From Actinoallomurus bryophytorum (GTDB lineage Bacteria; Actinomycetota; Actinomycetes; Streptosporangiales; Streptosporangiaceae), in the NCBI RefSeq assembly GCF_006716425.1, contig NZ_VFOZ01000001.1, forward strand, positions 3,348,001 through 3,412,000: a DNA stretch of 64,000 bases, given 5' to 3'. Below the pieces are notes generated by a model. The model saw only the letters and a program-made list of their open reading frames with translations, had not been told where the DNA came from and ran no database searches. This document shows positions 1 to 64,000 of the stretch, in pieces. Made by a program: the position numbers and the translations under genes. Every line of letters starts with the position of its first letter. The stretch's first letter is position 1.

Positions 1-1
1 C

Positions 2-403
2 GTCGGTCATCGCGTGGACTTCCTGCCGCAGATGCTCTTCTCCCGGATCCACCTCTACACCGTGGCCGCCGACCTCGAACGGGTCACCGGTGACGACGTG
101 TGGGGCTTCGCGGCCGAGGTCTCCCGCTACGTGACGAGCACGTCGAACAGCCTGCGCGGCGCGCAGAGCGGGATCGCCGCTTTCAGCGTCCTCATCAGCC
201 CGAACGTCACCGGCGACGCGATCGAGGCGAGTTCGGGGAAGGCGCCCGTACGGTTCGCGCTACGCGTCCAACCGGTGGTCGTGGATGCCTCCAACGGTGC
301 GGTGCACACCAACCGCAAGGGCCAGGTCTTCGGCTTCATGATGAACGGCCATCTGCGCCGCAAGGTGAACCTCTACCTTCCCGCCCCGGCGACCACGGCC
401 TGA
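2..403 (+). CDS. Hypothetical protein, 5' end outside the window
   Basis: The reading frame is already open at base 2 and ends at TGA 401-403, so the true start probably lies upstream. A GTG at 14 is the first possible start inside the window and would give 129 residues. The visible part has no membrane segment and no motif I recognise. It alternates short beta-like stretches (for example FGFMMNGHLRRKVNLYL near the end). The next gene starts 32 bp downstream on the same strand with its own good ribosome site, so the two may be cotranscribed. Function unknown. Confidence 0.55.
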   Translation, partial: VGHRVDFLPQMLFSRIHLYTVAADLERVTGDDVWGFAAEVSRYVTSTSNSLRGAQSGIAAFSVLISPNVTGDAIEASSGKAPVRFALRVQPVVVDASNGAVHTNRKGQVFGFMMNGHLRRKVNLYLPAPATTA

Positions 404-434
404 ACCATCACTACTTGGGCACCGAGGAGAGCGG

Positions 435-1016
435 ATGACGTTCCGGCAGCACGTTGAGCAGGTCGCCGTGCGCGCCCTGGCCGAGTTTCCCGCGGAGGCG
501 GTGCCCGCGATCTATACGGTCACGTTCCGGATCGACTGCGTGGACCAGGACCCTCGGTTCCCCTATCTGGCGATCGGCTACAACACCGAGACCGAGGTGG
601 CCCGGCTGCTGGCGTCGCCGAGTCCGCCAGACGCTTGGGAGGCCCGCTGGAACTACGCCTACTTTCCGCCATCCGGGCTGGAGGGGACCCACATCGCCGG
701 CCACGATCACGTACGCGATCCGGCCGGCGCCGAGTCGCACCGGCGAGAGGCGGTGACACAGGGCCTTTGGTACGAGGACGCGGACGACCTCTCCGAGCAG
801 GAGAGGGACGAGCGAGGAGAACAGCTCGAGGCCCAGTTCCACGCGCTCTGTGTCGACGTGGCGCGCCGGCTCCACGGCCAGATCGCCAAAGTCATAGGAC
901 GGCCAGTGCCGGTGGTTCTCTACGACATGTTCAACCCCGACGAGATGTTCGCTCTCACCAAAGCCGCAAACCCGGCAGAACTGGTCGCGGAGTTCCTGAC
1001 CGAGGACCCGGGCTGA
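435..1016 (+). CDS. Hypothetical acidic protein (possibly DUF4303-like)
   Basis: A 193-residue soluble protein. ATG 435 is preceded by GAGGAG at a normal distance, which fixes the start. It has no signal peptide or membrane span. The segment IDCVDQDPRFPYLAIGYNTE (about residues 33-52) and a later acidic helix rich in E/D/R recall the DUF4303 group of uncharacterised bacterial proteins, but I recognise this only weakly. It follows the partial gene at the window edge in the same orientation and is convergent with the NADAR gene downstream. The role cannot be inferred. Confidence 0.6.
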   Translation: MTFRQHVEQVAVRALAEFPAEAVPAIYTVTFRIDCVDQDPRFPYLAIGYNTETEVARLLASPSPPDAWEARWNYAYFPPSGLEGTHIAGHDHVRDPAGAESHRREAVTQGLWYEDADDLSEQERDERGEQLEAQFHALCVDVARRLHGQIAKVIGRPVPVVLYDMFNPDEMFALTKAANPAELVAEFLTEDPG

Positions 1017-1080
1017 CGACCCCTCACGGCTGGGCGGATCAGCGTCCGGCTTTCCGCCTCGCTGGCAACGAGCAGGGACC

Positions 1081-1581
1081 TCATCGACCTTCGGCGAGCC
1101 GGGTGCGCGCCTCCATGAGGGCGAAGCCGAGCAGGTTGAGGCCTTTCCACAGGTGGGGTTGCGTCGCATGGTCGTCGTCGGCGGCCATGCCGATGCCCCA
1201 GATCCGGTCCAGTGGGCTGGCTTCGACCAGGATTCGTGATCCGGTGCCGAGCAGATAGGCCTTCAGCACGGGGTACCGGCCGAACTTCGCGGCGTTACCG
1301 GCGGCGACGATCTCAAGGCGTCGAGCGACCCACGTGGCCTCATCGAACGCGCTGATCTCCCGGCCGAGTTCCTTGGCCTGCCGCGGATGGCCCGCCTCGA
1401 CGATGCGGGCGAAGGTCTCCTCGTCACCGAACAGCCGTGCCTTCTGCGCCATCATCCAGTGCTCGGCGGTGCGGTAGGTCACTCCGTCGACGGTGAAGGG
1501 GTATCCCTCATACCACTGGCTCAGGCAGCCCTTGCCGACGGAGGCGGACGGCTGATGACCCCAGAAGAACAGGTATTTCAT
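1081..1581 (-). CDS. NADAR (YbiA-like) family protein
   Basis: A 166-residue single-domain protein of the NADAR superfamily. Characterised YbiA-type members cleave the N-glycosidic bond of riboflavin-pathway intermediates, and others act on ADP-ribose-related metabolites. Visible signature: FFWGH near residue 5, PFTVDGVTYRTAEHWMMAQKA (28-48), LDRIWGIG (124-131) and a closing helix WKGLNLLGFALMEAR (145-159), all in the expected order. ATG 1581 is chosen because family proteins start just before the FWGH segment and GGGG/GGAG precede it. In-frame starts further upstream (1650, 1686) would add an atypical tail. It stands alone, with no ADP-ribosylation partner visible next to it. Confidence 0.85.
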   Translation of the reverse strand: MKYLFFWGHQPSASVGKGCLSQWYEGYPFTVDGVTYRTAEHWMMAQKARLFGDEETFARIVEAGHPRQAKELGREISAFDEATWVARRLEIVAAGNAAKFGRYPVLKAYLLGTGSRILVEASPLDRIWGIGMAADDDHATQPHLWKGLNLLGFALMEARTRLAEGR

Positions 1582-1729
1582 CCGATGCCCCTGCTCCTGC
1601 AGACGACAGACGTCGGCGACGCTACGCGGTCCGGGTTCGGTGATCGGCATGCGAGGACCATCTCGGATCCCCTCCGGACAACGCAACCTCGACGAGAGGA
1701 GTCACGGGCGGCCCGGCCGTCCTGCCTGT

Positions 1730-2002
1730 TCAGGCGTCGTCCACGAGCCCCATCGCGTTGGCGAATCCGGCTATGAACTCGCGAAACTCAGGATCCGTCT
1801 CGTCGGCGGCCATCTCGGCCAGCTCCCCCGCCGACCGCTGCCGGTCCGGTGGGGACAGCCGGCTCAGAAGATGCGCGGCGTACTCCATCTGCTTGAGGGC
1901 AATCCGGTCTTCGAGTACCGACTCGTCGCACCTCTCGAAGAACCACGTGTAGGCCACGACCGCCTTGAGGAGCTGTCTCACCAGCTCCGGAGATTCACTC
2001 AC
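1730..2002 (-). CDS. Small helical hypothetical protein
   Basis: About 90 residues from GTG 2002. The frame stays open further upstream, but the GTG beginning VSESPELVRQLL is the first plausible start that does not run deep into the oppositely oriented FHA gene. The predicted composition is all-helical and acidic (LKQMEYAAHLLSRL, RSAGELAEMAADE). No catalytic motif is visible. It is divergent from the FHA-domain gene with a gap of only 47 bp, so promoter signals must overlap. Function unknown; start uncertain. Confidence 0.5.
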   Translation of the reverse strand: MSESPELVRQLLKAVVAYTWFFERCDESVLEDRIALKQMEYAAHLLSRLSPPDRQRSAGELAEMAADETDPEFREFIAGFANAMGLVDDA

Positions 2003-2049
2003 CCGGACAGCCTGCCCGGTCTGCGCCCGCTCGGCATATATTTCCCTCG

Positions 2050-2325
2050 ATGCCCGCGATAGCCGTAAAACTCGCCGGACTGACGTCCGTCTTCCACGAC
2101 CGATTCGCCATCGGCACACGTTCCGACTGTGACCTGGTGCTCTACGACCAGGATGCCAGCCCACTGCACGCTCTGGTCGTGCCGGACGAGAACGGCTGGC
2201 AGGTCGAGGACATGGGCTCCCTGCGCGGCGTACGCGTCAACGGCCGGCCGTGCGCGACCGCCCGGCTCGAAAAGGGCGACCGGGTACGGCTGGGAAGCAC
2301 GACTCTTGTCATGGTCCCGATCTGA
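2050..2325 (+). CDS. Stand-alone FHA-domain protein
   Basis: A 91-residue protein made of one forkhead-associated domain, a phosphothreonine-binding module. The hallmark order is present but degenerate: IGTRSDCDLVL (21-31) replaces the usual GR..sNdi.L, SPLHA (37-41) is the S..HA loop, and MGSLRGVRVNGRP (55-67) replaces the S.NGt.vNg loop. Loss of the first-loop Arg position and of the Asn in the second loop could weaken phosphothreonine binding. No other domain is fused. It could be an adaptor for Ser/Thr kinases such as PknB/PknA later in this window, but that is inference. Confidence 0.75.
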   Translation: MPAIAVKLAGLTSVFHDRFAIGTRSDCDLVLYDQDASPLHALVVPDENGWQVEDMGSLRGVRVNGRPCATARLEKGDRVRLGSTTLVMVPI

Positions 2326-2357
2326 CCCGCCTATCGCAGTCGAGAGGCGGCGTCCGG

Positions 2358-3209
2358 TCAGCGGGGCCGGAAGGCGTCGGCGTTGCGGACGCACCAGTCC
2401 CTGAACGACGCGGGACGGCGGCGGAGCAGCTGCGAGACGGTGTCCGTACGAAAGCCGACCGTGTCGGCGCGCATCAGCAGAAATCCCTCCGTGATGGCGT
2501 CGACCAGCGCCGGGGGTGCGCTGGCGGGGAAGCGGGATCGGACGGCCTCCTCAGGCGAGGTCGGTGAGCGGACCTCGATGGGGGCTCCGATCACCTCGGC
2601 GATGATCTGGACCTGCTCGGTGACGGTCAGCGTCTCGTCTCCGGTCAGGGAGTACGACCTGCCCGGATGTCCGTCCTCGGTCATGCAGACCGCGGCGACG
2701 GCAGCGATGTCGGCTGGGTCGATCGGTGCGAAGCGCCCCGGGCCGATCGGGTCGACGACGTACCCGTCGCGGATGGTGCCGGTCCACTCCAGGGCGTTGG
2801 TCATGAAGCCGCCAGGGCGCAGGAACGTGGCCGGTATCCCCGAGGCGCGGATGATCTCTTCGCGTTCGTGGTGCCAGCGGCCCATGGCGGGCATCGGGTC
2901 GCCCAGGACGTTCGTGGAGGACAGGTGGACGATGTGACGCACACCGGCATCCTGCGCGGCGGCGACGGCATGGGCCACGGGGGCGGTGTCGATGCCCGGC
3001 GTGAGCAGGAACAGGCGGTCGACCCCGGCGAAGGCGGGTGCCAACGTCGCGGGTTCGGTCAGGTCCGCGACGACGCGTTCGGCCGATTCGGGCAGGCCCG
3101 CGGCGCGGGCCGGGTCGCGGACCAAGATGCGCGCCTTGGCACCCCTCGCGGAGAGCTCGCGTACGAGTGGGCGGCCGATGTTTCCGGTGGCGCCGGTGAC
3201 CAGTAGCAT
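2358..3209 (-). CDS. NmrA-like NAD(P)-binding SDR family protein
   Basis: An atypical short-chain dehydrogenase of the NmrA/HSCARG type, 283 residues. The N-terminal dinucleotide motif GATGNIG (6-12) is followed by LVRDPARAAGL (29-39), the region that selects NADP. The middle part LFLLTPG and the HIVHLSSTNV strand are typical of the family, and no Tyr-x3-Lys catalytic pair is evident. ATG 3209 is preceded by AGGGAG, which fixes the start. Members act as redox sensors or quinone/azo reductases; the substrate here is unknown. It is divergent from a MarR regulator, with repeats in the shared intergenic region that probably make it the regulated target. Confidence 0.85.
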   Translation of the reverse strand: MLLVTGATGNIGRPLVRELSARGAKARILVRDPARAAGLPESAERVVADLTEPATLAPAFAGVDRLFLLTPGIDTAPVAHAVAAAQDAGVRHIVHLSSTNVLGDPMPAMGRWHHEREEIIRASGIPATFLRPGGFMTNALEWTGTIRDGYVVDPIGPGRFAPIDPADIAAVAAVCMTEDGHPGRSYSLTGDETLTVTEQVQIIAEVIGAPIEVRSPTSPEEAVRSRFPASAPPALVDAITEGFLLMRADTVGFRTDTVSQLLRRRPASFRDWCVRNADAFRPR

Positions 3210-3229
3210 AGGGCTCCCTAAAGTCGCTT

Positions 3230-3292
3230 GCCGTCTAACGATCAATGCCAGGAGAACGTTAGCCGGTAAGTGATTAGCCGTCAATCGATCGA
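3230..3292. promoter_or_regulatory. Repeats in the SDR/MarR divergent promoter
   Basis: The 102-bp gap between the SDR and the MarR gene holds two related direct copies, GCCGTCTAACGATCAA (3230-3245) and GCCGTCAATCGATCGA (3277-3292), and a second direct pair TTAGCCG at 3259-3265 and 3274-3280. Paired sites in the common promoter of a MarR gene and its divergent target are the usual place for MarR dimers to bind. The assignment to this MarR protein is inference. Confidence 0.5.
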
Positions 3293-3311
3293 AAAGACAG
3301 CGGAGATGCGC

Positions 3312-3764
3312 ATGCCCGAGTTCCTCGACCTGCACAGCAGAACGTCGAAGGTGCTACGGGCCGTGGCCGAGGGCGCCATGCAACGTCATGGCCTGCACCT
3401 CGGCCAGAACCACCTGCTCGCGGCGCTGTGGGAACAGGACGGCCGCACGCCCGGTGAGGTGGCCGCCACGCTGAACGTCACCACGCCCACCGTGGTCAAG
3501 ATGGCCACCCGCATGACCACCGCCGGGCTGCTCACCCGCCGGCGCGACGACAAGGACAACCGGCTCGTACGGCTCTGGCTCACCGACGCCGGGCGCGCGC
3601 TGCAGGAGCCGATCGAGGCAGAACGGCATCTGATGGAAGAGCAGATCACCGCCGGCCTCACCGACGCCGAACGCGAACACCTCCTCAGCGCGCTTGCGAA
3701 GATCCACGATTCGGCGAGCGACCTGCTGAGCCGGCCGATCAGCGCCGACCCGGCCGGCGCCTGA
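3312..3764 (+). CDS. MarR family transcriptional regulator
   Basis: A winged-helix MarR regulator of about 150 residues. The recognition region TPGEVAATLNVTTPTVVKMATRM is followed by the wing RRRDDKDNRLVRLWLTDAG, including the D-x-R wing tip. Start: GGAG at 3302-3305 lies six bases before ATG 3312. ATG 3306 overlaps poorly with the same site, and GTG 3270 would run through the repeats described above. It probably represses itself and the divergent SDR gene and releases on binding a small phenolic or oxidant ligand, as usual for the family. The ligand is not predictable. Confidence 0.85.
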   Translation: MPEFLDLHSRTSKVLRAVAEGAMQRHGLHLGQNHLLAALWEQDGRTPGEVAATLNVTTPTVVKMATRMTTAGLLTRRRDDKDNRLVRLWLTDAGRALQEPIEAERHLMEEQITAGLTDAEREHLLSALAKIHDSASDLLSRPISADPAGA

Positions 3765-3769
3765 GAGCG

Positions 3770-3880
3770 TCAGACCTGCTCGAGCCGCCCGGTGTCTCCC
3801 TTGAGATGGCCGTCGTCGACGGCGGTCGCGAGGGTCCGTTCGTCGAGGGCGGGCGCGGCGACGAGCACAGCCGCAGGTCG
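3770..3880 (-). pseudogene. Possible 3' remnant of a lost gene
   Basis: Between the MarR stop and the YbaB cassette the minus strand keeps about 35 codons with strong G/C third positions ending in a stop at 3770. It reads approximately AAVLVAAPALDERTLATAVD followed by DGHLKGDTGRLEQV. No start or upstream domain is attached, so it looks like the C-terminal end of a deleted gene. I do not recognise the family. It could also be chance. Confidence 0.25.
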
Positions 3881-3976
3881 AGGCAAGGATGATGTAACGC
3901 GGACTTAACGCACGGAGCTTTCCTGGCTAACAGATGATCAACAACAATCGATCATTACCTGTGCCCAGGAGGCTCG

Positions 3977-4390
3977 ATGGAGGCGTTCGGTGGTTCGCCG
4001 GGCGGCGGCTCGGTCAAGGATCTGGTCTCGCTGATCGCGGAGCAGAACACGCGGCTTCGGGAGACGCAGGCGCAACTGACGCAGCTGCGCGGGATAGGCT
4101 GCTCCGCCGACGAAAGAGTACGGGTCGAAGTGGATCGCTTCGGTGCCCTCGCCGAGCTGCGGATCGACCCGCGCGCCATGCGGCTGGGGTCGGAGGCACT
4201 GGCCGAGGCGATCCTCGACGCGGCCCGGCAGGGCGCACGCGACGCCGAGGCGCGGGCGGAGGAGATGATGCGACCGTTGGTCGAGGAGATGACGGAGACC
4301 ACAAGGATGGATCCGGGTCGTGCCGGGTTCGCCGGACCGGAGCTGGAGGACATCCTTGACGTCCTGCGGGACGTACGGCGCGGCGTGTGA
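3977..4390 (+). CDS. YbaB/EbfC family nucleoid-associated-like protein
   Basis: A 137-residue protein. The core VRVEVDRFGALAELRIDPRAMR (about 49-70) matches the beta-hairpin of the YbaB/EbfC fold, preceded by a long helix (EQNTRLRETQAQLTQL) and followed by an acidic helix (AEMMRPLVEEMTE). Canonical YbaB/EbfC are small DNA-binding dimers next to dnaX/recR. In actinobacteria divergent members sit next to WXG100-type genes, as here, and may serve as partners of type VII substrates. AGGAGG stands five bases before ATG 3977. The stop overlaps the next gene's GTG by four bases, so the three genes form one translationally coupled operon. Confidence 0.8.
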   Translation: MEAFGGSPGGGSVKDLVSLIAEQNTRLRETQAQLTQLRGIGCSADERVRVEVDRFGALAELRIDPRAMRLGSEALAEAILDAARQGARDAEARAEEMMRPLVEEMTETTRMDPGRAGFAGPELEDILDVLRDVRRGV

Positions 4391-4728
4391 CCCCACCGAT
4401 GCACATCGACCACGCCGAACTGCGGCAGGCGGCGCTGGCTTTCATGAAGGAAGGGCAGGACCTCGCCGACACGGTGGACCACCTGCTGGGAAAGATCGAC
4501 GAGCTGGGTGACATCTACGGCGATGACGACCCGGGCCGCGAGGCGAAGAAGGCCTTCACCCAGGCACGCGAAGAGGTCGTACGGTACTCCGGCGCGCTCT
4601 GCTCGGCCTACGGTGCGGTCGGCGACAACCTGTCGCTCATGAACGAAAACGTCGTCGTGGCCAACTGGAACATCATCGCGTCCCTTCCCACGGTCGACGT
4701 GTCGACCGTGCCGCGGTTCGGCCCGTGA
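4387..4728 (+). CDS. WXG100/EspC-like type VII secretion target
   Basis: A 113-residue helical hairpin candidate. GTG 4387 overlaps the preceding stop; ATG 4399 is the alternative start. Residues 8-35 form a first amphipathic helix. A turn with GDIYGDDDPGREAKKAF resembles the Gly-Asp element after helix 1 in EspC/WXG100-like proteins, and a second helix ends at VVVANWN. There is no signal peptide. Such proteins are small secreted or dimerising partners of ESX/type VII systems. No EccC, EccD or other apparatus gene is in this window, so any transport would use a system elsewhere. It overlaps the next gene by four bases. Confidence 0.7.
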   Translation: MTPPMHIDHAELRQAALAFMKEGQDLADTVDHLLGKIDELGDIYGDDDPGREAKKAFTQAREEVVRYSGALCSAYGAVGDNLSLMNENVVVANWNIIASLPTVDVSTVPRFGP

Positions 4729-5726
4729 CACCGGAGGACGTCCTCCTTTGGGTGGCGGGGGTGAAGATGCCCGCGGCCGACACCGACGGCGTACGGACGG
4801 CGGCCGGCTACTACCGGCAGATCGCGGATGCCATCGACGGCGCCGGAGGGGTGATGAACACCATCGCCGGGCAGGTGAAGAGCCACAACGAAGGCGAGGG
4901 ACCGGCCGCGTTCGACCGCTTCTACAACGAGGGTGACGGTACGACGGCGCTGTCGCACTACCCGGGGGAGGTCTCCGCGTACGTACGCAAGGTCGGGGAC
5001 GCCCTTGAGGAGTACGCCCGCGTGAACGACGAGACCCGCGAGGCGCTCTGGGTGCTGGCGATCCAGATGTATGCGAACGTCGTCGCCACCATCTTCTACG
5101 GCTGGCTCACCGGCGCGATCGAGGCGCGGCTGCTGAAACTGATCACCCAGGCCCGCTGGTACGCCGGAATCCGCAGCGTGCTGGTACGGACGCTGATCGA
5201 GAGGGTGACCTACGCGCTGACCGACAGTGTCGTGTACGCGGGAGGTCAGCAGCTCCTCCAGGCCGGGATCTTCGGAACGAGCCTCGCCGTGGGAGTCGAC
5301 CACAGGACCCTCACGAACGTGGCCGGCTACGACCCGTTCTCGGCCAAGGCGAACGCCGTGCAGTTCGCCGACGGGTTCGTCGGCAACATGGCCTATGACG
5401 GCGTCGCCGACGCGCTTCCCGGCTTGAATCCGGCCTCGGCGTACCGGCAGAAGTTCGGAAAGTACTTCCTGCGGCAGCCCGGGTTCAAGGGGGCGGTCAG
5501 TGGCCTGACGACGCGGATGATCGCCTCGAACGCCTACACGTACGCGAGCAACGTCACCGACTCCTACCTGGAGGGCGACGGGGACGGCTGGACGGATTTC
5601 CCCACGCTCCACCAGGAGGCCGCCAAGCTCTTCATCCACACCCCGCGGATCTTCGTGAAGTACCCGTTGAAGTGGAAGAACTGGCCGAGCGTGAGCGGAC
5701 AGGTCGGCGGAACCGGAACGCCCTGA
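4725..5726 (+). CDS. CpnT-N-terminal-like / WXG100-related protein without toxin domain
   Basis: 333 residues from GTG 4725, coupled to the preceding stop. Residues 1-125 (PEDVLLWVAGVKMPAADTDG ... YYRQIADAIDGAGGVM ... VNDETREAL) resemble the N-terminal helical domain that precedes toxins in CpnT-like actinobacterial proteins. Residues about 117-180 contain hydrophobic helices (LAIQMYANVVATIFYGWLTG). The rest, with TSLAVGVDHRTLTN and ASNVTDSYLEGDGDGW, is unfamiliar, and no nuclease, ADP-ribosyltransferase or NADase motif is visible. It may be a channel- or carrier-type substrate, or a polymorphic toxin with an unknown ending. No immunity gene follows; instead there is a repeat tract. Confidence 0.65.
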   Translation: MTPEDVLLWVAGVKMPAADTDGVRTAAGYYRQIADAIDGAGGVMNTIAGQVKSHNEGEGPAAFDRFYNEGDGTTALSHYPGEVSAYVRKVGDALEEYARVNDETREALWVLAIQMYANVVATIFYGWLTGAIEARLLKLITQARWYAGIRSVLVRTLIERVTYALTDSVVYAGGQQLLQAGIFGTSLAVGVDHRTLTNVAGYDPFSAKANAVQFADGFVGNMAYDGVADALPGLNPASAYRQKFGKYFLRQPGFKGAVSGLTTRMIASNAYTYASNVTDSYLEGDGDGWTDFPTLHQEAAKLFIHTPRIFVKYPLKWKNWPSVSGQVGGTGTP

Positions 5727-5825
5727 CTCGCGTTCAGCGACCGGTCGGCCCAGGGCCTGTCTCATAGTCGTGCTGGTTGCCGTGTTGCGCCGCCTGGGCG
5801 GCGACTGGGCGGCGACACCCCGGCG

Positions 5826-5916
5826 TTATCCACAGAACCCCGCTCTACTTCCGCCCGCCGCTGTTCTGGCTGGACAATGAGAGTGGGATGGCACCCCCGG
5901 GCGGGTGGGCTCCAGG
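5826..5916 (+). repeat. DnaA-box leader element, copy 1
   Basis: Starts with a perfect DnaA box TTATCCACA (5826-5834) followed 44 bp later by CTGGACAAT (5870-5878), then GAGAGTGGGATGG and a C-run/GGCGGG stretch that leads into the 16-bp tandem repeat. A second copy with the same order and nearly the same spacing occurs at 60683-60754. It lies in a non-coding gap after the CpnT-N-like gene. Confidence 0.7.
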
Positions 5917-6254
5917 TGGGTGGGCCCCACGACCGGTGGGCCCCACGACCGGTGGGCCCCACGACCGGTGGGCCCCACGACCGGTGGGCCCCACGACCGG
6001 TGGGCCCCACGACCGGTGGGCCCCACGACCGGTGGGCCCCACGACCGGTGGGCCCCACGACCGGTGGGCCCCACGACCGGTGGGCCCCACGACCGGTGGG
6101 CCCCACGACCGGTGGGCCCCACGACCGGTGGGCCCCACGACCGGTGGGCCCCACGACCGGTGGGCCCCACGACGGGTCGGCTCCACGACCGGTCGGCTCC
6201 ACGACCGGTCGGGGCCCACGACGGGTCGGCTCCACGACGGGCCGGGGCCCACGA
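5917..6254. repeat. 16-bp GC-rich tandem repeat array
   Basis: Fifteen exact consecutive copies of CCGGTGGGCCCCACGA occupy 5933-6172. They are flanked by one degenerate copy before and about five diverged 16-17-bp copies after (variants with GGTCGG/CTCC). Each unit contains two dyads, ACCGGT and GTGGG-C-CCCAC, so the tract can form many small hairpins. Because 16 is not a multiple of 3, every frame reads the same 16-residue period (W-A-P-R-P-V-G-P-T-T-G-G-P-H-D-R and relatives), and long open frames exist on both strands. None has a ribosome site, so I do not call a gene. The gap 5727-6306 holds nothing else but the leader element. Confidence 0.95.
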
Positions 6255-6306
6255 CGCGCGAGGCCCAGACAGGCCGCGGCTCAGACCGAGGAGCTCGAGA
6301 CGGACC

Positions 6307-6945
6307 CTAGAGCGCGGAGATCGAGGAGGGAGCGCGCTCCGCGCGGGAGAGCGCACGCAGGACGTTGGTCGCGCCGTGGCGGCGGAGCGCGATCCGTGAC
6401 AGCAGGTCGACGACGGTCTCGGTGGCCTCGGCGGGCAGTTCGGGCGTCGGCGCCCCCACGCTGTAGGCGAGATCGTCGGAGTGCACGGCGAGCTCCAGAA
6501 GCCGGCTCGTCACGAAGTCGTCCAGGCTGAGCGAGAACGCCCCCCAGGAGGAGCGTCGCACCGGCCGCGGCGGGGCGCCCGGCAGGTCGGTCCGCAGCTT
6601 CTCGACGGCGGCACGCGCTTCGGCCGCGAGCGCCGCTGGGCCGTCGGCCGCGATTTTGCGCCCGCCGTCCCGTATCCCCGTGTTGAACTCGTCCTCGAGA
6701 TCCGATCCGATCCAGCTCGCCCGCGCGTAGTACTCGTGGATCGAGATGACCTCTTCCTCGGCCGCCGGCCCGGAGAGCATCTGCGGAACGAAGAAGATCT
6801 GGGCGGCCAGATGGCCCGCGAGGCCCTGGACGTCGAGCTTCGCCAGCGCGCTGGGCTCCTCCCACGCCGCGGCCACCTGAGGTGCGGCGATGAGTTCCGC
6901 CGCCGAAGCCGCCGCCGCGAGGTAGAGCTCTCTGACCTGCGCCAT
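6307..6945 (-). CDS. MDMPI/DinB-like TIGR03083-type protein
   Basis: 212 residues of the maleylpyruvate isomerase N-terminal (MDMPI) family, a DinB-like four-helix metal-binding fold common in mycothiol-using actinobacteria. The metal-ligand set is visible: His45 in GLAGHLAAQ, and Glu151 and His155 in RLLELAVHSDDLA. Members use mycothiol or act as thiol-dependent S-transferases or isomerases; the substrate is unknown. ATG 6945 has GGGAGG seven bases upstream. The gene ends only about 50 bp from the tandem repeat and stands alone. Confidence 0.85.
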   Translation of the reverse strand: MAQVRELYLAAAASAAELIAAPQVAAAWEEPSALAKLDVQGLAGHLAAQIFFVPQMLSGPAAEEEVISIHEYYARASWIGSDLEDEFNTGIRDGGRKIAADGPAALAAEARAAVEKLRTDLPGAPPRPVRRSSWGAFSLSLDDFVTSRLLELAVHSDDLAYSVGAPTPELPAEATETVVDLLSRIALRRHGATNVLRALSRAERAPSSISAL

Positions 6946-6991
6946 TCCGAGGCCTCCCGGGATCTGCGTACGAACGGCAAGATCGCCGAGT

Positions 6992-7474
6992 TTATCCGCC
7001 GGCGTCCGGACCCACGTCTTCGCGGTGGCCCTGCCGGACCGGGTCGGCCTCGGCGGTCCGCCATTCGTAGGCGCGGATCACCCGCGCGGTCGGATCCGGT
7101 GCCGCAGGGTCGCGTCGGCGGTCGGTGAGGAGGAAGTCCTCCAGCTCGAACGCGGACGCGTGGTCGCGCTCGCTCAGGAGGAAGGTCCCACCGGTGGCGG
7201 TCGCGTCCCATCCGCGCTTCAGGGCGTAGTCGATGACCGCCCGTACGTCACGCGGCTGGGGGTAGGCGTTGTCGGTGGCACACGCGGTCCACGGCGAGGC
7301 GCAGCTCTTCGACAGCAGGTCCGCCTCCAGCGCGTGGCTGTTCTTGCCGCCGCCCCACACCCGAATCCGTATGCATCGGTGGCAGTCCCCCTCACCGGGC
7401 ACATGGCCGATACGGGCCGTCCACACGAAGTTCCGGTCACCGACGCGCAGTCTCCGTAGTCGCTCTCGCACCAC
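6992..7474 (-). CDS. Hypothetical protein with Cys/His-rich N-terminus
   Basis: About 160 residues from one of two adjacent GTG codons (7474 or 7471); the frame is open further upstream without a ribosome site. Residues VWTARIGHVPGEGDCHRCIR carry a Cys-His-x-Cys group, followed by VWGGGKNSHALEADLLS and a helix RDVRAVIDYALKRGWD, then FLLSERDHASAFELEDFLLT. This looks like a conserved actinobacterial hypothetical family with no assigned function. It is not obviously linked to its neighbours. Confidence 0.6.
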   Translation of the reverse strand: MVRERLRRLRVGDRNFVWTARIGHVPGEGDCHRCIRIRVWGGGKNSHALEADLLSKSCASPWTACATDNAYPQPRDVRAVIDYALKRGWDATATGGTFLLSERDHASAFELEDFLLTDRRRDPAAPDPTARVIRAYEWRTAEADPVRQGHREDVGPDAGG

Positions 7475-7876
7475 ACCGACCAGTATGCGGCCACGCCCCG
7501 TCCGGCAGGGAAGGGGGCGAGCGGCGGGTGGGACCAGTCGCTCTCTGCTGCGAAACCCGGTCGGCCAGTCGGTCGCGAACACCCGCTGGCCCGTACGCCC
7601 GCTCTGACCTGCGGCTCGGCTCGGCCCCCTTCTCCTAATATCTGCCCGGTACGTCCGGTGTGTACGGGCGGTCGGCCGTCTTGGCCGAGCTTGGCCTCCC
7701 GCGGCACGACGATTTGAGAATTAGGCGACGATATTCATAGCGTCATCGTCGGCTCCCGCTCGTTAGGCCCTGAGTACGGGCCGGTTCGACGAGGTCATCG
7801 CGCCAAGAGCGTTTCGTACGGGCCGGGACCGGTGAGGTTGTCCCATTGCGCAGCTTGTTTCAAGGAGGAGAGACCG

Positions 7877-8431
7877 CTGGCGAGCATCGCCATTGAGTTG
7901 CATGACGCCGACCCCGACGAGGCCGCTCGGCGGGTAGACGAATACAGCGACCTGTACGCCGAGGTCCACGCCGGCCCGCCGTACTCCTGGGGGCCGGAGT
8001 ACGCCGATCTGTTCCGCCGCCGTTTCGAGACACAGCGGCAGCAGGAGGGGTTCGCGCTGGTCGAGGCCAGGACCGCGGGCACGCTGATCGGGATGGGTTA
8101 CGGCGTCGGTCTCGTGCCGACGACCCCCTGGTGGCAGAACCTCCTCGGCCCGCTGCCGCCCGATGTCACCGAAGAACGGCCGGGCCGCACGTGGGCGATG
8201 GCCGAGCTGATGGTGACCGAGCACTGGCGGCGGCTCCATCTAGCCGAGGCCATCCACGATCGGCTGCTGGATGGCAGGCCCGAGGAGCGGGCTACGATTA
8301 CCGTGCTTCCGGCCGCGGCGGCCGCCCAGGCCGCCGTACTGAAGTGGGGCTGGCAGAAGCTCGGCCAGAAGCGGAACCCCCTGCCCGGCGCGCCCGTCTT
8401 CGACGTCCTGGTGAAGGCGCTCGGACGGTAG
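7877..8431 (+). CDS. GNAT family N-acetyltransferase, probable CTG start
   Basis: About 184 residues of the GCN5-related acetyltransferase fold. It has the acceptor-side helices (ARRVDEYSDLYAEVHAGPPY), the strand GTLIGMGYGVGLVP, the acetyl-CoA region MAELMVTEHWRRLHLAEAIHDRLL (the usual R/Q-x-x-G-x-G/A loop is reduced to WRRLHLA) and the closing strand GAPVFDVLVKAL. A strong AAGGAGG at 7862-7868 lies eight bases before in-frame CTG 7877, where homologues of this type would begin. GTG 7832 is upstream of that site and would place the ribosome site inside the gene. The acceptor substrate is unknown. The 250 bases before it hold no gene. Confidence 0.75.
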   Translation: MASIAIELHDADPDEAARRVDEYSDLYAEVHAGPPYSWGPEYADLFRRRFETQRQQEGFALVEARTAGTLIGMGYGVGLVPTTPWWQNLLGPLPPDVTEERPGRTWAMAELMVTEHWRRLHLAEAIHDRLLDGRPEERATITVLPAAAAAQAAVLKWGWQKLGQKRNPLPGAPVFDVLVKALGR

Positions 8432-8501
8432 CGGGCCCAGGCGAGGAATTCACCCCGGACGTTTTGCGTTCGTACAACCATTGACGGGCTAGGGAGGATT
8501 C

Positions 8502-9401
8502 GTGGCGGACCAGACGGAGTTGTACACGTTGGCCGAGGAGATTCCCGAGCTGGAACGGCCGGTGTTGCTGTACTTCCTGGACGGGTTCATGGACGCGGGC
8601 GGTGCCGGACGCCTCGCCACCGAGCATCTGGTGAGCTCGATGAGCCCGCGGACGGTGGCGACCTTCGACGTCGACTCGTTGATCGACTACCGGTCCCGCC
8701 GGCCGCCGATGACCTTCGACACGACCCACTGGGTCGACTACCAGGCGCCCGAGCTGACCGTGCAGGCATGCGAGGACGCCGTCGGCGTGCCGTTCCTGGT
8801 GCTGACCGGGCCCGAGCCGGACCGGTCGTGGGAGCGGTTCAGCGCCGCGGTGGTCTCGCTCACCGAGCGGCTCGACGTGAGTCTGTCGGTGGGACTGCAC
8901 GGCATTCCGATGGCGGTGCCGCACACGAGAGAGACCGAGCTGACCCCGCACGGCAACCGGCCCGACCTGCTCGGTGAGAGCACGTCGTGGATCAGCCGCG
9001 TCGAGGTGCCCGGCAGCGCGAGCGCGCTGCTCGAATACCGGCTGGACGCGGCGGGCCACGACGCGATCGGGTTCACCGCGCATGTGCCGCACTACCTCGC
9101 CCAGGCGGAGTACCCCTCCGCGGCGATCGCCCTGCTGAACGGCATCACCGCCGCGACCGGCCTGGCGTTCCGCACGAGTGCGCTGGAAGAGGCCGCGGTG
9201 CTGGCCAAGAAGCAGATCGACGAGCAGGTCGCCGCCTCCGACGAGGTGGCCGAGGCGGTACGCGGCCTGGAGGCGCGCTACGACGCCGTCGCCGCGGCGG
9301 CGAGCAGCAGCCTGCCGCTGGCCGCTCCGGGCGCGCGCATGCCGGACGGCGACGAGATCGCCGCCGAATTCGAGCGCTTCCTGGCCGAGCAGGAAGAGTA
9401 A
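8502..9401 (+). CDS. PAC2 family protein
   Basis: 299 residues matching the PAC2 (proteasome assembly chaperone 2-like) family of actinobacteria and archaea. It has LLYFLDGFMDAGGAGRLATEHL (23-44), a following FDVDSLIDYRSRRPPM, and the strand/helix LVLTGPEPDRSWERFSAAV. Bacterial members are conserved but functionally uncharacterised; a chaperone-like or ligand-binding role is assumed. GTG 8502 has GGGAGG five bases upstream. A strong bidirectional hairpin terminator follows 13 bp after the stop. Confidence 0.85.
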   Translation: MADQTELYTLAEEIPELERPVLLYFLDGFMDAGGAGRLATEHLVSSMSPRTVATFDVDSLIDYRSRRPPMTFDTTHWVDYQAPELTVQACEDAVGVPFLVLTGPEPDRSWERFSAAVVSLTERLDVSLSVGLHGIPMAVPHTRETELTPHGNRPDLLGESTSWISRVEVPGSASALLEYRLDAAGHDAIGFTAHVPHYLAQAEYPSAAIALLNGITAATGLAFRTSALEEAAVLAKKQIDEQVAASDEVAEAVRGLEARYDAVAAAASSSLPLAAPGARMPDGDEIAAEFERFLAEQEE

Positions 9402-9414
9402 GACATCCGAAACA

Positions 9415-9447
9415 AAAGAGGGGTCCGGCGACGCCGGACCCCTCTTT
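9415..9447. terminator. Bidirectional hairpin terminator
   Basis: A 15-bp perfect stem AAAGAGGGGTCCGGC / GCCGGACCCCTCTTT with a GAC loop. It sits between the convergent PAC2 and lipoprotein genes, and each strand ends in three T. Confidence 0.9.
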
Positions 9448-9461
9448 CGCGCGGACAGACC

Positions 9462-9857
9462 CTAGCCGTCGCAGGCCGACTTGAGCTCCGCGCCGGCGTT
9501 CGTCAGCGGTGCGACGTCGGGCATCTTCGGCGTGGTGCTGCCACCGCCGGCGATCGACTTCACCTGCTGGCCGAGGTTCTCGAGCGCGGTCGCGGCGTCA
9601 TTCGCGGCCTTCTCGACCTTGTCGTCGCCGGAGTCCTTGCCCTGCTGGCGCATCTGGTTGGCGCCGTTGGAGTACGTCTCGGCGAGGCCGTTCGGGTCGC
9701 TGATCTGCGTCATGCCCTTCTTGCTGACGTCCGTGATGGTCTTCTGCAGCTTGCCGCAGGCAGCTTTTTTGTCCGCGCTGCCGCACGCGGTGGCGGAGAG
9801 TGCCAAGGCCGCGGAAATAGCACATACTCCGGCGACTCGTACGGCTGATATACGCAC
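9462..9857 (-). CDS. Small putative lipoprotein
   Basis: 131 residues. The N-terminus MRISAVRVAG and a hydrophobic core lead to SATAC at about 22-26, a lipobox-like site with Cys as the first mature residue. The mature part is short, Lys/Asp/Ala/Gly-rich and probably helical (KLQKTITDVSKKG, DKVEKAANDAATALENLGQQ), with a second Cys at about 35 and a last Cys three residues from the end. No enzymatic motif. GTG 9857 has GGAG nine bases before. It probably stays anchored on the outer face of the membrane. Function unknown. Confidence 0.75.
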   Translation of the reverse strand: MRISAVRVAGVCAISAALALSATACGSADKKAACGKLQKTITDVSKKGMTQISDPNGLAETYSNGANQMRQQGKDSGDDKVEKAANDAATALENLGQQVKSIAGGGSTTPKMPDVAPLTNAGAELKSACDG

Positions 9858-9974
9858 TGAACTCGACTCCTTGCCATGGGGGCGTCATAGAGCCGGCGGC
9901 GGGCTGTTCCCTGGCCGCCGGCGAGGATCCGTCTCTTTCGACACCACACGCTTAACGGTGGTTCCGTATTCCTC

Positions 9975-10247
9975 TCACATTTCGGAGGAAATCGCGTGCC
10001 GAACGTCCACAGCGATCAACTTTGCCGCGCCGGCCGGATCGGACACCGTGTGCCGCCGCCGGCCGTCGTGCCATTCGAAGAAGCCCTCGTCGACGTCGAT
10101 CGAGATCCACAGCCGCCGCTGCGTACGGCGGAGGCGTACGGCGAGGGCGGGCTTGGCGTCGCTCATGCCCACGTCGAGCCCGAGCTGCGCGAGCTCTCTG
10201 CACAGGACGGCGAGTAACCGCACCCCTTCGGTCTGTTGGATGCTCAT
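9975..10247 (-). CDS. Small hypothetical protein next to a DUF5919 regulator
   Basis: 90 residues. It has the helix VRLLAVLCRELAQLGLDVGM and the strand RRTQRRLWISIDVDEGFFEW. It has no signal peptide. It is divergent from the DUF5919 gene with 172 bp between them, the typical placement of small accessory proteins beside actinobacterial XRE/DUF5919 or DUF397-type regulators. I do not recognise a named family. Confidence 0.6.
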   Translation of the reverse strand: MSIQQTEGVRLLAVLCRELAQLGLDVGMSDAKPALAVRLRRTQRRLWISIDVDEGFFEWHDGRRRHTVSDPAGAAKLIAVDVRHAISSEM

Positions 10248-10419
10248 CGCCCCCGCTCGTCGGCCACTGCAGACAGCATCGCGTTACTCGGCGCCTCATC
10301 GCGATGCCTGAGCGGAGGCGTCTTCAACGCCAGTGTCTACTCTTCGTCTCGACTTGGTCTCGTTCCGTAATGGAACGTCCTATCCTTGACACCGCAGACG
10401 CCACGAGAAAGGGCGGACG

Positions 10420-11259
10420 GTGTCAGCTCGGCCGATCCTGCTCCAAATCCTGCTGCAACAGCGGCAGTGGCACCGTTATGGGATCTTCCATGCCGCGTAC
10501 GACGACGCGGCCCGGAAGATCGGCCGTGATCTCATCGGTACGGCGCCGAGCCGCGCGCAACTGCACCGCTGGACCTCCGGCGAGCTGAAGCGGCTCCCGT
10601 ACACCGATCATTGCCGCGTGCTGGAGCACATGTTCCCCGGCTGGACGGCCGATCAGCTCTTCGGGCCGTGCCCGGACGACGTCCTCTCCGGCTGCCCGTC
10701 GAGGACCGCCCCCGGCGGTGACCTGGCCGATGTCGTGGCCGTCTTCCCGACCCGTGCGGACTTCACCAGCACAATGCCGCCGCACGCCTTGTTCGACGCG
10801 GCCAAGGACGTACGGGCGGCCGGCCTTTCGCTCAACCTGATCTGTCAGCAGTATCCGGACCAGCGGCTCCACCGTCTGGTCGAGAACGGCGCCGAACTGC
10901 GGTGTCTGTTCCTCGACCCGGACGGCGACGCCATTCAGGCGCGTGAGCGCGAAGAGGGATATACCGACCATCACCTGGTCATGTTGACCAAGCTGAACAT
11001 CGAGGTTCTCTCCCGGGTGCGCGACCGGCTGCCGGACGACGCGAAGGATCGCCTCTCCCTCGCGGTCTACGACGAGACCATCCGGTTCGGCATCGTGCTG
11101 ATCGACGGCGAGACGTGCGTGGCGCAGCCGTACCTGCCGCAGGCGCGCGGAGTGGATTCGCCGACCTTTGTCCTACGTCGATGTCCGGAAAGCCCGGGTC
11201 TTTACAGCACATTTGAGCGGATCTATACCGAATTATGGGATCGGAGCCGGCCGGTATGA
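10420..11259 (+). CDS. DUF5919 domain regulator-like protein
   Basis: 279 residues. Residues 1-75 form a helix-turn-helix-like region with the family phrase TAPSRAQLHRWTSGELKRLP (42-61) and YTDHCRVLEHMFPGWTADQLF. The C-terminal part carries the DUF5919 segment, including LSLNLICQQYPDQRL, LRCLFLDPDGDAIQAREREE and FGIVLIDGETCVAQPYLPQARG. Members are common actinobacterial regulators of unknown ligand. GTG 10420 has AAAGGG at a suitable distance. The stop overlaps ATG 11256 of the phosphatase gene (ATGA), so the two are coupled. Confidence 0.8.
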   Translation: MSARPILLQILLQQRQWHRYGIFHAAYDDAARKIGRDLIGTAPSRAQLHRWTSGELKRLPYTDHCRVLEHMFPGWTADQLFGPCPDDVLSGCPSRTAPGGDLADVVAVFPTRADFTSTMPPHALFDAAKDVRAAGLSLNLICQQYPDQRLHRLVENGAELRCLFLDPDGDAIQAREREEGYTDHHLVMLTKLNIEVLSRVRDRLPDDAKDRLSLAVYDETIRFGIVLIDGETCVAQPYLPQARGVDSPTFVLRRCPESPGLYSTFERIYTELWDRSRPV

Positions 11260-12086
11260 CGGCCTCGCCCGGAGCACTGCTCCCGGCCGCAATCGAGGCA
11301 GTCGCCCTCGCCAACGAACTCATTCGCTCCCGGTTGCCGGGTCCGCTGACCGCCAAGGGCGACCGGGACATGGCCACCGAGCTGGACTTCGCCGTCGAAC
11401 GGACGGTCCGCGGCCACCTGCGCGAACGGACCCCGGGTGTGGCCGTCCTCGGCGAGGAGGAGGGGGTCAGCGGCGACCCCGACGCCGAGCTGATGTGGGC
11501 CCTGGACCCGATCGACGGCACGGCCAATCTCGTGCACGGTATGCCGCTGACCGGCGTCTCGCTGGGATTGATCCATCGGGGTCGTCCGATCCTGGGCGTG
11601 ATCGACCTGCCCTTTCTCGGCGTCCGCTACTGGGCGGTCGAGCACACGGGTGCGTACGCCGGCGACCGCCGGATCGCGACGAGCCGTACGGCCAGGCTGA
11701 ACGAGGCCATCGTGGCGGTCGGCGACTACGCCGTGGGAGTGGACGCGGACGAGAAGAACGGCCTGCGCCTGGCGCTCAACGAACAGCTGGCCGGCCGTGT
11801 CCAGCGGGTGCGCATGCTCGGTTCGGCCGCCATCGACCTGGCCTGGGTGGCCGACGGCAAGCTCGACGCGAGCATGACGATGTCGAACAAGCCCTGGGAC
11901 ACCGCCGCCGGTGTCATCATCGCGCGTGAGGCGGGCGCCGTGGTCGTCGACCAGGACGGCTCGGACCACACCTCTTCCTCGGCCGCGACGATCGCGATGG
12001 CCCCGGGCGTGGCCGAAGAACTCCTCGCGCTGGTCGCCTGGACCCAGGAGGAGGTGACGGCGCTCCGGACCCGCCGCGGTGCCTGA
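11256..12086 (+). CDS. Inositol monophosphatase family protein
   Basis: 276 residues of the FIG superfamily (Mg-dependent, Li-sensitive phosphatases of inositol-1-phosphate, related sugar phosphates or PAP). All three metal and phosphate motifs are present: GEE (66-68), DPIDGT (84-89) and WDTAAG beginning at about 214. ATG 11256 is preferred over ATG 11235 because GGAG lies just upstream and it makes an ATGA overlap with the DUF5919 stop. Possible substrates are inositol-1-phosphate for mycothiol and phosphatidylinositol synthesis, or histidinol phosphate. The sequence does not decide. Confidence 0.85.
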   Translation: MTASPGALLPAAIEAVALANELIRSRLPGPLTAKGDRDMATELDFAVERTVRGHLRERTPGVAVLGEEEGVSGDPDAELMWALDPIDGTANLVHGMPLTGVSLGLIHRGRPILGVIDLPFLGVRYWAVEHTGAYAGDRRIATSRTARLNEAIVAVGDYAVGVDADEKNGLRLALNEQLAGRVQRVRMLGSAAIDLAWVADGKLDASMTMSNKPWDTAAGVIIAREAGAVVVDQDGSDHTSSSAATIAMAPGVAEELLALVAWTQEEVTALRTRRGA

Positions 12087-12137
12087 GACGCGCCATCGCC
12101 CATTGCCGCCGGCGCGGCCGGGGGTGATCATCGGTCC

Positions 12138-13067
12138 ATGGGTGAGTCCGGAAGTCCGCCGTTTCCGCCGCCGTTTCCGCCGCCGTGCCTCGATCGGTCG
12201 CGCCTGGTCCTCGCTCCGCCCGGAGAGGGCACGGGTTACTGGGCGGGCGCGCCCAGCGTGTGTCTCGCGGATGGGGTCATCCATCTCGCCTACCGGCTGC
12301 GGGCGCCTGTCGGGAAGGGGCGCGGGTACGCGGTGGTGGTGGCACGCTCGGCGGACGGCGAACACCTGGAGACGCTCGCCGTCATCGAGAGCCGCGCATT
12401 GGCGGCCGAGTCGCTGGAGCGGCCCGCTCTTGTCCGGACTCCCGACGGGCGATGGCGGCTCTACCTCAGCTGCGCCACCCCGGGGACCAAGCACTGGCGG
12501 GTCGAGCTGATCGAGGCGGACGACCCGCGCTCCTTCGATCCGGGCGCCGCCAGAGTCGTGCTGCCCGGTGACGAGCGGGTCGGCGTGAAGGACCCGGTGA
12601 TCATCCGGCGGGACGGCCGGTGGCACCTGTGGGCGTCCTGTCACCCGCTGGAGGATCCCGACGAGGCCGATCGGATGGTGACCGACTACGCCACCAGCGA
12701 CGACGGCATCGCGTGGACCTGGCGGGGCACCGCGCTGGACCGTACGCCGGGGCGATGGGACTCACGGGGCGTACGGGTCGCGGCCGTCGTCCCGCACGGT
12801 GGGCGCGTTCTCGCCTGGTACGACGGCCGGGCCAGCGCGGCGGAGAACTGCGAGGAACGGACCGGGATCGCCGCCGGAGACGGTTTCGGGAGCCTCGTCC
12901 CGCAGGGCTCCGCCCCGGTCGCCGGGTCACCGTACGGGGGCCTGCGTTACCTGTGTGCGCTCCGTCTGCCGGACGGCGGGTGGCGTGTGTACTACGAGGC
13001 GACCCGCGCGGACGGGGCGCACGAGCTACGGACCGAGCTGCACTCAGGAGTAGGCGTCGACGCCTAG
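12138..13067 (+). CDS. Five-bladed beta-propeller glycosidase-like protein
   Basis: 309 residues. Repeated blade patterns include YWAGAPSVCLADGVIHLAYR, LERPALVRTPDGRWRLYLS, VKDPVIIRRDGRWHLWASC and YGGLRYLCALRLPDGGWRVY. This is the layout of the GH43/GH32/GH130-like five-bladed fold, including a possible acidic residue in the KDP motif. No signal peptide is present, so it acts in the cytoplasm. Substrate unknown. A Pro/Phe-rich N-terminus (PPFPPPFPPP) is unusual and comes from a short nucleotide repeat. The last 24 bp overlap the convergent exporter gene. Confidence 0.75.
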   Translation: MGESGSPPFPPPFPPPCLDRSRLVLAPPGEGTGYWAGAPSVCLADGVIHLAYRLRAPVGKGRGYAVVVARSADGEHLETLAVIESRALAAESLERPALVRTPDGRWRLYLSCATPGTKHWRVELIEADDPRSFDPGAARVVLPGDERVGVKDPVIIRRDGRWHLWASCHPLEDPDEADRMVTDYATSDDGIAWTWRGTALDRTPGRWDSRGVRVAAVVPHGGRVLAWYDGRASAAENCEERTGIAAGDGFGSLVPQGSAPVAGSPYGGLRYLCALRLPDGGWRVYYEATRADGAHELRTELHSGVGVDA

Positions 13068-13796
13068 CTTGACGGCGACCGCGATGCCGCAGACCACCAC
13101 GACCACGCGCAGCGCCTGGCCGGGCAGCCGCCGTACGAGCGAGGGACCGACCCAGCCGCCGGTCAGGAAGCCGGCCGCCAGAGGCAGCACCGCGCTCCAG
13201 CGCACCGGTCCGAAGAAGGCGAAGCCCAGCGCCGCGACGCCGTTGCTCAGACCCGACACGACGTTCTTGACCGCGTTGATCCGCACCAGCGGGAGCTCGA
13301 TCATCGCGCCGAGGATGGCGAGCATCAAGATCCCGCCGGCGGCGCCGAAGTACCCGGTGTAGATCGCCACCGCGAACACCGACAACCGCAGCGGAACGCT
13401 GTGCTCGCCTCCGACGCGCGCGACCGCGCCGGCGATGCGCGGCTGCACGAGGAGGACCAACGACGCGACCGCGATCAGCACCGGCGCGATGAGTTCGAAG
13501 GTGCCGGACGGCGTCACCAGGAGTAGCGCGGCCCCCGTCGCACCGCCCATCGCGGTGAGGAGGCTGAGCCGCAGGACCCGCCTGCGCTGTCCGGCCAGCT
13601 CCCGCTGGGATCCCGCGGCCGCTCCGACAGCGGTGAACATCAGGGCCATGGTGTTCGTCACGTTGGCGCTCAGTGGCGGGATGCCCATGGCCAGCAGCGC
13701 TGGGTACGACACGATCGACGCGAGGCTCACGACCGTGCTGACGATCCCGGCCAGAATCCCCACGCCGACCAGGATCAGGACATCGGTGACGATCAC
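13044..13796 (-). CDS. TauE/SafE family sulfite-type exporter
   Basis: About 250 residues with eight predicted membrane helices, starting with VLILVGVGILAGIVSTVVSLASIVSYPALL. The two half-repeats have the TauE/SafE pattern: first half SYPALLAMGIPPLSANVTNT, second half TGYFGAAGGILMLAILGAMI plus INAVKNVVSGLSN. Members export sulfite, sulfoacetate or other organosulfonates by proton coupling. GTG 13796 is favoured; TTG 13808 is possible. Its 3' end overlaps the convergent propeller gene. It stands alone, so the substrate cannot be inferred. Confidence 0.85.
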   Translation of the reverse strand: MIVTDVLILVGVGILAGIVSTVVSLASIVSYPALLAMGIPPLSANVTNTMALMFTAVGAAAGSQRELAGQRRRVLRLSLLTAMGGATGAALLLVTPSGTFELIAPVLIAVASLVLLVQPRIAGAVARVGGEHSVPLRLSVFAVAIYTGYFGAAGGILMLAILGAMIELPLVRINAVKNVVSGLSNGVAALGFAFFGPVRWSAVLPLAAGFLTGGWVGPSLVRRLPGQALRVVVVVCGIAVAVKLGVDAYS

Positions 13797-13984
13797 GGCA
13801 CCACCCAAGCACAGGGGCGTTCGCGGGTTACGAGGCGGCTGCGTACGGGCGGGCGTGGGCTCGCCGCTGGAGCGCCGGAGCGCTGCCGTACCGGTATCGG
13901 CGCACGGCGGCGGGCCTGTGACGTGATAAGGCCGTCGCCGCGTCTAGGGAGTAGAAGACCGCCGGACGAAACTGGGAAGGCCCG

Positions 13985-14482
13985 ATGGCCAAAGATCCGA
14001 ATGGATTTCAGGAGTTCGCTGCGGCGCGCAGCGCCTCTTTGTTTCGCACCGCTCGCCTGTTGTGCGACGACTGGCATCTGGCCGAAGACCTGGTGCAGAC
14101 GACGCTCGGCAAGCTGTACGCGTCCTGGTGGCGGGTCCGCCGGGCTGACAACCCGGCGGCGTACGCCCGCACCGTGCTGATGCGGACCTATCTGTCCCAC
14201 ATGCGTAAGCACAGCAGCAGAGAGACGCCAAGAGAAGCAGTACCGGAGACCGCGGTCAATGAGTCCGATCAGGCGCTCCGGATGACGCTGCTCAAGGCTC
14301 TGGCGGAACTCTCCGCCCAGGACCGTGTCGTGCTGGTCCTGCGCTACTGGGAGGACCAAAGCGTCGAGGACGTCGCCGCGGCCCTGCGGCTCAGTCGTGG
14401 CGCGGTGCGTAACCGGAGCATGCGCGCCTTAGGCCGGCTTCGGAATGCGCTCGGTGACGAACTCCAGACCCTGATCACGTGA
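13985..14482 (+). CDS. SigE-family ECF RNA polymerase sigma factor
   Basis: 165 residues. Region 2 is FRTARLLCDDWHLAEDLVQTTLGKLYASWWRV (about 20-51), with the promoter-melting helix. Region 4 is LSAQDRVVLVLRYWEDQSVEDVAAALRLSRGAVRNRSMRALGRLR (about 109-154), with the helix-turn-helix. This is the short SigE-type ECF class of actinomycetes. ATG 13985 has GGAAGG before it. The next gene, 43 bp downstream, is a CU044_5270 protein with a basic N-terminus and one membrane span, the usual partner and probable anti-sigma-like regulator. The pairing occurs a second time at 28870-30551. Confidence 0.9.
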   Translation: MAKDPNGFQEFAAARSASLFRTARLLCDDWHLAEDLVQTTLGKLYASWWRVRRADNPAAYARTVLMRTYLSHMRKHSSRETPREAVPETAVNESDQALRMTLLKALAELSAQDRVVLVLRYWEDQSVEDVAAALRLSRGAVRNRSMRALGRLRNALGDELQTLIT

Positions 14483-14525
14483 CGAGGACGCCGCCGGTCC
14501 GCCGGAAAAGAACTGAGGACGAACG

Positions 14526-15467
14526 ATGACGAACATGGAAGATCAGCTGGCCGAGGCGATGCGCCGTACGGCTGGAACGATCGAGCCCCGGGTCACCGAG
14601 CTGGTGACCGGAGGCATCGCACGGGGACGCCGGCGGCGCCTCCGTAATCGGGTGGGTGCCGCCTCGGCGGTCGCCGCAGTCACCGCGGCCGCCGTCGCCG
14701 CAGGTGTGCTCACCATCGGTGCAGCCGACGGGACGGGTACGTCGCAGCCGCCTGCGGTACGCCTGGTCAGTGCGACTGAGGTGCTGGGCAGGGCCGCACA
14801 GGCCATGGAGGTGCGCCCGGAATCACGGCCACGTCCGGATCAGTGGCTCTATGTGAAGACGCTCGAGGTCGGCGTCGCCGCCGAACACGGGATGCATCCA
14901 ACGGCCGGCGAGAACTGGACCCGATTCGACGGCGCCCGAGAAGCCGGCATTTACAACGGGAAATTGGTCATCGAGCGGAAAGCGGGAGCCGCGTCCGCCG
15001 AAGCCCGCCTCGCCTCATTGCCCGCCGATCCCCAGGCACTACGCGCGAAGATCTACAAGGAGGTCGACGCCTCGGCCCGTCGTGACTGGCAGTACCCGGA
15101 TCGAGACGGCGAGGCATTCGACACCATCGCGCAACTGCTCTGGAGCAACCCGGTGGGCATCCCGCCGAAGACCCAGGCCGCCTTCTACCGGGTCCTCGCC
15201 ACGATCCCCGGTGTCGGGATCGACAAGAACGTCAAGGACGGCGCGAGCCGCCCGGCGATCGCCGTGACGCACGGCTACGGCGAGCAGTTCCTCCTTGACC
15301 CGGCCACCTATCAGGTGGTGGCGCAGCGGACCGTCTTCAACGGCCACAACGCACCCATCTCCAAGGCCACGGGCACCGATCCCCGATACGAGGTCCCCGT
15401 CGGCACCGTCACCTACTCCCTGACCCGCCTCACCGCCAAGGTCGTCGACAAGCCAGGCCAACGGTGA
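14526..15467 (+). CDS. CU044_5270 family membrane-anchored protein
   Basis: 313 residues. A cytoplasmic N-terminus of about 48 residues ends in RGRRRRLRNR, followed by one membrane span (AASAVAAVTAAAVAAGVLTIG). The extracytoplasmic domain has the family phrases QWLYVKTLE, ENWTRFDGAREAG, LRAKIYKEVD, FDTIAQLLWSNPVGIPPKTQAAFYRVLATIPGV and YGEQFLLDPATYQVVAQR. Such proteins nearly always follow an ECF sigma gene in actinomycetes and are thought to sense envelope conditions and hold or tune the sigma factor. GAGGAC precedes ATG 14526. Confidence 0.85.
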   Translation: MTNMEDQLAEAMRRTAGTIEPRVTELVTGGIARGRRRRLRNRVGAASAVAAVTAAAVAAGVLTIGAADGTGTSQPPAVRLVSATEVLGRAAQAMEVRPESRPRPDQWLYVKTLEVGVAAEHGMHPTAGENWTRFDGAREAGIYNGKLVIERKAGAASAEARLASLPADPQALRAKIYKEVDASARRDWQYPDRDGEAFDTIAQLLWSNPVGIPPKTQAAFYRVLATIPGVGIDKNVKDGASRPAIAVTHGYGEQFLLDPATYQVVAQRTVFNGHNAPISKATGTDPRYEVPVGTVTYSLTRLTAKVVDKPGQR

Positions 15468-15492
15468 ACCTCTCCCCGAGTGAGAAGAGACC

Positions 15493-16782
15493 ATGAACAT
15501 CAACAAGAGGCGGATCGCCGCAGCCGCGATACCGGCCATGCTGATCACCGCCTCGTCCGCGACGCCGGACGCGTCGGCCGCGGTGACGCACGCGTCACGG
15601 GCAGACGTGACCGTGGGAGCGGACTGGCACCTCTACGACGTCCCCGTGACCGGCAATGCGAGCCTCGACGACGTCGTCGCGCCTGGACGCGACGATGCGT
15701 GGGCCGCCGGGGCGACCCTTGACCTCGGTACCGGTCAGTCCGCTCCGCCTCCCACGCCCTCGACCGGCCCGGACCGGTGGCGTGCCGGGTCGGCCGGGCC
15801 GGAAGGGCGGCGCCACGTCGCCGCGTCGGATGGCACATGTGAGGAGGCGGGGTTCGCCGACTCGCTCATGCTGCACTGGGACGGGCACACGTGGAGGCGG
15901 ACCACCGTGCCCGACGTCGGCATCATCGGTCGCCTCAGCGCCGGGAGCAGCACCGATGTGTGGGCCTCCGCCTCGTGCGGGCTGTTGCACTGGGACGGCC
16001 GAGACTGGACGTCCGTGCCCTACGCCCCGGTTCCCGGAGCGGCCCAGGCGTCCGCCGGCCCGGTCACCGCCGACGGTGCCGGGGACGCCTGGCTGGTCGG
16101 TCACACCTACGACCCGCGGACGGGCGACGGAAGCGGGTTCGTGCAGCGCTGGGACGGTGCGCGATGGAGACTCGTGCCCACGCCCGACATAGGTGGCACC
16201 GATGACGACTTCGAGGCCGTCAGCGCGTACGGACCGGATGACGTGTGGGTCGCCGGCACGGACTACACCGGCGACGACCTCGATCCGGCGCAGCCGGAGA
16301 CACTGATCCTGTTGCACTGGGACGGACACGCCTGGACGCGGTTCCCCGATCCCGGCACGGGCGAATGGACCCAGCGGGTCACCCGGGTCCTGACCCTGCC
16401 CACCGGGGCCTGGGTCGCGGGATGGGGCAAGCGGAACCCGTCGGGTGAGGAGATCCGCCGGCCGCTCATCCTGCGCTGGGACGGGCACCGATGGCTGAAC
16501 ACCGCGGTCCCGGACGGTCCGGGCGAGGTGATGGACATCGCTTCCGACGGCCGGACGCTGTGGGCGGTCGGCGATACGTTCCTGCCGACGGACGTCTCCG
16601 GCGATGCCTACGCTCTTCAGTGGTCCGGTGACCGCTGGGTCGCCGCGTCCGTTCCCATCCGGGGCGAGGGCGCGACCCTCAGCGGCGCGGCGTCCATCCC
16701 CGGTGGCGGGCTGTGGACCGTCGGCGCGGTCGACCCGACCGGCACCAACCAGCCCTATGCGTTGATCGCACGCCACGGCTGA
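15493..16782 (+). CDS. Secreted beta-propeller protein
   Basis: 429 residues. The signal peptide is KRRIAAAAIPAMLITASSA with probable cleavage near ASA-AVTHA. The mature part repeats a blade of about 45-55 residues: LMLHWDGHTWRRTTVPDVG, LLHWDGRDWTSVPYAPV, FVQRWDGARWRLVPTPD, LLHWDGHAWTRFPDP, LILRWDGHRWLNTAVPD and ALQWSGDRWVAASVPI, alternating with DDVWVAGT-like strands. It therefore resembles a six- or seven-bladed WD-less propeller. It follows the CU044_5270 gene by 25 bp and is probably under the same ECF sigma. A scaffold or ligand-binding role outside the cell is likely. No catalytic residues stand out. Confidence 0.8.
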   Translation: MNINKRRIAAAAIPAMLITASSATPDASAAVTHASRADVTVGADWHLYDVPVTGNASLDDVVAPGRDDAWAAGATLDLGTGQSAPPPTPSTGPDRWRAGSAGPEGRRHVAASDGTCEEAGFADSLMLHWDGHTWRRTTVPDVGIIGRLSAGSSTDVWASASCGLLHWDGRDWTSVPYAPVPGAAQASAGPVTADGAGDAWLVGHTYDPRTGDGSGFVQRWDGARWRLVPTPDIGGTDDDFEAVSAYGPDDVWVAGTDYTGDDLDPAQPETLILLHWDGHAWTRFPDPGTGEWTQRVTRVLTLPTGAWVAGWGKRNPSGEEIRRPLILRWDGHRWLNTAVPDGPGEVMDIASDGRTLWAVGDTFLPTDVSGDAYALQWSGDRWVAASVPIRGEGATLSGAASIPGGGLWTVGAVDPTGTNQPYALIARHG

Positions 16783-16800
16783 CCAGCGCGAGCATCATCC

Positions 16801-16844
16801 GAACAGGCAGTGGCGTCAGCGTGCCCTGACGCCACTGCCTGTTC
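16801..16844. terminator. Perfect 19-bp inverted repeat between convergent genes
   Basis: GAACAGGCAGTGGCGTCAG (16801-16819) and its exact complement (16826-16844) are separated by a 6-base loop. It lies 18 bp after the propeller stop and 12 bp before the TetR stop, so it can end transcription from both sides. No T-run follows. Confidence 0.85.
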
Positions 16845-16856
16845 AAGGACCGGGGA

Positions 16857-17618
16857 CTACCGGGTGCGGCTGCGGACGAGGGCGTCGATGCCGTCGAGGA
16901 CGCGGTCGAGACCGAAGCCGAACTCGCCGTCCACGCTGTCCGGCTGGTCGAAGACGCCCTGCTCGAGCGCGAACGACACGGACGGGAACCTGCGCGGGTC
17001 GATCACCTTCCGCAGCACGTTGCTGTAGGAGGACATCATCCGCTCGGCCGAGGAGTCGGCCGCCATCACCGCCTCGGCGATGCCGTGGAACGTCGCCTCC
17101 GTGTTCCGGACATAGCCGCTGAGCAGCATGATCACCGAGACCTTCTCGTTCTCGGTGAGGCCGGTGCCGCGCAGTGACGCCAGCCCGTGTTCGAGCCAGG
17201 CGATCTGCTGAGGGGTGTTCGGCGCCTCGGTGATCGGCACGCGCAGCACCCAGGTGTTGCGGCGCAGTGCGGCGAGGTAGCTCCAGCACCAGCGCTCCAT
17301 CGCCGCCCGCCAGCCCTCGTCCGCGCCGCGCGGAGCGGGCGGGCCGCCGAGGGCGGCGTCCAGCATCAGCGGGACCAGCTCGTTCTTGGCGCCGACGTAA
17401 CGGTAGAGCGCCATCGCCGATACGCCGAGCTCCTTGGCGATGCGGTTCATGGACACCGCCGCGAAGCCGTCCGCCGCGGCGACGCCGATCGCGGCCGCGA
17501 CGATGCGGTCGAGGCTGAGACCGGGCTTGGGCCCCTTTCCGGGACGCTCTCGCAGCCCCCAGGCCGCCGCGAGGCTGGCCGGGATGTCGGCGCCGCTGTC
17601 GCTGTCCATCGCCTCCAC
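16857..17618 (-). CDS. TetR/AcrR family regulator of the adjacent DrrAB-type exporter
   Basis: 253 residues. The DNA-binding head is LDRIVAAAIGVAAADGFAAVSMNRIAKELGVSAMALYRYVGAKNEL (about 35-80). The ligand domain has PQQIAWLEHGLASLRGTGLT and the phrase MLLSGYVRN common to TetR_C_1-type tails. GTG 17618 and ATG 17609 are both possible starts. It is divergent from the exporter operon and an inverted repeat lies between them, so it very probably represses that operon until a drug-like ligand binds. Confidence 0.88.
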   Translation of the reverse strand: MEAMDSDSGADIPASLAAAWGLRERPGKGPKPGLSLDRIVAAAIGVAAADGFAAVSMNRIAKELGVSAMALYRYVGAKNELVPLMLDAALGGPPAPRGADEGWRAAMERWCWSYLAALRRNTWVLRVPITEAPNTPQQIAWLEHGLASLRGTGLTENEKVSVIMLLSGYVRNTEATFHGIAEAVMAADSSAERMMSSYSNVLRKVIDPRRFPSVSFALEQGVFDQPDSVDGEFGFGLDRVLDGIDALVRSRTR

Positions 17619-17643
17619 TTTCGGTGTTGACCGCCCATCCTAG

Positions 17644-17688
17644 TTCTGTGTATACCTTACGCAGAAGAGTTTATGGCATACGCAGAAG
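17644..17688. promoter_or_regulatory. Candidate TetR operator in the exporter promoter
   Basis: TTCTGTG-N9-CGCAGAA (17644-17666) is a near-perfect dyad (6 of 7 arm positions). Its right half, TACGCAGAAG (17658-17667), is repeated exactly 21 bp later at 17679-17688, two helical turns away. Both lie just upstream of ATG 17700. The arrangement suits a TetR dimer plus an extra half-site. Confidence 0.65.
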
Positions 17689-17699
17689 CGGGGAGTGCG

Positions 17700-18659
17700 A
17701 TGGAAACGGCGATCGAGGCGGTCGGCCTGGAGAAGTCCTACGGAAAGGTGAAGGTCCTGTCCGGGCTGGATCTGCGGGTCACGCGCGGCAGCGTGTTCGC
17801 GCTGCTCGGACCCAACGGCGCGGGCAAGACGACCACGGTGCGGATCCTGACCACGCTCACCCGGGCCGACGCCGGACATGCGCGGGTGGCCGGTCTGGAC
17901 ATCGTCCGCGACCGGCACAAGGTACGGCGCCGCATCGCGCTGACCGGCCAGCACGCGGCCGTCGACGAGCTGCAGACCGGCGAGGAGAACCTCCGCATGG
18001 TGGCGCGTCTGTCCGGCATGTCCGGCAAGAACGCCCGCCGCCGGGCGGCCGAACTCCTGGAGAGCTTCGACCTGACGGACGCCGGACGGCGCCACGCCGG
18101 GACCTACTCCGGGGGGATGCGCCGCCGCCTGGACCTCGCGGCGAGCCTGGTCGCCGACCCTGCGGTGATCTTCCTCGACGAGCCGACGAACGGCCTCGAC
18201 CCGCGCAGCCGCCAGGCACTGTGGGAGGTCATCACCGGCCTCGCGGGATCCGGCGTGACCGTGTTCCTCACCACGCAGTACCTGGAGGAGGCCGACCGGC
18301 TGGCCGGCCACATCGCGCTCGTGGACGGTGGCCGGGTCGTCGCGGAGGGTACGGCGGCCGAGCTCAAGCGGCGCGTCGCCGACCAGCACCTGGACCTCGT
18401 GCTCGCGGACCGGGCGACGTACGAGGACGTGGCGGAGATCCTCGGCGGACGGGCCGTCACGCACGATCCCGCCGCCCTCACCCTCGGCGTCGCGACCGAC
18501 GGGAGCGCCGCCCACGTACGCGCGCTGCTGGACGAGATCGACCCGGGGCGCCGCGCGGTACGGACGTTCGCCGTGCACACCGCCACTCTCGACGACGTCT
18601 TCCTCACCCTGACCGGCCACCGGGCCGCCCGAACCGAAACGGAGACCGTCGATGTCTGA
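17700..18659 (+). CDS. ABC transporter ATP-binding protein, DrrA type
   Basis: 319 residues. Walker A GPNGAGKT (37-44), Q-loop LTGQHAAVDELQTGEENL, signature YSGGMRRRLDL (about 136), Walker B VIFLDEPTNGLD and the switch region LTTQYLEEADRLA are all present. The C-terminal extension ending TLDDVFLTLTGHRA is typical of the daunorubicin-resistance (DrrA) subfamily that pairs with ABC-2 permeases. ATG 17700 has GGGGAG at good spacing; ATG 17673 lies in the operator region and is less likely. It overlaps the permease start by 8 bp. The substrate is a drug or secondary metabolite, unknown. Confidence 0.92.
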   Translation: METAIEAVGLEKSYGKVKVLSGLDLRVTRGSVFALLGPNGAGKTTTVRILTTLTRADAGHARVAGLDIVRDRHKVRRRIALTGQHAAVDELQTGEENLRMVARLSGMSGKNARRRAAELLESFDLTDAGRRHAGTYSGGMRRRLDLAASLVADPAVIFLDEPTNGLDPRSRQALWEVITGLAGSGVTVFLTTQYLEEADRLAGHIALVDGGRVVAEGTAAELKRRVADQHLDLVLADRATYEDVAEILGGRAVTHDPAALTLGVATDGSAAHVRALLDEIDPGRRAVRTFAVHTATLDDVFLTLTGHRAARTETETVDV

Positions 18660-19422
18660 GCTCGCCGCGAGCCGTACCCTGACCGACTCGCTGACCATGG
18701 CGGGCCGTGCGCTCCGCCTGACGAGACGCCAGCTCGACGCCCTGCTGACGTCGTTGATGATGCCGATCCTGCTGATGCTGGTCTTCGTCTACCTGTTCGG
18801 CGGCGCGATCCAGACCGGCAGCAAGTACGTCACCTATGTCGTCCCCGGAGTGTTGCTCCTGTGTGCCGGGTTCGGGTCGGCGACCACGGCGGTGAGCGTC
18901 GCCGGCGACCTGACCGGAGGCATCATCGACCGCTTCCGCTCGATGGACGTCAGCGGGACGGCCGTCCTGAACGGGCATGTCGTGGCGAGCGCCGTACGCA
19001 ACCTGGCCTCGACCGTCATCGTGTTCGGCGTCGCCTTCCTCATCGGGTTCCGGCCCCACGCCGGCCCGGCGGCCTGGCTCGCCGCCATCGGTGTCCTGCT
19101 CGCCTTCATCCTGGCGATCTCCTGGCTGGCCGCGGCGGTCGGGGTGCTCGCCAGGTCGGCCGAGGCCGCGGGAGGCTTCACCTTCTTCATCATGTTCGTG
19201 CCGTACGCCAGCAGCGCCTTCGTCCCGATCGACACGATGCCCTCGTGGCTGCACGGCTTCGCCCAGAACCAGCCGGTCACGCCGGTGATCGAGACGCTAC
19301 GCGGCCTGCTCCTGGACCAGCCCGTGGGCGACAGTCCCTGGCAGGCCCTGGCCTGGTGCGGTGGCATCCTCGTCGCCTCGATCGCCCTGGCCGCTGTACT
19401 CTTCCGCCGGCGTACCGCCTGA
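18652..19422 (+). CDS. ABC-2 type permease, DrrB type
   Basis: 256 residues with six predicted helices: TSLMMPILLMLVFVYLFGGAI, YVVPGVLLLCAGFGSATTAVSV, ASTVIVFGVAFLIGF, WLAAIGVLLAFILAISWLAAAVGVL, FTFFIMFVPYASSAFVPID and ALAWCGGILVASIALAAVLF. The conserved motif after helix 2, GDLTGGIIDRFRSMDVSGTAVLNGHV, is the ABC-2 loop that contacts the ATPase. It is the membrane partner of the preceding ATP-binding protein, and the reading frames overlap (translational coupling). It is convergent with copA with only 2 bp between stops. Confidence 0.92.
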   Translation: MSELAASRTLTDSLTMAGRALRLTRRQLDALLTSLMMPILLMLVFVYLFGGAIQTGSKYVTYVVPGVLLLCAGFGSATTAVSVAGDLTGGIIDRFRSMDVSGTAVLNGHVVASAVRNLASTVIVFGVAFLIGFRPHAGPAAWLAAIGVLLAFILAISWLAAAVGVLARSAEAAGGFTFFIMFVPYASSAFVPIDTMPSWLHGFAQNQPVTPVIETLRGLLLDQPVGDSPWQALAWCGGILVASIALAAVLFRRRTA

Positions 19423-19424
19423 GC

Positions 19425-21605
19425 TCAGCGGGCCGCGCGGAAGCGGCGCAGCCGGAGGCTGTTGCTGACCACGAAGACACTGGAGAACGCCATCGCCGCT
19501 CCCGCGATCATGGGGTTGAGCAACCCCGCCGCGGCGAGCGGCAGGGCGGCCACGTTGTAGGCGAAGGCCCAGAACAGGTTGCCCTTGATGATCGCGAGCG
19601 TCCGCCGCGACAGCCGGATCGCGTCCACGGCGGCCCGCAGGTCGCCGCGGACGAGCGTCAGGTCGGCGGCCTCGATGGCCACATCGGTACCCGTGCCCAT
19701 GGCGAGTCCGAGGTCGGCCTGGGCGAGGGCGGCGGCGTCGTTGACGCCGTCGCCGACCATCGCCACCGCCTGGTCACCGGCCTGCAGCCGTTTGATGGCG
19801 TCGACCTTGTCCGCGGGCAGCACCTCGGCGATCACCTCGGTGATGCCGACCTCGGCCGCGACCGTACGCGCCGCGGCCTCGTGGTCGCCGGTGAGCAGCA
19901 CCGGGGTCAACCCGAGCGCGCGGAGGTCGGCGATCGCCCCGGCACTGGTGTCCTTCACGGTGTCGGAGACCACGAGCACGGCGCGGGCCGTCCCGTCCCA
20001 GCCCACCACGACGGGTGTGCGCCCGGCCGCCTCGGCCGCGGCCTTGGCCGCCTCCAGCCCGGCGGGAAGCCCGGCGAAGAGCGACGCGCGGCCCGCGAGG
20101 ACGGCGTGCCCCTCGACCGTGCCGCGTACGCCCCGCCCTTCGAGGTTGTGAAAGTCCGTCACGGCCGGCAACGTCTCCCCGGCCTTCCGCGCGATCGCCC
20201 GCGCGATCGGATGCTCGGAGGCGTGCTCGACCGCACCCGCCAGGCGGAGCACCCGCGCCGGGTCCTCGTCGGTGACGACGTCGACGAGGGTCATCCGGCC
20301 GGTCGTGACGGTGCCGGTCTTGTCGAGCACGATCGTGTCGATCGCCCGGGTGGACTCCAGCGCCTCAGGACCCCGGATCAAGATGCCGAGCTGCGCGCCG
20401 CGCCCGGTTCCCACGAGCAGTGCCGTCGGCGTGGCCAGCCCCAGCGCGCACGGGCAGGCGATGATGAGTACGGCGACGGCCGCGGTGAAGGCCGCGTCGG
20501 CGCCGGCCCCGCTCGCCAGCCAGAACCCGAGCGTGGCCAGCGCGAGCACGATGACGATCGGCACGAAGATCCCGGAGACACGGTCGGCGAGGCGCTGGGC
20601 CCGTGCCTTGCCGCTCTGTGCCTCCTCCACGAGACGGGCCATCTGTGCGAGCCGGGTGTCGGAGCCGACCCGCGTCGCGCGTACGACGAGGCGCCCGCCG
20701 GAGTTGACCGTCGCACCGGTGACCGCGTCGCCGGCAACGACCTCGACCGGCATGGACTCGCCGGTGAGCATGCTCATGTCCACCGCCGAGCCGCCCTCGA
20801 CGACGACGCCGTCCGTGGCGATCTTCTCGCCCGGCCGGACCACGAACGTCATGCCCGGCCTCAGCCGGTCGGCCGGGATGAGCTCCTCGCGCCCGTCACG
20901 CCGGACCGCGACCTCCTTGGCGCCCAGATCCAGCAGCGCCCGCAGGGCGGTGCCGGCACGGCGCTTGGCGCGGGCCTCGAAGTGGCGGCCGGCCAGGATG
21001 AAGACGGTGACCCCGGCCGCGACCTCCAGGTAGATGTCGCCCGAACCGCCCCGGCCGGTGAAGCTGAAGGTCTCCCGCATGCCGGCCTCGCCCGCGCTGC
21101 CGAAGAACAGGGCGTACACCGACCAGAAGAAGGCGGCGCCGGTGCCCATCGAGACCAGGGTGTCCATGGTCGCGGCGCCCAGCCTGAGGTTCTTCCACGT
21201 CGCGCGGTGGAACGGTAGCCCGCCCCACACGACGACCGGTGCGGCCAGCGCGAGCGAGACCCACTGCCAGTCGCGGAACTGCAGCGCCGGGACGGTCGCC
21301 AGAAGCACCACCGGCAGGGCCAGCAGCGCACTGACGACCAGCCGGTCGCGCAGCGCGTGGTCGTCCTCTTCGGGCTCCGGCGCAGGGAGCGCGGCGGTGT
21401 ACCCGGCCTTCTCGACCTGGCTGATCAGATCGTCATGGGTGACGCCGGGGGCGACGCGGACGCTCGCCTTCTCGGTGGCGTAGTTGACCGTCGCGGTGAC
21501 CCCGTCGAGCCGGTTGAGGCGTTTCTCGACCCGGTTCGCACACGAGGCGCAGGTCATGCCGCCGATGACCAGCTCCACCCGGCCGGTGTCCTCCGAGACC
21601 GTCAT
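19425..21605 (-). CDS. copA: Copper-translocating P-type ATPase
   Basis: 726 residues. There is one N-terminal heavy-metal domain with GMTCASC (16-22). The transmembrane metal site is Cys-Pro-Cys (384-386, in [12 protein letters not shown]) and the phosphorylation site is Asp428 in DKTGTVTTG. The SEHPIARAI His-Pro motif and the hinge [18 protein letters not shown] are also present. It is a P1B-1 exporter moving Cu(I) out of the cytoplasm with ATP. The start is ATG 21605, just before the metal domain; the frame stays open upstream through copZ in another frame without meaning. It lies 24 bp after copZ in the same direction and is very probably under the CsoR-type site upstream of copZ. Confidence 0.95.
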
Positions 21606-21628
21606 GCGCCGTCCCTCATCCCGTCTTG

Positions 21629-21838
21629 TCAGGAACCCACGACTTCGTAGCCGGCCTCGTCGACCGCCTCGCGTACGGCGGCGCCGTCGAGGGCGGCCGC
21701 ACTGGTGACGGTGACCGACCCGGTGGCGAGGTCCACGTCGACACCGCTGACCCCGTCGATCCGGCCGACCTCGGCACTGACCGCGGACACACAGTGCTCG
21801 CACGTCATGCCCTTCACCGCGTAGCGAGTGGTGACCAT
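21629..21838 (-). CDS. copZ: Copper chaperone, heavy-metal-associated domain
   Basis: A 69-residue single HMA domain, [20 protein letters not shown], with metal-binding Cys13 and Cys16 and the rest of the ferredoxin-like fold ([30 protein letters not shown]). It hands Cu(I) to CopA, encoded 24 bp downstream. ATG 21838 has GAGGG just before it. The upstream in-frame codons at 21871 overlap the operator and are not used. Confidence 0.93.
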
Positions 21839-21869
21839 GTCCCTCTTCCTTCGCTCGACTACCGACACC

Positions 21870-21888
21870 ATATACCCCCATAGGGTAC
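21870..21888. promoter_or_regulatory. CsoR-type copper operator
   Basis: ATATACCCCCATAGGGTAC is a G/C-run dyad flanked by TA, closely matching the known CsoR operator pattern (TACCCC..GGGGTA). It is centred about 40 bp upstream of copZ. No csoR gene is in the window, so the repressor must be encoded elsewhere. Confidence 0.75.
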
Positions 21889-21930
21889 GGCCATGCGCCA
21901 GAGACGATCTGCCGGGAATCGGCTTACGAG

Positions 21931-21955
21931 GGGTCCCGGTGCTGATCAGGGACCC
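21931..21955. terminator. Possible hairpin terminator downstream of TetR
   Basis: GGGTCCC (21931-21937) and GGGACCC (21949-21955) pair with an 11-base loop, 74 bp beyond the TetR stop on the minus strand. There is no T-run. The rest of 21891-22028 shows no gene. Confidence 0.4.
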
Positions 21956-22028
21956 GAGCCGGACCTTGCCGGAGGGATTCGACGACTACGTGGGGCTGCG
22001 CATCACGCACCGTCGCCTCTCACGTGAG

Positions 22029-22595
22029 TCATCCGGTAGAGGCGATCTCCCGGAGCTGCGCGAGGGCATGCCTGGCGATCTGCTGGAACGGCTTCTGATC
22101 CGGATCGTCGACCCATTGCTCGAAGGCGACGTGCATGACGGTGATGCCCGTGTGGGCGGCCAGGGTGGCGGTGGTGTCGCCGACCCCATGTGCGCGCAGT
22201 GCCTGTGCCATCGCGGCGGCCAGTGACGCGGCCTTGATCAGCTCGCGTTCCCGCAGCTCGGGGCTGGAGGCGATGATCCGGTGTCGCGGGCCGGCGAACT
22301 CCCGGACCTCCTCGAACCGGACGGCGGCGGCGTCCAGTGCCGCGCCGACCATGCCGAGAGGAGAAGCGGACGCGGGGGCGGCCTCGATGGCGGTCACCAT
22401 CTGCCGCTCGAGGAGTTCCGAGCCCCAGAAAAGCACCTCGCGCTTGTCCGTGAAGTAGCGGAAGAAGGTTCGCTTCGTCAGCCCCGCGCGTTCGGCGATC
22501 TCCGCGACGGTCGTCTCCTCGTAGCCGCGCTCGCCGTAGAGGGTCAGAGCCGCCTCCTGCAACCGCGCTCGCGCGTCCGGCCGCCATCTGCCCAT
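22029..22595 (-). CDS. TetR family regulator of the divergent SDR gene
   Basis: 188 residues. The DNA-binding region is RLQEAALTLYGERGYEETTVAEIAERAGLTKRTFFRYFTDKREVLF (11-56), a textbook TetR helix-turn-helix. The ligand domain ends in WVDDPDQKPFQQIARHALAQLREI. ATG 22595 is next to a pair of identical-pattern palindromes shared with the SDR gene, so autoregulation and repression of the SDR are likely. Confidence 0.9.
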   Translation of the reverse strand: MGRWRPDARARLQEAALTLYGERGYEETTVAEIAERAGLTKRTFFRYFTDKREVLFWGSELLERQMVTAIEAAPASASPLGMVGAALDAAAVRFEEVREFAGPRHRIIASSPELRERELIKAASLAAAMAQALRAHGVGDTTATLAAHTGITVMHVAFEQWVDDPDQKPFQQIARHALAQLREIASTG

Positions 22596-22611
22596 GGGGC
22601 AAGACTAGTCG

Positions 22612-22659
22612 ATGTCACCTGGTGTCATCACGCGCTATAGTGATGGCACCAGGTGACAT
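22612..22659. promoter_or_regulatory. Twin TetR operators
   Basis: Two copies fit the dyad ATGNCACCNGGTGNCAT exactly, at 22612-22628 and 22643-22659. Their centres are 31 bp apart, close to three helical turns. They fill the gap between the TetR start and the ribosome site of the SDR gene. This is a clear binding-site pair for the divergent TetR protein. Confidence 0.8.
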
Positions 22660-22682
22660 CACTCGTACCAGGAGGGTTTCCC

Positions 22683-23594
22683 ATGCGTGTTTTCGTGACT
22701 GGCGCGTCCGGGCACATCGGCTCGGCGGTCCTGCCCGAGCTGATGCGGGCCGGCCATCAGGTCGTGGGGCTGGCGCGTTCGGACGCCTCGGCCGAGGCGC
22801 TCGCCGCCGCCGGTGCCGAGGTCCGGCGCGGCGACCTGGACGATCTCGACGGGCTGCGCGAGGCCGCCGGGGCGGCCGACGGCGTCATCCACCTCGCCTT
22901 CAAGCACGACCTGATGGCGACCGGCGACTTCGCCGCCGCGGCCGCCGCCGACTTCGCCGCCATCAAGGCGCTCGCCTCGGGGCTCGAAGGGACGGACAGG
23001 CCGCTCGTCATCTCCTCCGGCACGCTCCTGCTCGCCCGCGCGGGCATCACCGGGCGGCCGGGCACCGAGGCCGACGTCATTCCCGGCGGTCCGCGGGTGG
23101 ACGCGGAGAACTTCGTGATCGGGCTCGCCGGACGCGGCGTGCGGTCGTCCGCCGTCCGGCTGCCACCGATCGTGCACAGCCCACTCGACCACAACGGCTT
23201 CGTGCACGTCCTGGTCGCAATCGCCCGTCAGGCCGGTGTGTCGGGATATGTGGGAGACGGAGCGAACCGGTGGCCCTCGGTGCACACGCTCGACGCGGCG
23301 CGGGTGTACCGGCTGGCGCTGGAGAGCGCCCCGGCCGGAAGCCGGCTGCACGCGGTCGCGGACGAGGGCGTCCCCTTCCGCGACATCGCGGCGGCCATCG
23401 GGCGGGGGGCCGGCGTGCCCGTGGCCGGCATCTCCGCGGAGGACGCCGGCGAGCGCTTCGCCTTCCTCGGCCCGTTCGTGGGAGTGGACAACCCGGTCTC
23501 CAGTGAGGTGACGCGGAAGATGCTCGGGTGGGAGCCGGCGAACCCGGGACTCATCGAGGATCTGGGGCACGGCCACTACTTCGGTCGGGGATGA
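22683..23594 (+). CDS. Extended SDR / NAD-dependent epimerase-like protein
   Basis: 303 residues. The cofactor motif GASGHIG (7-13) is followed by LARSDASAEALAAAGAEV and a Rossmann strand DGVIHLAFKHD. The region LVISSGTLLLARAGITGRPG replaces the usual Tyr-x3-Lys site, as in the atypical SDRs related to NAD-dependent epimerases. ATG 22683 has GGAGGG seven bases before, which settles the start inside the longer open frame. It is controlled by the divergent TetR through the twin operators. Its substrate is unknown; such TetR-SDR pairs often respond to reactive small molecules. Confidence 0.88.
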   Translation: MRVFVTGASGHIGSAVLPELMRAGHQVVGLARSDASAEALAAAGAEVRRGDLDDLDGLREAAGAADGVIHLAFKHDLMATGDFAAAAAADFAAIKALASGLEGTDRPLVISSGTLLLARAGITGRPGTEADVIPGGPRVDAENFVIGLAGRGVRSSAVRLPPIVHSPLDHNGFVHVLVAIARQAGVSGYVGDGANRWPSVHTLDAARVYRLALESAPAGSRLHAVADEGVPFRDIAAAIGRGAGVPVAGISAEDAGERFAFLGPFVGVDNPVSSEVTRKMLGWEPANPGLIEDLGHGHYFGRG

Positions 23595-23648
23595 ACCCAA
23601 TCCAGCGCCACGCCATCACCGGAACAGGCCACGCGAAGCGGAGCCGCG

Positions 23649-23661
23649 GGAGAAATTCTCC
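23649..23661. promoter_or_regulatory. Palindrome upstream of the SARP-type gene
   Basis: GGAGAAATTCTCC is a 13-bp perfect odd palindrome, 120 bp before the regulator start, in an otherwise featureless 186-bp gap. It may be a binding site; nothing else supports it. Confidence 0.35.
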
Positions 23662-23780
23662 GGTTCCTGAGCTGCGCGGCTGGAGTTTCAATTCAGGCTC
23701 GCCGCCTTTCCGACGGGAACGCTGGGCTTCCGCGGATGACGATGGGCCCGAACCATCCCGTTTGTTGCGACAATGGCCGC

Positions 23781-26700
23781 GTGCGTATCGGCATTCTGGG
23801 TCCGTTGGATGTGCGGGACGGGGCTGCTCGGCCAATCGAGGTCAGTGGTCCGCGGCTGCGTGCCCTGATGGTCCGGCTTGCCGTGGACGCGGGTCGTACG
23901 CTCCCGGCCGAGCGGTTGATCGACGACCTCTGGGGTGACGCGCCGCCCGCCGGGGCGGCAAACGCGCTTCAGGCGCTCGTCTCGCGGCTTCGCGGAGTGG
24001 GCCTGCAGGATGCCGTCGAGTCCCGGCCCGGCGGCTACCGGCTCGTGGTCGAACCCGGGCAGGTCGACGCCGTCGCGTTCGAGCGGCTGGTCAGCGGCGC
24101 GCGGGCCGAGCGTGATCCCGCGGCCCGTGCCGAGACGCTGCGGCGTGCCCTCGGCCTGTGGCGCGGGTCCGCGCTCGCCGACGTCTCCGGCGCGATGTTC
24201 GCCGCCGCGCCGATCGCCCGGCTGGAGGAGCTGCGCGTCGAGGCCCTCGAGGAGCGGATCGAGGCCGACATCGCCCTCGGTCATGCCGCGCGGCTGGTGC
24301 CCGAGCTGGAGGAGCTCACCCTGCTCCACCCGCTGCGCGAGCGGCTGCGCGGCCAGCTCATGCGCGCGCTGTACGCCGCCGGCCGGCAGGCCGAGGCCCT
24401 CACCGTGTACGAGGACGCCCGCCGCACCCTCGCCGACGGGCTCGGTGTCGACCCGTCACCGGACCTGGCAGCCGTGCACCTGTCCATCCTGCGAGGCGAA
24501 TCCGGCGAACCGGAGCGGCCGCGGCGGCCGGAGCCGACGAACGACGGACCCAGGACCAACCTCCCCTCGCAGCTCACCAGCTTCGTCGGCCGCGAGGAGG
24601 AGATCGACCGCGTCGGCAGTCTGCTCGCCACGGCCAGGCTCGTCACGCTCACCGGCCCTGGCGGCACCGGCAAGACCCGCCTGGCCAGCGAGGCCGCGAG
24701 CCGGCTGTCCGCCACGATGCCGGACGGCGTGTGGTTCGTGCCCCTGGCGGGCGTACGCGGTGCGCTCGACGTCCCCCAGGCCGTGCTGGTCGCGATCGGC
24801 ATCCCCGAGACGGTCCGCATCCTGGAGGCCAGAGAGATCGCCCAGCCGATGGACCGGCTCGTCGACGCCCTGGTCGCCAAGCGGCTCATCCTCGTGCTGG
24901 ACAACTGCGAGCACCTGATCGACGCGGTCGCGCGGCTGGCCGACCGGCTGCTGTCCGCCGCGCCCGGCGTCCGGATCCTGACCACCAGCCGCGAGCCGGT
25001 CGGCATCACCGGCGAGTCACTGTGCTCCGTGCCGGCGCTCGGGCTGCCGCCCGAGGACGCGGACGCCGAGAGCGCCCAGGCGTTCGATGCCGTACGCCTG
25101 TTCGCCGACCGGGCCGCCGCCGTACGCCCCGGGTTCGCGCTCGACGCGGACACGGTCGAGCCCGTGGTCCGTATCTGCCGGGCGCTGGACGGCACGCCCC
25201 TCGCCATCGAGCTCGCCGCCGCCCGGCTGCGGGCGCTCACTCCCACGCAGGTCGCCGACCGGCTGGACGACCGGTTCCGGCTGCTCAACGTCGGCAGCCG
25301 TACCGCGCTGCCCCGCCACCAGACGCTGCGTGCGGTGGTCGACTGGAGCTGGGAACTGCTCGACGCCGCCGAACGCCGGGTGCTGCGGCGCCTCTCGGTG
25401 TTCAGGGGCGGCGCGACGCCGGACAGCGCCGAGCAGGTACTCGGCGACGACGTCATCGACGTGATCGCCTCACTGGTCGACAAGTCGCTGGTGATGGCCA
25501 CCGGCAACGCCGAGGTCCGCTATCACCTGCTGGAGACCGTACGTGCCTACGCCGCCGAGCGGCTCGCCGAGGCCGGCGAGGAAAAGCAGCTCAGGGACGC
25601 GCACGCCGCCTACTTCCGCGACCTCGCCGAACGCGCGGAGCCGGAGCTGCGCCGAGAGAACCAGCTGTTCTGGTCCGACCGGCTGAACGCCGAACGCGAC
25701 AACTGCGCGACCGCCCTCCGGCACGCGATCGACACGCGTGACGCCGAGACGGGCCTGCGCCTGGTCGGCGGGCTGGCCTGGTTCTGGATCCTGCGCGACT
25801 ACGAGGCCGAGGCCGGCCAGTGGGCCGTGGCCGTCTGGGAGATCGCCGATGACGCGCCACCCCCGGGCGCCGAGGACGCCTACGTGATCTGCGGCTTCAC
25901 CGCGGCCCTGGTCAACGAGATGACTCGCGAGGGCGGGCCGCGGCCGGACGAACTGCGCGCGGCGATAGAGAAGGCGATCTCGCGCATGAGAGCGGGTCCG
26001 ACGCACCCGGCGCTGGCCCTCTGCCGGCCGGTCGCCCTGATCTTCTCCGGTGACGTGGCAGGGGCCGTACGCGAACTTGAGCGCATCGCCGACCATCCGG
26101 ACCCGTGGACGCGGGCGGCAAGGCATGTTTTCCTCGCGTACCTGACCCTGAACCTCGCGGACATCGACCGCTCGGCGGACGAGTCCGAGGCGGCCTACGT
26201 CGGTTTCCGTGAGGTCGGGGACCGCTGGGGGATGGGCAGTGCCCTGGTCAGCATGGCGGAGGTGGCACTGGCGCGCGGCCGGCCCGAGGAGGCGGTTCAC
26301 GCCAGTGAGCAGGCGTACAAGTTCATCACCGAGGGCATCAGCCCCGACCAGAGCGGGGTGCTCCTGGTCCAGACCGGCCGTGCCCGGGCGATGGCGGGCG
26401 ACTTCGCGGGTGCCCGCGCGGACATCGAACGCGGGGTGCGCTCCGCGATGCACGTCGGCGAGCACGCCGACGGGGCCAATGGATGGGTCTGGCTCAGCGA
26501 GATCGCACGCCGCGAAGGCGACCTCGAAGAGGCGCGCTCCCTACTCGGTCGGGCGGTGTCGCTCATCGAGCCGAAGAAGGGGCGGGTCGACCTCGGCACG
26601 TCGCTGGCGATGACGTACAGCAAGCGCGGCTGTCTGGCCGAACAGGACGGCGACCTGGACGACGCGGCGCGCTGGCACGAGAAGGCGTTCGGCGCCCTCG

Positions 26701-26969
26701 ACCAGATTTCCCTGATGCCGGTCGACCGCCTCATCGGAACTCTCGTCCAGGGCATCGCCGCGCTGGCCACGGCACGGGGCGAGCACGTACGCGCCGCCGA
26801 GATGCTCGGCGGCGCGCACATGCTGCAGGGTCAGCCCGACCCGTGGAACCTGGAGGTCGACCGGGCCACCGCCTCCGCCCTGGCCGCGCTGGGGCGGGAG
26901 GCGTTCGACGAGGCGTACGACCGAGGCCGCCGGATGACACGCGAGCAGGCACTCGCGCTCACCCCCTAG
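23781..26969 (+). CDS. AfsR/SARP-family regulator with NB-ARC-type ATPase and TPR-like region
   Basis: 1062 residues from GTG 23781, where the family start MRIGILGPL falls; ATG 23736 is less likely. Order: OmpR-type winged helix (about 1-85, GPRLRALMVRLAVDAGRTLP, LWGDAPPAGAANALQALVSRLR), bacterial transcriptional activation domain (about 95-235, ARLEELRVEALEERIEADIALGHAARLVPEL ... DPSPDLAAVH), then an STAND/AP-type ATPase with Walker A GPGGTGKT (292-299) and Walker B LVLDNCEH (about 371-378). The long C-terminal helical part contains TPR-like repeats. AfsR relatives activate antibiotic or exporter genes by binding heptamer direct repeats. The convergent DrrAB operon next to it has such an array in its promoter. 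Confidence 0.9.
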   Translation: MRIGILGPLDVRDGAARPIEVSGPRLRALMVRLAVDAGRTLPAERLIDDLWGDAPPAGAANALQALVSRLRGVGLQDAVESRPGGYRLVVEPGQVDAVAFERLVSGARAERDPAARAETLRRALGLWRGSALADVSGAMFAAAPIARLEELRVEALEERIEADIALGHAARLVPELEELTLLHPLRERLRGQLMRALYAAGRQAEALTVYEDARRTLADGLGVDPSPDLAAVHLSILRGESGEPERPRRPEPTNDGPRTNLPSQLTSFVGREEEIDRVGSLLATARLVTLTGPGGTGKTRLASEAASRLSATMPDGVWFVPLAGVRGALDVPQAVLVAIGIPETVRILEAREIAQPMDRLVDALVAKRLILVLDNCEHLIDAVARLADRLLSAAPGVRILTTSREPVGITGESLCSVPALGLPPEDADAESAQAFDAVRLFADRAAAVRPGFALDADTVEPVVRICRALDGTPLAIELAAARLRALTPTQVADRLDDRFRLLNVGSRTALPRHQTLRAVVDWSWELLDAAERRVLRRLSVFRGGATPDSAEQVLGDDVIDVIASLVDKSLVMATGNAEVRYHLLETVRAYAAERLAEAGEEKQLRDAHAAYFRDLAERAEPELRRENQLFWSDRLNAERDNCATALRHAIDTRDAETGLRLVGGLAWFWILRDYEAEAGQWAVAVWEIADDAPPPGAEDAYVICGFTAALVNEMTREGGPRPDELRAAIEKAISRMRAGPTHPALALCRPVALIFSGDVAGAVRELERIADHPDPWTRAARHVFLAYLTLNLADIDRSADESEAAYVGFREVGDRWGMGSALVSMAEVALARGRPEEAVHASEQAYKFITEGISPDQSGVLLVQTGRARAMAGDFAGARADIERGVRSAMHVGEHADGANGWVWLSEIARREGDLEEARSLLGRAVSLIEPKKGRVDLGTSLAMTYSKRGCLAEQDGDLDDAARWHEKAFGALDQISLMPVDRLIGTLVQGIAALATARGEHVRAAEMLGGAHMLQGQPDPWNLEVDRATASALAALGREAFDEAYDRGRRMTREQALALTP

Positions 26970-27775
26970 ACGCGGCGCCCATACCTCCACACCGCGATCG
27001 GGAAGCTCACCAGGACGATCCCCGCCGCCCACGCCAGGGTGTACCAGGCGTGGTTGCCGATCGGCCCGCCGACGGTGAGCGCCCGGACCGAGTCGGCCAG
27101 GTGCGTCACCGGGTTGACCTTCACCCACGCCTGGAGCCAGCCTGGCATCGACGCCGTGTTGGCCAGCAGGACGCTGCTGCCGAAGGTGAGCGGCATCGTC
27201 CAGATGAACGCCAGCCCCTGCACCGTCTCCGGCGACGGGGCGATCAGGCCGACCAGCGCCGAGACCCAGCACACCGCGAAGTAGAAGGCGTACGCCAGGC
27301 CGAACGCGGCCGCGATCGACAGCGGGTTCGTGTGGAAGCGGAAGCCGAGCAGCGACCCGAACGCCACCAGCACCACCATGGTCACGCAGAAGCGCACGGT
27401 GTCCCCGATGACCGCGCCGATGAGCGGCGCGGACCGTGCGATCGGCAGGCTGCGGAACCGGTCGAACACTCCCTTTCGGATGTCCTCGGCCAGTGACGTG
27501 CCCAGGCCCATCGAGGCGAACATCCCCATCTGGGCGACCAGGCCGGGCAGCAACTGCTGGAGGTACGCGTGGGTGCTGCCCGCCACCACGCCGCCGAAGA
27601 CGTACAGGAACAGCAGGAGGAAGACGATGGGCATCAGCGTGACGTCCATCAGCCGCTCGGGCGAGTGCTTGAGCTGGGTGATGTTCCGCCAGGCCAGTGT
27701 CAGCCCGTTCTGCAGGGTCTGCGACGGTCCGATCCGCGGCGCCGCCTGCGGCGTCCGCTCCAGTGCGATGGTCAT
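26966..27775 (-). CDS. ABC-2 type permease, DrrB type (second exporter)
   Basis: 269 residues. Six predicted helices begin at LMPIVFLLLFLYVFGGVVAGS, with the ABC-2 signature loop EDIRKGVFDRFRSLPIARSAPLIGAVIGD between helices 2 and 3. The last loop WLQAWVKVNPVTHLADSVRAL is typical of daunorubicin-type permeases. ATG 27775 overlaps the stop of the ATPase gene (ATGA). Its own stop overlaps the stop region of the SARP gene by 4 bp. It forms an exporter with the gene at 27772-28728. Confidence 0.92.
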   Translation of the reverse strand: MTIALERTPQAAPRIGPSQTLQNGLTLAWRNITQLKHSPERLMDVTLMPIVFLLLFLYVFGGVVAGSTHAYLQQLLPGLVAQMGMFASMGLGTSLAEDIRKGVFDRFRSLPIARSAPLIGAVIGDTVRFCVTMVVLVAFGSLLGFRFHTNPLSIAAAFGLAYAFYFAVCWVSALVGLIAPSPETVQGLAFIWTMPLTFGSSVLLANTASMPGWLQAWVKVNPVTHLADSVRALTVGGPIGNHAWYTLAWAAGIVLVSFPIAVWRYGRRV

Positions 27776-28728
27776 GAGGAGCTCCCTTCGGGTTCGGCGT
27801 GGTGGCCGGTCAGGCTGAGGAAGACCTCGTCCAGGCTGGGCCGGCGCAGTGTGAGCTCGCTCGCGACGATGTTCGCCTCGTCGAGCCCGCGGACCACCGT
27901 GGTCAGCGCCGAGGGGTCGTCCAGCGGGGCGGTGACGAGTCCGGTGTCTTCGTTGATCTCGGGCCGGGTGCCGGCGACGCGGGCCACGATCTCGGCCACC
28001 TCCGGCGTACGGGCCCGGTCCTGGGCACGTACGACGAGCGTCTGCCCGCCGATCTTCTCCTTGAGCTCCTCGGCGGTGCCGTCGGCGACCACCCGGCCGC
28101 GGTCGAAGACCACGATCTGGTCGGCGAGCGCCTCGGCCTCGTCGAGGTGCTGGGTGGTGAGCAGGACGGTGGCGCCGTCGGCGACGAGCCCGCGCACGGT
28201 GTCCCACACGGCGTTGCGTGCCCGCGGGTCCAGCCCGGTGGTCGGTTCGTCCAGGTAGATGATCTGGGGGTCGTTGACGAGCCCGGCCGCGAGATCCAGC
28301 CGGCGCCGCATGCCCCCGGAGTAGGTCTTGGCGGCGCGTCCCCCCGCCTCGGACAGGTCGAAGCGTTCGAGCAACTCGCGGGCCCGGCGTTTGGACTCGG
28401 CCCGGCTGAGGCCGACCAGGCGGGCGATCATGACGAGGTTCTCGACACCGGTCAGCGCCTCGTCCACCGAGGCGTACTGCCCGGTGAGGCTGATCAGGCG
28501 CCGTACCTGCGCGGCATCCTTGACCACGTCGAACCCGCCGACCTCGGCGTGGCCCTCGTCCGGCTTGATGAGCGTGGCCAGCATCCGTACCGCGGTGGTC
28601 TTGCCGGCGCCGTTCGGCCCGAGCACGCCGAGGACCGTGCCCCGGCGCGCGAGGATGTCGACGCCGGCCAGCGCCTGGGTCTCCCCGAAGCGTTTCTTCA
28701 GGCCCTCGGCCCGTATCACGTGTTCCAT
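27772..28728 (-). CDS. ABC transporter ATP-binding protein, DrrA type (second exporter)
   Basis: 318 residues. Walker A GPNGAGKT (37-44), Q-loop LTGQYASVDEALTGVENL, signature TYSGGMRRRLDL, Walker B IIYLDEPTTGLDPRARN and the switch LTTQHLDEAEALA are present, with the DrrA C-terminal end TLRRPSLDEVFLSLTGH. ATG 28728 is preceded by GGAAGA. The operon promoter contains a phased heptamer array. Together with the SARP-type gene facing it, this suggests a regulator-exporter pair for a secondary metabolite or drug. Confidence 0.92.
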   Translation of the reverse strand: MEHVIRAEGLKKRFGETQALAGVDILARRGTVLGVLGPNGAGKTTAVRMLATLIKPDEGHAEVGGFDVVKDAAQVRRLISLTGQYASVDEALTGVENLVMIARLVGLSRAESKRRARELLERFDLSEAGGRAAKTYSGGMRRRLDLAAGLVNDPQIIYLDEPTTGLDPRARNAVWDTVRGLVADGATVLLTTQHLDEAEALADQIVVFDRGRVVADGTAEELKEKIGGQTLVVRAQDRARTPEVAEIVARVAGTRPEINEDTGLVTAPLDDPSALTTVVRGLDEANIVASELTLRRPSLDEVFLSLTGHHAEPEGSSS

Positions 28729-28770
28729 GGCGAGTCTTCCGGTTAGTCCGTCTTGTACGTGACCCACCTT

Positions 28771-28852
28771 CGGACACCGCCCTGATACGACGCGCACACG
28801 GAGATGACAGGCGCTGACACGGCGCTGATACTCGCTGACGTCCGCCTGATAC
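28771..28852 (-). promoter_or_regulatory. Phased heptamer array, candidate SARP operator
   Basis: Read on the minus strand, heptamers occur at about one-turn intervals: GTATCAG (28852-28846), ACGTCAG (28841-28835), GTATCAG (28831-28825), GTGTCAG (28820-28814), then after about three turns GTATCAG (28788-28782) and GTGTCCG (28777-28771). Steps are 11, 10, 11, 32 and 11 bp. SARP activators are known to bind 7-bp direct repeats separated by about 4 bp just upstream of the -10 region. The array ends 42 bp before the ABC operon start. Confidence 0.6.
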
Positions 28853-28869
28853 GGGCCGGTCGCCAGGCC

Positions 28870-29925
28870 CTACTTGGGCAGCACGTTCGTCCAGCCGGTG
28901 ACGAGCGTGGCGCCGCCCGGGGCCCTGTACTCCGCTCCGTCGGCGGTGACGAAAAAGTTCGTCTCGCGTATCTGCGAGGTCGCCAGATCGATGACCAGCC
29001 TGGCGTCATCGTCCTGGCCGCGTTCCGCCTTGGCCTTCAGAGCCTGGTCCCTGGCCCACTCGGCTTGGTCCTCGGTGCTCGGCGACGGGGCCGGCGCGGA
29101 CGGCCGTACCGGGGAGGAGGAGAACCGCAGGCCCTGCCCGCCCTTGACCGGCCCCAGGTTCTCGACGTTCGGGTAGGAGGCGATCGCGCGGAAGGCGGCG
29201 GCGCGGACCTTCGGCGGGGCCGGCAACAGGGAGACCAGGGAGACCAGCCCGTCGAAGACCATGTTCTTCTGCTCGGCGGCGTCCGGCCGGCCGGCGCTCG
29301 TCCTGACATCACTGTGCTTCACGGAGTCGGCGATCCACGTCTTCAACGCGGCCGGCCTGGTCGGGAGCTTCTGGAGCCGCTCGAAGCTCACATCCGGGCC
29401 ACCGAGGCGGAACGGGATCGTCAGTGCCTCCTTGACGACCTTGCCGCCCGACTTCTCCCCCCTGAACCAGGTCTGGCCGTCGTGCCGCGTCCAACTCTCC
29501 CACTGGAGCGGCCTGCCGTCGTCGCCGTCCGCGCTCACCGTCTTGACGTACCAGTACGTGCCGGAACCCGCTGGTTTCCGTTCCGCAGTGGTGGCGGCCG
29601 CGAGCAGGACCTGCCGGCCGGACAGCGTGGGCACGGCGGGCGCGATCGAGTCGCCCCCCGATCGTCCCGGACCGCCGGTACCGATCACCACCGCGACGGC
29701 GGCCACGGCCGCGGCGGCGACGAGGGCACCGGCCAGCAGAACGGGCCGTCGTGAACGGCGGGGAGCCCGCTCGGCCGGCCGCAGGTCTTGGTGGATCTGG
29801 CTCATCACGAACTCCTGGAGTCGCTGGTGACGGCCGCTCGGCAGATCCCGCTCCGCCGGCTCCGGCAACAACCGGGCCAGCTCGTCACGGTCGCTTGAGC
29901 CGGGCTGTATCGGGGTGGCGTTCAT
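28870..29925 (-). CDS. CU044_5270 family membrane-anchored protein (second copy)
   Basis: 351 residues. The cytoplasmic part is about 61 residues long (LQEFVMSQIHQDL then a basic patch RAPRRSRRP), followed by one span VLLAGALVAAAAVAAVAVVIG. The outer domain has the family phrases GTYWYVKTVSADGDDG, LQWESWTRHDGQTWFRG and FDGLVSLVSLLPAPPKVRAAAFRAIASYPNV. ATG 29925 overlaps the sigma-factor stop (ATGA), so sigma and partner are translated together. An anti-sigma-like sensing role is inferred from the context. It is the second such pair in the window and clearly diverged from the one at 14526. Confidence 0.87.
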   Translation of the reverse strand: MNATPIQPGSSDRDELARLLPEPAERDLPSGRHQRLQEFVMSQIHQDLRPAERAPRRSRRPVLLAGALVAAAAVAAVAVVIGTGGPGRSGGDSIAPAVPTLSGRQVLLAAATTAERKPAGSGTYWYVKTVSADGDDGRPLQWESWTRHDGQTWFRGEKSGGKVVKEALTIPFRLGGPDVSFERLQKLPTRPAALKTWIADSVKHSDVRTSAGRPDAAEQKNMVFDGLVSLVSLLPAPPKVRAAAFRAIASYPNVENLGPVKGGQGLRFSSSPVRPSAPAPSPSTEDQAEWARDQALKAKAERGQDDDARLVIDLATSQIRETNFFVTADGAEYRAPGGATLVTGWTNVLPK

Positions 29926-30551
29926 CGGGTGTTCTCCTGAGCGGACCGGACCGCGATGTCGCGGTCGCCTTCTACCTGTCCTCGGCCGTGGTGCGGTTCC
30001 CTGATTTCCTCGGGTGGGCGGAGCCGCCCGGCACTGACGAGCCGGTTCAGCTTCTTTCGCGCTCGGGACAGCCGGGATCGGACCGTGCCGACCGGCACAC
30101 CGAGCGCCTCGGCGGCCTCGGCATAACCGAGCCCGGACCACACGCACAGCGCCAGTACCTCGCGCTCGGGCTTGCGCAGCGCCGCCAGCGCCGTACGCAC
30201 CTGGGCGAGGCGTTCGCGATCATCGATGCGGGAGCTGAGCTCTTCGGCGAAGTCCGGGACCTGCTCGTCCCTGGGAAGCCGCGCGAGGGCGATGTCGTGC
30301 CGCCGGGCGGCACGGCGCAGGTTGCGCGCGACATTGGTGGCGATGCCGAGAAACCAGGGGCGGAGCGACCCGCCGTCGGCGTCGACCTGGTCGCGCAGCC
30401 GCCACGCCTCGAGGAAGGTCAGGGACACCACGTCCTCCGCCGTCGACCAGTTCCCCGTCAGCCGGAAGGCGTGGTTGTAGACCGCGCGGGCATGTTCGTC
30501 GAACAGTTCCCGGAACACGTACGGATCCCCGGCGCGGACACGTGCACGCAT
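29922..30551 (-). CDS. ECF RNA polymerase sigma factor
   Basis: About 209 residues. Region 2 contains FRELFDEHARAVYNHAFRLTGNWSTAEDVVSLTFLEAWRLRD and region 4 contains LRKPEREVLALCVWSGLGYAEAAEALGVPVGTVRSRLSRARKKLNRL. Several in-frame starts lie close together (GTG 30569, ATG 30557, ATG 30551). GGAG is spaced six bases from ATG 30551, which I prefer. It is longer than SigE-type factors, with a C-terminal tail of about 30 charged residues that overlaps the next gene. Confidence 0.9.
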   Translation of the reverse strand: MRARVRAGDPYVFRELFDEHARAVYNHAFRLTGNWSTAEDVVSLTFLEAWRLRDQVDADGGSLRPWFLGIATNVARNLRRAARRHDIALARLPRDEQVPDFAEELSSRIDDRERLAQVRTALAALRKPEREVLALCVWSGLGYAEAAEALGVPVGTVRSRLSRARKKLNRLVSAGRLRPPEEIREPHHGRGQVEGDRDIAVRSAQENTR

Positions 30552-30639
30552 ACTCATCTCCACATGCACGACTGTCCGGCCGGACCATCAGAGTTCCTGT
30601 GATCCGCCTCACACCCGCACACGGGCGGGCGAATCGCCC

Positions 30640-31374
30640 CTAGCCGGCCATCTCGTCGGGTTTGGCGGTGCCGTCATCGATCATCTTGGCGATCTGGGCG
30701 AGGGTCTCGTCGTCCAGCGGCACCTCGGGCAGGGGCGGGAGCCACCCGGCCTTCGGGTCATAACGCCGTACGACCTTGGCGGGCACTCCCGCGATGACAC
30801 TGTGGTCGGGGAACTCCCCGCGTACGACGGCTCCACCGGCGACCACGACGTTCCGGCCGAGGCGGGTACCCGGCAGGATGATCGCCCCGGCGCCGAGCCA
30901 GCAGCCGGAACCGATGGTGACGGCGTCGTTGACCGGCCACTGCCGCCCGACCGGGACGTCGGGATCGGTGTAGCCGTGGTTCTGGTCGGTGATGTAGACG
31001 TACGGCCCGGTGAACACGTCGTCGCCGATCTCGATCGACTTGTGCCCCACGATGTGACTGCCGCGGCCGATGGAGCACGCCTTGCCGATCGTCACGATCG
31101 GATCCGGGCCCAGGTCGAGGCCGGGGACGAACCCCGCGGACAGCGTGACGTGCACGCCGATCAGTGTGTGGTCGCCGACGCGGATCCACGGCTCGCCGTA
31201 GATCGCACCCGTCGGGAAACCGATGCAGGCACCCTCGCCCAGGTAGGCGAACCGCCGGCCGGCGGGCGTACTCGGTGAGATCTCGGCGTGCGTTCGGAGC
31301 CACTCCCAGACGCGGTGCACCACCACCGCGATCACTCTGCGGCCTGCTCCGCCGACCGAGGACTTGAGCGACAT
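30640..31374 (-). CDS. Left-handed beta-helix (hexapeptide) acyltransferase
   Basis: 244 residues. Hexapeptide repeats run from about residue 48 to 205 (IGFPTGAIYGEPWIRVGDHT, VTIGKACSIGRGSHIVGHKS, IEIGDDVFTGPYVYITDQNH, VTIGSGCWLGAGAIILPGTR and LGRNVVVAGGAVVRGEFPDH). The catalytic His of this family is in TDQNHGY. It ends in SVIAGVPAKVVRRYDP. It resembles maltose/galactoside-type O-acetyltransferases and DapH-like enzymes, so it probably acetylates a sugar or glycolipid. ATG 31374 has no strong ribosome site. It stands alone. Confidence 0.88.
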   Translation of the reverse strand: MSLKSSVGGAGRRVIAVVVHRVWEWLRTHAEISPSTPAGRRFAYLGEGACIGFPTGAIYGEPWIRVGDHTLIGVHVTLSAGFVPGLDLGPDPIVTIGKACSIGRGSHIVGHKSIEIGDDVFTGPYVYITDQNHGYTDPDVPVGRQWPVNDAVTIGSGCWLGAGAIILPGTRLGRNVVVAGGAVVRGEFPDHSVIAGVPAKVVRRYDPKAGWLPPLPEVPLDDETLAQIAKMIDDGTAKPDEMAG

Positions 31375-31448
31375 GGGAAAAGACGGTACCTGGTAACCCG
31401 AATGTGGTTCGCCTCACGCCGGGCTTTATCGCCGTGGCGGGACGGCGA

Positions 31449-31478
31449 CGGGCCCGGCCAGAAGACTGGCCGGGCCCG
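31449..31478. terminator. 12-bp GC hairpin after the DUF5324-like gene
   Basis: CGGGCCCGGCCA (31449-31460) pairs with TGGCCGGGCCCG (31467-31478) across the loop GAAGAC. It lies 26 bp beyond the stop of the minus-strand gene at 31504. No T-run follows, as is common in high-GC actinomycetes. Confidence 0.7.
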
Positions 31479-31503
31479 ACCGGAGCCGCGTGTTGGTGTG
31501 TGC

Positions 31504-31968
31504 TCAGCTGTTGTTGCTGTGCGCGCGACCGGTGCTGGAGTTCTCCGATACCGCCGAGAGGTGCTCGGGGGAGGTCGGCTCCTCAGCCGACCGCGTGGTG
31601 TTGCGACGTGTCACGATCGCACCGGCCGCGCCAATGGCACCGCCCGCGACCAGCAGCATCGTCGCGAACCCGCGACGGCGCCGTGGACTCGTCGGCTCGA
31701 CCTTGCCCGCCGTACGGTGGAGCATCGCGCCGACTCGCGGCCCGACCTCGTCCTCGATGTACTGACCGGCCTGGTCGATACGTGGCGCGCTCCAGTGGCG
31801 AGCGCTCTTCATCTGCTTCGCGGCGATCTTGCGTGCCTGACGAGTGGTGGGACCCACTCGCTCCGCGGCCTGGCGGGCACTCTTGGAAACGATCTCCTGA
31901 GCGTCCTGCAGACGCGCGCTGTCGATGTTCACCTGCGGCATCTTTCGACTTCTGTTTCGTAGGGACAT
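31504..31968 (-). CDS. DUF5324-like single-span protein
   Basis: 154 residues. A long basic helical N-terminal region (LQDAQEIVSKSARQAAERVG, RQARKIAAKQMKSARHW) is followed by one membrane segment FATMLLVAGGAIGAAGAIV at about 101-119 and a disordered Ser/Thr/Glu tail. This matches the small DUF5324-type proteins found beside the cyclophilin/rhomboid genes near the actinomycete origin. ATG 31968 has GGAGGG six bases upstream. It is divergent from the cyclophilin gene. Function unknown. Confidence 0.75.
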   Translation of the reverse strand: MSLRNRSRKMPQVNIDSARLQDAQEIVSKSARQAAERVGPTTRQARKIAAKQMKSARHWSAPRIDQAGQYIEDEVGPRVGAMLHRTAGKVEPTSPRRRRGFATMLLVAGGAIGAAGAIVTRRNTTRSAEEPTSPEHLSAVSENSSTGRAHSNNS

Positions 31969-32120
31969 GGAAGCCCTCCGTATGTGCGGTCTCGTCGGAT
32001 CCTGTTCCCACGAGAAGCGATGTCAATCACCGATCTGACAGGATGCCTTCACGCAGGGGTTGCACCTGCATGTCCTGACCGCTCTGAACACTCAGATCCC
32101 GATACGAGGAGGCAGTCTTC

Positions 32121-32639
32121 GTGGCTGAAAACCTCACCGCGACAGTCCGTACGACGATGGGCACCATCGTGTTGCGCCTTTTCCCCGAGCAGGCGCCGAA
32201 GACGGTGCAGAACTTCGCCGGCCTGGCCGAGGGCTCGGCCGAGTGGACCGACCCGCGTACGGGCCGGCGCACCAGCGACCCGCTCTACAACGGCACGATC
32301 TTCCACCGGGTGATCGACAACTTCATGCTCCAGGGCGGCGACCCCCTGGGCACCGGCACCGGCGGGCCGGGCTATGAGTTCGAGGACGAGATCCACCCGG
32401 ACCTGCGCTTCGACCGGCCGTACCTGCTGGCCATGGCCAACGCGGGACCCGGCACCAACGGCTCGCAGTTCTTCATCACGGTCGCGCCGACGCCGCACCT
32501 GAACGGCCGGCACACGATCTTCGGCGAGGTCGTCCAGGGCAGCGAGATCGTGGACGCGATCGCCAAGACCGAGACCGACCGCGGCGACCGTCCCGTCAAG
32601 GACGTCGTTCTGGAATCGGTGACGATCGACCGTCGTTAG
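32121..32639 (+). CDS. Cyclophilin-type peptidyl-prolyl isomerase
   Basis: 172 residues. The catalytic core FHRVIDNFMLQGGDPLGTGTG (about 62-82) contains the active Arg and the F-x-x-Q/M-G-G motif, followed by MANAGPGTNGSQFFITV and LNGRHTIFGEVVQGSEIVD. It has no signal peptide and so is cytoplasmic. It catalyses cis-trans isomerisation of Xaa-Pro bonds. GTG 32121 has GGAGG eight bases before it. The rhomboid gene follows 30 bp later, the standard order in the actinomycete origin region. Confidence 0.95.
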   Translation: MAENLTATVRTTMGTIVLRLFPEQAPKTVQNFAGLAEGSAEWTDPRTGRRTSDPLYNGTIFHRVIDNFMLQGGDPLGTGTGGPGYEFEDEIHPDLRFDRPYLLAMANAGPGTNGSQFFITVAPTPHLNGRHTIFGEVVQGSEIVDAIAKTETDRGDRPVKDVVLESVTIDRR

Positions 32640-32669
32640 ACAGGTACCGACACTCAGAGGAAGACCACG

Positions 32670-33560
32670 ATGAGCAGCGATACGCCGCAGGCTCAGGCTC
32701 CACAGGTCCCGACGTGCTACCGGCACCCGGAACGTGAGACGTACGTCAGCTGCACTCGGTGTGAGCGGCCGATCTGCCCGGATTGCATGCGCGACGCGTC
32801 GGTGGGACACCAGTGCCCCGAATGCGTGCGCGAGGGCAACCGTACGGTCCGCGAGCCGAGGACGGTCTTCGGCGGACGGGTCGCCACCAGGCCCACCGTC
32901 ACGCTGGTGCTCGTCGCCATCAACGTCCTCGCCTACATCGGGGAGCTGGCCTCACCGTCGTTCGTCGACCGGTTCGAGATGCTCGGCCAGCTGAAGACTC
33001 AGTTCGGCCAGGTCATCCCGGGCTACGGCGTCGCCGACGGCGAGTGGTATCGCCTGATCACTGGGGCGTTCCTGCATGTGCCGCTGACCCAGGGCACCTT
33101 CGGCATCACCCACATCCTGTTCAACATGTGGGCGCTGTGGGTGCTGGGGCCGCAGCTGGAGCAGGTGCTGGGCCGGGCGCGCTTCACGGTCCTGTACTTC
33201 CTGTCGGCGCTGGGCGGCAACGTCCTGCTCTTCCTGGTCGACCCGGGACAGCCCGCGGTGGGCGCCTCGGGTGCGATCTTCGGCCTGTTCGCGGCGTTCT
33301 TCGTGGTCGGACGCCGCCTGGGGGTGGATACGAGGGGGATCGCCTTCCTCATCGTGATCAACCTGATGTTCACGTTCACCTTCTCCGGGATCTCCTGGGA
33401 AGGCCACGTGGGCGGGCTGATCACCGGCGCGGTCCTGGCCGTGGCGTTCGCGTACGCACCCCGCGGCCGGCAGAAGGCCGTCCAGGTGGGCGCGTCCGCG
33501 GTCGTCGCGGCCGTCCTCGTCATCCTCACGGTCATCCAGACGACCGCGCTCACCGCCTGA
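32670..33560 (+). CDS. Rhomboid family intramembrane serine protease with N-terminal zinc-finger-like segment
   Basis: 296 residues. A cysteine-rich head (Cys16, 28, 31, 36, 39, 49, 52 with His19 and His47) resembles a B-box/zinc ribbon. The rhomboid core follows: HILFNMWALWVLGPQLE (148-164), the catalytic GASGAIFG with Ser200, and the partner His246 in WEGHVGGL. Six helices are visible. It cleaves membrane proteins within the bilayer; the substrate is unknown. ATG 32670 has GAGGAAG upstream. It is convergent with the ligase gene, 5 bp between stops. Confidence 0.92.
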   Translation: MSSDTPQAQAPQVPTCYRHPERETYVSCTRCERPICPDCMRDASVGHQCPECVREGNRTVREPRTVFGGRVATRPTVTLVLVAINVLAYIGELASPSFVDRFEMLGQLKTQFGQVIPGYGVADGEWYRLITGAFLHVPLTQGTFGITHILFNMWALWVLGPQLEQVLGRARFTVLYFLSALGGNVLLFLVDPGQPAVGASGAIFGLFAAFFVVGRRLGVDTRGIAFLIVINLMFTFTFSGISWEGHVGGLITGAVLAVAFAYAPRGRQKAVQVGASAVVAAVLVILTVIQTTALTA

Positions 33561-33565
33561 GCCTT

Positions 33566-35065
33566 CTACGAGGAGGTCCCGCGGGTATAGCGGTGCTTGA
33601 CGCCCCGGGGAAAGTACTCACTGTCTCCGGCCGGGAGCAGGGTGACCTGCGGGAGCTGGTACTCCTCGGGTACATAGTGGGCGAACTCGCTGTTGAGGCG
33701 GCGTAGCTGGGCCCGGATGGACTCGGCGGCGAGGCGTTCGCGCTGAGGGCCGGCGTCCTCGTCCGGGGCCAGTTCGATCGTGACCTTGAGATGGCGGTCG
33801 CGGTCGGCGTCCTCGGTGACCTCCAGGACGAACTTCCCCGTCGTCCACCCGCTGACCTCCGGCTGCTCCAGACCCACGGTGACGTTCTCCGGGTAGACGT
33901 TGGCGCCGAAGAACGACACGGTGAAGTGCGAACGCCCGAAGACATAGACGAAGGGGAGCTCGGGGGCGCCACGTCCACCGCCGAGCTCGGCCAGCGGATC
34001 GAAACCGTGCTTGGCGCAGAACTCGAGCATCTGCCGGTACTCGACGACGCCCCCCTCGTCGGCGATGTGATACCGGATGAGGGGTACTCCGCCGTCGGCG
34101 GAGAACAGCAGCGTGCCGTCGTGGGTCTCGAAGAAACGGCTGCGCGGGTCGTACTGCACGAGCGTGGGCAGCCGGGATTCGCCGAAGAGCGCCTGTGCGG
34201 CCTCGGGGTTGCCGGCCAGGAACCTCCGGATGCACACGCTCAGGGGTGTCTCGTTGCCGAGTACGCCGGAATCGGCCGTCCCGTAGAGCGCCGCCGAGTC
34301 ATGGGAGGGGCGTCGCATGCCCGTACGCTCGCCCACCAAAGAGCGCCAGTCCTCGCTGAACACCTCACCGGCCATGACGAGCTTGATGTCCATGGACGAC
34401 CAGTCCATGCCACGGCTGATCCCGGTGTCGATGACATCTTTGAGGAACGGCGGATAGCCCAGCAGGACGGTCTGCTCGAACGACGGCGCCAGCTCGGGGA
34501 CGACGCGCAGGATCTCCTCGCGATCGTTGCCCGGCGCGACGACGGTGATCGGGTAGCCCTTGGTGCCGAGGTTGCGGCAGCACGCGGCCGTGTACAGGCC
34601 GCCCACCCAGGTGCCCATCGGGAAGCAGACGACGGCGAGTGTGCTGCGCTCGTCGGCGTTGAAGCCGTCATGGAAGATCTGCTCGAACCGGGCGGTGGTC
34701 TCCAGCTCGTCCAGCAGGGAGCGCGGCCAGTACGTCGGCCGGCCCGTCGAGCCCGAGGAGACGGCGACGACGTCGCAGTGTTCGAGCCGGCCGTCGCGGC
34801 ACATCTCGGCCAGCGGGTAGTGGCGGTGGTAGTTCTCCTTCGTGACCATGGGCAGCCGTCGGAAGTCGGCCAGGGTCACTATGCCGCCGGGGTCGATGTC
34901 GTGCCGCCGGAGGAAATCCCGGTAGGCGGGAACGGACTTCACGACGCGACGGAACAGGTCCAGCACCGCACTCTCGTACGTCGTCGGGTCCGAGGCCGGA
35001 GTCGGCGGGCGACTGAAGAACTCCTCCATACCGGTGATGACCTGGCGATTTCGCGTAGCGTCCAT
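33566..35065 (-). CDS. PaaK-like adenylate-forming ligase family protein
   Basis: 499 residues related to phenylacetate-CoA ligase/CapK proteins of the ANL superfamily. The phosphate-binding loop is SSGSTGRPT (103-111). Later motifs include YGTADSG, the adenine region around LFSADGGVPLIRYHIADEGG, and the PaaK-type C-terminal domain GANVYPENV ... VTIELAPDEDAGPQRERL. It activates a carboxylate as the acyl-AMP and possibly the CoA ester; the substrate is not predictable. No ring-hydroxylation or capsule genes lie beside it. It interrupts the normal rhomboid-to-crgA order, suggesting insertion of accessory genes here. Confidence 0.82.
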   Translation of the reverse strand: MDATRNRQVITGMEEFFSRPPTPASDPTTYESAVLDLFRRVVKSVPAYRDFLRRHDIDPGGIVTLADFRRLPMVTKENYHRHYPLAEMCRDGRLEHCDVVAVSSGSTGRPTYWPRSLLDELETTARFEQIFHDGFNADERSTLAVVCFPMGTWVGGLYTAACCRNLGTKGYPITVVAPGNDREEILRVVPELAPSFEQTVLLGYPPFLKDVIDTGISRGMDWSSMDIKLVMAGEVFSEDWRSLVGERTGMRRPSHDSAALYGTADSGVLGNETPLSVCIRRFLAGNPEAAQALFGESRLPTLVQYDPRSRFFETHDGTLLFSADGGVPLIRYHIADEGGVVEYRQMLEFCAKHGFDPLAELGGGRGAPELPFVYVFGRSHFTVSFFGANVYPENVTVGLEQPEVSGWTTGKFVLEVTEDADRDRHLKVTIELAPDEDAGPQRERLAAESIRAQLRRLNSEFAHYVPEEYQLPQVTLLPAGDSEYFPRGVKHRYTRGTSS

Positions 35066-35350
35066 GCACCGGGACTTTAGCGGGCCGTCTGGAGCCGTCC
35101 GGGGTGCCTAGATCCCCAGAACCGATAGGCCGGAAATATCGGCAAGTTCAGGCATCGCGGTAGCAGAACAGGCAGGATCCCCAAGATCATGCCGGTGTCG
35201 AAGCCCCATACCTCCTCCCTTTACATGCGAGGAGGGAGTCATCACGACCGGCACGCCACAGAAATCAGGTTTCGTCGCGAACCTCCAGCGCCGTTACGGA
35301 CATCTAACACGCGATCTTTCAATGAGTAACCTTCCGAGGAGACATTTACC

Positions 35351-35953
35351 ATGCAGTTCAACCGCCTGCGCACTATCGGCGCCCTCGCCTGTAGCGGCGG
35401 AATGATCGCTCTGGCTCTCACCGGCTGCAACGACAACGCCGGCGCCTCGGGAACATTCGATTCGCCGCCGCCCTCATCCGGCTCGAGCGCCCCCAGCACG
35501 GGCCATCAGCCAACGATGCCCGCCGGCCAGGGGAAGACGCCCGCCTGCCTGGCCCCCGACATGCACGCCGACCTCCAGATTCAAGACTCCAGCTCCGCGG
35601 GCAAAGGCATCGGCACATTGATCCTGACCCACGAGACGGGCCACAGTTGCCTCATCCCGGCCGGGTGGGCGCCGATCGGCGACCGGGGGGCGACCAACTA
35701 CGTGCCGTTTCCCGCCACGCGGACCAACTACCCCGGCGCAGGCAGGAGCATCGTCCTGGCCGCCGGCCGGTCGGTTTACGCTGGAATGAAATGGCACACC
35801 GGAAACTGCGGCACCACAGACATCGGCGTCGCCTGGGACAACTCCTGGATCCCGGTCAAGTTCAAGGCCCTCAACGGCCATAAACCACCGATCTGCGATG
35901 CTCTCGTGCTCGGCACCATCCAGCCCTCCATGGAGGGCGTCAACTTCACCTGA
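35351..35953 (+). CDS. DUF4232 lipoprotein
   Basis: 200 residues. The signal ends in the lipobox LTGC, with lipidated Cys at about 26. A Ser/Pro-rich linker (about 35-62) is followed by the DUF4232 beta domain CLAPDMHADLQIQ ... ILTHETGHSCLIPAGWAPI ... KWHTGNCGTTDIGVAWDNSW ... CDALVLGTIQPS, with four Cys that can form two disulfides. ATG 35351 has GAGGAG before it. It is an exported cell-surface protein of unknown role, common in actinomycetes. The 285 bases upstream (35066-35350) contain only a small CCTCCTC/GAGGAGG hairpin at 35211-35235 and no gene. Confidence 0.85.
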   Translation: MQFNRLRTIGALACSGGMIALALTGCNDNAGASGTFDSPPPSSGSSAPSTGHQPTMPAGQGKTPACLAPDMHADLQIQDSSSAGKGIGTLILTHETGHSCLIPAGWAPIGDRGATNYVPFPATRTNYPGAGRSIVLAAGRSVYAGMKWHTGNCGTTDIGVAWDNSWIPVKFKALNGHKPPICDALVLGTIQPSMEGVNFT

Positions 35954-36052
35954 CCCACCCGGAGTGTGGCCTTGTGGGCGGGCTCCTCCGTGGGAGTCAC
36001 ACCACGCCACCATGCAGGGGCCCTGGGGGTGCCCCGGTCGCATGCCCGTTGG

Positions 36053-36595
36053 TCAGCGGGGGTGGTAATCCTCGTGGGGGGTGGCTCGCTGCCAGACCGT
36101 GTCGAAGGCCGTCTCGCAGAGCCGGGCGACCTCCGGGTCGTCGGTCCACTCGTGGCCGGTCTCGGCTCCGTTCCCGGCGAAGTGGTTGAAGATGACGCGC
36201 TCGTCGTCCAGGAGCCAAAAGTCGTTTCCGGGCAGGGCGAGGCTGGAGGCGTCGCGGCGCGGCAGCCACCTGACCTGCTCCCCGGCGATGATGTTGGTGA
36301 AGGTGCCGTCGTACTCGAACTTGATGTACTCGGTGACCGGCTCGGACACGATCCTGGCGCGGCGCATCTGGACGCCCCGGCCGGTGGTCTCCTCGACGAG
36401 GCTCAGCCAGGGGCGCCACCACGAGTCGCGGTCGTCGGGGTCCTCACGATGACCGGCCTTCCAGGCTTGGAGCAGGACGTCCTCGTCGGTTACCGCGTAG
36501 GCGTCGCGCATCTCCAGGTGGACGGCGCTCCGTCGACAGGAGCCGAGCATCTCCGTCCAGTGCTCGAACGGCGGCGGCTGGTCACTCCAGTGCAT
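36053..36595 (-). CDS. DUF6879 family protein
   Basis: About 180 residues. Family phrases: HLEMRDAYAVTDEDVLLQAWKAG (about 26-48), GVQMRRARIVSEPVTEYIKFEYDGTF, AGEQVRWLPRRDAS, LPGNDFWLLDDERVIFNHFAGNG and ARLCETAFDTVWQRATPHEDY. These proteins occur by the dozen in actinomycetes, usually beside XRE/DUF397 genes, as here. ATG 36595 fits the GGAGG at seven bases; ATG 36601 is too close to it. Molecular function unknown; probably part of a regulator-partner set. Confidence 0.83.
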   Translation of the reverse strand: MHWSDQPPPFEHWTEMLGSCRRSAVHLEMRDAYAVTDEDVLLQAWKAGHREDPDDRDSWWRPWLSLVEETTGRGVQMRRARIVSEPVTEYIKFEYDGTFTNIIAGEQVRWLPRRDASSLALPGNDFWLLDDERVIFNHFAGNGAETGHEWTDDPEVARLCETAFDTVWQRATPHEDYHPR

Positions 36596-36752
36596 TGACA
36601 TACCTCCGGCAGGGGATCACTTTCGATGGTTGCGCCGCAATTTCCACGAAGCAACAGGCGAATGTGGCCGCCTTCGGGCGGTTTGGGCGTGACAAGCGAC
36701 CTTGAGCGATACGCCGCTTTCGTCCTACTAGGTAGCTGTGGGGAAAAACGAA

Positions 36753-36775
36753 GACCCCCGCTGGTAACGGGGGTC
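36753..36775 (-). terminator. Minus-strand terminator of the XRE/DUF397 operon
   Basis: GACCCCCG (36753-36760) and CGGGGGTC (36768-36775) form an 8-bp stem with a 7-base loop. On the minus strand it is followed by TTCGTTTTT, a proper U-tract, 18 bp after the DUF397 stop. Confidence 0.85.
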
Positions 36776-36792
36776 ATGGTGCGTTTGTGACG

Positions 36793-36954
36793 TCAGTCGC
36801 GAGTGGGACCTGTAGAGATCAGGCCGACCTCAACGCAGTCGCCACCTTGTGTGCTGCTGAGACTGCTCTTACGCCACAAGATTTGGGTGACCTCGATGCA
36901 GTCATCGCCCTGGGAGTTGCTGTGGCTGCTCTTGCGCCATTCGGATCGGCTCAC
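36793..36954 (-). CDS. DUF397 protein with two tandem half-motifs
   Basis: A 53-residue protein read by hand on the minus strand. GTG 36954 overlaps the stop of the XRE regulator (GTGA). It contains the DUF397 phrase twice: WRKSSHSNSQGDDCIEV then WRKSSLSSTQGGDCVEV, ending LISTGPTRD. The typical DUF397 protein has one W-x-K-S-S...C-V-E-V module of 55-60 residues with a longer tail, so this copy looks like an internal duplication with a truncated end. DUF397 proteins are the small partners of DUF5753 regulators (the BldB/WhiJ-like class) and act with them in developmental or antibiotic control. Confidence 0.85.
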   Translation of the reverse strand: MSRSEWRKSSHSNSQGDDCIEVTQILWRKSSLSSTQGGDCVEVGLISTGPTRD

Positions 36955-37760
36955 TGCATAGCCTCCATGGCTTGTACGATCCGGACCCTTGATGGTTCTT
37001 CCGGCATTGCGTGCTGCCCGATGCGATCGTACCTTAAGATATAAGATCTCACCTCTGCGGCGGATGGTACCAGTCTGCCCCCACCTGGAGATTCCGCGAA
37101 GGCGACATCGCCGGTCTCAGTGGTCATGATCTTGAATGCTCCATCGAGGCCTGGATGCGCACCGACGTGTTTCGGTACTACGCGAATTGCGATATTCGGC
37201 GATTCGATTGCCTTGAGTAGGTGGGCGAGTTGCGCACGCATCACGGCCTTGCCGCCTACGGGTACCTCCAGAACAGGTTCCCACAGGAGGACCCAGAGCA
37301 CCGGTGGCTCGTCCCTGGCCAAGATCTCCTGGCGTGCCATGCGACCAGCCAGTACTTCCTCCAGATCCCTTACGGCGCCGGCTTTCAGAGCCGCTTTGGC
37401 GTAGTCCTCGGTCTGGAGCAGTCCGGGAACCAGTGCGTTCTCCCAGATTTTGATCACCGAGGAGCGGACCTCGATGTCGACGTGCTGTCGGAACCAGTCG
37501 GGGTCGTGGCCGAGGCGGGCGTACCAGAGCATCAGGGTGAAGTGTCCACCGGTATTCCACAGTTTGTCGAGCTTTAGTGCCTGGCCGTCGTCGATCTTAG
37601 CCACGTTGTTCTCGAGTCGAGAGACGGACGACCTGGCGACATTTAATACCTTTGCGAGGTCTTGCCCGGAAAGTCCGCGCTTCATGCGCTGGAACCGCAG
37701 GTCGTAGGCGATCCAGTTCCACATGGACGCCTTCGGGTCGGGTGGGGGGTTGGGCAGCAT
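36951..37760 (-). CDS. Helix-turn-helix DUF5753 (XRE-family) regulator
   Basis: 269 residues. The helix-turn-helix is LRFQRMKRGLSGQDLAKVLNVARSSVSRLENN (about 21-52). The DUF5753 domain includes SVIKIWENALVPGLLQTEDYAKAAL, RMARQEILARDEPPVLWVLLWEPVL, HLLKAIESPNIAIRVVPKHVGAHPGLDGAF and RSYILRYDRIGQHAM. It is a WhiJ-like regulator co-encoded with a DUF397 partner by a GTGA overlap. ATG 37760 has GGGAG before it. Third-position GC is visibly lower than in neighbouring genes (many AT-ending codons), suggesting later arrival. Confidence 0.92.
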   Translation of the reverse strand: MLPNPPPDPKASMWNWIAYDLRFQRMKRGLSGQDLAKVLNVARSSVSRLENNVAKIDDGQALKLDKLWNTGGHFTLMLWYARLGHDPDWFRQHVDIEVRSSVIKIWENALVPGLLQTEDYAKAALKAGAVRDLEEVLAGRMARQEILARDEPPVLWVLLWEPVLEVPVGGKAVMRAQLAHLLKAIESPNIAIRVVPKHVGAHPGLDGAFKIMTTETGDVAFAESPGGGRLVPSAAEVRSYILRYDRIGQHAMPEEPSRVRIVQAMEAMQ

Positions 37761-37997
37761 ATGTACTCCCGGGATATCCGGTGCTTTCTCGATGTTCCAC
37801 GGAACGCCGCCAGATTATCCACGGTAAGCAATGCGATGCAGCGCAATGCCGCAAAACCGCTCGCGTGAATGAATTACCACGCAGTAGTGGGTAAATGCGG
37901 GAAAGCCCGCGGCAGGACGCCCGGCAAGGCCATGGCAACAAGAAAGACCGAAGCGGGGCAGAGTTCCGCCCGGACAGGTTCCTGTCGGCCGAATCGG

Positions 37998-38175
37998 GCG
38001 AGCGGTCCGCGTTGTCGGCGCATTCGCTGTTGATAGGGAGTCGCCGACCGGCCTGCTGCGAGCGGTCCACGCTGCCAGCACGCTCGGCGTAACCGGCGCG
38101 TTGCCAACCGGCTGCTCGTGCCGGTCCGCGCTGCCGGCACGTTAGCCGTTAACGGCGAATTGCCGACCGACCTGC
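37998..38175. repeat. Three degenerate 59-60-bp direct repeats
   Basis: Units at 37998-38057, 38058-38116 and 38117-38175 each begin with a G/C-G-x-G-x-CGGTCC segment and end in G(T)CGCC/TTGCC-x-ACCG-x-CCTGC. They are clearly related by eye but diverged; a fragment of a fourth follows. They lie in the 950-bp gap 37761-38716, which holds no gene I can support. Confidence 0.6.
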
Positions 38176-38286
38176 CAGCGACCCTGATCACGCCGCTCGC
38201 CGACACGCACCGCTCGCCGGCACGCGCCGGTCGGCACGCCCTCACCGTCCGGTACCGGGGCCCCGGCATGATCTCGCGGTCGAAGC

Positions 38287-38342
38287 GCTCGTCGGCCTGC
38301 GCTCGTCGGCCTGTGCCTGGCGACCTGTGCCTGGCGGCGAGC
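38287..38342. repeat. Four 14-bp tandem repeats
   Basis: Units at 38287, 38301, 38315 and 38329 follow GCTCGTCGGCCTGC, GCTCGTCGGCCTGT, GCCTGGCGACCTGT and GCCTGGCGGCGAGC. They are in the same gene-free gap between the XRE gene and crgA. A pair of GGTGCCGGCGGGCGCC copies (about 38580 and 38610) follows. Confidence 0.65.
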
Positions 38343-38667
38343 CGCCCCCATCGAGAGACCTATCTTGGCGGCGGTCCGCGCCGGAACACGGCGCGCGGGG
38401 TCGGCGGCACAGGGCACGGCATCCGCGGCAAGGGCGTCTGGGCGTCAACCGGGTGTCGGCCGGCGACCGACGACAACGCGACGAGGCGTCGTCTGAGGAC
38501 CGCGCAGTAGGACAGGTACAACGCCACTGGACCGCATCACCCGCGCGGCCGCATCAGGGCCGGTGCCGCCGTGCACGCCGGTGCCGGCGGGCGCCTGGGC
38601 CGGGTTCTGCGGGTGCCGGCGGGCGCCGGAGGCTCCTGGCCGCCCCTCGTCAGGGACGGCCCCTTCA

Positions 38668-38700
38668 TGATCCACAAGGCTATCCACAACATGTGGATAA
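38668..38700. promoter_or_regulatory. DnaA-box cluster downstream of crgA
   Basis: Within 33 bp: TGATCCACA (38668-38676), CTATCCACA (38680-38688) and, inverted, TGTGGATAA (38692-38700), which is the complement of the perfect box TTATCCACA. The last two are head-to-head, three bases apart. A single-mismatch box TTATCCACG lies further upstream at 37815-37823. Titration or replication-control use is inference. Confidence 0.6.
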
Positions 38701-38716
38701 CGGTGTGGGAAACCTG

Positions 38717-38974
38717 TCAACGCCAGCGCGTCGAGAGCACCACACCGATGACGATCGCACCGAAACCGATCAGTAGGTTCCAGTTGCTGAGGCCGCTGAT
38801 GACCGGCGCGGTCGTGCCGGTGCTCGCCAGCACGTAGTACACGGCGATCCAGATCAGGCCGATCAGCCAGCAGCCCACCATGGTCGGAACCAGCCACCGC
38901 GGGCTGACCGCGACCTTCTGCGAGCGCTGTGGCGGCGTGTAGACGGCCTTCTTGCGTACCTTCGACTTGGGCAC
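38717..38974 (-). CDS. crgA: Cell division protein CrgA
   Basis: 85 residues from GTG 38974, with GAGGAG upstream. The N-terminal basic, phosphorylation-prone segment PKSKVRKKAVYTPPQRSQK is followed by two membrane helices (WLVPTMVGCWLIGLIWIAVYYVL and WNLLIGFGAIVIGVVLSTRW) joined by a short loop. The family's usual length is 84-93. CrgA is a divisome protein that in mycobacteria and Streptomyces recruits or modulates FtsZ-ring and PBP components and is a PknA/PknB substrate. Its position, divergent from the DUF881/sortase genes and near pknB, is the conserved actinomycete arrangement. Confidence 0.95.
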   Translation of the reverse strand: MPKSKVRKKAVYTPPQRSQKVAVSPRWLVPTMVGCWLIGLIWIAVYYVLASTGTTAPVISGLSNWNLLIGFGAIVIGVVLSTRWR

Positions 38975-39090
38975 GGTGGGTCTCTCCTCGGGGCGGGGCA
39001 GGGCCTTATGCCTGGCCCGCGCATGGGTCAGTTTGTCGGTTAGCGTAGTCGCTGGTGAGCAGCGTAGTTCCATAACGGTGGCAGTGGGGG

Positions 39091-39864
39091 GTGGCGATGG
39101 GGGTAAAACCCGGTACTGGCAGGTCAAGGACCCTTACCTGGCGCCACGCCATCCCGGCTCTCACCCTCTTCGCGGGCACATTGTTCTCCGCCAGCGCGAG
39201 TACGGCGCACGGCACCGACCTGCGCGGCGGCAGCCGTACCAAGGTCACCGAACTCATCGCCCAGGAGCAGCGCGGCTACCAGGGCTCCCAGAACACCTAC
39301 CGGCAGCTGCGGCGTCAGGTTGACGAGCTCGGCCGCCAGGCCGGCCGGCGGGACGCTCGGGTCCTCGCCGCGCAGCAGGACGCCGACCGGCTCGCCGCGC
39401 TGTCCGGGTTCACGGCCGTGAGCGGCAGGGCCGTACGCGTCTCGCTGGACGACGCTCCGCGTGACCAGCGCGTTCCCGGGGAGCCGAGCCCCGATGACCT
39501 CGTCGTCCACCAGCAGGACGTTCAGGCCGTCGTCAACGCGTTGTGGGCCGGAGGCGCCACCGGCGTGCAAATAATGGACCAACGACTGATCTCCACCAGC
39601 GCCGTCCGCTGCGTAGGCAATACGCTCATCCTTCAGGGAGTCGTCTACTCGCCGCCGTTCCGGATCACCGCCACGGGCACGCCCGAGCGGCTGCGGGCGG
39701 CGCTCGCCGCCTCGCCGGAGATTCAGATCTACCGACAGTACGTCGACCAATACGGACTCGGGTACACCGTGAAGACCCTCCAGAAGACCACGTTGCCCGC
39801 CTACACGGGCAACGCGACGCCGAAGTACGCAACGGAGCCTGACGGTGCGATTGCTCATCCGTAG
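39091..39864 (+). CDS. DUF881 family protein
   Basis: 257 residues. A membrane-anchor signal (ALTLFAGTLFSASAS) is followed by a coiled-coil (QGSQNTYRQLRRQVDELGRQAG) and the DUF881 domain (GRAVRVSLDDAPRD, HQQDVQAVVNALWAGGATGV, MDQRLISTSAVRCVGNTLIL, LQGVVYSPPFRITATGTPE). It is an envelope protein always encoded near crgA, sortase and pknB in actinobacteria and is thought to belong to the division/wall machinery. GTG 39091 or ATG 39097 can start it. Its end overlaps the sortase gene by 20 bp. Confidence 0.9.
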   Translation: MAMGVKPGTGRSRTLTWRHAIPALTLFAGTLFSASASTAHGTDLRGGSRTKVTELIAQEQRGYQGSQNTYRQLRRQVDELGRQAGRRDARVLAAQQDADRLAALSGFTAVSGRAVRVSLDDAPRDQRVPGEPSPDDLVVHQQDVQAVVNALWAGGATGVQIMDQRLISTSAVRCVGNTLILQGVVYSPPFRITATGTPERLRAALAASPEIQIYRQYVDQYGLGYTVKTLQKTTLPAYTGNATPKYATEPDGAIAHP

Positions 39865-40483
39865 CCTCGGCGAGCTGTGCATCACCGCCGGGCTCATCAT
39901 GCTGCTCTTCGTCGCGTACGAGCTGTGGGGTACCGGCGCGTACACCCAGGCACAGCAGCACAAGCTGGGCGACGAGCTGACGCGTTCGTGGGCCACCAGC
40001 GCTGGCAATGTCACCACCGAGCGCGTACGCCTCGGGCACGGCCTCGCGCTGATCCGCATTCCCCGGCTCGGCAAGGGCTTCCACTACGTCGTCATCGAGG
40101 GCGTCTCGATCGCCGACCTCCGCAAGGGTCCCGGGCACTACCCGGGTACGGCGATGCCCGGTCAGATCGGCAACTTCGTCGTCTCCGGCCACCGCACGAC
40201 CTACCTCGCGCCCTTCAACAAGCTGGGCGAGCTGCGCGGCGGCGACAAGATCCTCATCGACACCCGCGCCAACCAGTACGTCTACAAGGTCACCTCGACG
40301 AAGGTGGTGCAGCCCAGCGACGTGAGCGTCGCGGCGCCGGTGCCCGAGCACCCGAAGGCGAACCCCACCAAACGGCTCATCACCCTGACCACCTGCAACC
40401 CGAAGTACTCCGCGGCACAGCGGCTCATCATCTTCGGCCAGCTGATCTCGACGACACCGCGCGTGAAGGAGGCCGGTACCTGA
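39845..40483 (+). CDS. Class E sortase
   Basis: 212 residues. The N-terminal membrane anchor is LCITAGLIMLLFVAYELWG (11-29). The catalytic triad is visible: His116 in VVSGHRTTY, Cys184 in LITLTTCNPKY and Arg193 in AAQRLIIFG. The TLTTC motif and the FVVSGH box match class E sortases, which in actinobacteria anchor LAXTG-type proteins to the wall or link pilus and aerial-growth proteins. GTG 39845 is inside the end of the DUF881 gene, so they are translationally linked. The next gene starts in the stop codon (TGATG). Confidence 0.93.
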   Translation: MRLLIRSLGELCITAGLIMLLFVAYELWGTGAYTQAQQHKLGDELTRSWATSAGNVTTERVRLGHGLALIRIPRLGKGFHYVVIEGVSIADLRKGPGHYPGTAMPGQIGNFVVSGHRTTYLAPFNKLGELRGGDKILIDTRANQYVYKVTSTKVVQPSDVSVAAPVPEHPKANPTKRLITLTTCNPKYSAAQRLIIFGQLISTTPRVKEAGT

Positions 40484-40671
40484 TGTACGCGTGGCTGTGG
40501 CGGCACCTGCCTGGCAACACGGTGGGGCGGGCCTGCGTCACGCTGGCCGCCGTGATCATCTTGGGTCTCCTGCTCTGGTACTCCCTGTTCCCCTGGGTCG
40601 AGCCGAAGCTCCAGTTCGACCACGGCACGGTCGGCGGCGGCACCTCGGCCCCCGCGAGCCCGAATCCCTGA
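40483..40671 (+). CDS. Small single-span membrane protein
   Basis: A 62-residue protein. ATG 40483 shares a base with the sortase stop (TGATG), and its own stop shares a base with the pabA-type start. A cytoplasmic amphipathic start MYAWLWRHLPGNTVG leads to one helix (ACVTLAAVIILGLLLWYSLFPWV) and a short outer tail ending TSAPASPNP. Such mini-proteins of about 60 residues between sortase and pabA are conserved in this actinomycete locus; their role is unknown. Confidence 0.85.
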   Translation: MYAWLWRHLPGNTVGRACVTLAAVIILGLLLWYSLFPWVEPKLQFDHGTVGGGTSAPASPNP

Positions 40672-41249
40672 TGCTCCCCGGCCAGGGCCGGCGCGTCCTC
40701 GTCATCGACAACCAGGACAGCTTCGTCCACACGATCGTGGCCTACCTGCGCGAGCTGGGAGCCGACTGCGCCGTACGCGACCGGTCCGACACGGCGTTCG
40801 CCGATGTCGACGCCTACGACGGCGTCCTGCTCAGCCCCGGCCCCGGACGCCCCGAGGACACCGGGGTCTGCCTCGCCATCGCGGCGGCCGCCCAGAGACC
40901 CGTGCTCGGCGTCTGCCTCGGCCACCAGGTCATCGCGACGGTCTTCGGGGGTACGGTCGGCCACGCACCCGAGATCGTGCACGGCTACACCAGCGAGATC
41001 CACCATGACGGGGCAGGGGTGTTCCAGGGGCTTCCCGAGCCGCTGACCGCCACCCGGTACCACTCGCTCGCGCTGGACCCGGCGACCGTGCCGCCCGATC
41101 TCGTCGTCACGGCACGCACGGACGACGGCGTGATCATGGGCGTACGGCACCGTACCCGGCCCGTCGAGGGCGTCCAGTTCCACCCCGAGTCGGTGCTCAG
41201 CGCGGCCGGGCACGATCTTTTCGCGAATTGGCTCGCGCACGCTCTGTGA
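40671..41249 (+). CDS. pabA: Glutamine amidotransferase, PabA/TrpG type
   Basis: 192 residues of class I amidotransferase. Opening strand RRVLVIDNQDSFVHTIVAYL (7-26), oxyanion region LSPGPGRPEDTG (54-65), nucleophile Cys82 in GVCLGHQ, and His171/Glu173 in FHPES. It releases ammonia from glutamine for an aminodeoxychorismate or anthranilate synthase partner. This origin-proximal copy is normally annotated as PabA-like and no synthase subunit is next to it, so anthranilate use is not excluded. ATG 40671 overlaps the preceding stop. A strong terminator follows. Confidence 0.9.
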   Translation: MLPGQGRRVLVIDNQDSFVHTIVAYLRELGADCAVRDRSDTAFADVDAYDGVLLSPGPGRPEDTGVCLAIAAAAQRPVLGVCLGHQVIATVFGGTVGHAPEIVHGYTSEIHHDGAGVFQGLPEPLTATRYHSLALDPATVPPDLVVTARTDDGVIMGVRHRTRPVEGVQFHPESVLSAAGHDLFANWLAHAL

Positions 41250-41432
41250 GGTTCGCAGGCAGCGGATCCGCCGCGAAAAGATCGGCAAAAGAATGCGGCC
41301 GGCAGGCGTAACGCCGATGAAGCTGAATCTGATTCACCTAACGAGGGCTTCCGCCGTTGCCCCCGAGCGGCGGAGGCCCTCCCTCATGCCCGGGCCCGGA
41401 TGGCTTCGCCCCGGAGCCCCTCCTGACATGAC

Positions 41433-41465
41433 AAGGCCCCGTACGCCTGAGGCGTACGGGGCCTT
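41433..41465. terminator. Bidirectional 15-bp hairpin terminator
   Basis: AAGGCCCCGTACGCC (41433-41447) and GGCGTACGGGGCCTT (41451-41465) with loop TGA. It lies between the convergent pabA-type and pknB genes; T/A runs at both edges allow it to work on both strands. Nothing else is seen in 41250-41490. Confidence 0.93.
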
Positions 41466-41490
41466 TCGTCATGAGCCTGGCTGGGCGGCC

Positions 41491-43308
41491 CTAGTCACCG
41501 CCACCGCCACCGCCACCGCCTCCGCCGCCCCCGCCGCCCGGGAACGTGGGTCCGCCCGTTGGGAACGTCGGACCGCCCGGAGGCTGCTGCTGTGACCTGG
41601 AGACGGTCAGCGTGACCGTGCTGCCGCGGTTGACCGAGTCGCCCTCCTGCGGGTTCTGCTCCAGAACCCGGCCGCCCTCCTGGCCCGGAGGAGTATCGAC
41701 GTAGTTGACCGCCACGTGGAAGCCGTGGCTTTGCAGGTCCGACTTCGCGTCGTTGAGCGACTTGCCGACCTCGTAGGGCACGACGGTCTTGCCGGGGCCG
41801 CCGGAGATCACGAGCGAGACCTCGCTGTCCTTGTCCACGTTGGTGCCGGCCGCGGGCGACGTGCCGATCACGCTGCCCTTGGGCACGGTGGTGGAGGCCT
41901 TCGTCTCGTTCGAACCCACCTTGAGGTGGGCGTCTTCGAGCTTGGACTTCGCCTCGTCCTCGCTCAGACCCTTGACCGAGGGGACCTTGACCCTCGCCTT
42001 GCCGAGCGACACCGTGAGAGTGACCTGGGTGGTGGCCACCTTGGCCTGGTCGATCTTGGTCTGCGGCGCCGGGTCGACGGTGAGGATCTGACCCTTGTCG
42101 ACGTTGTCGTCGTTTTTGTTCTTGTAGTGGATGTTGGCCTCGGGGAAGCCCAGCCCGACCAGCTCCTGCTTGGCCGCGGCCTTGTCACTACCGACGATGT
42201 CGGCCGGGATGATGACCTGGTTGCCGCTCTTCGGCGAACCGCCGGCGAAGAAGATCATCGCGATCGCCACGATCGCACCCACCGCGAGGAGACCAACGAC
42301 CGTCCAGATGGCGATCTTCTTGCCGTTGCCCTCGTCCCGCTCCGGCTCGGCGTAGTTGACCGGGGGCAGGTCGTAGCCCATCGTCGACGGCCGCATCGCC
42401 TGCGTGCCGGGACCGCCCTGCATGACCTGGGTGCCGGAGTTCATCGCCATCGTCGGCGCGGAGACCGGCATGCCCTGCTGGGCACGCTGGATGTCGGCCC
42501 GCATCTCCGACGCGCTCTGGTAGCGGTAGTTGGGGTCCTTCGCGAGCGCCTTCATGACGATCGCGTTGGCGTACTGCGGGATCGACGGGTCGATCTGCGA
42601 CGGCTGCGGCGCCTCTTCACGTACGTGCTGGTAGGCGATGGCCACCGGGGAGTCGCCCTGGAACGGCGGCCGGCCGGTCATCAGCTCGTACAGCACGCAG
42701 CCCGTGGAGTAGATGTCGCTGCGGGCGTCGACGCGCTCACCGCGTGCCTGCTCCGGCGAAAGATACTGGGCCGTGCCGATGACCTGGGCGGTCGCCGTCA
42801 TCGTGGCGGCGGAGTCGGCGAGCGCGCGTGCGATGCCGAAGTCCATGACCTTGACTTCGCCGCTGTTGGTCAGCATCACGTTGGCGGGCTTGATGTCCCG
42901 GTGGACGATGCCGCCGCGGTGGGAGTAGTCCAGGGCGCGAAGGATGCCGTCGACCATCTGCAGGGCACGCTCGGGAGCCAGCCGCTGCTCCTCGTGGAGG
43001 ACGTCGCGGAGGGTACGGCCCTCCGCGTACTCCATCACGATGTACGGGACCGGATTGTGGTCGAGCATGTCCTCGCCGGTGTCGTACACCGCGATGACGG
43101 ACGGGTGGTTCAACGATGCGGCGGACTGCGCCTCGCGGCGGAATCGAGCCTGGAACGTGGGGTCACGGGCAAGGTCAGACCGAAGCGTCTTGATCGCGAC
43201 CACACGATCGAGCCGAAGGTCGCGAGCTCGGTAGACCTCGGCCATGCCGCCACGCCCGATGACACCATCGAGTTCGTAGCGGCCACCGAGTAGCCGAGGC
43301 TGTGTCAT
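41491..43308 (-). CDS. pknB: PASTA-domain Ser/Thr protein kinase
   Basis: 605 residues from ATG 43308; GTG 43317 is possible. Kinase domain: ATP loop GRGGMAEVY (18-26), Lys40, HRD (136-138), DFG (156-158) and activation-loop threonines in TMTATAQVIGT. A juxtamembrane region is followed by one span (about 332-355). Three extracellular PASTA repeats follow (beginning near VIIPADIVG, VKVPSVKGL and VVPYEVGKS), where many actinobacteria have four. The tail is GGPTFPTGGPTFP and fourteen consecutive Gly before a final Asp, encoded by GCC/ACC triplet repeats. It senses muropeptide or lipid II and phosphorylates division and wall proteins. It is the last gene of the pstP-rodA-pbpA-pknA-pknB operon. 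Confidence 0.97.
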   Translation of the reverse strand: MTQPRLLGGRYELDGVIGRGGMAEVYRARDLRLDRVVAIKTLRSDLARDPTFQARFRREAQSAASLNHPSVIAVYDTGEDMLDHNPVPYIVMEYAEGRTLRDVLHEEQRLAPERALQMVDGILRALDYSHRGGIVHRDIKPANVMLTNSGEVKVMDFGIARALADSAATMTATAQVIGTAQYLSPEQARGERVDARSDIYSTGCVLYELMTGRPPFQGDSPVAIAYQHVREEAPQPSQIDPSIPQYANAIVMKALAKDPNYRYQSASEMRADIQRAQQGMPVSAPTMAMNSGTQVMQGGPGTQAMRPSTMGYDLPPVNYAEPERDEGNGKKIAIWTVVGLLAVGAIVAIAMIFFAGGSPKSGNQVIIPADIVGSDKAAAKQELVGLGFPEANIHYKNKNDDNVDKGQILTVDPAPQTKIDQAKVATTQVTLTVSLGKARVKVPSVKGLSEDEAKSKLEDAHLKVGSNETKASTTVPKGSVIGTSPAAGTNVDKDSEVSLVISGGPGKTVVPYEVGKSLNDAKSDLQSHGFHVAVNYVDTPPGQEGGRVLEQNPQEGDSVNRGSTVTLTVSRSQQQPPGGPTFPTGGPTFPGGGGGGGGGGGGGGD

Positions 43309-43330
43309 ATCTGGCACTTTCCCTAGTCGT

Positions 43331-44674
43331 CTACGCCCTGCCCTCAGAACCTAGCGCGCCTTCGGCACTGCTTGACGGCTGCGGGTCTGGAGAGGTCGGC
43401 GGCGAATGGGTCGCCGGCTTGGTAGGCGTCCGCGTTGGGGGCTTGATCGTGTGTGTCGGTTTGCTGGTCGGCGTCGCCGAGAGACTCGGCGTCGGAAAGG
43501 GGATCGGTCCTGAGGGTACTGACTCGCTGGGCTCCGGCCGATCGGTCGGCGTGCTGCTGTCGGGCTCCCGGCTGAACTGCCTGGTAGGCGCAGGACGCCC
43601 GGCAGGCTCGACTCGGTTGCCGTCGACGAGTTTAGTGTGCCCCGAACCCTTCCACAGTGTTCCGGCCGCGAAGACCGCCGTACCCACCAGGACGGCCGCG
43701 CATGCCAGCGCGACGACGAACCTGCCGGTGTTCCGGCGCCTCGCGGCCACCGTCGCCGGCCCATGGGAGCGCGTCTCGTACGCGAGCGGGTCGTGGAAAC
43801 GCGTCCCCGCCTCACCGCCGACCGGCACCGCCAGCGTCTCGGCGCCGACGTCATCGGCGTCGCCGCCGGACTGCCGGAGCATGTGGATCTGGTCGGCGAC
43901 CTTGTTCGCTCCGAGCGGGCGATCTTCGGGGTCCTTGGCCATCAGGGCGCTGACCAGCCCGCGTACGGCCGGCGGCACGTCCGTGGGCAGTGGCGGAGCG
44001 TCCTCGCGGACGTGCATCAGCGCCAGCGCGATCGGGGTGTCCGCGGCGAACGGCGGCATGCCGGCCAGGCATTCGTAGGCCACGACGCCGAGGGAGTACA
44101 GGTCGGAGGCCGGTGTGATCTTGCGGCCCGTCGCCTGCTCCGGCGAGACGTACTGCGCGGTTCCCATCACCTGGCCGGTCTGGGTCACCGTCGCTCCGCC
44201 GCCACGGGCGATGCCGAAGTCGGTGATCTTCAGGACGCCGTCGGCGGTCACCATGAGGTTGGCGGGCTTGATGTCGCGGTGGATGATCCCCGCGGAGTGC
44301 GCGACGTGCAGCGCGCGTGCCGCCTGGCCGATGATGTCAAGGGCGGTGTCCGTGCTGAGCCGGCCCTCGACGGACAGGATCCGCGACAGCGTCTCGCCCG
44401 GCACCAGCTCCATGACGAGGTAGGCCTTGTCGTCCTGCTCGCCGTAGTCATAGACCTGCGCGATGCCGCTGTGCTGCAGCGACGCGGCGAACCTCGCCTC
44501 GGCACGGAACCTCGTCCGGAAGCTCTCGTCGGAGAAGTAGACCTCCTTGAGCAGCTTGACGGCGACCGGGCGGCCGAGCAGCTCGTCGGTGGCCTTCCAG
44601 ACCTCGCCCATGCCACCGGAGGCCAGGCGCTCGTCGAGGCGGTATCGGTGGTTGAGGACGAGGGGGGTGGTCAT
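43331..44674 (-). CDS. pknA: Ser/Thr protein kinase without PASTA domains
   Basis: 447 residues. ATP loop ASGGMGEVW (18-26), Lys40, HRD (132-134), DFG (152-154) and the activation segment GGGATVTQTGQVMGT. One membrane span (319-340) is followed by an extracellular tail of about 100 residues rich in Pro, Thr and Ser (TPTSKPTHTIKPPTRTPTKP) that replaces any sensory domain. It acts with PknB on growth and division substrates such as FhaA, CrgA and Wag31. ATG 44674 lies 2 bp after the pbpA stop and pknB starts 22 bp further on, so the genes are cotranscribed. Confidence 0.96.
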   Translation of the reverse strand: MTTPLVLNHRYRLDERLASGGMGEVWKATDELLGRPVAVKLLKEVYFSDESFRTRFRAEARFAASLQHSGIAQVYDYGEQDDKAYLVMELVPGETLSRILSVEGRLSTDTALDIIGQAARALHVAHSAGIIHRDIKPANLMVTADGVLKITDFGIARGGGATVTQTGQVMGTAQYVSPEQATGRKITPASDLYSLGVVAYECLAGMPPFAADTPIALALMHVREDAPPLPTDVPPAVRGLVSALMAKDPEDRPLGANKVADQIHMLRQSGGDADDVGAETLAVPVGGEAGTRFHDPLAYETRSHGPATVAARRRNTGRFVVALACAAVLVGTAVFAAGTLWKGSGHTKLVDGNRVEPAGRPAPTRQFSREPDSSTPTDRPEPSESVPSGPIPFPTPSLSATPTSKPTHTIKPPTRTPTKPATHSPPTSPDPQPSSSAEGALGSEGRA

Positions 44675-44676
44675 GT

Positions 44677-46110
44677 CTAGCGCACCGCCTGGACGATACT
44701 CAGGGCGATCGGCGCGGAGTTTTCCGCACCGGTGCTGGAGGTGCCCCCCTCGGTGACGACCGCGAAGGCGACCTTCGGGTTGTGCTGGGGAGCGAAGCCG
44801 ACGAACCAGTCCTCGTTGATGTTGCGGCCGGTCTCGGCGGTGCCGGTCTTGCCGGCGATGTCCTGCCCGCCGAGCACGGAGGTGGCGGTGCCGTTCGCCA
44901 CGACGGCCCGCATCATCTCCTGGATCTGGCTCGCGGTGTCCGCGCTGATCGGGTGACCGAGCACCTGCGACTGCGCGGTGGACAGCTCGGACTGGTCCGG
45001 GGCGGTGACCCGCTTGACGAGGTAGGGCTTCATCTCGGTCCCGTTGTTGGCCACGGACTGCGCCACCATCGCCATCTGCAGCGGCGTGGCGGTCACGTCG
45101 CCCTGCCCGATGCCGGAGCGGGCCAGGTCGTCGCCCTCCTGCTGCTTGACCGGGAAGTTGGCGCTCGCGCTGTCCATGCCCGGCTCGACCTGGAACGGCT
45201 TGTTCCAGCCGAACTTCTCGGCCTGGGCGCGGAGCTTGGACTGGCCGAGCGTGCCGGCCAGCCGGCCGAACGTGGAGTTGCAGGACGCCGCGAAGGAGTT
45301 GATCAACGGGATCTGGCCGTTGCACTTGGCCTCGTCGCCGTCGGCGTTGGGAAGAGTGTGGCCGGAGGGGAGCACGAGCTCGCTGGCGTCGAAGGGCGTG
45401 TCCTTGTTCATCCCGCCGGACTCGAACGCCGTCGCCGTGTCGACGATCTTGAAAGAGGAGCCGGGGGCGAACGTCTCGTTCATCGCCTTGTTGAGCATCG
45501 GCTTGCCCGACGCCTTCTCCAGCCGGTCGGACGCCTTGGACGCCTTGGCGCTGTCGTGCGTGGCCACCAGGTTGGTGTCGTAGGACGGGTAGGACGCCAT
45601 CGCGAGGATGGCCCCGGTCTTCACGTCGATGGCCACCGCCGCGCCACGGCCGGTGGTGTGCTGCCGGATACCGCTGTACGCGGCCTGCTGCGCCTTGGGG
45701 TCGATCGTGGTCTGCACGGTCGCGCCCGCGGGCTTCTTGCCGATCAGCATGTCGAACCAGTTGCGTACGGTCAGCCGCTTGTCGGTGCCGTCGAGCAGGC
45801 CGTTCTCGGCGCCCTCGATACCGGTGCGGTTGAACACGCTCACGAAACCGGTGACCGGGGAGTACAGCTCGCCCTGCGTGTAGACGCGCTGGTAGGTCTT
45901 CTTGTCGATCTTCTTCGACCCGGCGAGCTGGACGCCGCCCGCCATGATCGGACCGCGGTTGTGCTGGAACTGCTCGGAGAACTGCCGGGCGTTGAGCGGG
46001 TCGCTCTTGAGCTTGTCCGCCTGCGAGCCCTGGATGTAGTTCACGTTGATCAAGAGGACGGCGAACAGCGTCATCGCTGCGATCGCCACCCGGCGAAGAG
46101 GCTTGTTCAC
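44677..46110 (-). CDS. pbpA: Class B penicillin-binding protein (transpeptidase)
   Basis: 477 residues. It has an N-terminal anchor (VAIAAMTLFAVLLINVNYI) and a non-penicillin-binding module containing NRGPI and SPVTGFVSVF. The transpeptidase domain has catalytic SSFK (Ser218, Lys221), SCN (276-278) and KTG (421-423, in AGKTGTAETG). It crosslinks peptidoglycan as partner of the RodA/FtsW-type glycosyltransferase encoded just upstream. GTG 46110 overlaps the rodA stop by four bases. Typical length for actinobacterial PbpA is about 490. Confidence 0.96.
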   Translation of the reverse strand: MNKPLRRVAIAAMTLFAVLLINVNYIQGSQADKLKSDPLNARQFSEQFQHNRGPIMAGGVQLAGSKKIDKKTYQRVYTQGELYSPVTGFVSVFNRTGIEGAENGLLDGTDKRLTVRNWFDMLIGKKPAGATVQTTIDPKAQQAAYSGIRQHTTGRGAAVAIDVKTGAILAMASYPSYDTNLVATHDSAKASKASDRLEKASGKPMLNKAMNETFAPGSSFKIVDTATAFESGGMNKDTPFDASELVLPSGHTLPNADGDEAKCNGQIPLINSFAASCNSTFGRLAGTLGQSKLRAQAEKFGWNKPFQVEPGMDSASANFPVKQQEGDDLARSGIGQGDVTATPLQMAMVAQSVANNGTEMKPYLVKRVTAPDQSELSTAQSQVLGHPISADTASQIQEMMRAVVANGTATSVLGGQDIAGKTGTAETGRNINEDWFVGFAPQHNPKVAFAVVTEGGTSSTGAENSAPIALSIVQAVR

Positions 46111-47606
46111 GCGGTGCTCACCACCTGGGTCATTCCCTCGTCCTGGATGGGCTGCGGTGCCGGGCGCCGCGCCGTGTCACTGATGCGGATGAGAATGGCG
46201 ATGAGGATCCAGTTGGCGAGGAGTGACGAGCCGCCCTGCGCGAGGAACGGCGTGGTCAGACCGGTGAGCGGGATCAGCCGCGTGACGCCGCCGACGATCA
46301 CGAAGACCTGCAGCGCGAACACGAACGACACACCGCCGGCGAACAGCTTGGCGAAGTTGTCCTTGGTGGCGACCGCGGCCTTCATGCCCCGCTGAACGAT
46401 CAGCGCGTACGCCAGCAGGATCACCATGACGCCGGTGAGCCCGAGCTCCTCACCGAAAGAGGTGAAGATGAAGTCGCTGTAGGACAGCGGGGTGCGCCAC
46501 GGCTCGCCCTGGCCGAGCCCGGTGCCGAGAACCCCGCCCTGGCCCATCGAGAACAGGCCGCGCATCAGCTGCCCGCTGTCGGCGATGTACTGGCCGCCCT
46601 TGTGCAGGCAGTCCGAGAGCGGGGTCTCGTTGACGATCTCTCCGTTGATCCGGCAGCCGCCGTCGAAGTACGGCTTGGGGTCCAGCCACGTCGCGATGCG
46701 CTGCTTGACGTGCGGGATCAACGGCGCCAGCAGGCTGACACCGGCCAGGAGGATGGCGCCGATCGCCACCCACTCGAAGCGTTCGGTCGCGATGTAGAGC
46801 ATGCTCACGAACAACCCGAAGAACAGGATCGCGGTACCGAAGTCGTTCTCCAGGGCGAGCACGCCGAGGCAGATCACCCAGATGACCAGGATCGGGCCGA
46901 GGTCGCGGGCGCGCGGCAGCTTGAGCGGCCCGAGCGTCTTGCCGACGGTCGACATCGCCTGGCGCTTGTTGACGAGGTAGCCGGCGAAGAACGCGACCAG
47001 CGCGAGCTTGGAGAACTCCCCGGGCTGGATCGAGATCGAGCCGACCCGGATCCAGATCTTGGCGCCCAGCGCGCCGCTGATCGAGGAGGGCAGGAAGCCC
47101 GGCAGCGCGAGGAAGAATAGGCCGATCGCGCCGATCGTGTAGATGTAGCGCTGCACGATCTTGATGTCGCGCAGCACGAGCAGCGTGACGGCGAAGAAGA
47201 TCATGCCGAGCGCGGTCCACTCGAGCTGGGCGTTGGTCGAGGGCCCGATGAAGGAGACGTCCTTGCCCGCCTTGATGGCGGCCTTCATGTCCGCGCTGGT
47301 GTTGAGGTCCAGCCGGTAGATCATCGCCAGGCCGAGGCCGTTGAGGAAGACCGCCAAGGGCAGCAGCAATGGGTCGGCGTACGGGGCGAAGCGCGCCACC
47401 ACGAAGTAGGCGCCGGCCGCGAGGATGCCCAGTCCGAGTCCGTAGCCGTACATTCCCGCGGGCAGGGACCCGTCACGCGCCAGTCCGACCTGCGCGAACC
47501 CCGCCACTGTGACGACCATCGCGAAGATGAGCATCGCGAGCTGGGCGCTGCGCCGTGGGCGCGTCGCGACGGGTATGCCGGCTTCGTTGGTCGTTATGGA
47601 GCTCAT
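46107..47606 (-). CDS. rodA: SEDS family peptidoglycan glycosyltransferase, RodA/FtsW type
   Basis: 499 residues with ten or more membrane helices. It has the SEDS landmarks SSISGALGAKIWIRVGSISIQPGEFSKLALVAFFAGYLV, ALENDFGTAILFFGLFVSMLYIAT and, near the end, GLTTPFLAQGGSSLLANWILIAILIRISD. SEDS proteins polymerise glycan strands from lipid II together with a class B PBP. The conserved loop containing HYIADSGQLMRGLFSMGQGG is present in the form QYIADSGQLMRGLFSMGQGG. ATG 47606 shares one base with the pstP stop. Together with pbpA it forms the wall-synthesis pair of this operon. Confidence 0.96.
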   Translation of the reverse strand: MSSITTNEAGIPVATRPRRSAQLAMLIFAMVVTVAGFAQVGLARDGSLPAGMYGYGLGLGILAAGAYFVVARFAPYADPLLLPLAVFLNGLGLAMIYRLDLNTSADMKAAIKAGKDVSFIGPSTNAQLEWTALGMIFFAVTLLVLRDIKIVQRYIYTIGAIGLFFLALPGFLPSSISGALGAKIWIRVGSISIQPGEFSKLALVAFFAGYLVNKRQAMSTVGKTLGPLKLPRARDLGPILVIWVICLGVLALENDFGTAILFFGLFVSMLYIATERFEWVAIGAILLAGVSLLAPLIPHVKQRIATWLDPKPYFDGGCRINGEIVNETPLSDCLHKGGQYIADSGQLMRGLFSMGQGGVLGTGLGQGEPWRTPLSYSDFIFTSFGEELGLTGVMVILLAYALIVQRGMKAAVATKDNFAKLFAGGVSFVFALQVFVIVGGVTRLIPLTGLTTPFLAQGGSSLLANWILIAILIRISDTARRPAPQPIQDEGMTQVVSTA

Positions 47607-49165
47607 CAGTGGTTACCAGGTGCGGGCGGGCATCCCTGCAGGGAGGTGGGGTGGCTCTTGCACTTGGCCGCCTCTTCGCGCAGCTGGTCCACCTTGTCCT
47701 GTGCGTGCGGGAGGTCGGCGACCGTGATGCCCTTGCGGACGGCCTTCTTGGATTCGGTGGTGAGGGTGTTCGTGCGGACCTCGGGCTGAGAAGGCTGGAT
47801 CACCTTGTTGGTGCATCCCTCCTGCTGCTGGTCGCGGCCCTTCCAGACCGCGACGACGCCCTTGCCGTCGTCGGCGACGGAGGTCCGGCAGATCATGCCG
47901 CGCAGGTTGGTGATCGTACGGCGGGCGTTGCCCAGGCTGCTCAGGTTGTCGATGGTCTTCCTGACCGAGGACTGCGCACTCGGCGTGAGGTCCTCGACCT
48001 TGAGGTCCGAACGCTCCTTCAGGTGCGAGAGCTTCTGCCCCAGCACCTTGTCGTTCATCCCCTGGAAGATCACCACTTGGCCGTTGTCGGAGGCCACGTA
48101 GTACTGGCCCTGCACGCTGCTCCAGGCGACGTACGAGCCGCCCGCGACGAGTACGACCAGCACCATGGCGACCCCGACCAGCCAGGGCCAGCGGCGGCGC
48201 GGCTTGAGCGGCGTCAGCTGCAACGCGTCGTCGGCCTGCGGGGGCACCGCCTGCATGTCCGCGACGGTCACCGCCGACTGCTGCTGCGGCTCTCCGCGCA
48301 GCGCGGCGGCACGGTGTGCCGGGGACTCGCCGGCCATGGCGCCACCCGGCGCGGCGCCGGGGTGGTCGGCCTCACCGCGAGTGCGGGTGGCATTGTGCGC
48401 GGCACCGGCCACGATGGGCTTCAGCGGCGGTCCGGGCAGTGACTCCAGCTCGACGACGTCGGCGACGACACACGTGATGTTGTCCGGGCCGCCGCCGCGG
48501 TTGGCGAGGTCGATCAGCTGGCGTACGGCCTGCTCGGGTTCTACCGCGGCACTCAGCGCGTGGTGGATCGTCTCCGCGGTCACCACGGAGCACAGGCCGT
48601 CGGAGCACAGGAGGTAACGGTCGCCGAGCTGAGCCTCGCGCAGGGACACGTCGGGGTCGACCTCGCCGCGGCCGTCGAGCGCGCGCAGCAGCAGGGAGCG
48701 CTGCGGGTGCGAGGCCGCCTCGTCGAGGCTGATCCGGCCCTCGTCGACCAGCGACTGGACGAGCGTGTGATCGTGGGTGATCTGGAACAGCTCGCCGTTG
48801 CGAAGCAGGTAGGCACGGGAGTCGCCGATGTGGACGAGGGCCAGCTGCCGGCCGTTCCAGAGCATCGCGGTGAGCGTCGTGCCCATGCCCTGCAGGGACG
48901 GGTCGCCCTCCACGATGTTGTGGAGCGTCTCGTTCGCGCGGTGCACGGCCTGCTCGAGCACTCCGACGATCTCGTTGGCCGGGACGTCGACGTCGAGTGG
49001 CTTGAGGGTCTCGATCGCGGCGGCACTGGCGATCTCGCCGCCGACATGGCCCCCCATGCCGTCGGCTACAGCCAGTAGCCGCGTGCCGGCGTACGCCGAG
49101 TCCTCGTTGCCCTCGCGGAGCAGGCCGACGTCCGATCGTGCGGCGAAGCGTATTCCGATTGTCAT
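47606..49165 (-). CDS. pstP: PP2C-type Ser/Thr phosphatase
   Basis: 519 residues. The PP2C domain occupies about 1-235, with metal-binding Asp residues in GNEDSAYAG, LAVADGMGGHVGGE (Asp35), LCSDGLCSVV and GGPDNITCVVADV. A cytosolic linker rich in Ala/Gln leads to a membrane helix (WPWLVGVAMVLVVLVAGGSYVAWSS at about 328-352) and an extracellular domain of about 165 residues with two Cys near CRTS...GCTN. It removes phosphate from PknA/PknB and their substrates. ATG 49165 overlaps the fhaB stop. Confidence 0.96.
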   Translation of the reverse strand: MTIGIRFAARSDVGLLREGNEDSAYAGTRLLAVADGMGGHVGGEIASAAAIETLKPLDVDVPANEIVGVLEQAVHRANETLHNIVEGDPSLQGMGTTLTAMLWNGRQLALVHIGDSRAYLLRNGELFQITHDHTLVQSLVDEGRISLDEAASHPQRSLLLRALDGRGEVDPDVSLREAQLGDRYLLCSDGLCSVVTAETIHHALSAAVEPEQAVRQLIDLANRGGGPDNITCVVADVVELESLPGPPLKPIVAGAAHNATRTRGEADHPGAAPGGAMAGESPAHRAAALRGEPQQQSAVTVADMQAVPPQADDALQLTPLKPRRRWPWLVGVAMVLVVLVAGGSYVAWSSVQGQYYVASDNGQVVIFQGMNDKVLGQKLSHLKERSDLKVEDLTPSAQSSVRKTIDNLSSLGNARRTITNLRGMICRTSVADDGKGVVAVWKGRDQQQEGCTNKVIQPSQPEVRTNTLTTESKKAVRKGITVADLPHAQDKVDQLREEAAKCKSHPTSLQGCPPAPGNH

Positions 49166-49644
49166 TTGCGCAGCTCTATGACGGTTTTGCCGATACGAAT
49201 CTGTGCGCCAACGGAAACGGGCTCCGGCCGGCTCACCTTGTCACGCCCGAGGAAGGTGCCGTTGGTGGAACCGAGATCCTCCACGAACCACTGACCGTTC
49301 TGTGAGAAGAGCCGGGCGTGCCGTCCCGAAGAGTAGTCGTCCCCGAGTGGCAGCGTGACGTCATTGCCGCGACCCATGACGATCTCGGTACCGAACAGAT
49401 CGAGGGTCGTGCCCGCGCGAGCTCCCTGGGTGATGACGAGCTTGGTCGGCTCCGCGCGCCTCGCACGCGGAGCCGCCGGCTTGGGCTGCTTGGCGGGCTG
49501 TGCCGCCTTACGGGGGCGCAGCGCCTTCGCAGCGGCCTTGGACCCCCACAGGTCCGCGCGGATCACACCCACGGCCGCGATGACGAACAGCCACAGAACG
49601 GCTAGGAACGCCACCTTCATGAGGGTCAGAGTCAGTTGGTTCAT
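49162..49644 (-). CDS. fhaB: FHA-domain protein FhaB/FipA
   Basis: 160 residues. An N-terminal membrane helix (MKVAFLAVLWLFVIAAVGVIRA, about 9-30), a basic Ala/Lys/Pro linker, then a complete FHA domain: GRGND (91-95), SSGRHA (105-110) and GSTNGT (125-130) carry all phosphothreonine-contact residues. The Thr just before the FHA domain in LVITQGARAGTT may be the autoinhibitory phosphosite known in this family. It is an adaptor between PknA/PknB and division proteins. The stop overlaps pstP by four bases. Confidence 0.95.
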   Translation of the reverse strand: MNQLTLTLMKVAFLAVLWLFVIAAVGVIRADLWGSKAAAKALRPRKAAQPAKQPKPAAPRARRAEPTKLVITQGARAGTTLDLFGTEIVMGRGNDVTLPLGDDYSSGRHARLFSQNGQWFVEDLGSTNGTFLGRDKVSRPEPVSVGAQIRIGKTVIELRK

Positions 49645-49655
49645 CGGAGTCGGAG

Positions 49656-50396
49656 CTACTCCCTGTCGCGACGGAACACGAGGGTTGTACGGCCGAGAGT
49701 GACACGAGCGCCGTCGCGCAGCGTCACGCGTCGAATCGGCTGGCCATTGACGAAAGTGCCGTTGGTCGAGCCCAAATCGACCGCGACCACCTCCGGACCT
49801 TCGACCCTGATCTCGGCATGGTGCCGGGAAACTCCCGGATCGACAAGCCGAAGATCACAATCGGTGCCACGGCCCAGCAGAGTCACCGGTGTGGTCAGGT
49901 CGTACATGTGGCTCTCTTGGCCCTCGGTGCTGACGAGCAGGCGCGGCCGCCCACCCGAGAACCCACGCGACGGGGGCGGCATGTCGCTCATCGGCTGGCG
50001 GATCTCACCGCCCTCGACCGTCGAGCCACGAATGACGCCGGAGCGAATCCGGAACATGCCGGTACGCAGGTCGTCGGCGTTCTCGAACCGCACGCGTACC
50101 GGTCCCACGAAGGAATATCCCTGCTCCTTCGCGTGCTCACGTGCGAGGTTGGCGAGCTCTTGGCTCAGGCTGTCGGCATAGACCGCGAGCCGCTCGCCGT
50201 CGGGATGCGAGATCTCGACGACGAAGTCATTGGGGACCAGCGTGCGACCCTGCGCAACGATGGCGGCGCGCTCGTCCATCTCACGCTGGATGGCGCTGGC
50301 GACCTCCACTGGTTGCAGCTCCGACTTGAAAGCCCGAGCGAAGGCACCCTCCACCATGCCTTCGAGCCGGCGCTCGAAGCGCTGTAGGACACCCAC
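49656..50396 (-). CDS. fhaA: FHA-domain protein FhaA with DUF3662
   Basis: 246 residues, first gene of the operon. The N-terminal DUF3662 domain reads GVLQRFERRLEGMVEGAFARAFKSELQPVEVASAIQREMDERA (2-44 region), a short linker follows with SDMPPPSRGFSGGRP, and the C-terminal FHA has LLGRGTDCDLRLVDPGVSRHHAEI and DLGSTNGTFVNGQPI. GTG 50396 sits five bases from GGGAGG and matches the family start; GTG 50402 overlaps the ribosome site. FhaA binds phosphorylated MviN and kinases to restrain wall synthesis. The length resembles other short FhaA forms lacking the long Pro/Gln middle. Confidence 0.95.
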   Translation of the reverse strand: MGVLQRFERRLEGMVEGAFARAFKSELQPVEVASAIQREMDERAAIVAQGRTLVPNDFVVEISHPDGERLAVYADSLSQELANLAREHAKEQGYSFVGPVRVRFENADDLRTGMFRIRSGVIRGSTVEGGEIRQPMSDMPPPSRGFSGGRPRLLVSTEGQESHMYDLTTPVTLLGRGTDCDLRLVDPGVSRHHAEIRVEGPEVVAVDLGSTNGTFVNGQPIRRVTLRDGARVTLGRTTLVFRRDRE

Positions 50397-50503
50397 GTGC
50401 ACCTCCCTTCTCCACTGCTAGACGATCGTATCCGTGCGTTGGTTCGCATGAAGCAACCGAGTTTCGGCCACTGTTTGCGAGGTGCTAACCTCTGACACGC
50501 CAC

Positions 50504-50586
50504 GGGCGAGTGGCGGAACGGCAGACGCGCACGGTTCAGGTCCGTGTGTCCGAAAGGATGTGAGGGTTCAAATCCCTCCTCGCCCA
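50504..50586 (+). tRNA. tRNA-Leu (anticodon CAG)
   Basis: 83-base tRNA. Acceptor arms GGGCGAG (50504-50510) and CTCGCCC (50579-50585) pair perfectly, followed by discriminator A. The anticodon arm is CACGG-TTCAGGT-CCGTG with CAG in positions 34-36, reading CUG codons. A long class II variable arm and the T-arm GAGGGTTCAAATCCCTC complete it. CCA is not encoded. The same tRNA follows fhaA in many actinomycetes. Its 3' flank is duplicated at 56449. Confidence 0.95.
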
Positions 50587-50816
50587 CGCGGGGGCACCGA
50601 CGAAAGTAGCCCCCTCAGAGTGTCGAAACAGCCCCCCCGCAGCAAGCGAGGGGGCTGTTTTCTTTGATGAAGGGCCAGCTTTCTGTGACTCAGGATGCTG
50701 AAGGGCCGGGTGGCTGTGGTGCTACCGGCCCTTCAGTCCGTTTTGTGGCCTTGGTGGGACAAGAGTGATCTACGTTACTCAGGCGGCAGGTGGGTCGATG
50801 TGTCCTGTCGGGGTCC
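50582..50816 (+). repeat. tRNA-Leu flank direct repeat, copy A
   Basis: Starts inside the last five bases of the tRNA (GCCCA) and aligns by eye over about 235 bases with 56449-56684. The shared parts are GCCCACGCGGGGGCACCGAC, CTCAGAGTGTCGAA, the hairpin terminator, TGACTCAGGATGCTGAAG, AAGAGTGAT and GTTACTC-GGCGGC. In both copies the far end encodes, on the minus strand, the last residues of the same protein type (here T-P-T-G-H-I-D-P-P-A-A-stop). Confidence 0.85.
50627..50663 (+). terminator. tRNA-Leu terminator
   Basis: AACAGCCCCC..CGC pairs with GCG..GGGGGCTGTT across an AGCAA loop and is followed by TTTTCTTT. It lies 41 bases after the tRNA end. Confidence 0.9.
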
Positions 50817-50884
50817 AGGTGCCCAGAGGTTTGGGTTTTTTGTGACGAGCTCTTCGGTGGGGCAGCCCGTCTGGACCGGGAAGC

Positions 50885-51103
50885 GTGGCGAACCAGGCGT
50901 TGATCTTGCGTTCGTTCGCGTGGGCGAGCTGGAAAGCCAACAGGATCGACACGACCTGGAAACAGGCGTGGATGGTCGCCTTCGGCCAGCACGCGAACCT
51001 TGACGCCGACGCTGTCGACGCCGCACGATCCGTCCCGGCGGCCTCGGAAGAGGACGCCGCCCAGGTCGTGCACGCCGATTTCCACCGGAAGATCACCGCC
51101 TGA
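50885..51103 (+). CDS. Small hypothetical protein or gene 3' end
   Basis: 72 codons from GTG 50885. The section WASWKANRIDTTWKQAWMVA followed by FGQHANLDADAVDAARSVPA and ASEEDAAQVVHADFHRKITA has strong G/C third positions and ends 13 bp before a good terminator, so it was or is coding. No ribosome site precedes the GTG, and the frame upstream belongs to the duplicated flank, so it may be a truncated gene. No known domain. Confidence 0.4.
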   Translation: MANQALILRSFAWASWKANRIDTTWKQAWMVAFGQHANLDADAVDAARSVPAASEEDAAQVVHADFHRKITA

Positions 51104-51115
51104 GAGATCGAAGAA

Positions 51116-51151
51116 GGGGGGCCTTCACCGCCCGGTGGAGGCCCCTTTTTT
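51116..51151 (+). terminator. Hairpin terminator with T-run
   Basis: GGGGGCCTTCACCG (51116-51130 region) pairs with CGGTGGAGGCCCC and is followed by TTTTTT. It closes the small reading frame ending at 51103. Confidence 0.9.
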
Positions 51152-51579
51152 CTCGTCTCGTCCGGCGAAGCGGTCCGGCAGGGTCGGACACGAGCCGCCG
51201 TCGGACTCAGGCCATGACAACACCGCGCGTTAGCTCCTTGACCTCGCGAACACGACGATCGTGCCGGGCCGGTCGCGACCGAGCCCCTGCCCCATATCTC
51301 GGTGTACGCCCATGCCTCTCTTGCGGGTAGAGAGGTGCCGAGGTGGGAGTTCTTCGCCGCTGCGCGCCGCAGAACGGGCGCGACGCCCCCCGCCGTGCGA
51401 CGCTCGGAGGCGCTGACCGCTCCGGCAACTGGCCTACCACCGCCCGACGCCATGCTCGCCGACGCCATGCTCGCCGACGTCACGCGCGTCGGCATCGTGC
51501 GCGGGGCTCGCGCGCGTACGGGTCCCGGTGGCGACGGCGAGCGCGGCCGCGATCGTGCCGGCCAGGGTCGTGCGTGCGG

Positions 51580-51744
51580 GCACGTCGTGTCGGCTCCGCG
51601 TACGAACAGGACGGCCTGTCCCTGGACGCCGCGCTGGCCAATGAGTGGCGCCAAGGCGAGGTGGCGCTGGAGGCGGAGGCCCGTAAGGGCGCCACCCGTT
51701 TCACCCGAGGCACCGGCCGTCACGGCGACTTCGACGCGACCTGA
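51580..51744 (+). pseudogene. 3' remnant of an enoyl-CoA hydratase-like gene
   Basis: In the gene-free stretch 51152-51977 the plus strand keeps a coding-like end, SAYEQDGLSLDAALANEWRQ, then GEVALEAEARKGATRFTRGT and GRHGDFDAT-stop. The pattern (L.LD.AL.NEWR.G...L...A..GA.RF..G.GRHG.F) is the usual C-terminus of actinobacterial crotonase/enoyl-CoA hydratases. The preceding sequence does not keep the hydratase core in any frame, so this is a decayed fragment. Other open frames in the same stretch are not convincing. Confidence 0.45.
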
Positions 51745-51977
51745 CGCACGAACGACCAAGCCTCGCGCTCCCCACCGCCTCCGGATCTTGAAGCGGACGT
51801 AGGGGTGAGTTGAGGGTTTTCCCTGATGTGTCGCACGCGGCCCGAGCCGAATATGAGGTCGCCATCGCGGCGTCCCTGAGATGACACCAGTGGTGTCCGA
51901 TCCAGTGGCAACGCATGGCCATCGGGGCCGGTCGACGGCCGGTTCAGCATGCGGACGGTGCGGAGAAGGGACGTCGC

Positions 51978-54900
51978 GTGATCATCACTGTTACGAAGGA
52001 CTACCGGCTGAGGGCCCGGGAGAACGTCATCCACTGGAAGGCGGTACCGAGCGAGGTTCCCGTCGTCTCCGTCGCCGTGCTCGCCAACGGCACGTTCGTC
52101 GCGGCCGGGAGTGACGGCAGGCTGTACACGCGTGCCACGCTGTCGACCGAGTGGCAGCGGGTCCCCGTTCCCCCCGACGAGAACTTGACGGTGCAGTCGG
52201 TGGGAGCGCTGCCGGACGGCGATGTCGTGGGCGTGGACAGCGGCTCCAAGAAGCTCTGCTACAAGGACGACGGTTTCGGCGCGGCCTGGAAGATCAACAG
52301 CAGGGACCGGACCGATATCTCGCTGCTGAACGTGGCGGCCGGAGCCTCCGGAAAGATCTACGGGATCGACTACGACAAACAGTACGTCTACCAGCGGGAC
52401 GGGATCGACGGCTCCTGGAGCCTCGTCTCGGACAACGAGTCCATGCACTCGGTGGCGGAACTCCCCGACGGCAGGCTCATCGGGATCGACGAGTACGGTC
52501 AGGTGCTGGTCCTCGGCCTGGACAAGCGCTGGGCGCCACTCCCGGTCGGCGGGCCCGGCGGCGGGCATTCCACGCGCGACATGACGGCGCTGCCGGACGG
52601 CGGGATCCTGATCGTGGGTGAGGGCGGCGGCCTTTTCCACTGCCCGCGGCTACCGGCGATCGGCTGGCGGCCGATGGGCCTGGGGATGCCGTTGCGGGCG
52701 GTCACCGCGCTGCCGGACGGCACCTTCATCGGTGTCGACACCGATGGATACCTCCACCAGAACACCGGGCGCACCGCGACGTCCTGGCAGAAGATGTCCT
52801 ACCCCCACCCGCTGCTGGCGGTCACCGCGACGGACCGGCTCATCGGCGTCGGCGCGGACAAGTGGGTCTACCAGTGGGACGATCTGGGCGCCGCTCCCCT
52901 CATGTGGGAGACGAGCCGGGGGGTCCGCAGCGTCACCGTCCTGCCGGACAAGAGCGTCATCGGTGTCTCCGACGATTATTTGAGCGATCCGGACTACCAG
53001 CTTCACGTACGAACCTGGAAGAAGAACACCGACCGGCCAGGCCATATGTGGCTGTGGAACCCCGTGGGTAGGGACCCGGTGGACGTGCAGGCGGTGACGA
53101 GCCTGCCGGACGGCCGGCTCGTGGCCGCCGGCACGGACAAGCGGCTCTACGTCCGGGACGGTGTCTCCGGCACCTGGCAGGAGGTGCCCGGCGGAGGCGG
53201 GGTGACCTGGGTCTCCGCGTTGCCGGACGGCTCCCTGCTCGGTGTCGGCGAGGACCAGCAGGCGTACGTCTGGCCGGACTTCCAGCCGCCCACGTGGTGG
53301 ACGAGGCCGCTCCGCGACGGGCTCGAGCTGCGGGCCCTGTCAGCGGGCCCGGGCGGGACCCTGCTCGGCGTGTCCCAGACCGGGCGGCTGTGCCTGATCG
53401 ACAAGACCACCGGTGACTGGACCGACGTGTCCGGCGGAGTCGAGCTTCTCGACGTGACGACGATGGCCGACGGCACCATCCTCGGCGTCACGAGCGGAGT
53501 CGTCGACAATCTCATGACCCGGGCCTCCCTGAACGACCCCTGGCTGCCGGTTCGTAGCGACAGCGCGATCAAGGCCGTGACGACGATGCCGGACGGCTCC
53601 CTGCTCGGCATCGGCTACACCGACTGGCTTTGCACGAGGGCCGACCTGGACCTGGGGAGTTATTGGCATCTGGTCCCCAACAGCGGCACGGTCGTCTCGG
53701 TGAGCGTCCTCACCGACGGCACGATCCTGGCGGTCGGCACGGACGGCAAGCTCTACACGAGGACCAGTCTCGTCGGCACCTGGCAGGTGGTGGCCGACAC
53801 GAACACCGCGACCGGGAACGACCTGATGTCCGCCGTGGCGGTGCTGCCCGACGATCTTCTTCGACCCACCGACGGCTGGCCACTCCCCGTCTCGAGGAGG
53901 CCCGAGGACTGGCTGCTGGAGTTCACCGCCACCGACGTGCTGGCCGACGACGGAGACGGCCGGCCGTGGGGGGACGGCACGGCCATGGCCCGGCGCGCCT
54001 GGACTGGTGGCATGCCATGGGACCACGGGTGCATGGTCACTCCCATGGTCGGCGGCTTCGACACCATGGGCGCGATCCGGGAGGCGTTCGAGGCCGCCAT
54101 CGCCGAGGCCCGCAGGCAGTCCGCCGAAGGCGTCCCTCCCGGCGAGCGCGGCCACGTCTACATCGCGGACTGGCTCCTCAACGGCCTGCGGGACCTTTCG
54201 GAGACGAACTCCTGGGGAGGCAGGCGGTGGGACGTCAAGACCCAGCCGGAAAAGGACCAGACCGCGCTCGGCCTGATCCTGCGGATGATGTCCGCGGGGA
54301 TCGTCGTACGGATCATGCTGTGGATGCCGACCAGCGCCCAGGCCACACAGCTCGGGCCGCACGCCGCCGAACACTGGAACCTGGCCGCGGCCATCCAGGA
54401 CCACAACGCCCAGCTGACGGCCAGATGGAATCCGACGACGCCTCTCGGAGTCGTGGCGCTGGACCTGCGCACCGCGTACTCGACCAACTCGCCCACGGTC
54501 GCGTCACTGCACCAGAAGATGGTCGCCGTACGCGTCGGGTCGGTGAACGTCGGGTTCTGCGGAGGCGTCGACCTGGCCTTCACCCGGCGTGACTTCGGCA
54601 GCCACGGCCGTACGGCGCTCGGCGACTGGCAGTCGGGAAGCGGCTCGCCGCCGGCGGCCGGCGGCTGGCCGCGGCAGGCCTCCCTGCCGCCGAGCGGTTA
54701 CCCGGCCTATCCCTACGATCCGGCCGACAAGGTCAACAACGAGCCCTTCCCCGAGGACCTGCCCGGCGTCGCCTACGGCGGCTTCAACCGCCACTGGCAC
54801 GACCAGCACCTGAAACTCGAAGGACCCGTGGTCGCCTCGCTGGAGGACCAGTTCGCCGAACGGTGGATCATCAGCCCGAACGAGAGGCAGGGCACGTCCA

Positions 54901-55928
54901 CGATCGGCAGGGTCTACCTGTTCGACCGGACGAGCACGATCGGCCAGCGGAACCAGGTGCAGCTCACCGCGGTCACGTTCAACACCGGGGGCCAGGCGGA
55001 ACTGATCCCGCTGCCGAAGACCCGGCCGGTGGATCCGGTGAGCGGGGGGGTCGTGCAGATGTGGCGGACCATCCCGATGTACCCCACACGCGTCTTCGGT
55101 CCGTTCACCCGAGGCGAGTTCACCGTCATGGCGGGTGTGGCCAAGGCCGTCGCCCAGGCGCGTCACCTCATCACGATCTGGGACCAGTACTTCTGGAGCA
55201 CGCCACTGGCGAAACTGCTCGCGGTCCGACTCAACACGTGCCCGACGCTACGGCTGCTGATCGTGCTGCCCCCGTACGGGACCAGCAACCCCGACAAGGA
55301 ACTCGGCCTGCGCCGGACCGCGATGCAAGCACTGTGGAACGACCTCGCGCCGGCGAACCGGTCCCGCGTGCTCGTCCTCAACATGTGGGATGAGGCCTCC
55401 GGCGTGGGCGTCTACGTCCACGACAAGGTGCAGACCTATGACGACGCCCTGCTCGTCTGCGGATCCGCCAACATGAACCGGCGATCGCTTGAGAACGACG
55501 CCGAACTCGACTGCGCGGTGCTGGATCCGCCGACCGTGCGCGGCCATCTCGCCCGCCTTTACGCCGGCCTGGCCGGCCAGGCGTGGACCGACTTCGGACC
55601 TGACTGGTTCACACGGTACTGGACGGAATTCGCCCTTACCGACAACGACTTCACCTGGGCCGGCAAGTGGTTCATCACAGATCCGTTCTTCAGGCCGAAT
55701 AATGCCATCGGCAGCCCGACACTGCCGAACGGGACGAAGATCCCGACCTCTGGCGACTGGACCAAGCCCGACTGGATCTTCGACCCGACCTGTTTCGACT
55801 CCGACCTCTCCCAGCCCGACCCCGCCCTGCCCGACCCCGCGATGGCCGGACGACTGGACGGGGTGACGTACCTGATCGAGCGCTACCACAAGGGCAGGAC
55901 ATGGCCGCGCCGGGTCCCCCAGCACTGA
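51978..55928 (+). CDS. Beta-propeller plus phospholipase D-like fusion protein
   Basis: 1316 residues from GTG 51978, with GGAGAAGGGA upstream. Residues 1 to about 640 hold fourteen repeats of 40-45 residues built on L-P-D-G-x-x-x-G-V-x-x-D-G-x-L-Y (examples ALPDGTFIGVDTDGYLHQN, SLPDGRLVAAGTDKRLYVRD, VLTDGTILAVGTDGKLYTR), enough for two seven-bladed propellers. The rest is a phospholipase D-superfamily region. Its C-terminal HKD motif is intact (His1148, Lys1150, Asp1155 in HDKVQTYDDALLVCGSANMN). The first motif (His845, Lys847 in HQKMVAVRVG) has Arg852 in place of Asp. No signal peptide or membrane span is seen. It may hydrolyse phosphodiesters (lipid or nucleic acid) and use the propellers for binding. 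It is alone in an accessory segment. Confidence 0.85.
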   Translation: MIITVTKDYRLRARENVIHWKAVPSEVPVVSVAVLANGTFVAAGSDGRLYTRATLSTEWQRVPVPPDENLTVQSVGALPDGDVVGVDSGSKKLCYKDDGFGAAWKINSRDRTDISLLNVAAGASGKIYGIDYDKQYVYQRDGIDGSWSLVSDNESMHSVAELPDGRLIGIDEYGQVLVLGLDKRWAPLPVGGPGGGHSTRDMTALPDGGILIVGEGGGLFHCPRLPAIGWRPMGLGMPLRAVTALPDGTFIGVDTDGYLHQNTGRTATSWQKMSYPHPLLAVTATDRLIGVGADKWVYQWDDLGAAPLMWETSRGVRSVTVLPDKSVIGVSDDYLSDPDYQLHVRTWKKNTDRPGHMWLWNPVGRDPVDVQAVTSLPDGRLVAAGTDKRLYVRDGVSGTWQEVPGGGGVTWVSALPDGSLLGVGEDQQAYVWPDFQPPTWWTRPLRDGLELRALSAGPGGTLLGVSQTGRLCLIDKTTGDWTDVSGGVELLDVTTMADGTILGVTSGVVDNLMTRASLNDPWLPVRSDSAIKAVTTMPDGSLLGIGYTDWLCTRADLDLGSYWHLVPNSGTVVSVSVLTDGTILAVGTDGKLYTRTSLVGTWQVVADTNTATGNDLMSAVAVLPDDLLRPTDGWPLPVSRRPEDWLLEFTATDVLADDGDGRPWGDGTAMARRAWTGGMPWDHGCMVTPMVGGFDTMGAIREAFEAAIAEARRQSAEGVPPGERGHVYIADWLLNGLRDLSETNSWGGRRWDVKTQPEKDQTALGLILRMMSAGIVVRIMLWMPTSAQATQLGPHAAEHWNLAAAIQDHNAQLTARWNPTTPLGVVALDLRTAYSTNSPTVASLHQKMVAVRVGSVNVGFCGGVDLAFTRRDFGSHGRTALGDWQSGSGSPPAAGGWPRQASLPPSGYPAYPYDPADKVNNEPFPEDLPGVAYGGFNRHWHDQHLKLEGPVVASLEDQFAERWIISPNERQGTSTIGRVYLFDRTSTIGQRNQVQLTAVTFNTGGQAELIPLPKTRPVDPVSGGVVQMWRTIPMYPTRVFGPFTRGEFTVMAGVAKAVAQARHLITIWDQYFWSTPLAKLLAVRLNTCPTLRLLIVLPPYGTSNPDKELGLRRTAMQALWNDLAPANRSRVLVLNMWDEASGVGVYVHDKVQTYDDALLVCGSANMNRRSLENDAELDCAVLDPPTVRGHLARLYAGLAGQAWTDFGPDWFTRYWTEFALTDNDFTWAGKWFITDPFFRPNNAIGSPTLPNGTKIPTSGDWTKPDWIFDPTCFDSDLSQPDPALPDPAMAGRLDGVTYLIERYHKGRTWPRRVPQH

Positions 55929-56448
55929 CCGGCCTCAAAGGACGGTGCCTCCTGAGCCGGAGGTGACGCACCGGGCGGACGGCTTGACGTCACAGACGGC
56001 GGAACCCTCGACAGACCGAGGCCCGCCAGCGGGCGCGCCGCGACCTCGGCGCCCGGTCGTGCCCTGCCAGACGCGCCGCCAGGACGGCCGCCAGCCCCTC
56101 CTGGGGAGCGGTGACCTCGACGCCCGGCGGGACCGAGCCCGCGCGCCACTCGGCCACCGACAGGCCGGCAAGTGGCGGACCGGTCGGTGTTCACGCCGCG
56201 CGACCGGCCTCCCAGCGGCATGCCGGGGAGGATGACGCCAGGGCCTCGGCCGTGCGCCGGAGCGAGGGGGAGTCCGGCGGCCGCCGACACGTCGGTGTGC
56301 TGCAGGTCGCCACCTAGATCGCACGCGGCTGACCGCCACCGGATCGGTGGCGTCCACCGACGAACCTCACTGGAAGATGATCTTCACCATGGTGGAATCA
56401 CCATCCTGGCCCCGCTGCCCCGCAGCTGGTCAGGGAGTTTCGTCGGTG

Positions 56449-56684
56449 GCCCACGCGGGGGCACCGACGGAAGTTGCCCTCCCTCAGAGTGTCGAAGCAG
56501 CCCCCGAGCGGCAAGCGCGGGGGCTGTTTTCTTTGATGTGAAACAAGGTTTCCGTGACTCAGGATGCTGAAGAGCCGTTCAGCTGTGGCGTTACCGGCAC
56601 TTGAGTCCGTTTCGCGTTTGTGGTGAGGCAAGAGTGATTTGCGTTACTCGGGCGGCGGGTGGTCGATGCGGCCCACCGGGGTCC
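56449..56684 (+). repeat. tRNA-Leu flank direct repeat, copy B
   Basis: Begins GCCCACGCGGGGGCACCGAC, exactly the sequence spanning the tRNA-Leu 3' terminus at 50582, although no tRNA precedes it here. It continues through a second version of the terminator and into the last codons of the gene at 56644. The 520 bases before it (55929-56448) contain no gene I can support; scattered coding-like fragments there are probably decayed. Confidence 0.85.
56498..56530 (+). terminator. Copy of the tRNA-Leu terminator
   Basis: CAGCCCCC (56498-56505) and GGGGGCTG (56519-56526) followed by TTTTCTTT. It is the counterpart of the terminator at 50627 in the duplicated flank. No plus-strand gene ends just before it. 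Confidence 0.8.
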
Positions 56685-57207
56685 CGTCCCGCCAGCGACG
56701 CACCACCGCGGGGACCTCGGGGCGGTCGTCGACGTCGCCGAGGCTGACGGCGTCGGGTCCGATGCGGTAGGCGCTCAGCCGCGCCGACAGCTCCTCGGCG
56801 TCCGCCAGGACGCCCACGAGCTCCTGCCGCCCGTCCGCCCCCGGCACCAGGTCGAGCCGCTGGAATCGGCTCCACGGCACGGTGTCACGGCCGCCATAGG
56901 TGACGCCGGACGGTGTCAGCCGGACCGGCCGGCCGCGGCGTGCCGCCAGCCACGGCGATGTGTCCGTCGCGGCGGTCAGGATGATCACCAGGCCACCACC
57001 GGCCGTGAAGAACCATTCGTACGGCCGGGCGGAGAGTCCGGTGCCCTCACCACGGACCGCGGCGGCCAGGAGGTTCACCCAGCCGATCGCGGACACGACC
57101 AGGCCGAGGAACGCGACCCCCGCCCAGCCCTTCTTCAGCCGCCACAGGCCGGCCCAGGAGCCCGCTCGGCGGCATCGCAGGAGGATCTCCGCTGTTTCAC
57201 CGGCCAT
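56644..57207 (-). CDS. Two-helix membrane protein with PH-like domain
   Basis: 187 residues from ATG 57207. Two helices (GVAFLGLVVSAIGWVNLLAAAV and WFFTAGGGLVIILTAAT) are followed by a beta-rich part LTPSGVTYGGRDTVPWSRFQRLDLVPG that resembles bacterial PH-like modules, and a C-terminal helix ending VGRIDHPPPE. It is third in a minus-strand group with the two WXG100-like genes (19 bp gap to the upstream gene). The last codons are in the duplicated flank, and copy A carries the matching 3' end of a lost paralogue. Function unknown. Confidence 0.7.
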   Translation of the reverse strand: MAGETAEILLRCRRAGSWAGLWRLKKGWAGVAFLGLVVSAIGWVNLLAAAVRGEGTGLSARPYEWFFTAGGGLVIILTAATDTSPWLAARRGRPVRLTPSGVTYGGRDTVPWSRFQRLDLVPGADGRQELVGVLADAEELSARLSAYRIGPDAVSLGDVDDRPEVPAVVRRWRDGTPVGRIDHPPPE

Positions 57208-57226
57208 GGGGCGCTCGACGCGGCGC

Positions 57227-58012
57227 TCAGGAGCCGTACGGCCGAGGCTTGTCGCGTTTCGGCTCGAGCCAGGTCGATGGCGGCGAGACATCGATGACGG
57301 CCTTCTTGAAATCGATCGCCGAAGCCCCGGTCGGCTTGAGGTTGAACATCTGCACGAACGAGGCTCCACCGAAGATCACTTTGAAAATGCCGCCCGCCGA
57401 CTCGAGGATGTTCGCCAGCCCGGCCGTGACCGTGGCGATGAATGCCACCACGAGAAGACCCAGCGCCTTCGACATGAACTCCCCGAGCACGGCGCCCTGC
57501 GGGGTGACCTTCATCGCCTGATAGACGAGCAGCGCGATGATGGCCGCGCCGACCATCGAACCTATGGCCACCCAGTAGGCGCGGTAGGTGTCCCCGAGTT
57601 CGTCGACCGTGCTTCCTATGGTCTCGATGTACTTCCGGGCGGTCTCGAGCTCGCCCTTGAAGACCTCCATCGTCTTGACGAAGGCCTTCTGGTCCTCGGA
57701 GATCCAGTCCTTACCCGACATGGTGATGATGTCGGAGACCAGGTTGTTGCCCGCCTTGTCGAACTCGCCGGAGATCCGTGAGCGCCAGTTGGCGGCGGCG
57801 TCGCCCATGGCGGGCACGTTCGCGACCGCGGTCACGGAGACGAACACGCCGGCAACGATCATCCGCTCCAGCTTCGCCGCGTCCTTGAGCTTCGCCAGGA
57901 CCTCTTCGGCGATGTTCGAGCCGCCGGCGCCCGGCCGCATCCCGCGCGCGGCGGCGTGCCTTCCTCCTGCCGAAGTCGGCCTGACCCCACGCCCCGCAGC
58001 GTGCAATCCCAT
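57227..58012 (-). CDS. WXG100-like protein with two membrane helices
   Basis: 261 residues from ATG 58012 (GGGGGA just before). Residues about 74-148 form a WXG100-type hairpin with Trp103 (GKDWISEDQKAFVKTMEVFK then ETARKYIETIGSTVDELGDTYRAYW). Two membrane helices follow (146-167 and 183-203) and a cytosolic or outer tail with FGGASFVQMFNLKPTG. Fusion of a WXG100-like part to membrane spans suggests a component that stays at the membrane rather than a freely secreted dimer. It is between two genes on the same strand with gaps of 12 and 19 bp. Confidence 0.7.
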   Translation of the reverse strand: MGLHAAGRGVRPTSAGGRHAAARGMRPGAGGSNIAEEVLAKLKDAAKLERMIVAGVFVSVTAVANVPAMGDAAANWRSRISGEFDKAGNNLVSDIITMSGKDWISEDQKAFVKTMEVFKGELETARKYIETIGSTVDELGDTYRAYWVAIGSMVGAAIIALLVYQAMKVTPQGAVLGEFMSKALGLLVVAFIATVTAGLANILESAGGIFKVIFGGASFVQMFNLKPTGASAIDFKKAVIDVSPPSTWLEPKRDKPRPYGS

Positions 58013-58024
58013 TGGTCCCCCGTT

Positions 58025-58459
58025 TTATTGGTAGACGACAGTGTTGGCGTCTTCGGCATTTCTCCAGTTGGTCTTCACGACACCCAGGGCGGTCGCCATC
58101 GCGTCGGCGGTGTCGTGCCCGTCATCGGCTTTCTGCCGGACGTCATTTTGTATGTGGCTGTACTGGAAGCCGATGAGGAGAGAACCGAGAGCCCCCCACC
58201 CGGGGAACGACAGGTCCGTGTCATCAACATAGGTCTTCACGTCGGTGAAGAATTGCTTGAGATCGGTGTCTATCTTCTTACGGACACTTTCGATCCCCTC
58301 GGAGGTCACGTACCGCTCTTGGTCCGACGCCCTGGGAGGGAGGCTGGGGGCCTGCCGCGGCAGACTACGGACGCTCGGGAGGCTCGCGGCCTGGCTCGAA
58401 TAACTACGTTGACCGCCATTATTGATCAGAGCGGAGATGCTCGGCTGCTGGTCGTCCAT
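58025..58459 (-). CDS. EspC/WXG100-like type VII-associated protein
   Basis: 144 residues from ATG 58459, with GAGG at five bases. A disordered Ser/Pro/Arg N-terminus (about 1-45) is followed by a helical domain: VTSEGIESVRKKIDTDLKQFFTDVKTYV, then FPGWGALGSLLIGFQYSHIQ and a closing helix ending NWRNAEDANT. The P-G-W/F-G turn and the late W-x-x-A-E/D mark the WXG100/ESX-like actinobacterial families. It is the first gene of the minus-strand group and is divergent from a YbaB-type gene, with 223 bp of comparatively AT-rich intergenic DNA. Confidence 0.7.
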   Translation of the reverse strand: MDDQQPSISALINNGGQRSYSSQAASLPSVRSLPRQAPSLPPRASDQERYVTSEGIESVRKKIDTDLKQFFTDVKTYVDDTDLSFPGWGALGSLLIGFQYSHIQNDVRQKADDGHDTADAMATALGVVKTNWRNAEDANTVVYQ

Positions 58460-58682
58460 TGGCGCCTCGAAAACCTTTTTCAACGTCGTGGATCGTCGGC
58501 CGGTGCCAGCATGTCGGGCCCCGGCCAATGATGGTCGGCTAAGCGTTAGTATGCAGCAGCCAAGACCGAGTCGGCGCGCCGTGGACTCTGACATGGGGGT
58601 TAGTTCGATCGGGTGTCGCGGACCGGTTGCCGAGATTTAAGGGAACGTTCATTTTCCAAAGCGCGAACGGAAAAAACGACTG

Positions 58683-59135
58683 ATGTTCGATTTCGACCCG
58701 AATGACTTCCGGCTAGAGGACCTGGACCGCGTCGCTCGCCAGAGCGAGCAGGCGTTGCAGGGTCTCACCGAGGCCATGACCGAACTCGGCAACCTGGTGG
58801 GTGAGGGGAAGGGGGCGGACGGACTGATCCAGGTGACGGTGGACAGCACGGGACGCGCCACCGACGTCACCATCAACCCGCGGGTGATGCGGACGAACAG
58901 CGCGACCATCGCCGAAGGCATGCTCGAGGCGTTCAACGCCGCGCAGGACGACATCGCGGCCAAGAGCCGGTTGCTGCTGTCGGGGGCATCACCCGAGGGG
59001 GTCGAGGAGCAGGACGTCACCCAGGACAAGATGCGGAGCCACTTCGACGAGATCCTGGAGTCGTTCAACAACGCGTTGGGGGAACGCAGGGCCGCGTTCG
59101 ACAAGCTGCGGAGCGAGGCCGAAGACCAGGGCTGA
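58683..59135 (+). CDS. YbaB/EbfC family protein (second copy)
   Basis: 150 residues. A long N-terminal helix (DRVARQSEQALQGLTEAMTELGNLVG) leads into the core LIQVTVDSTGRATDVTINPRVMR (about 48-70), the YbaB/EbfC hairpin, and an acidic C-terminal helix. It is clearly related in plan to the protein at 3977 (both end the core with NPRVMR or DPRAMR). It is divergent from the WXG100-like group, so both loci pair one YbaB-type gene with WXG100-like genes. GAACGTTC at 58643 is a small palindrome in its promoter region. Confidence 0.82.
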   Translation: MFDFDPNDFRLEDLDRVARQSEQALQGLTEAMTELGNLVGEGKGADGLIQVTVDSTGRATDVTINPRVMRTNSATIAEGMLEAFNAAQDDIAAKSRLLLSGASPEGVEEQDVTQDKMRSHFDEILESFNNALGERRAAFDKLRSEAEDQG

Positions 59136-59158
59136 TGGCCGTCGCCTGCTGCCCCTCG

Positions 59159-60112
59159 TCATCGGGGATCCTCTTGCGGCGGGCCATCGCGGTCCGGGGT
59201 GAGTGCGGCGCAGGCTTCTCTCAGGCGGTTCTCGATCCAGGTCCGTTCGCTGCCCTCGGCCCGGCGGGTGTGGGCGTACTCCAGGGCCAAGGGGACGGCC
59301 TTGATGTCGACTCCTGTGCCGGTGAGGGTGGCGAGGAAGGCCAGGCCGAGATCGTTCCTCAGGGTCTCGTCCCTGGCGTAGTCGTCGATGAGGTCACCCA
59401 GGTCGTACAGGATCCGGCCGTCGACTCCGTGGAAGACATGGGCCGAGTGGCCCGCCACCAGGGTCGCTCCGGCCTCGAGAAGGCTCGCTGCCGACTCTCT
59501 TATGTACGGGAGCGGCTCCGTCGTCATGTTGGGACCCCAGTGCGGAGTCACCAGTACGACGTCGTACCTGGCACTCAGGCCCTGGATCTGGCTGGTCAGC
59601 CATGCGGGGACGCCGTCGTTCAGCGGGACGTACGCGACTCCCGGGGTGTCCTCGGTCGCGGCGTAGTCCGCCGGGTGGTCGGTGAGGCCGACGACGGCGA
59701 CGGTCGTACCGCCGGCCTTCAGGACGGCGGGTGTCCGCGCCTCTGCCTGGTTCCTCCCCGCACCCACGGTCTGGATTCCGGCGCGCCTCAGGTGGTCGAG
59801 GGTGTCGGACAGGGCGTCGTGGCCGTAGTCCAGCGCGTGGTTGTTGGCCAGGGTCACGCAGTCGACGCCCAGGGTGGTCAGCGCGGCCACGGCCGCCGGC
59901 GGGGCGCGGAAGTGGAACGGCCTTCCTGGTGCGTCCCAGGGCCGGCCGCGGTCGGAGACGCAGCACTCGAGGTTCAGGACCCGTAGGTCCGCCTCGGCGA
60001 AGGCGCGGCGGATCCCGGGGTCGAACAGGTCGTACGGGCCGCGCGCCGCGATCTCCTCGGCGACGCCGCGACCCAGCATCGTGTCGCCGCCGAGGGCGAT
60101 GGTGACGGTCAT
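59159..60112 (-). CDS. CapA family (PGA_cap) metallophosphatase-fold protein
   Basis: 317 residues. Metal-ligand motifs of the CapA/PgsA fold are present in order: IALGGDTMLGRGV (5-17), VLNLECCVSD, TLANNHALDYG, GLTDHP, VVLVTPHWGPNM and VAGHSAHVFHGV. Bacillus CapA assists poly-gamma-glutamate export; stand-alone actinobacterial homologues are of unknown function. It has no signal peptide, unlike Bacillus CapA, so it may act in the cytoplasm. ATG 60112 follows GAGG. It is convergent with the YbaB gene. Confidence 0.88.
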   Translation of the reverse strand: MTVTIALGGDTMLGRGVAEEIAARGPYDLFDPGIRRAFAEADLRVLNLECCVSDRGRPWDAPGRPFHFRAPPAAVAALTTLGVDCVTLANNHALDYGHDALSDTLDHLRRAGIQTVGAGRNQAEARTPAVLKAGGTTVAVVGLTDHPADYAATEDTPGVAYVPLNDGVPAWLTSQIQGLSARYDVVLVTPHWGPNMTTEPLPYIRESAASLLEAGATLVAGHSAHVFHGVDGRILYDLGDLIDDYARDETLRNDLGLAFLATLTGTGVDIKAVPLALEYAHTRRAEGSERTWIENRLREACAALTPDRDGPPQEDPR

Positions 60113-60360
60113 GCGGCCTCCTCAGTCGAACGACCAGGGTTGCCCCTCGCCGCGTTCGTCCCTGTGGCCTTTGTGTCGGTGGGGTCCTCTCGCTGCGTTC
60201 GGGGTCACGTGCTCCCCCTTCCAGGAATACGCCCGCGGCACGCTGGGGGCGCGTGGACGTTCGGCGTGGGCCGGTGGACCTTCGGCCCTATTCCGGCTTC
60301 CTGCCTCCTTGCGACGGTGAGCACAGGCCGAATTGATTCCTGTTGCGAGAGATGGGAGGG

Positions 60361-60567
60361 ATGATGCGAGCTGAGACCGGCGACGCGTTGCTGATCAGGG
60401 GACATCACGTCGGCGACCAAGACCGCCAGGCCGTGATCCTCGAGGTGCACGGGACGGATGGTGCGCCGCCGTACCTGGTTCGCTGGGACGACGGACACGA
60501 AAGTGTGTTCTTTCCCTCTTGCGACGCTTCCGTCGAGCACGTGCGCGGCCACGAACGGGTGAAGTAA
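60361..60567 (+). CDS. DUF1918 small protein
   Basis: 68 residues. The core GDALLIRGHHVGDQDRQAVILEVHGTDGAPPYLVRWDDGHESVFFP is the DUF1918 domain, an SH3-like barrel found widely in actinobacteria, with unknown function and sometimes stress-related expression. ATG 60361 and ATG 60364 both follow GGGAGGG; ATG 60352 is upstream of it. The last 39 bases of the gene are part of a tandem duplication that continues 3'. Confidence 0.85.
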   Translation: MMRAETGDALLIRGHHVGDQDRQAVILEVHGTDGAPPYLVRWDDGHESVFFPSCDASVEHVRGHERVK

Positions 60568-60698
60568 CGCCCACCCGCGCGGGCGGATGGCGGTTATCCA
60601 CAGGTCGTGACCCGTCCGTCGAGCACCTCTACAGGGCCGCGAACGGGCGAAGTAACGCCCACCCGCGCGGGGCGAACGGTGGTTATCCACAGGTCCGC
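60529..60698 (+). repeat. 86-bp tandem duplication with a DnaA box in each copy
   Basis: 60529-60614 and 60615-60698 share TCCGTCGAGCAC, GCGAACGGG/ACGAACGGG, GAAGTAACGCCCACCCGCGC and GGTTATCCACAGGTC. The first copy contains the end of the DUF1918 gene; the second repeats that end without a gene. Each has a perfect TTATCCACA (60594-60602 and 60683-60691). Confidence 0.9.
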
Positions 60699-60754
60699 CG
60701 ATCCCTACTCCCCTTGCCGCTCAGCCTGGACAATAGAAGTGGGCTGGAGCCCCC
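60683..60754 (+). repeat. DnaA-box leader element, copy 2
   Basis: TTATCCACA (60683-60691), then 43 bp to CTGGACAAT (60726-60734), then AGAAGTGGGCTGG and GCCCCC. The order and spacing match the leader at 5826-5916, and both run into GC-rich tandem repeats. Confidence 0.7.
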
Positions 60755-60872
60755 TGGGCGGGCGGGGAGTCTCTGGCGGGCGGGAAATCCAGGCGGGCGG
60801 GAAATCCTCGGTTGGGGGAATCTAGCGGGCGGGGAATCGCTGGCCGGCGGGGAGTCTGCGGCGGGAGTCTCG
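60755..60872 (+). repeat. Degenerate GC-rich tandem repeat upstream of tenA
   Basis: Seven units of 13-19 bp on the plan GGCGGGCGGG-A/G-A-A/G-TC (starts near 60755, 60774, 60792, 60810, 60825, 60841 and 60860). They end 24 bp before the tenA start. Apart from the repeats the gap 60568-60895 holds no gene. Confidence 0.75.
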
Positions 60873-60895
60873 TCCGGGCGTGTGACACTGCCGGA

Positions 60896-61504
60896 ATGAG
60901 TCTGGCGAGCGAGCTCGAGGCGATCGGCCGGCCACTGGTCGAGGAGCAGTTGCGGCATCCGACCGTCGCCGGGATCGGGCGGGGTGATCTCGATGTCGCC
61001 GTCTTCCGCGCTTGGCTGGAGCAGGACTACCTGTTCCTGCACGACTACGTGCGGGTGTTCGCCCGGCTGGCCTGGCAGGCGCCCGACCGGCATCTCGGCG
61101 ACCTGGTCGAGCTGGCGCACTCGACCTTCTTCGAGGAGCTTTCGCTCCATCGGGCCCTCGCCGAGGAGTTCGGGGCCGATCTCGACGGCGCCACCAAGGG
61201 GCCGGCCTGCGCGGCGTACACGGCGTTCCTGCTCGAGGCGGCCGCCTCGTACGGCGAGGGGCTCGCGGCGCTCTATCCCTGCATGTGGGGGTACTCCACG
61301 CTCGGGCGGATCCTCGGGCAGAACCCTCCGGCCGAGCCCCGCTACCGCCGCTGGGTGGAGGCGTACGCGGATCCGGGCTTCGTGATGCTCACCCGACGTG
61401 TCGCGGCGATGATCAACGAGGCGGCGCCGGATCCGGAGCGTGCTCGCGCGATGTTCACCGCGGGCATGCGGCATGAACTGGCCTTCTGGGACGTGCCTAG
61501 CTAG
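60896..61504 (+). CDS. tenA: TenA family protein (thiaminase II / aminopyrimidine aminohydrolase-like)
   Basis: 202 residues. All-helical TenA fold: FRAWLEQDYLFLHDYVRVFARL (38-59), LAHSTFFEELSLHRALAEEFG, and YPCMWGYSTLGRIL, where Cys129 corresponds to the catalytic cysteine. The end helix MFTAGMRHELAFW contains Glu194, the second catalytic position. TenA hydrolyses aminopyrimidine products of degraded thiamine to HMP for salvage. ATG 60896 is chosen because the frame upstream is repeat sequence. The TPP riboswitch and CytX-like permease 2.6 kb away support a thiamine-salvage role. Confidence 0.87.
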   Translation: MSLASELEAIGRPLVEEQLRHPTVAGIGRGDLDVAVFRAWLEQDYLFLHDYVRVFARLAWQAPDRHLGDLVELAHSTFFEELSLHRALAEEFGADLDGATKGPACAAYTAFLLEAAASYGEGLAALYPCMWGYSTLGRILGQNPPAEPRYRRWVEAYADPGFVMLTRRVAAMINEAAPDPERARAMFTAGMRHELAFWDVPS

Positions 61505-61523
61505 GGGGCGTCTCGGCTCTTCG

Positions 61524-61545
61524 GTATCCACAGGGCTGTGGACAG
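61524..61545. promoter_or_regulatory. Inverted pair of DnaA-like boxes
   Basis: GTATCCACA (61524-61532) and, inverted, TGTGGACAG (61537-61545) are separated by four bases. Each differs by one base from accepted boxes (TTATCCACA and TTGTCCACA). They lie between tenA and the Fpg-type gene. Confidence 0.5.
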
Positions 61546-61560
61546 GCTTAGCCTTGGTGC

Positions 61561-62421
61561 ATGCCGGAGTTGCCGGAAGTTGAGTCGCTCGCCGCGTTCC
61601 TGCGCGAGAACGCCGTCGGCCGGGCAGTCGCCCGCATCGACGTTGTCGCGATCTCCTGCCTGAAGACCTACGACCCGCCGATCACCGCGCTCAGCGGGCT
61701 GACGATCACCGGTGTCGCACGGTACGGCAAGTTCCTCGACCTCGACGTGGACGGCCTGCACCTGGTCATCCACCTGTCGCGCGCGGGCTGGCTGCGGTGG
61801 AAGGACAAGCTGCCGCCGGTGCCGCCGAGGCCCGGCAAGGGGCCGCTCGCGATGCGCGTGCACCTCGAGGACGAGTACGGGTTCGACCTCACCGAGGCCG
61901 GCACGCAGAAGCGGCTCGCGGTGTACGTCGTCCGCGACCCGCAGGACGTACCCGGCATCAAGACGCTCGGGCCCGACCCGCTCAAGGAGGAGTTCGGCGT
62001 CGAGACGCTGGCCGGGATCCTCGACGGGCGCCGTACGCAGATCAAGGGCGTGCTGCGCGACCAGAGCGTCATCGCCGGCATCGGCAACGCCTACTCCGAC
62101 GAAGTCCTGCACGTGGCGAAGATGTCGCCGTACAAGCTCGCCGCGAGCCTGACCGAGGCGGAGGTCGCCGCTCTGTACGAGGCGATCATCACGACGCTCG
62201 GCGACGCGGTCGAACGCTCCAAGGGCCTGGCGGCCAAGGATCTCAAGGGCGAGAAGAAACAGGGCCTGCGAGTGCACGGCAGGGCGGGAGAAAAATGCCC
62301 GGTCTGTGGCGACACGATCAAAGAGGTGTCGTTCGCGGACAGGGCCCTGCAGTACTGCCCGACCTGCCAGACCGGCGGCAAGCCGCTCGCCGACCGGCGA
62401 ATGTCACGCCTGCTCAAGTAA
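61561..62421 (+). CDS. Formamidopyrimidine-DNA glycosylase family (Fpg/Nei) protein
   Basis: 286 residues. The N-terminus PELPEVE with Pro as the expected catalytic nucleophile (after Met removal) and Glu3 is intact. The H2TH region contains IKGVLRDQSVIAGIGNAYSDEVL, and the C-terminal zinc finger has CPVCGDTIKEVSFADRALQYC followed by PTC. It removes oxidised bases and nicks by beta/delta-elimination. Actinobacterial genomes carry several such paralogues; this one, without a nearby polA or mutM context, may be the Fpg2/Nei-type. ATG 61561 sits just after the paired DnaA-like boxes. Confidence 0.92.
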   Translation: MPELPEVESLAAFLRENAVGRAVARIDVVAISCLKTYDPPITALSGLTITGVARYGKFLDLDVDGLHLVIHLSRAGWLRWKDKLPPVPPRPGKGPLAMRVHLEDEYGFDLTEAGTQKRLAVYVVRDPQDVPGIKTLGPDPLKEEFGVETLAGILDGRRTQIKGVLRDQSVIAGIGNAYSDEVLHVAKMSPYKLAASLTEAEVAALYEAIITTLGDAVERSKGLAAKDLKGEKKQGLRVHGRAGEKCPVCGDTIKEVSFADRALQYCPTCQTGGKPLADRRMSRLLK

Positions 62422-62473
62422 GAGCCCACGCGGCAAGGCGTCGCCTGGACACCGCGCCGTACGACACGACAAG

Positions 62474-62500
62474 CCCCGGCGCCCTCGCCGGGCGCCGGGG
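62474..62500. terminator. 11-bp GC hairpin after the Fpg-type gene
   Basis: CCCCGGCGCCC and GGGCGCCGGGG pair with loop TCGCC, 52 bp after the glycosylase stop and 40 bp before the SSI stop (convergent). There is no T-run. Confidence 0.75.
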
Positions 62501-62540
62501 AGGCCGCAGCGGGTGCGGGGATCGCTGCGGTCAGGCCCTC

Positions 62541-63104
62541 TTAGTGCGTGGGCGTGTGCGCGAGCGGCCCGAACAGCGCGGCGAGGTCGTTCCAGCGCTT
62601 GACCTCACAGCCGTTCTTGCGCCCGAAGGTGGCGTCGACCGGCCGGCCGTGCCAGGTGCCTTTGATCGTGGCCGTCTGCGGGCCGCCGTAGATCTGGGTG
62701 CACATCTGGCCCGGCGGCGTGGGCGCGAACGGGTCGCCGCTCTTGACCGCGGCCACCTTGGTCAGCGCGGCGCACGCGCTGGCCGCGTCGGGCGCGTCAC
62801 CACCCGGCGGGTCGCACTTCAGGGTGCGCTTGATCGTCTGCGCCTTGGGCGCCATCTTCACGGTGATGGTCAGCTTCGTGGTGTCCGTGCCGGGTTGGCT
62901 GCCGGAAGGAGGAGCCGGGGACGCCGAGCCGGGTGCCGGTGACGGCGATCCGGGCGTCGTGCTCGATGCGGGCGGTGAGGCCTGGTCGCTCGGCTGGCCC
63001 GCGCGAGTTCCCTGGTCGTCCTTGCAGCCGGCCAGTGTCAGTGCCGTGAGGATCCCCGGCACGACGATGGCCGTCCTTCCCAGTCTCGATAGAGATTGCC
63101 TCAT
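62541..63104 (-). CDS. Subtilisin inhibitor-like (SSI) lipoprotein
   Basis: 187 residues. The signal with lipobox LTLAGC places Cys27 as the lipid anchor. A Pro/Ser/Gly linker of about 45 residues follows, then an SSI domain: LTITVKMAPKAQTIKRTLKC, DPPGGDAPDAASACAALTKV, SGDPFAPTPPGQMCTQIYGG and GTWHGRPVDATFGRKNGCEVKRW. The four Cys of the SSI fold are present. Classical SSI proteins are secreted and inhibit subtilisin-like and transglutaminase-activating proteases; here membrane anchoring would keep the inhibitor at the surface. The reactive-site loop region (QMCTQIYG) lies where expected. ATG 63104 is divergent from the rhodanese gene. Confidence 0.87.
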   Translation of the reverse strand: MRQSLSRLGRTAIVVPGILTALTLAGCKDDQGTRAGQPSDQASPPASSTTPGSPSPAPGSASPAPPSGSQPGTDTTKLTITVKMAPKAQTIKRTLKCDPPGGDAPDAASACAALTKVAAVKSGDPFAPTPPGQMCTQIYGGPQTATIKGTWHGRPVDATFGRKNGCEVKRWNDLAALFGPLAHTPTH

Positions 63105-63146
63105 GACGATTCGACTCCGGCGGGTGGTGCGTGGTTCCGTGGACGC

Positions 63147-63485
63147 GTGAATCTTTTCAATAATCGACTACCCAGCGTGGCGGCCTCGGCCGTCCCGGAC
63201 GATGGGTTCCTTCTTGACGTGCGAGAGAACGACGAGTGGCAGGCGGGGCATGCGCCCGACGCCGTGCACATTCCGTTGAGCGAGCTCAACGACCGCGCCA
63301 GGGAGGTCCCGAACGACCGCGATGTCTACGTTATCTGCCGGGCCGGATCCCGGTCCGCGCAGGCCGTGGCGGCGTTCAACAACGCCGGCTGGAAGACCTC
63401 CAACGTCGACGGCGGGATGCACGCCTGGGAGGCGGCGGGGCGACCGATGGTGAGCGAGTCGGGCACGGACCCCTTCGTCGCCTGA
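63147..63485 (+). CDS. Single-domain rhodanese-like sulfurtransferase
   Basis: 112 residues from GTG 63147; an earlier in-frame start would overlap the divergent SSI gene. The active loop is CRAGSRS with Cys64 (VYVICRAGSRSAQAV), preceded by FLLDVRENDEWQAGHAPDAVHIP, the rhodanese fold. It transfers sulfane sulfur to an unknown acceptor. It is the last complete gene before the thiamine riboswitch. A link to thiazole sulfur chemistry is possible but unsupported. Confidence 0.87.
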   Translation: MNLFNNRLPSVAASAVPDDGFLLDVRENDEWQAGHAPDAVHIPLSELNDRAREVPNDRDVYVICRAGSRSAQAVAAFNNAGWKTSNVDGGMHAWEAAGRPMVSESGTDPFVA

Positions 63486-63533
63486 GGTCAATCTGCCCCA
63501 AACCGGTATACATTGTCACCTGCCAACTGGATA

Positions 63534-63625
63534 TCGCGGGAGCTCGGGCGTCGACCGGGCTGAGAGGGCGGCTTCGCGTGCCGCCGACCGCTCGAACCTG
63601 ACCGGGTAATGCCGGCGTAGGGAGT
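63534..63625 (+). ncRNA. TPP riboswitch (THI element)
   Basis: The conserved TPP aptamer is clear. GGGAGCTCGGG and ACCGGGCTGAGAGGGCGG (63538-63569) form P1-P3 with the CTGAGA pyrimidine-sensing loop. CCGACCGCTCGAACCTGACC and GGGTAATGCCGGCGTAGGGA (about 63583-63622) provide the GAACCTGA helix and the diphosphate-sensing loop. It probably sequesters the ribosome site of the permease when thiamine pyrophosphate is high. Confidence 0.95.
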
Positions 63626-63700
63626 GTGCTCGTGAGTGAGCGAAGCGAGCGAACAAATGGGCACAGCGGCGTTGCTCACAGGGCCGGCGACGGAGGGCCC

Positions 63701-64000
63701 GTGAGCACTGTTGTCGACCGTCCACGCGATGAGGCTCCGTACACCCTCGACGAGCCCGCGCCCAAGGTCCTCAGCTTCTGGGATCAGAGCGCCTTCTGGG
63801 CCAACCTGGGCGTGAGCCTGCTCGCGTTCTCCGGCGCGGCGACCGTGCTGGCGCCGGGCGCCGACAATGTGCCGCAGTTGCCGATCGTGGCCGGGATCGT
63901 CGCGATGGTCGTGGGCACCGTGATCGGCGGGATCATGCTCGGGCTGGCGGCGGTGCCGGGCGCCCGCGCGGGTGTGCCCGCCATGATGCTGCTGCGCGGC
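63701..64000 (+). CDS. CytX-like purine-cytosine/HMP permease, 3' end outside the window
   Basis: 100 codons to the window end. The start is GTG 63701 with GGAGGG three bases before; GTG 63626 and 63632 are in frame but would place the leader inside the riboswitch tail. The sequence SFWDQSAFWANLGVSLLAFS followed by VVGTVIGGIMLGLAAVPGAR is the beginning of an NCS1/CytX-type transporter. With a TPP riboswitch in front, uptake of hydroxymethylpyrimidine for thiamine is the best guess. Between the riboswitch and the start lies GTGAGTGAGCGAAGCGAGCG (63632-63651), a small palindromic sequence. Confidence 0.75.
   Translation, partial: MSTVVDRPRDEAPYTLDEPAPKVLSFWDQSAFWANLGVSLLAFSGAATVLAPGADNVPQLPIVAGIVAMVVGTVIGGIMLGLAAVPGARAGVPAMMLLRG

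Follow-up and report, generated by a model that had tools for sequence, protein, structure and literature searches.

A predicted tectonin-type propeller–phospholipase D fusion at a tRNA-Leu insertion site of Actinoallomurus bryophytorum

The window, by which we mean the whole 64,000-nucleotide stretch of Actinoallomurus bryophytorum DNA that was analyzed, harbors a large open reading frame in which a repeat region of the tectonin type precedes a phospholipase D (PLD)-like region. The gene lies downstream of a tRNA-Leu gene, between two copies of a direct repeat, and the features of the locus are as follows:

50504..50587, plus strand: tRNA-Leu (CAG), the insertion point (ARAGORN)
50582..50793, plus strand: direct repeat, left copy, comprising the tRNA 3′ end, a terminator-like hairpin (by eye) and flank
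51550..51726, plus strand: gene debris, the remaining C-terminal part of an enoyl-CoA hydratase (phmmer against PDB)
51978..55928, plus strand: propeller-PLD fusion gene, 1316 aa, a single open frame
51978..52811, plus strand: first propeller ring in the model, residues 1–278
52812..53066, plus strand: two diverged repeats (7 and 8), outside both rings, low confidence, residues 279–363
53067..53768, plus strand: second propeller ring in the model, residues 364–597
53901..55925, plus strand: PLD half, residues 642–1316 (profile against PDB, fold rows)
54510..54533, plus strand: HKD1 with Arg (H845, K847, R852)
54792..54803, plus strand: HWHD (residues 939–942), counterpart of the W[HQ]D stretch in PLD1, plant PLD and PldA
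55419..55442, plus strand: HKD2 (H1148, K1150, D1155)
56449..56662, plus strand: direct repeat, right copy, 82% identical, the first 21 nt identical

Upstream of the tRNA-Leu gene, Pfam identified genes with penicillin-binding transpeptidase, FtsW/RodA, PP2C and two FHA domains. Five of the seven other same-genus genomes gave contigs of sufficient length for comparison of the site; G004, whose contig ended at the gene, and G002, which had no strong match, were left out. Collinearity with all five contigs ends at 50590/50591, the 3′ end of tRNA-Leu, and similarity resumes near 59226–59343 in three of them and about 375 bp past the tRNA in one (L065). The 212-bp direct repeat starts with the last bases of tRNA-Leu and has two copies genome-wide at E 0.001. 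The segment thus carries a repeat of the tRNA end at its far end, like an integrative element at a tRNA gene. Between the repeats, the coding-type ORFs are the propeller-PLD gene and one of 72 codons, in agreement with a preliminary description that placed the gene alone in an accessory segment. The hydratase remnant matches 3r9q (E 9.1e-5) over residues 70–128 of the frame 51343–51741, a frame in which Pfam gave no match. Outside two minus-strand ORFs at 55883–56357, no integrase or recombinase was found between the repeats; four upstream ORFs had no Pfam match. The GC content of the accessory segment (0.66–0.69) resembles that of the rest of the window (0.63–0.74), and composition therefore gives no sign of foreign origin. 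Taken together, the sequence comparisons mark the propeller-PLD gene as accessory and a candidate for one-gene cargo at the tRNA-Leu site, in what looks like a case of stacked insertions at a single tRNA gene. Past movement of the gene is something we infer, because no integrase was seen and the base composition is unremarkable.

The start codon is a GTG at 51978, with GGAGAAGG 8 nt upstream and an additional in-frame ATG at 51915. In the Actinomadura relative described below, the frame opens just three codons ahead of the Met that aligns near this GTG; in the Streptacidiphilus relative, it stays open further upstream, and the start of that protein is our choice. The GC content by codon position (0.65/0.50/0.90) displays coding-type third positions. 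By inspection, the 1316-residue protein has no evident secretion signal, as first described. A hydropathy scan revealed a 12-mer with a mean of 1.84 from residue 27, within the first blade, and a 19-mer with a mean of 1.88 from residue 763, within the PLD half; because the latter exceeds the usual 1.6, the protein may contain a membrane-buried stretch.

The N-terminal half is built by 14 full repeats of ~40 residues, flanked by an N-terminal half repeat (residues 1–20) and a C-terminal one (residues 617–628), all placed by eye. The fourteen LPDG-type repeats counted in the preliminary description are borne out by 12 LPDG-like cores (2000 shuffles averaged 0.7 and never exceeded 5) and by a self-similarity peak at lag 40 (z 5.8, 200 shuffles). 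A separate profile search assigned the repeats to Pfam Tectonin (PF19193) with an E of 2.2e-18 and 66.9 bits, where the cut-off is 30. The arrangement into two seven-bladed propellers, deduced earlier from the count, was not supported by the structural model, a weak one (pLDDT 60.6, falling below 50 at residues 276–368) built with an alignment of just three rows: it consists of two rings whose best structural matches are six-bladed, with two repeats left loose. The top whole-length Foldseek row for this model is a double seven-bladed protein, at a TM of just 0.3, and searching the PDB with a profile of the propeller alignment gave no match at E 1. Other genomes of this bacterial family encode Tectonin repeats fused to an eCIS core domain (Pfam) and to an NlpC/P60-like stretch below its cut-off; the repeats thus occur attached to other domains.

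The C-terminal half matches PLD1, plant PLD alpha 1, PldA and PLD2 by phmmer. A family profile searched against the PDB retrieved PldA (7v53, E 2.3e-10) and human PLD1 (E 3.9e-8); of the separate pieces of the PldA match, only that over HKD2 is significant by itself. The predicted structure of this half is weak (pLDDT 47.3, pTM 0.47) and its rmsd values are large; the top 12 fold rows are all PLD enzymes. Pfam PLDc_2 falls below its cut-off in the window protein (23 vs 27 bits) and exceeds it in the Actinomadura relative (31.2 bits). Profile and fold thus place the PLD half in the two-HKD PLD1/PldA class, consistent with the fusion of propellers to a PLD-like region as originally proposed.

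Both motifs read as first reported: HKD2 is perfect (H1148-K1150-D1155), and HKD1 (H845-Q-K847-MVAV-R852) has Arg in place of Asp. The HxK pair is kept at HKD1 in all eight alignment rows and at HKD2 in the seven that reach it, and the Arg is invariant in 8/8 family members, the window protein included. The same alignment of eight members defines a family-specific N-terminal signature, GDGRPWGDGTAM. Passages of PMC8004604 attribute catalysis to the two HKD His. The substitution extends to more distant enzymes. A forward-frame scan of the first-search sample (24 loci) gave eight readable HKD1 motifs, seven with Arg and one with Asp (L024); L026 repeats the L009 gene, leaving six genes with Arg. 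A wider, partly overlapping sample covered 118 class genomes, of which 28 matched at E 1e-30, giving 34 listed matches. Thirty loci of a commoner actinomycete PLD family were read among the matches listed, and 27 had a readable HKD1 (26 Arg, 1 Gln; not readable in L111, L113 and L114), while the HKD2 Asp was present in 29 of 29 readable loci. Because Arg occupies 26 of 27 readable motifs, the Asp of HKD1 does not define the wider PLD group. The alignments identify the Arg as a family trait in enzymes retaining both His and both Lys. Decay, or an asymmetry specific to this protein, was rejected as its explanation, Arg being the rule among relatives; the earlier proposal that the altered motif marks an asymmetric enzyme, or one of changed specificity, is not supported as a peculiarity of this protein. 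On the reading favored below, the enzyme is probably active.

Contigs of 84,980 species were scanned with two peptide patterns, an approach that yields a lower bound, and at least seven relative loci were found outside the window genome. They belong to Streptacidiphilus sp. 4-A2, Actinomadura hibisca, an Actinomycetales bin, Cyanobium sp. FGCU6 (maybe a stray contig), UBA9676 and two Eremiobacterota (L030, L034); L029 and L003 (from G036) encode an identical 710-aa protein. A blade profile derived from the window’s repeats gave no match at E 1 to any of 20 shuffled sequences. It recognizes the protein of Streptacidiphilus (E 2e-58) and that of Actinomadura (E 1.1e-6), the latter in two weak stretches only. 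Pfam calls Tectonin in the former (E 3.2e-18) and not in the latter, and for this reason a propeller in the Actinomadura protein is probable rather than certain. The five other loci have PLD frames without a blade-profile match, that is, PLD alone. At L034, a short unrelated frame matches the blade profile at E 0.18, which was taken as noise. In a phylogenetic tree, the three propeller-bearing rows group weakly on one side of a branch (61/79), and fusion may have occurred once or several times; the common actinomycete PLD family, represented by three outgroup rows, is separate from the window family.

Within the genus, none of the seven other genomes has a match at E 0.001. In a search of 394 class genomes at E 1e-60, and in one of 396 phylum genomes at a stringent cut-off, the own genome alone matched, two candidates having been scored in most genomes of either set. 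From these searches, the propeller-PLD combination appears rare but not unique, and the enzyme type and its Arg motif ordinary. The Pfam and NCBIfam matches include no curated model of the complete arrangement, and no paper on a tectonin-PLD protein was found in the open-licence literature, as judged from listings. The statement that no named family has this exact plan is hence upheld for curated models and too strong for the plan itself, which recurs in Streptacidiphilus and probably in Actinomadura.

The interpretation we favor, with confidence evenly divided between its being right and wrong, is that of a PLD1/PldA-class enzyme held on a glycan- or lipid-bearing surface by tectonin-type propellers and carried as single-gene cargo. 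The lectin-like propellers would dock the protein on such a surface, at which the PLD would cleave or transfer phospholipid head groups via a phosphohistidine step, and the gene would be carried as single-gene accessory cargo at the tRNA-Leu insertion site. Activity, a phospholipid substrate and ligand binding by the propellers are what we infer; the propellers may instead bind proteins, and this member of the PLD superfamily may act as a nuclease or synthase. Docking by the repeats combined with head-group chemistry by the PLD is the most economical mechanism.

The same chemistry could serve the cell’s own lipids. The propellers would then dock on a host-cell membrane protein or stored lipid, and phosphatidic acid or exchanged phospholipids would be made for internal use, which would suit a protein with no evident leader and the existence of PLD-only relatives. 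Two of the five PLD-only copies (L030 and L029) have alpha/beta-hydrolase genes with weak DUF7379 matches nearby, not clearly related to each other (pairwise E 0.16); a further neighbor at L003 had no Pfam match. The gene is rare and patchy, has no match in the seven other genomes of its genus at E 0.001 and is located in an insertion site, all of which speaks against this alternative, and we regard it as unlikely.

A defence role, raised in the preliminary description, would have the propellers sense infection and so set the PLD to destroying membrane or nucleic acid. Weak matches to DrmC, the PLD-like protein of DISARM, accord with this idea, as do the accessory site adjoining a tRNA gene and the large, cytoplasmic-looking protein. 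However, PADLOC returned just three weak DrmC matches, confined to the HKD2 stretch, the best at E 0.0024, and Pfam found neither defence-like genes nor DISARM partner genes among the 10 neighbors scanned. At the same site in four other genomes, the 10 proteins scanned are metabolic, transport and signaling genes. When six-frame ORFs of at least 80 codons around the relatives were compared all-against-all by BLASTP, the matches beyond the PLD gene and its shadow frames revealed no partner gene common across lineages, except for one weak match (30%) between a regulator-like ORF in L029 and an ORF in L032; the Eremiobacterota loci L030 and L034 share several ORFs, well away from the PLD. An anti-phage effector is accordingly quite improbable.

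It is very unlikely that the insert is dead or decaying and that the gene encodes a pseudo-enzyme which merely happened to be carried along: gene debris lies upstream and the Streptacidiphilus frame (L031) is broken ahead of HKD2, but here 1316 codons remain open with coding-type third positions, and the catalytic residues are kept among relatives of 52–62% identity. Also very unlikely is cargo of a contractile injection system, for although the closest solved relative by profile, PldA, is a type VI effector, one same-genus genome encodes an eCIS_core and Tectonin protein, and five of eight carrying genomes match the sheath family at E 0.001 (four above the cut-off), these matches may be prophages, the window protein has no eCIS core domain at E 1 (Pfam), G560 and G563 have no sheath match, and no sheath match (PF04984, E 0.001) was found in the window genome (95.8% complete), on which ground the idea was rejected for the window’s host.

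Two other origins were rejected. The fusion has no match in phage records, and in viral contigs two pattern scans turned up no confirmed relative. Among plasmid records, 17 show distant matches, not one of which extends over 80% of the PLD half; the propeller half matches no plasmid record. With no link to defence, a host sheath system, phage, a close plasmid gene or shared neighbors (the weak regulator match apart) in the material scanned, the protein is viewed as a one-gene device. No secretion route was found. Passages of PMC13324453 and PMC6272156 describe fungal defence lectins as cytoplasmic, and the chimerolectins MOA and CCTX2. By analogy, storage followed by action after lysis could bring the PLD to foreign membranes; an antagonistic role is plausible on this comparison, and deployment against predators or competitors once the cell has lysed would be a guess. 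A bolder extension, improbable on balance, is a mobile bacterial chimerolectin: a lectin-guided PLD that the cell would stockpile until lysis or ingestion set it free against predator or rival membranes, its one-gene cassette moving between bacteria at tRNA genes, with propellers gained or lost to change target. If the propellers do aim the PLD, they would represent a natural modular route for sending a phospholipase to selected surfaces, and the existence of relatives that bear propellers and others that lack them permits a direct test of targeting. The analysis further draws attention to a large group of actinomycete PLDs in which Arg replaces the HKD1 Asp, a residue usually in the signature.

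Comparison with known systems sets the protein among several families. With PLD1/PLD2, plant PLD alpha and Pseudomonas PldA it has in common the HKD pair, the GG and GS after them, the W[HQ]D...GP...F..RW stretch and the fold rows; it differs in the Arg at HKD1, the N-terminal signature of its family and the tectonin repeats in front. The common actinomycete PLD family HHQK...R (L014 and kin) likewise has Arg at the Asp position and a WHD motif, at mostly 34–40% identity over ~25–40% of the PLD half, and the single member scanned, L004, has PLD domains only. The likeness to DISARM DrmC is a weak match on the HKD2 stretch, with partner genes absent among the 10 neighbors. Relative to Tectonin PF19193 proteins such as fungal tectonin 2, the Pfam match is over the cut-off and the rings resemble six-bladed propellers in the model, whereas the window protein has 14 repeats fused to an enzyme, and its glycan binding is putative. 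MOA and CCTX2 also join a lectin part to another domain; across different folds and enzymes, their likeness to the propeller-PLD protein is one of plan only.

The tRNA-Leu site of the window carries a diverged direct repeat, with copies at 50582-50793 and 56449-56662, that probably arose through stacked insertions; no integrase was seen between the two copies. The C-terminal end of an enoyl-CoA hydratase survives as gene debris at 51550-51726.

Downstream of the same tRNA-Leu in four other genomes (loci L066-L069), the cargo is not that of the window, and among the 10 proteins scanned there are oxidoreductases, a methyltransferase, sensor kinases, an ABC ATPase, an AMP-binding enzyme, alpha/beta hydrolases, and a beta-lactamase-family hydrolase.

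The propeller-PLD copy of Streptacidiphilus sp. 4-A2 (L031:6585-9623) has a break in frame just upstream of HKD2, the second catalytic motif, reflecting either a pseudogene or an assembly error. Two PLD-only copies have alpha/beta hydrolases nearby (L030:5877-7340 (+), Eremiobacterota; L029:5430-7058 (-)); both hydrolases match DUF7379 weakly, and the similarity between the two is not significant.

Tectonin repeats (PF19193) are also joined to other domains. In a same-genus genome (G007), they share one protein with an eCIS core domain (L072:5580-8939 (-)); in G405 they are fused with an NlpC/P60-like stretch that falls under the cut-off (L077:5371-6801 (-)). In G058, the fusion partner is a set of FG-GAP repeats (L074:4601-7051 (+)), and this genome encodes two further look-alike proteins with Tectonin matches (loci L073 and L075 are listed alongside).
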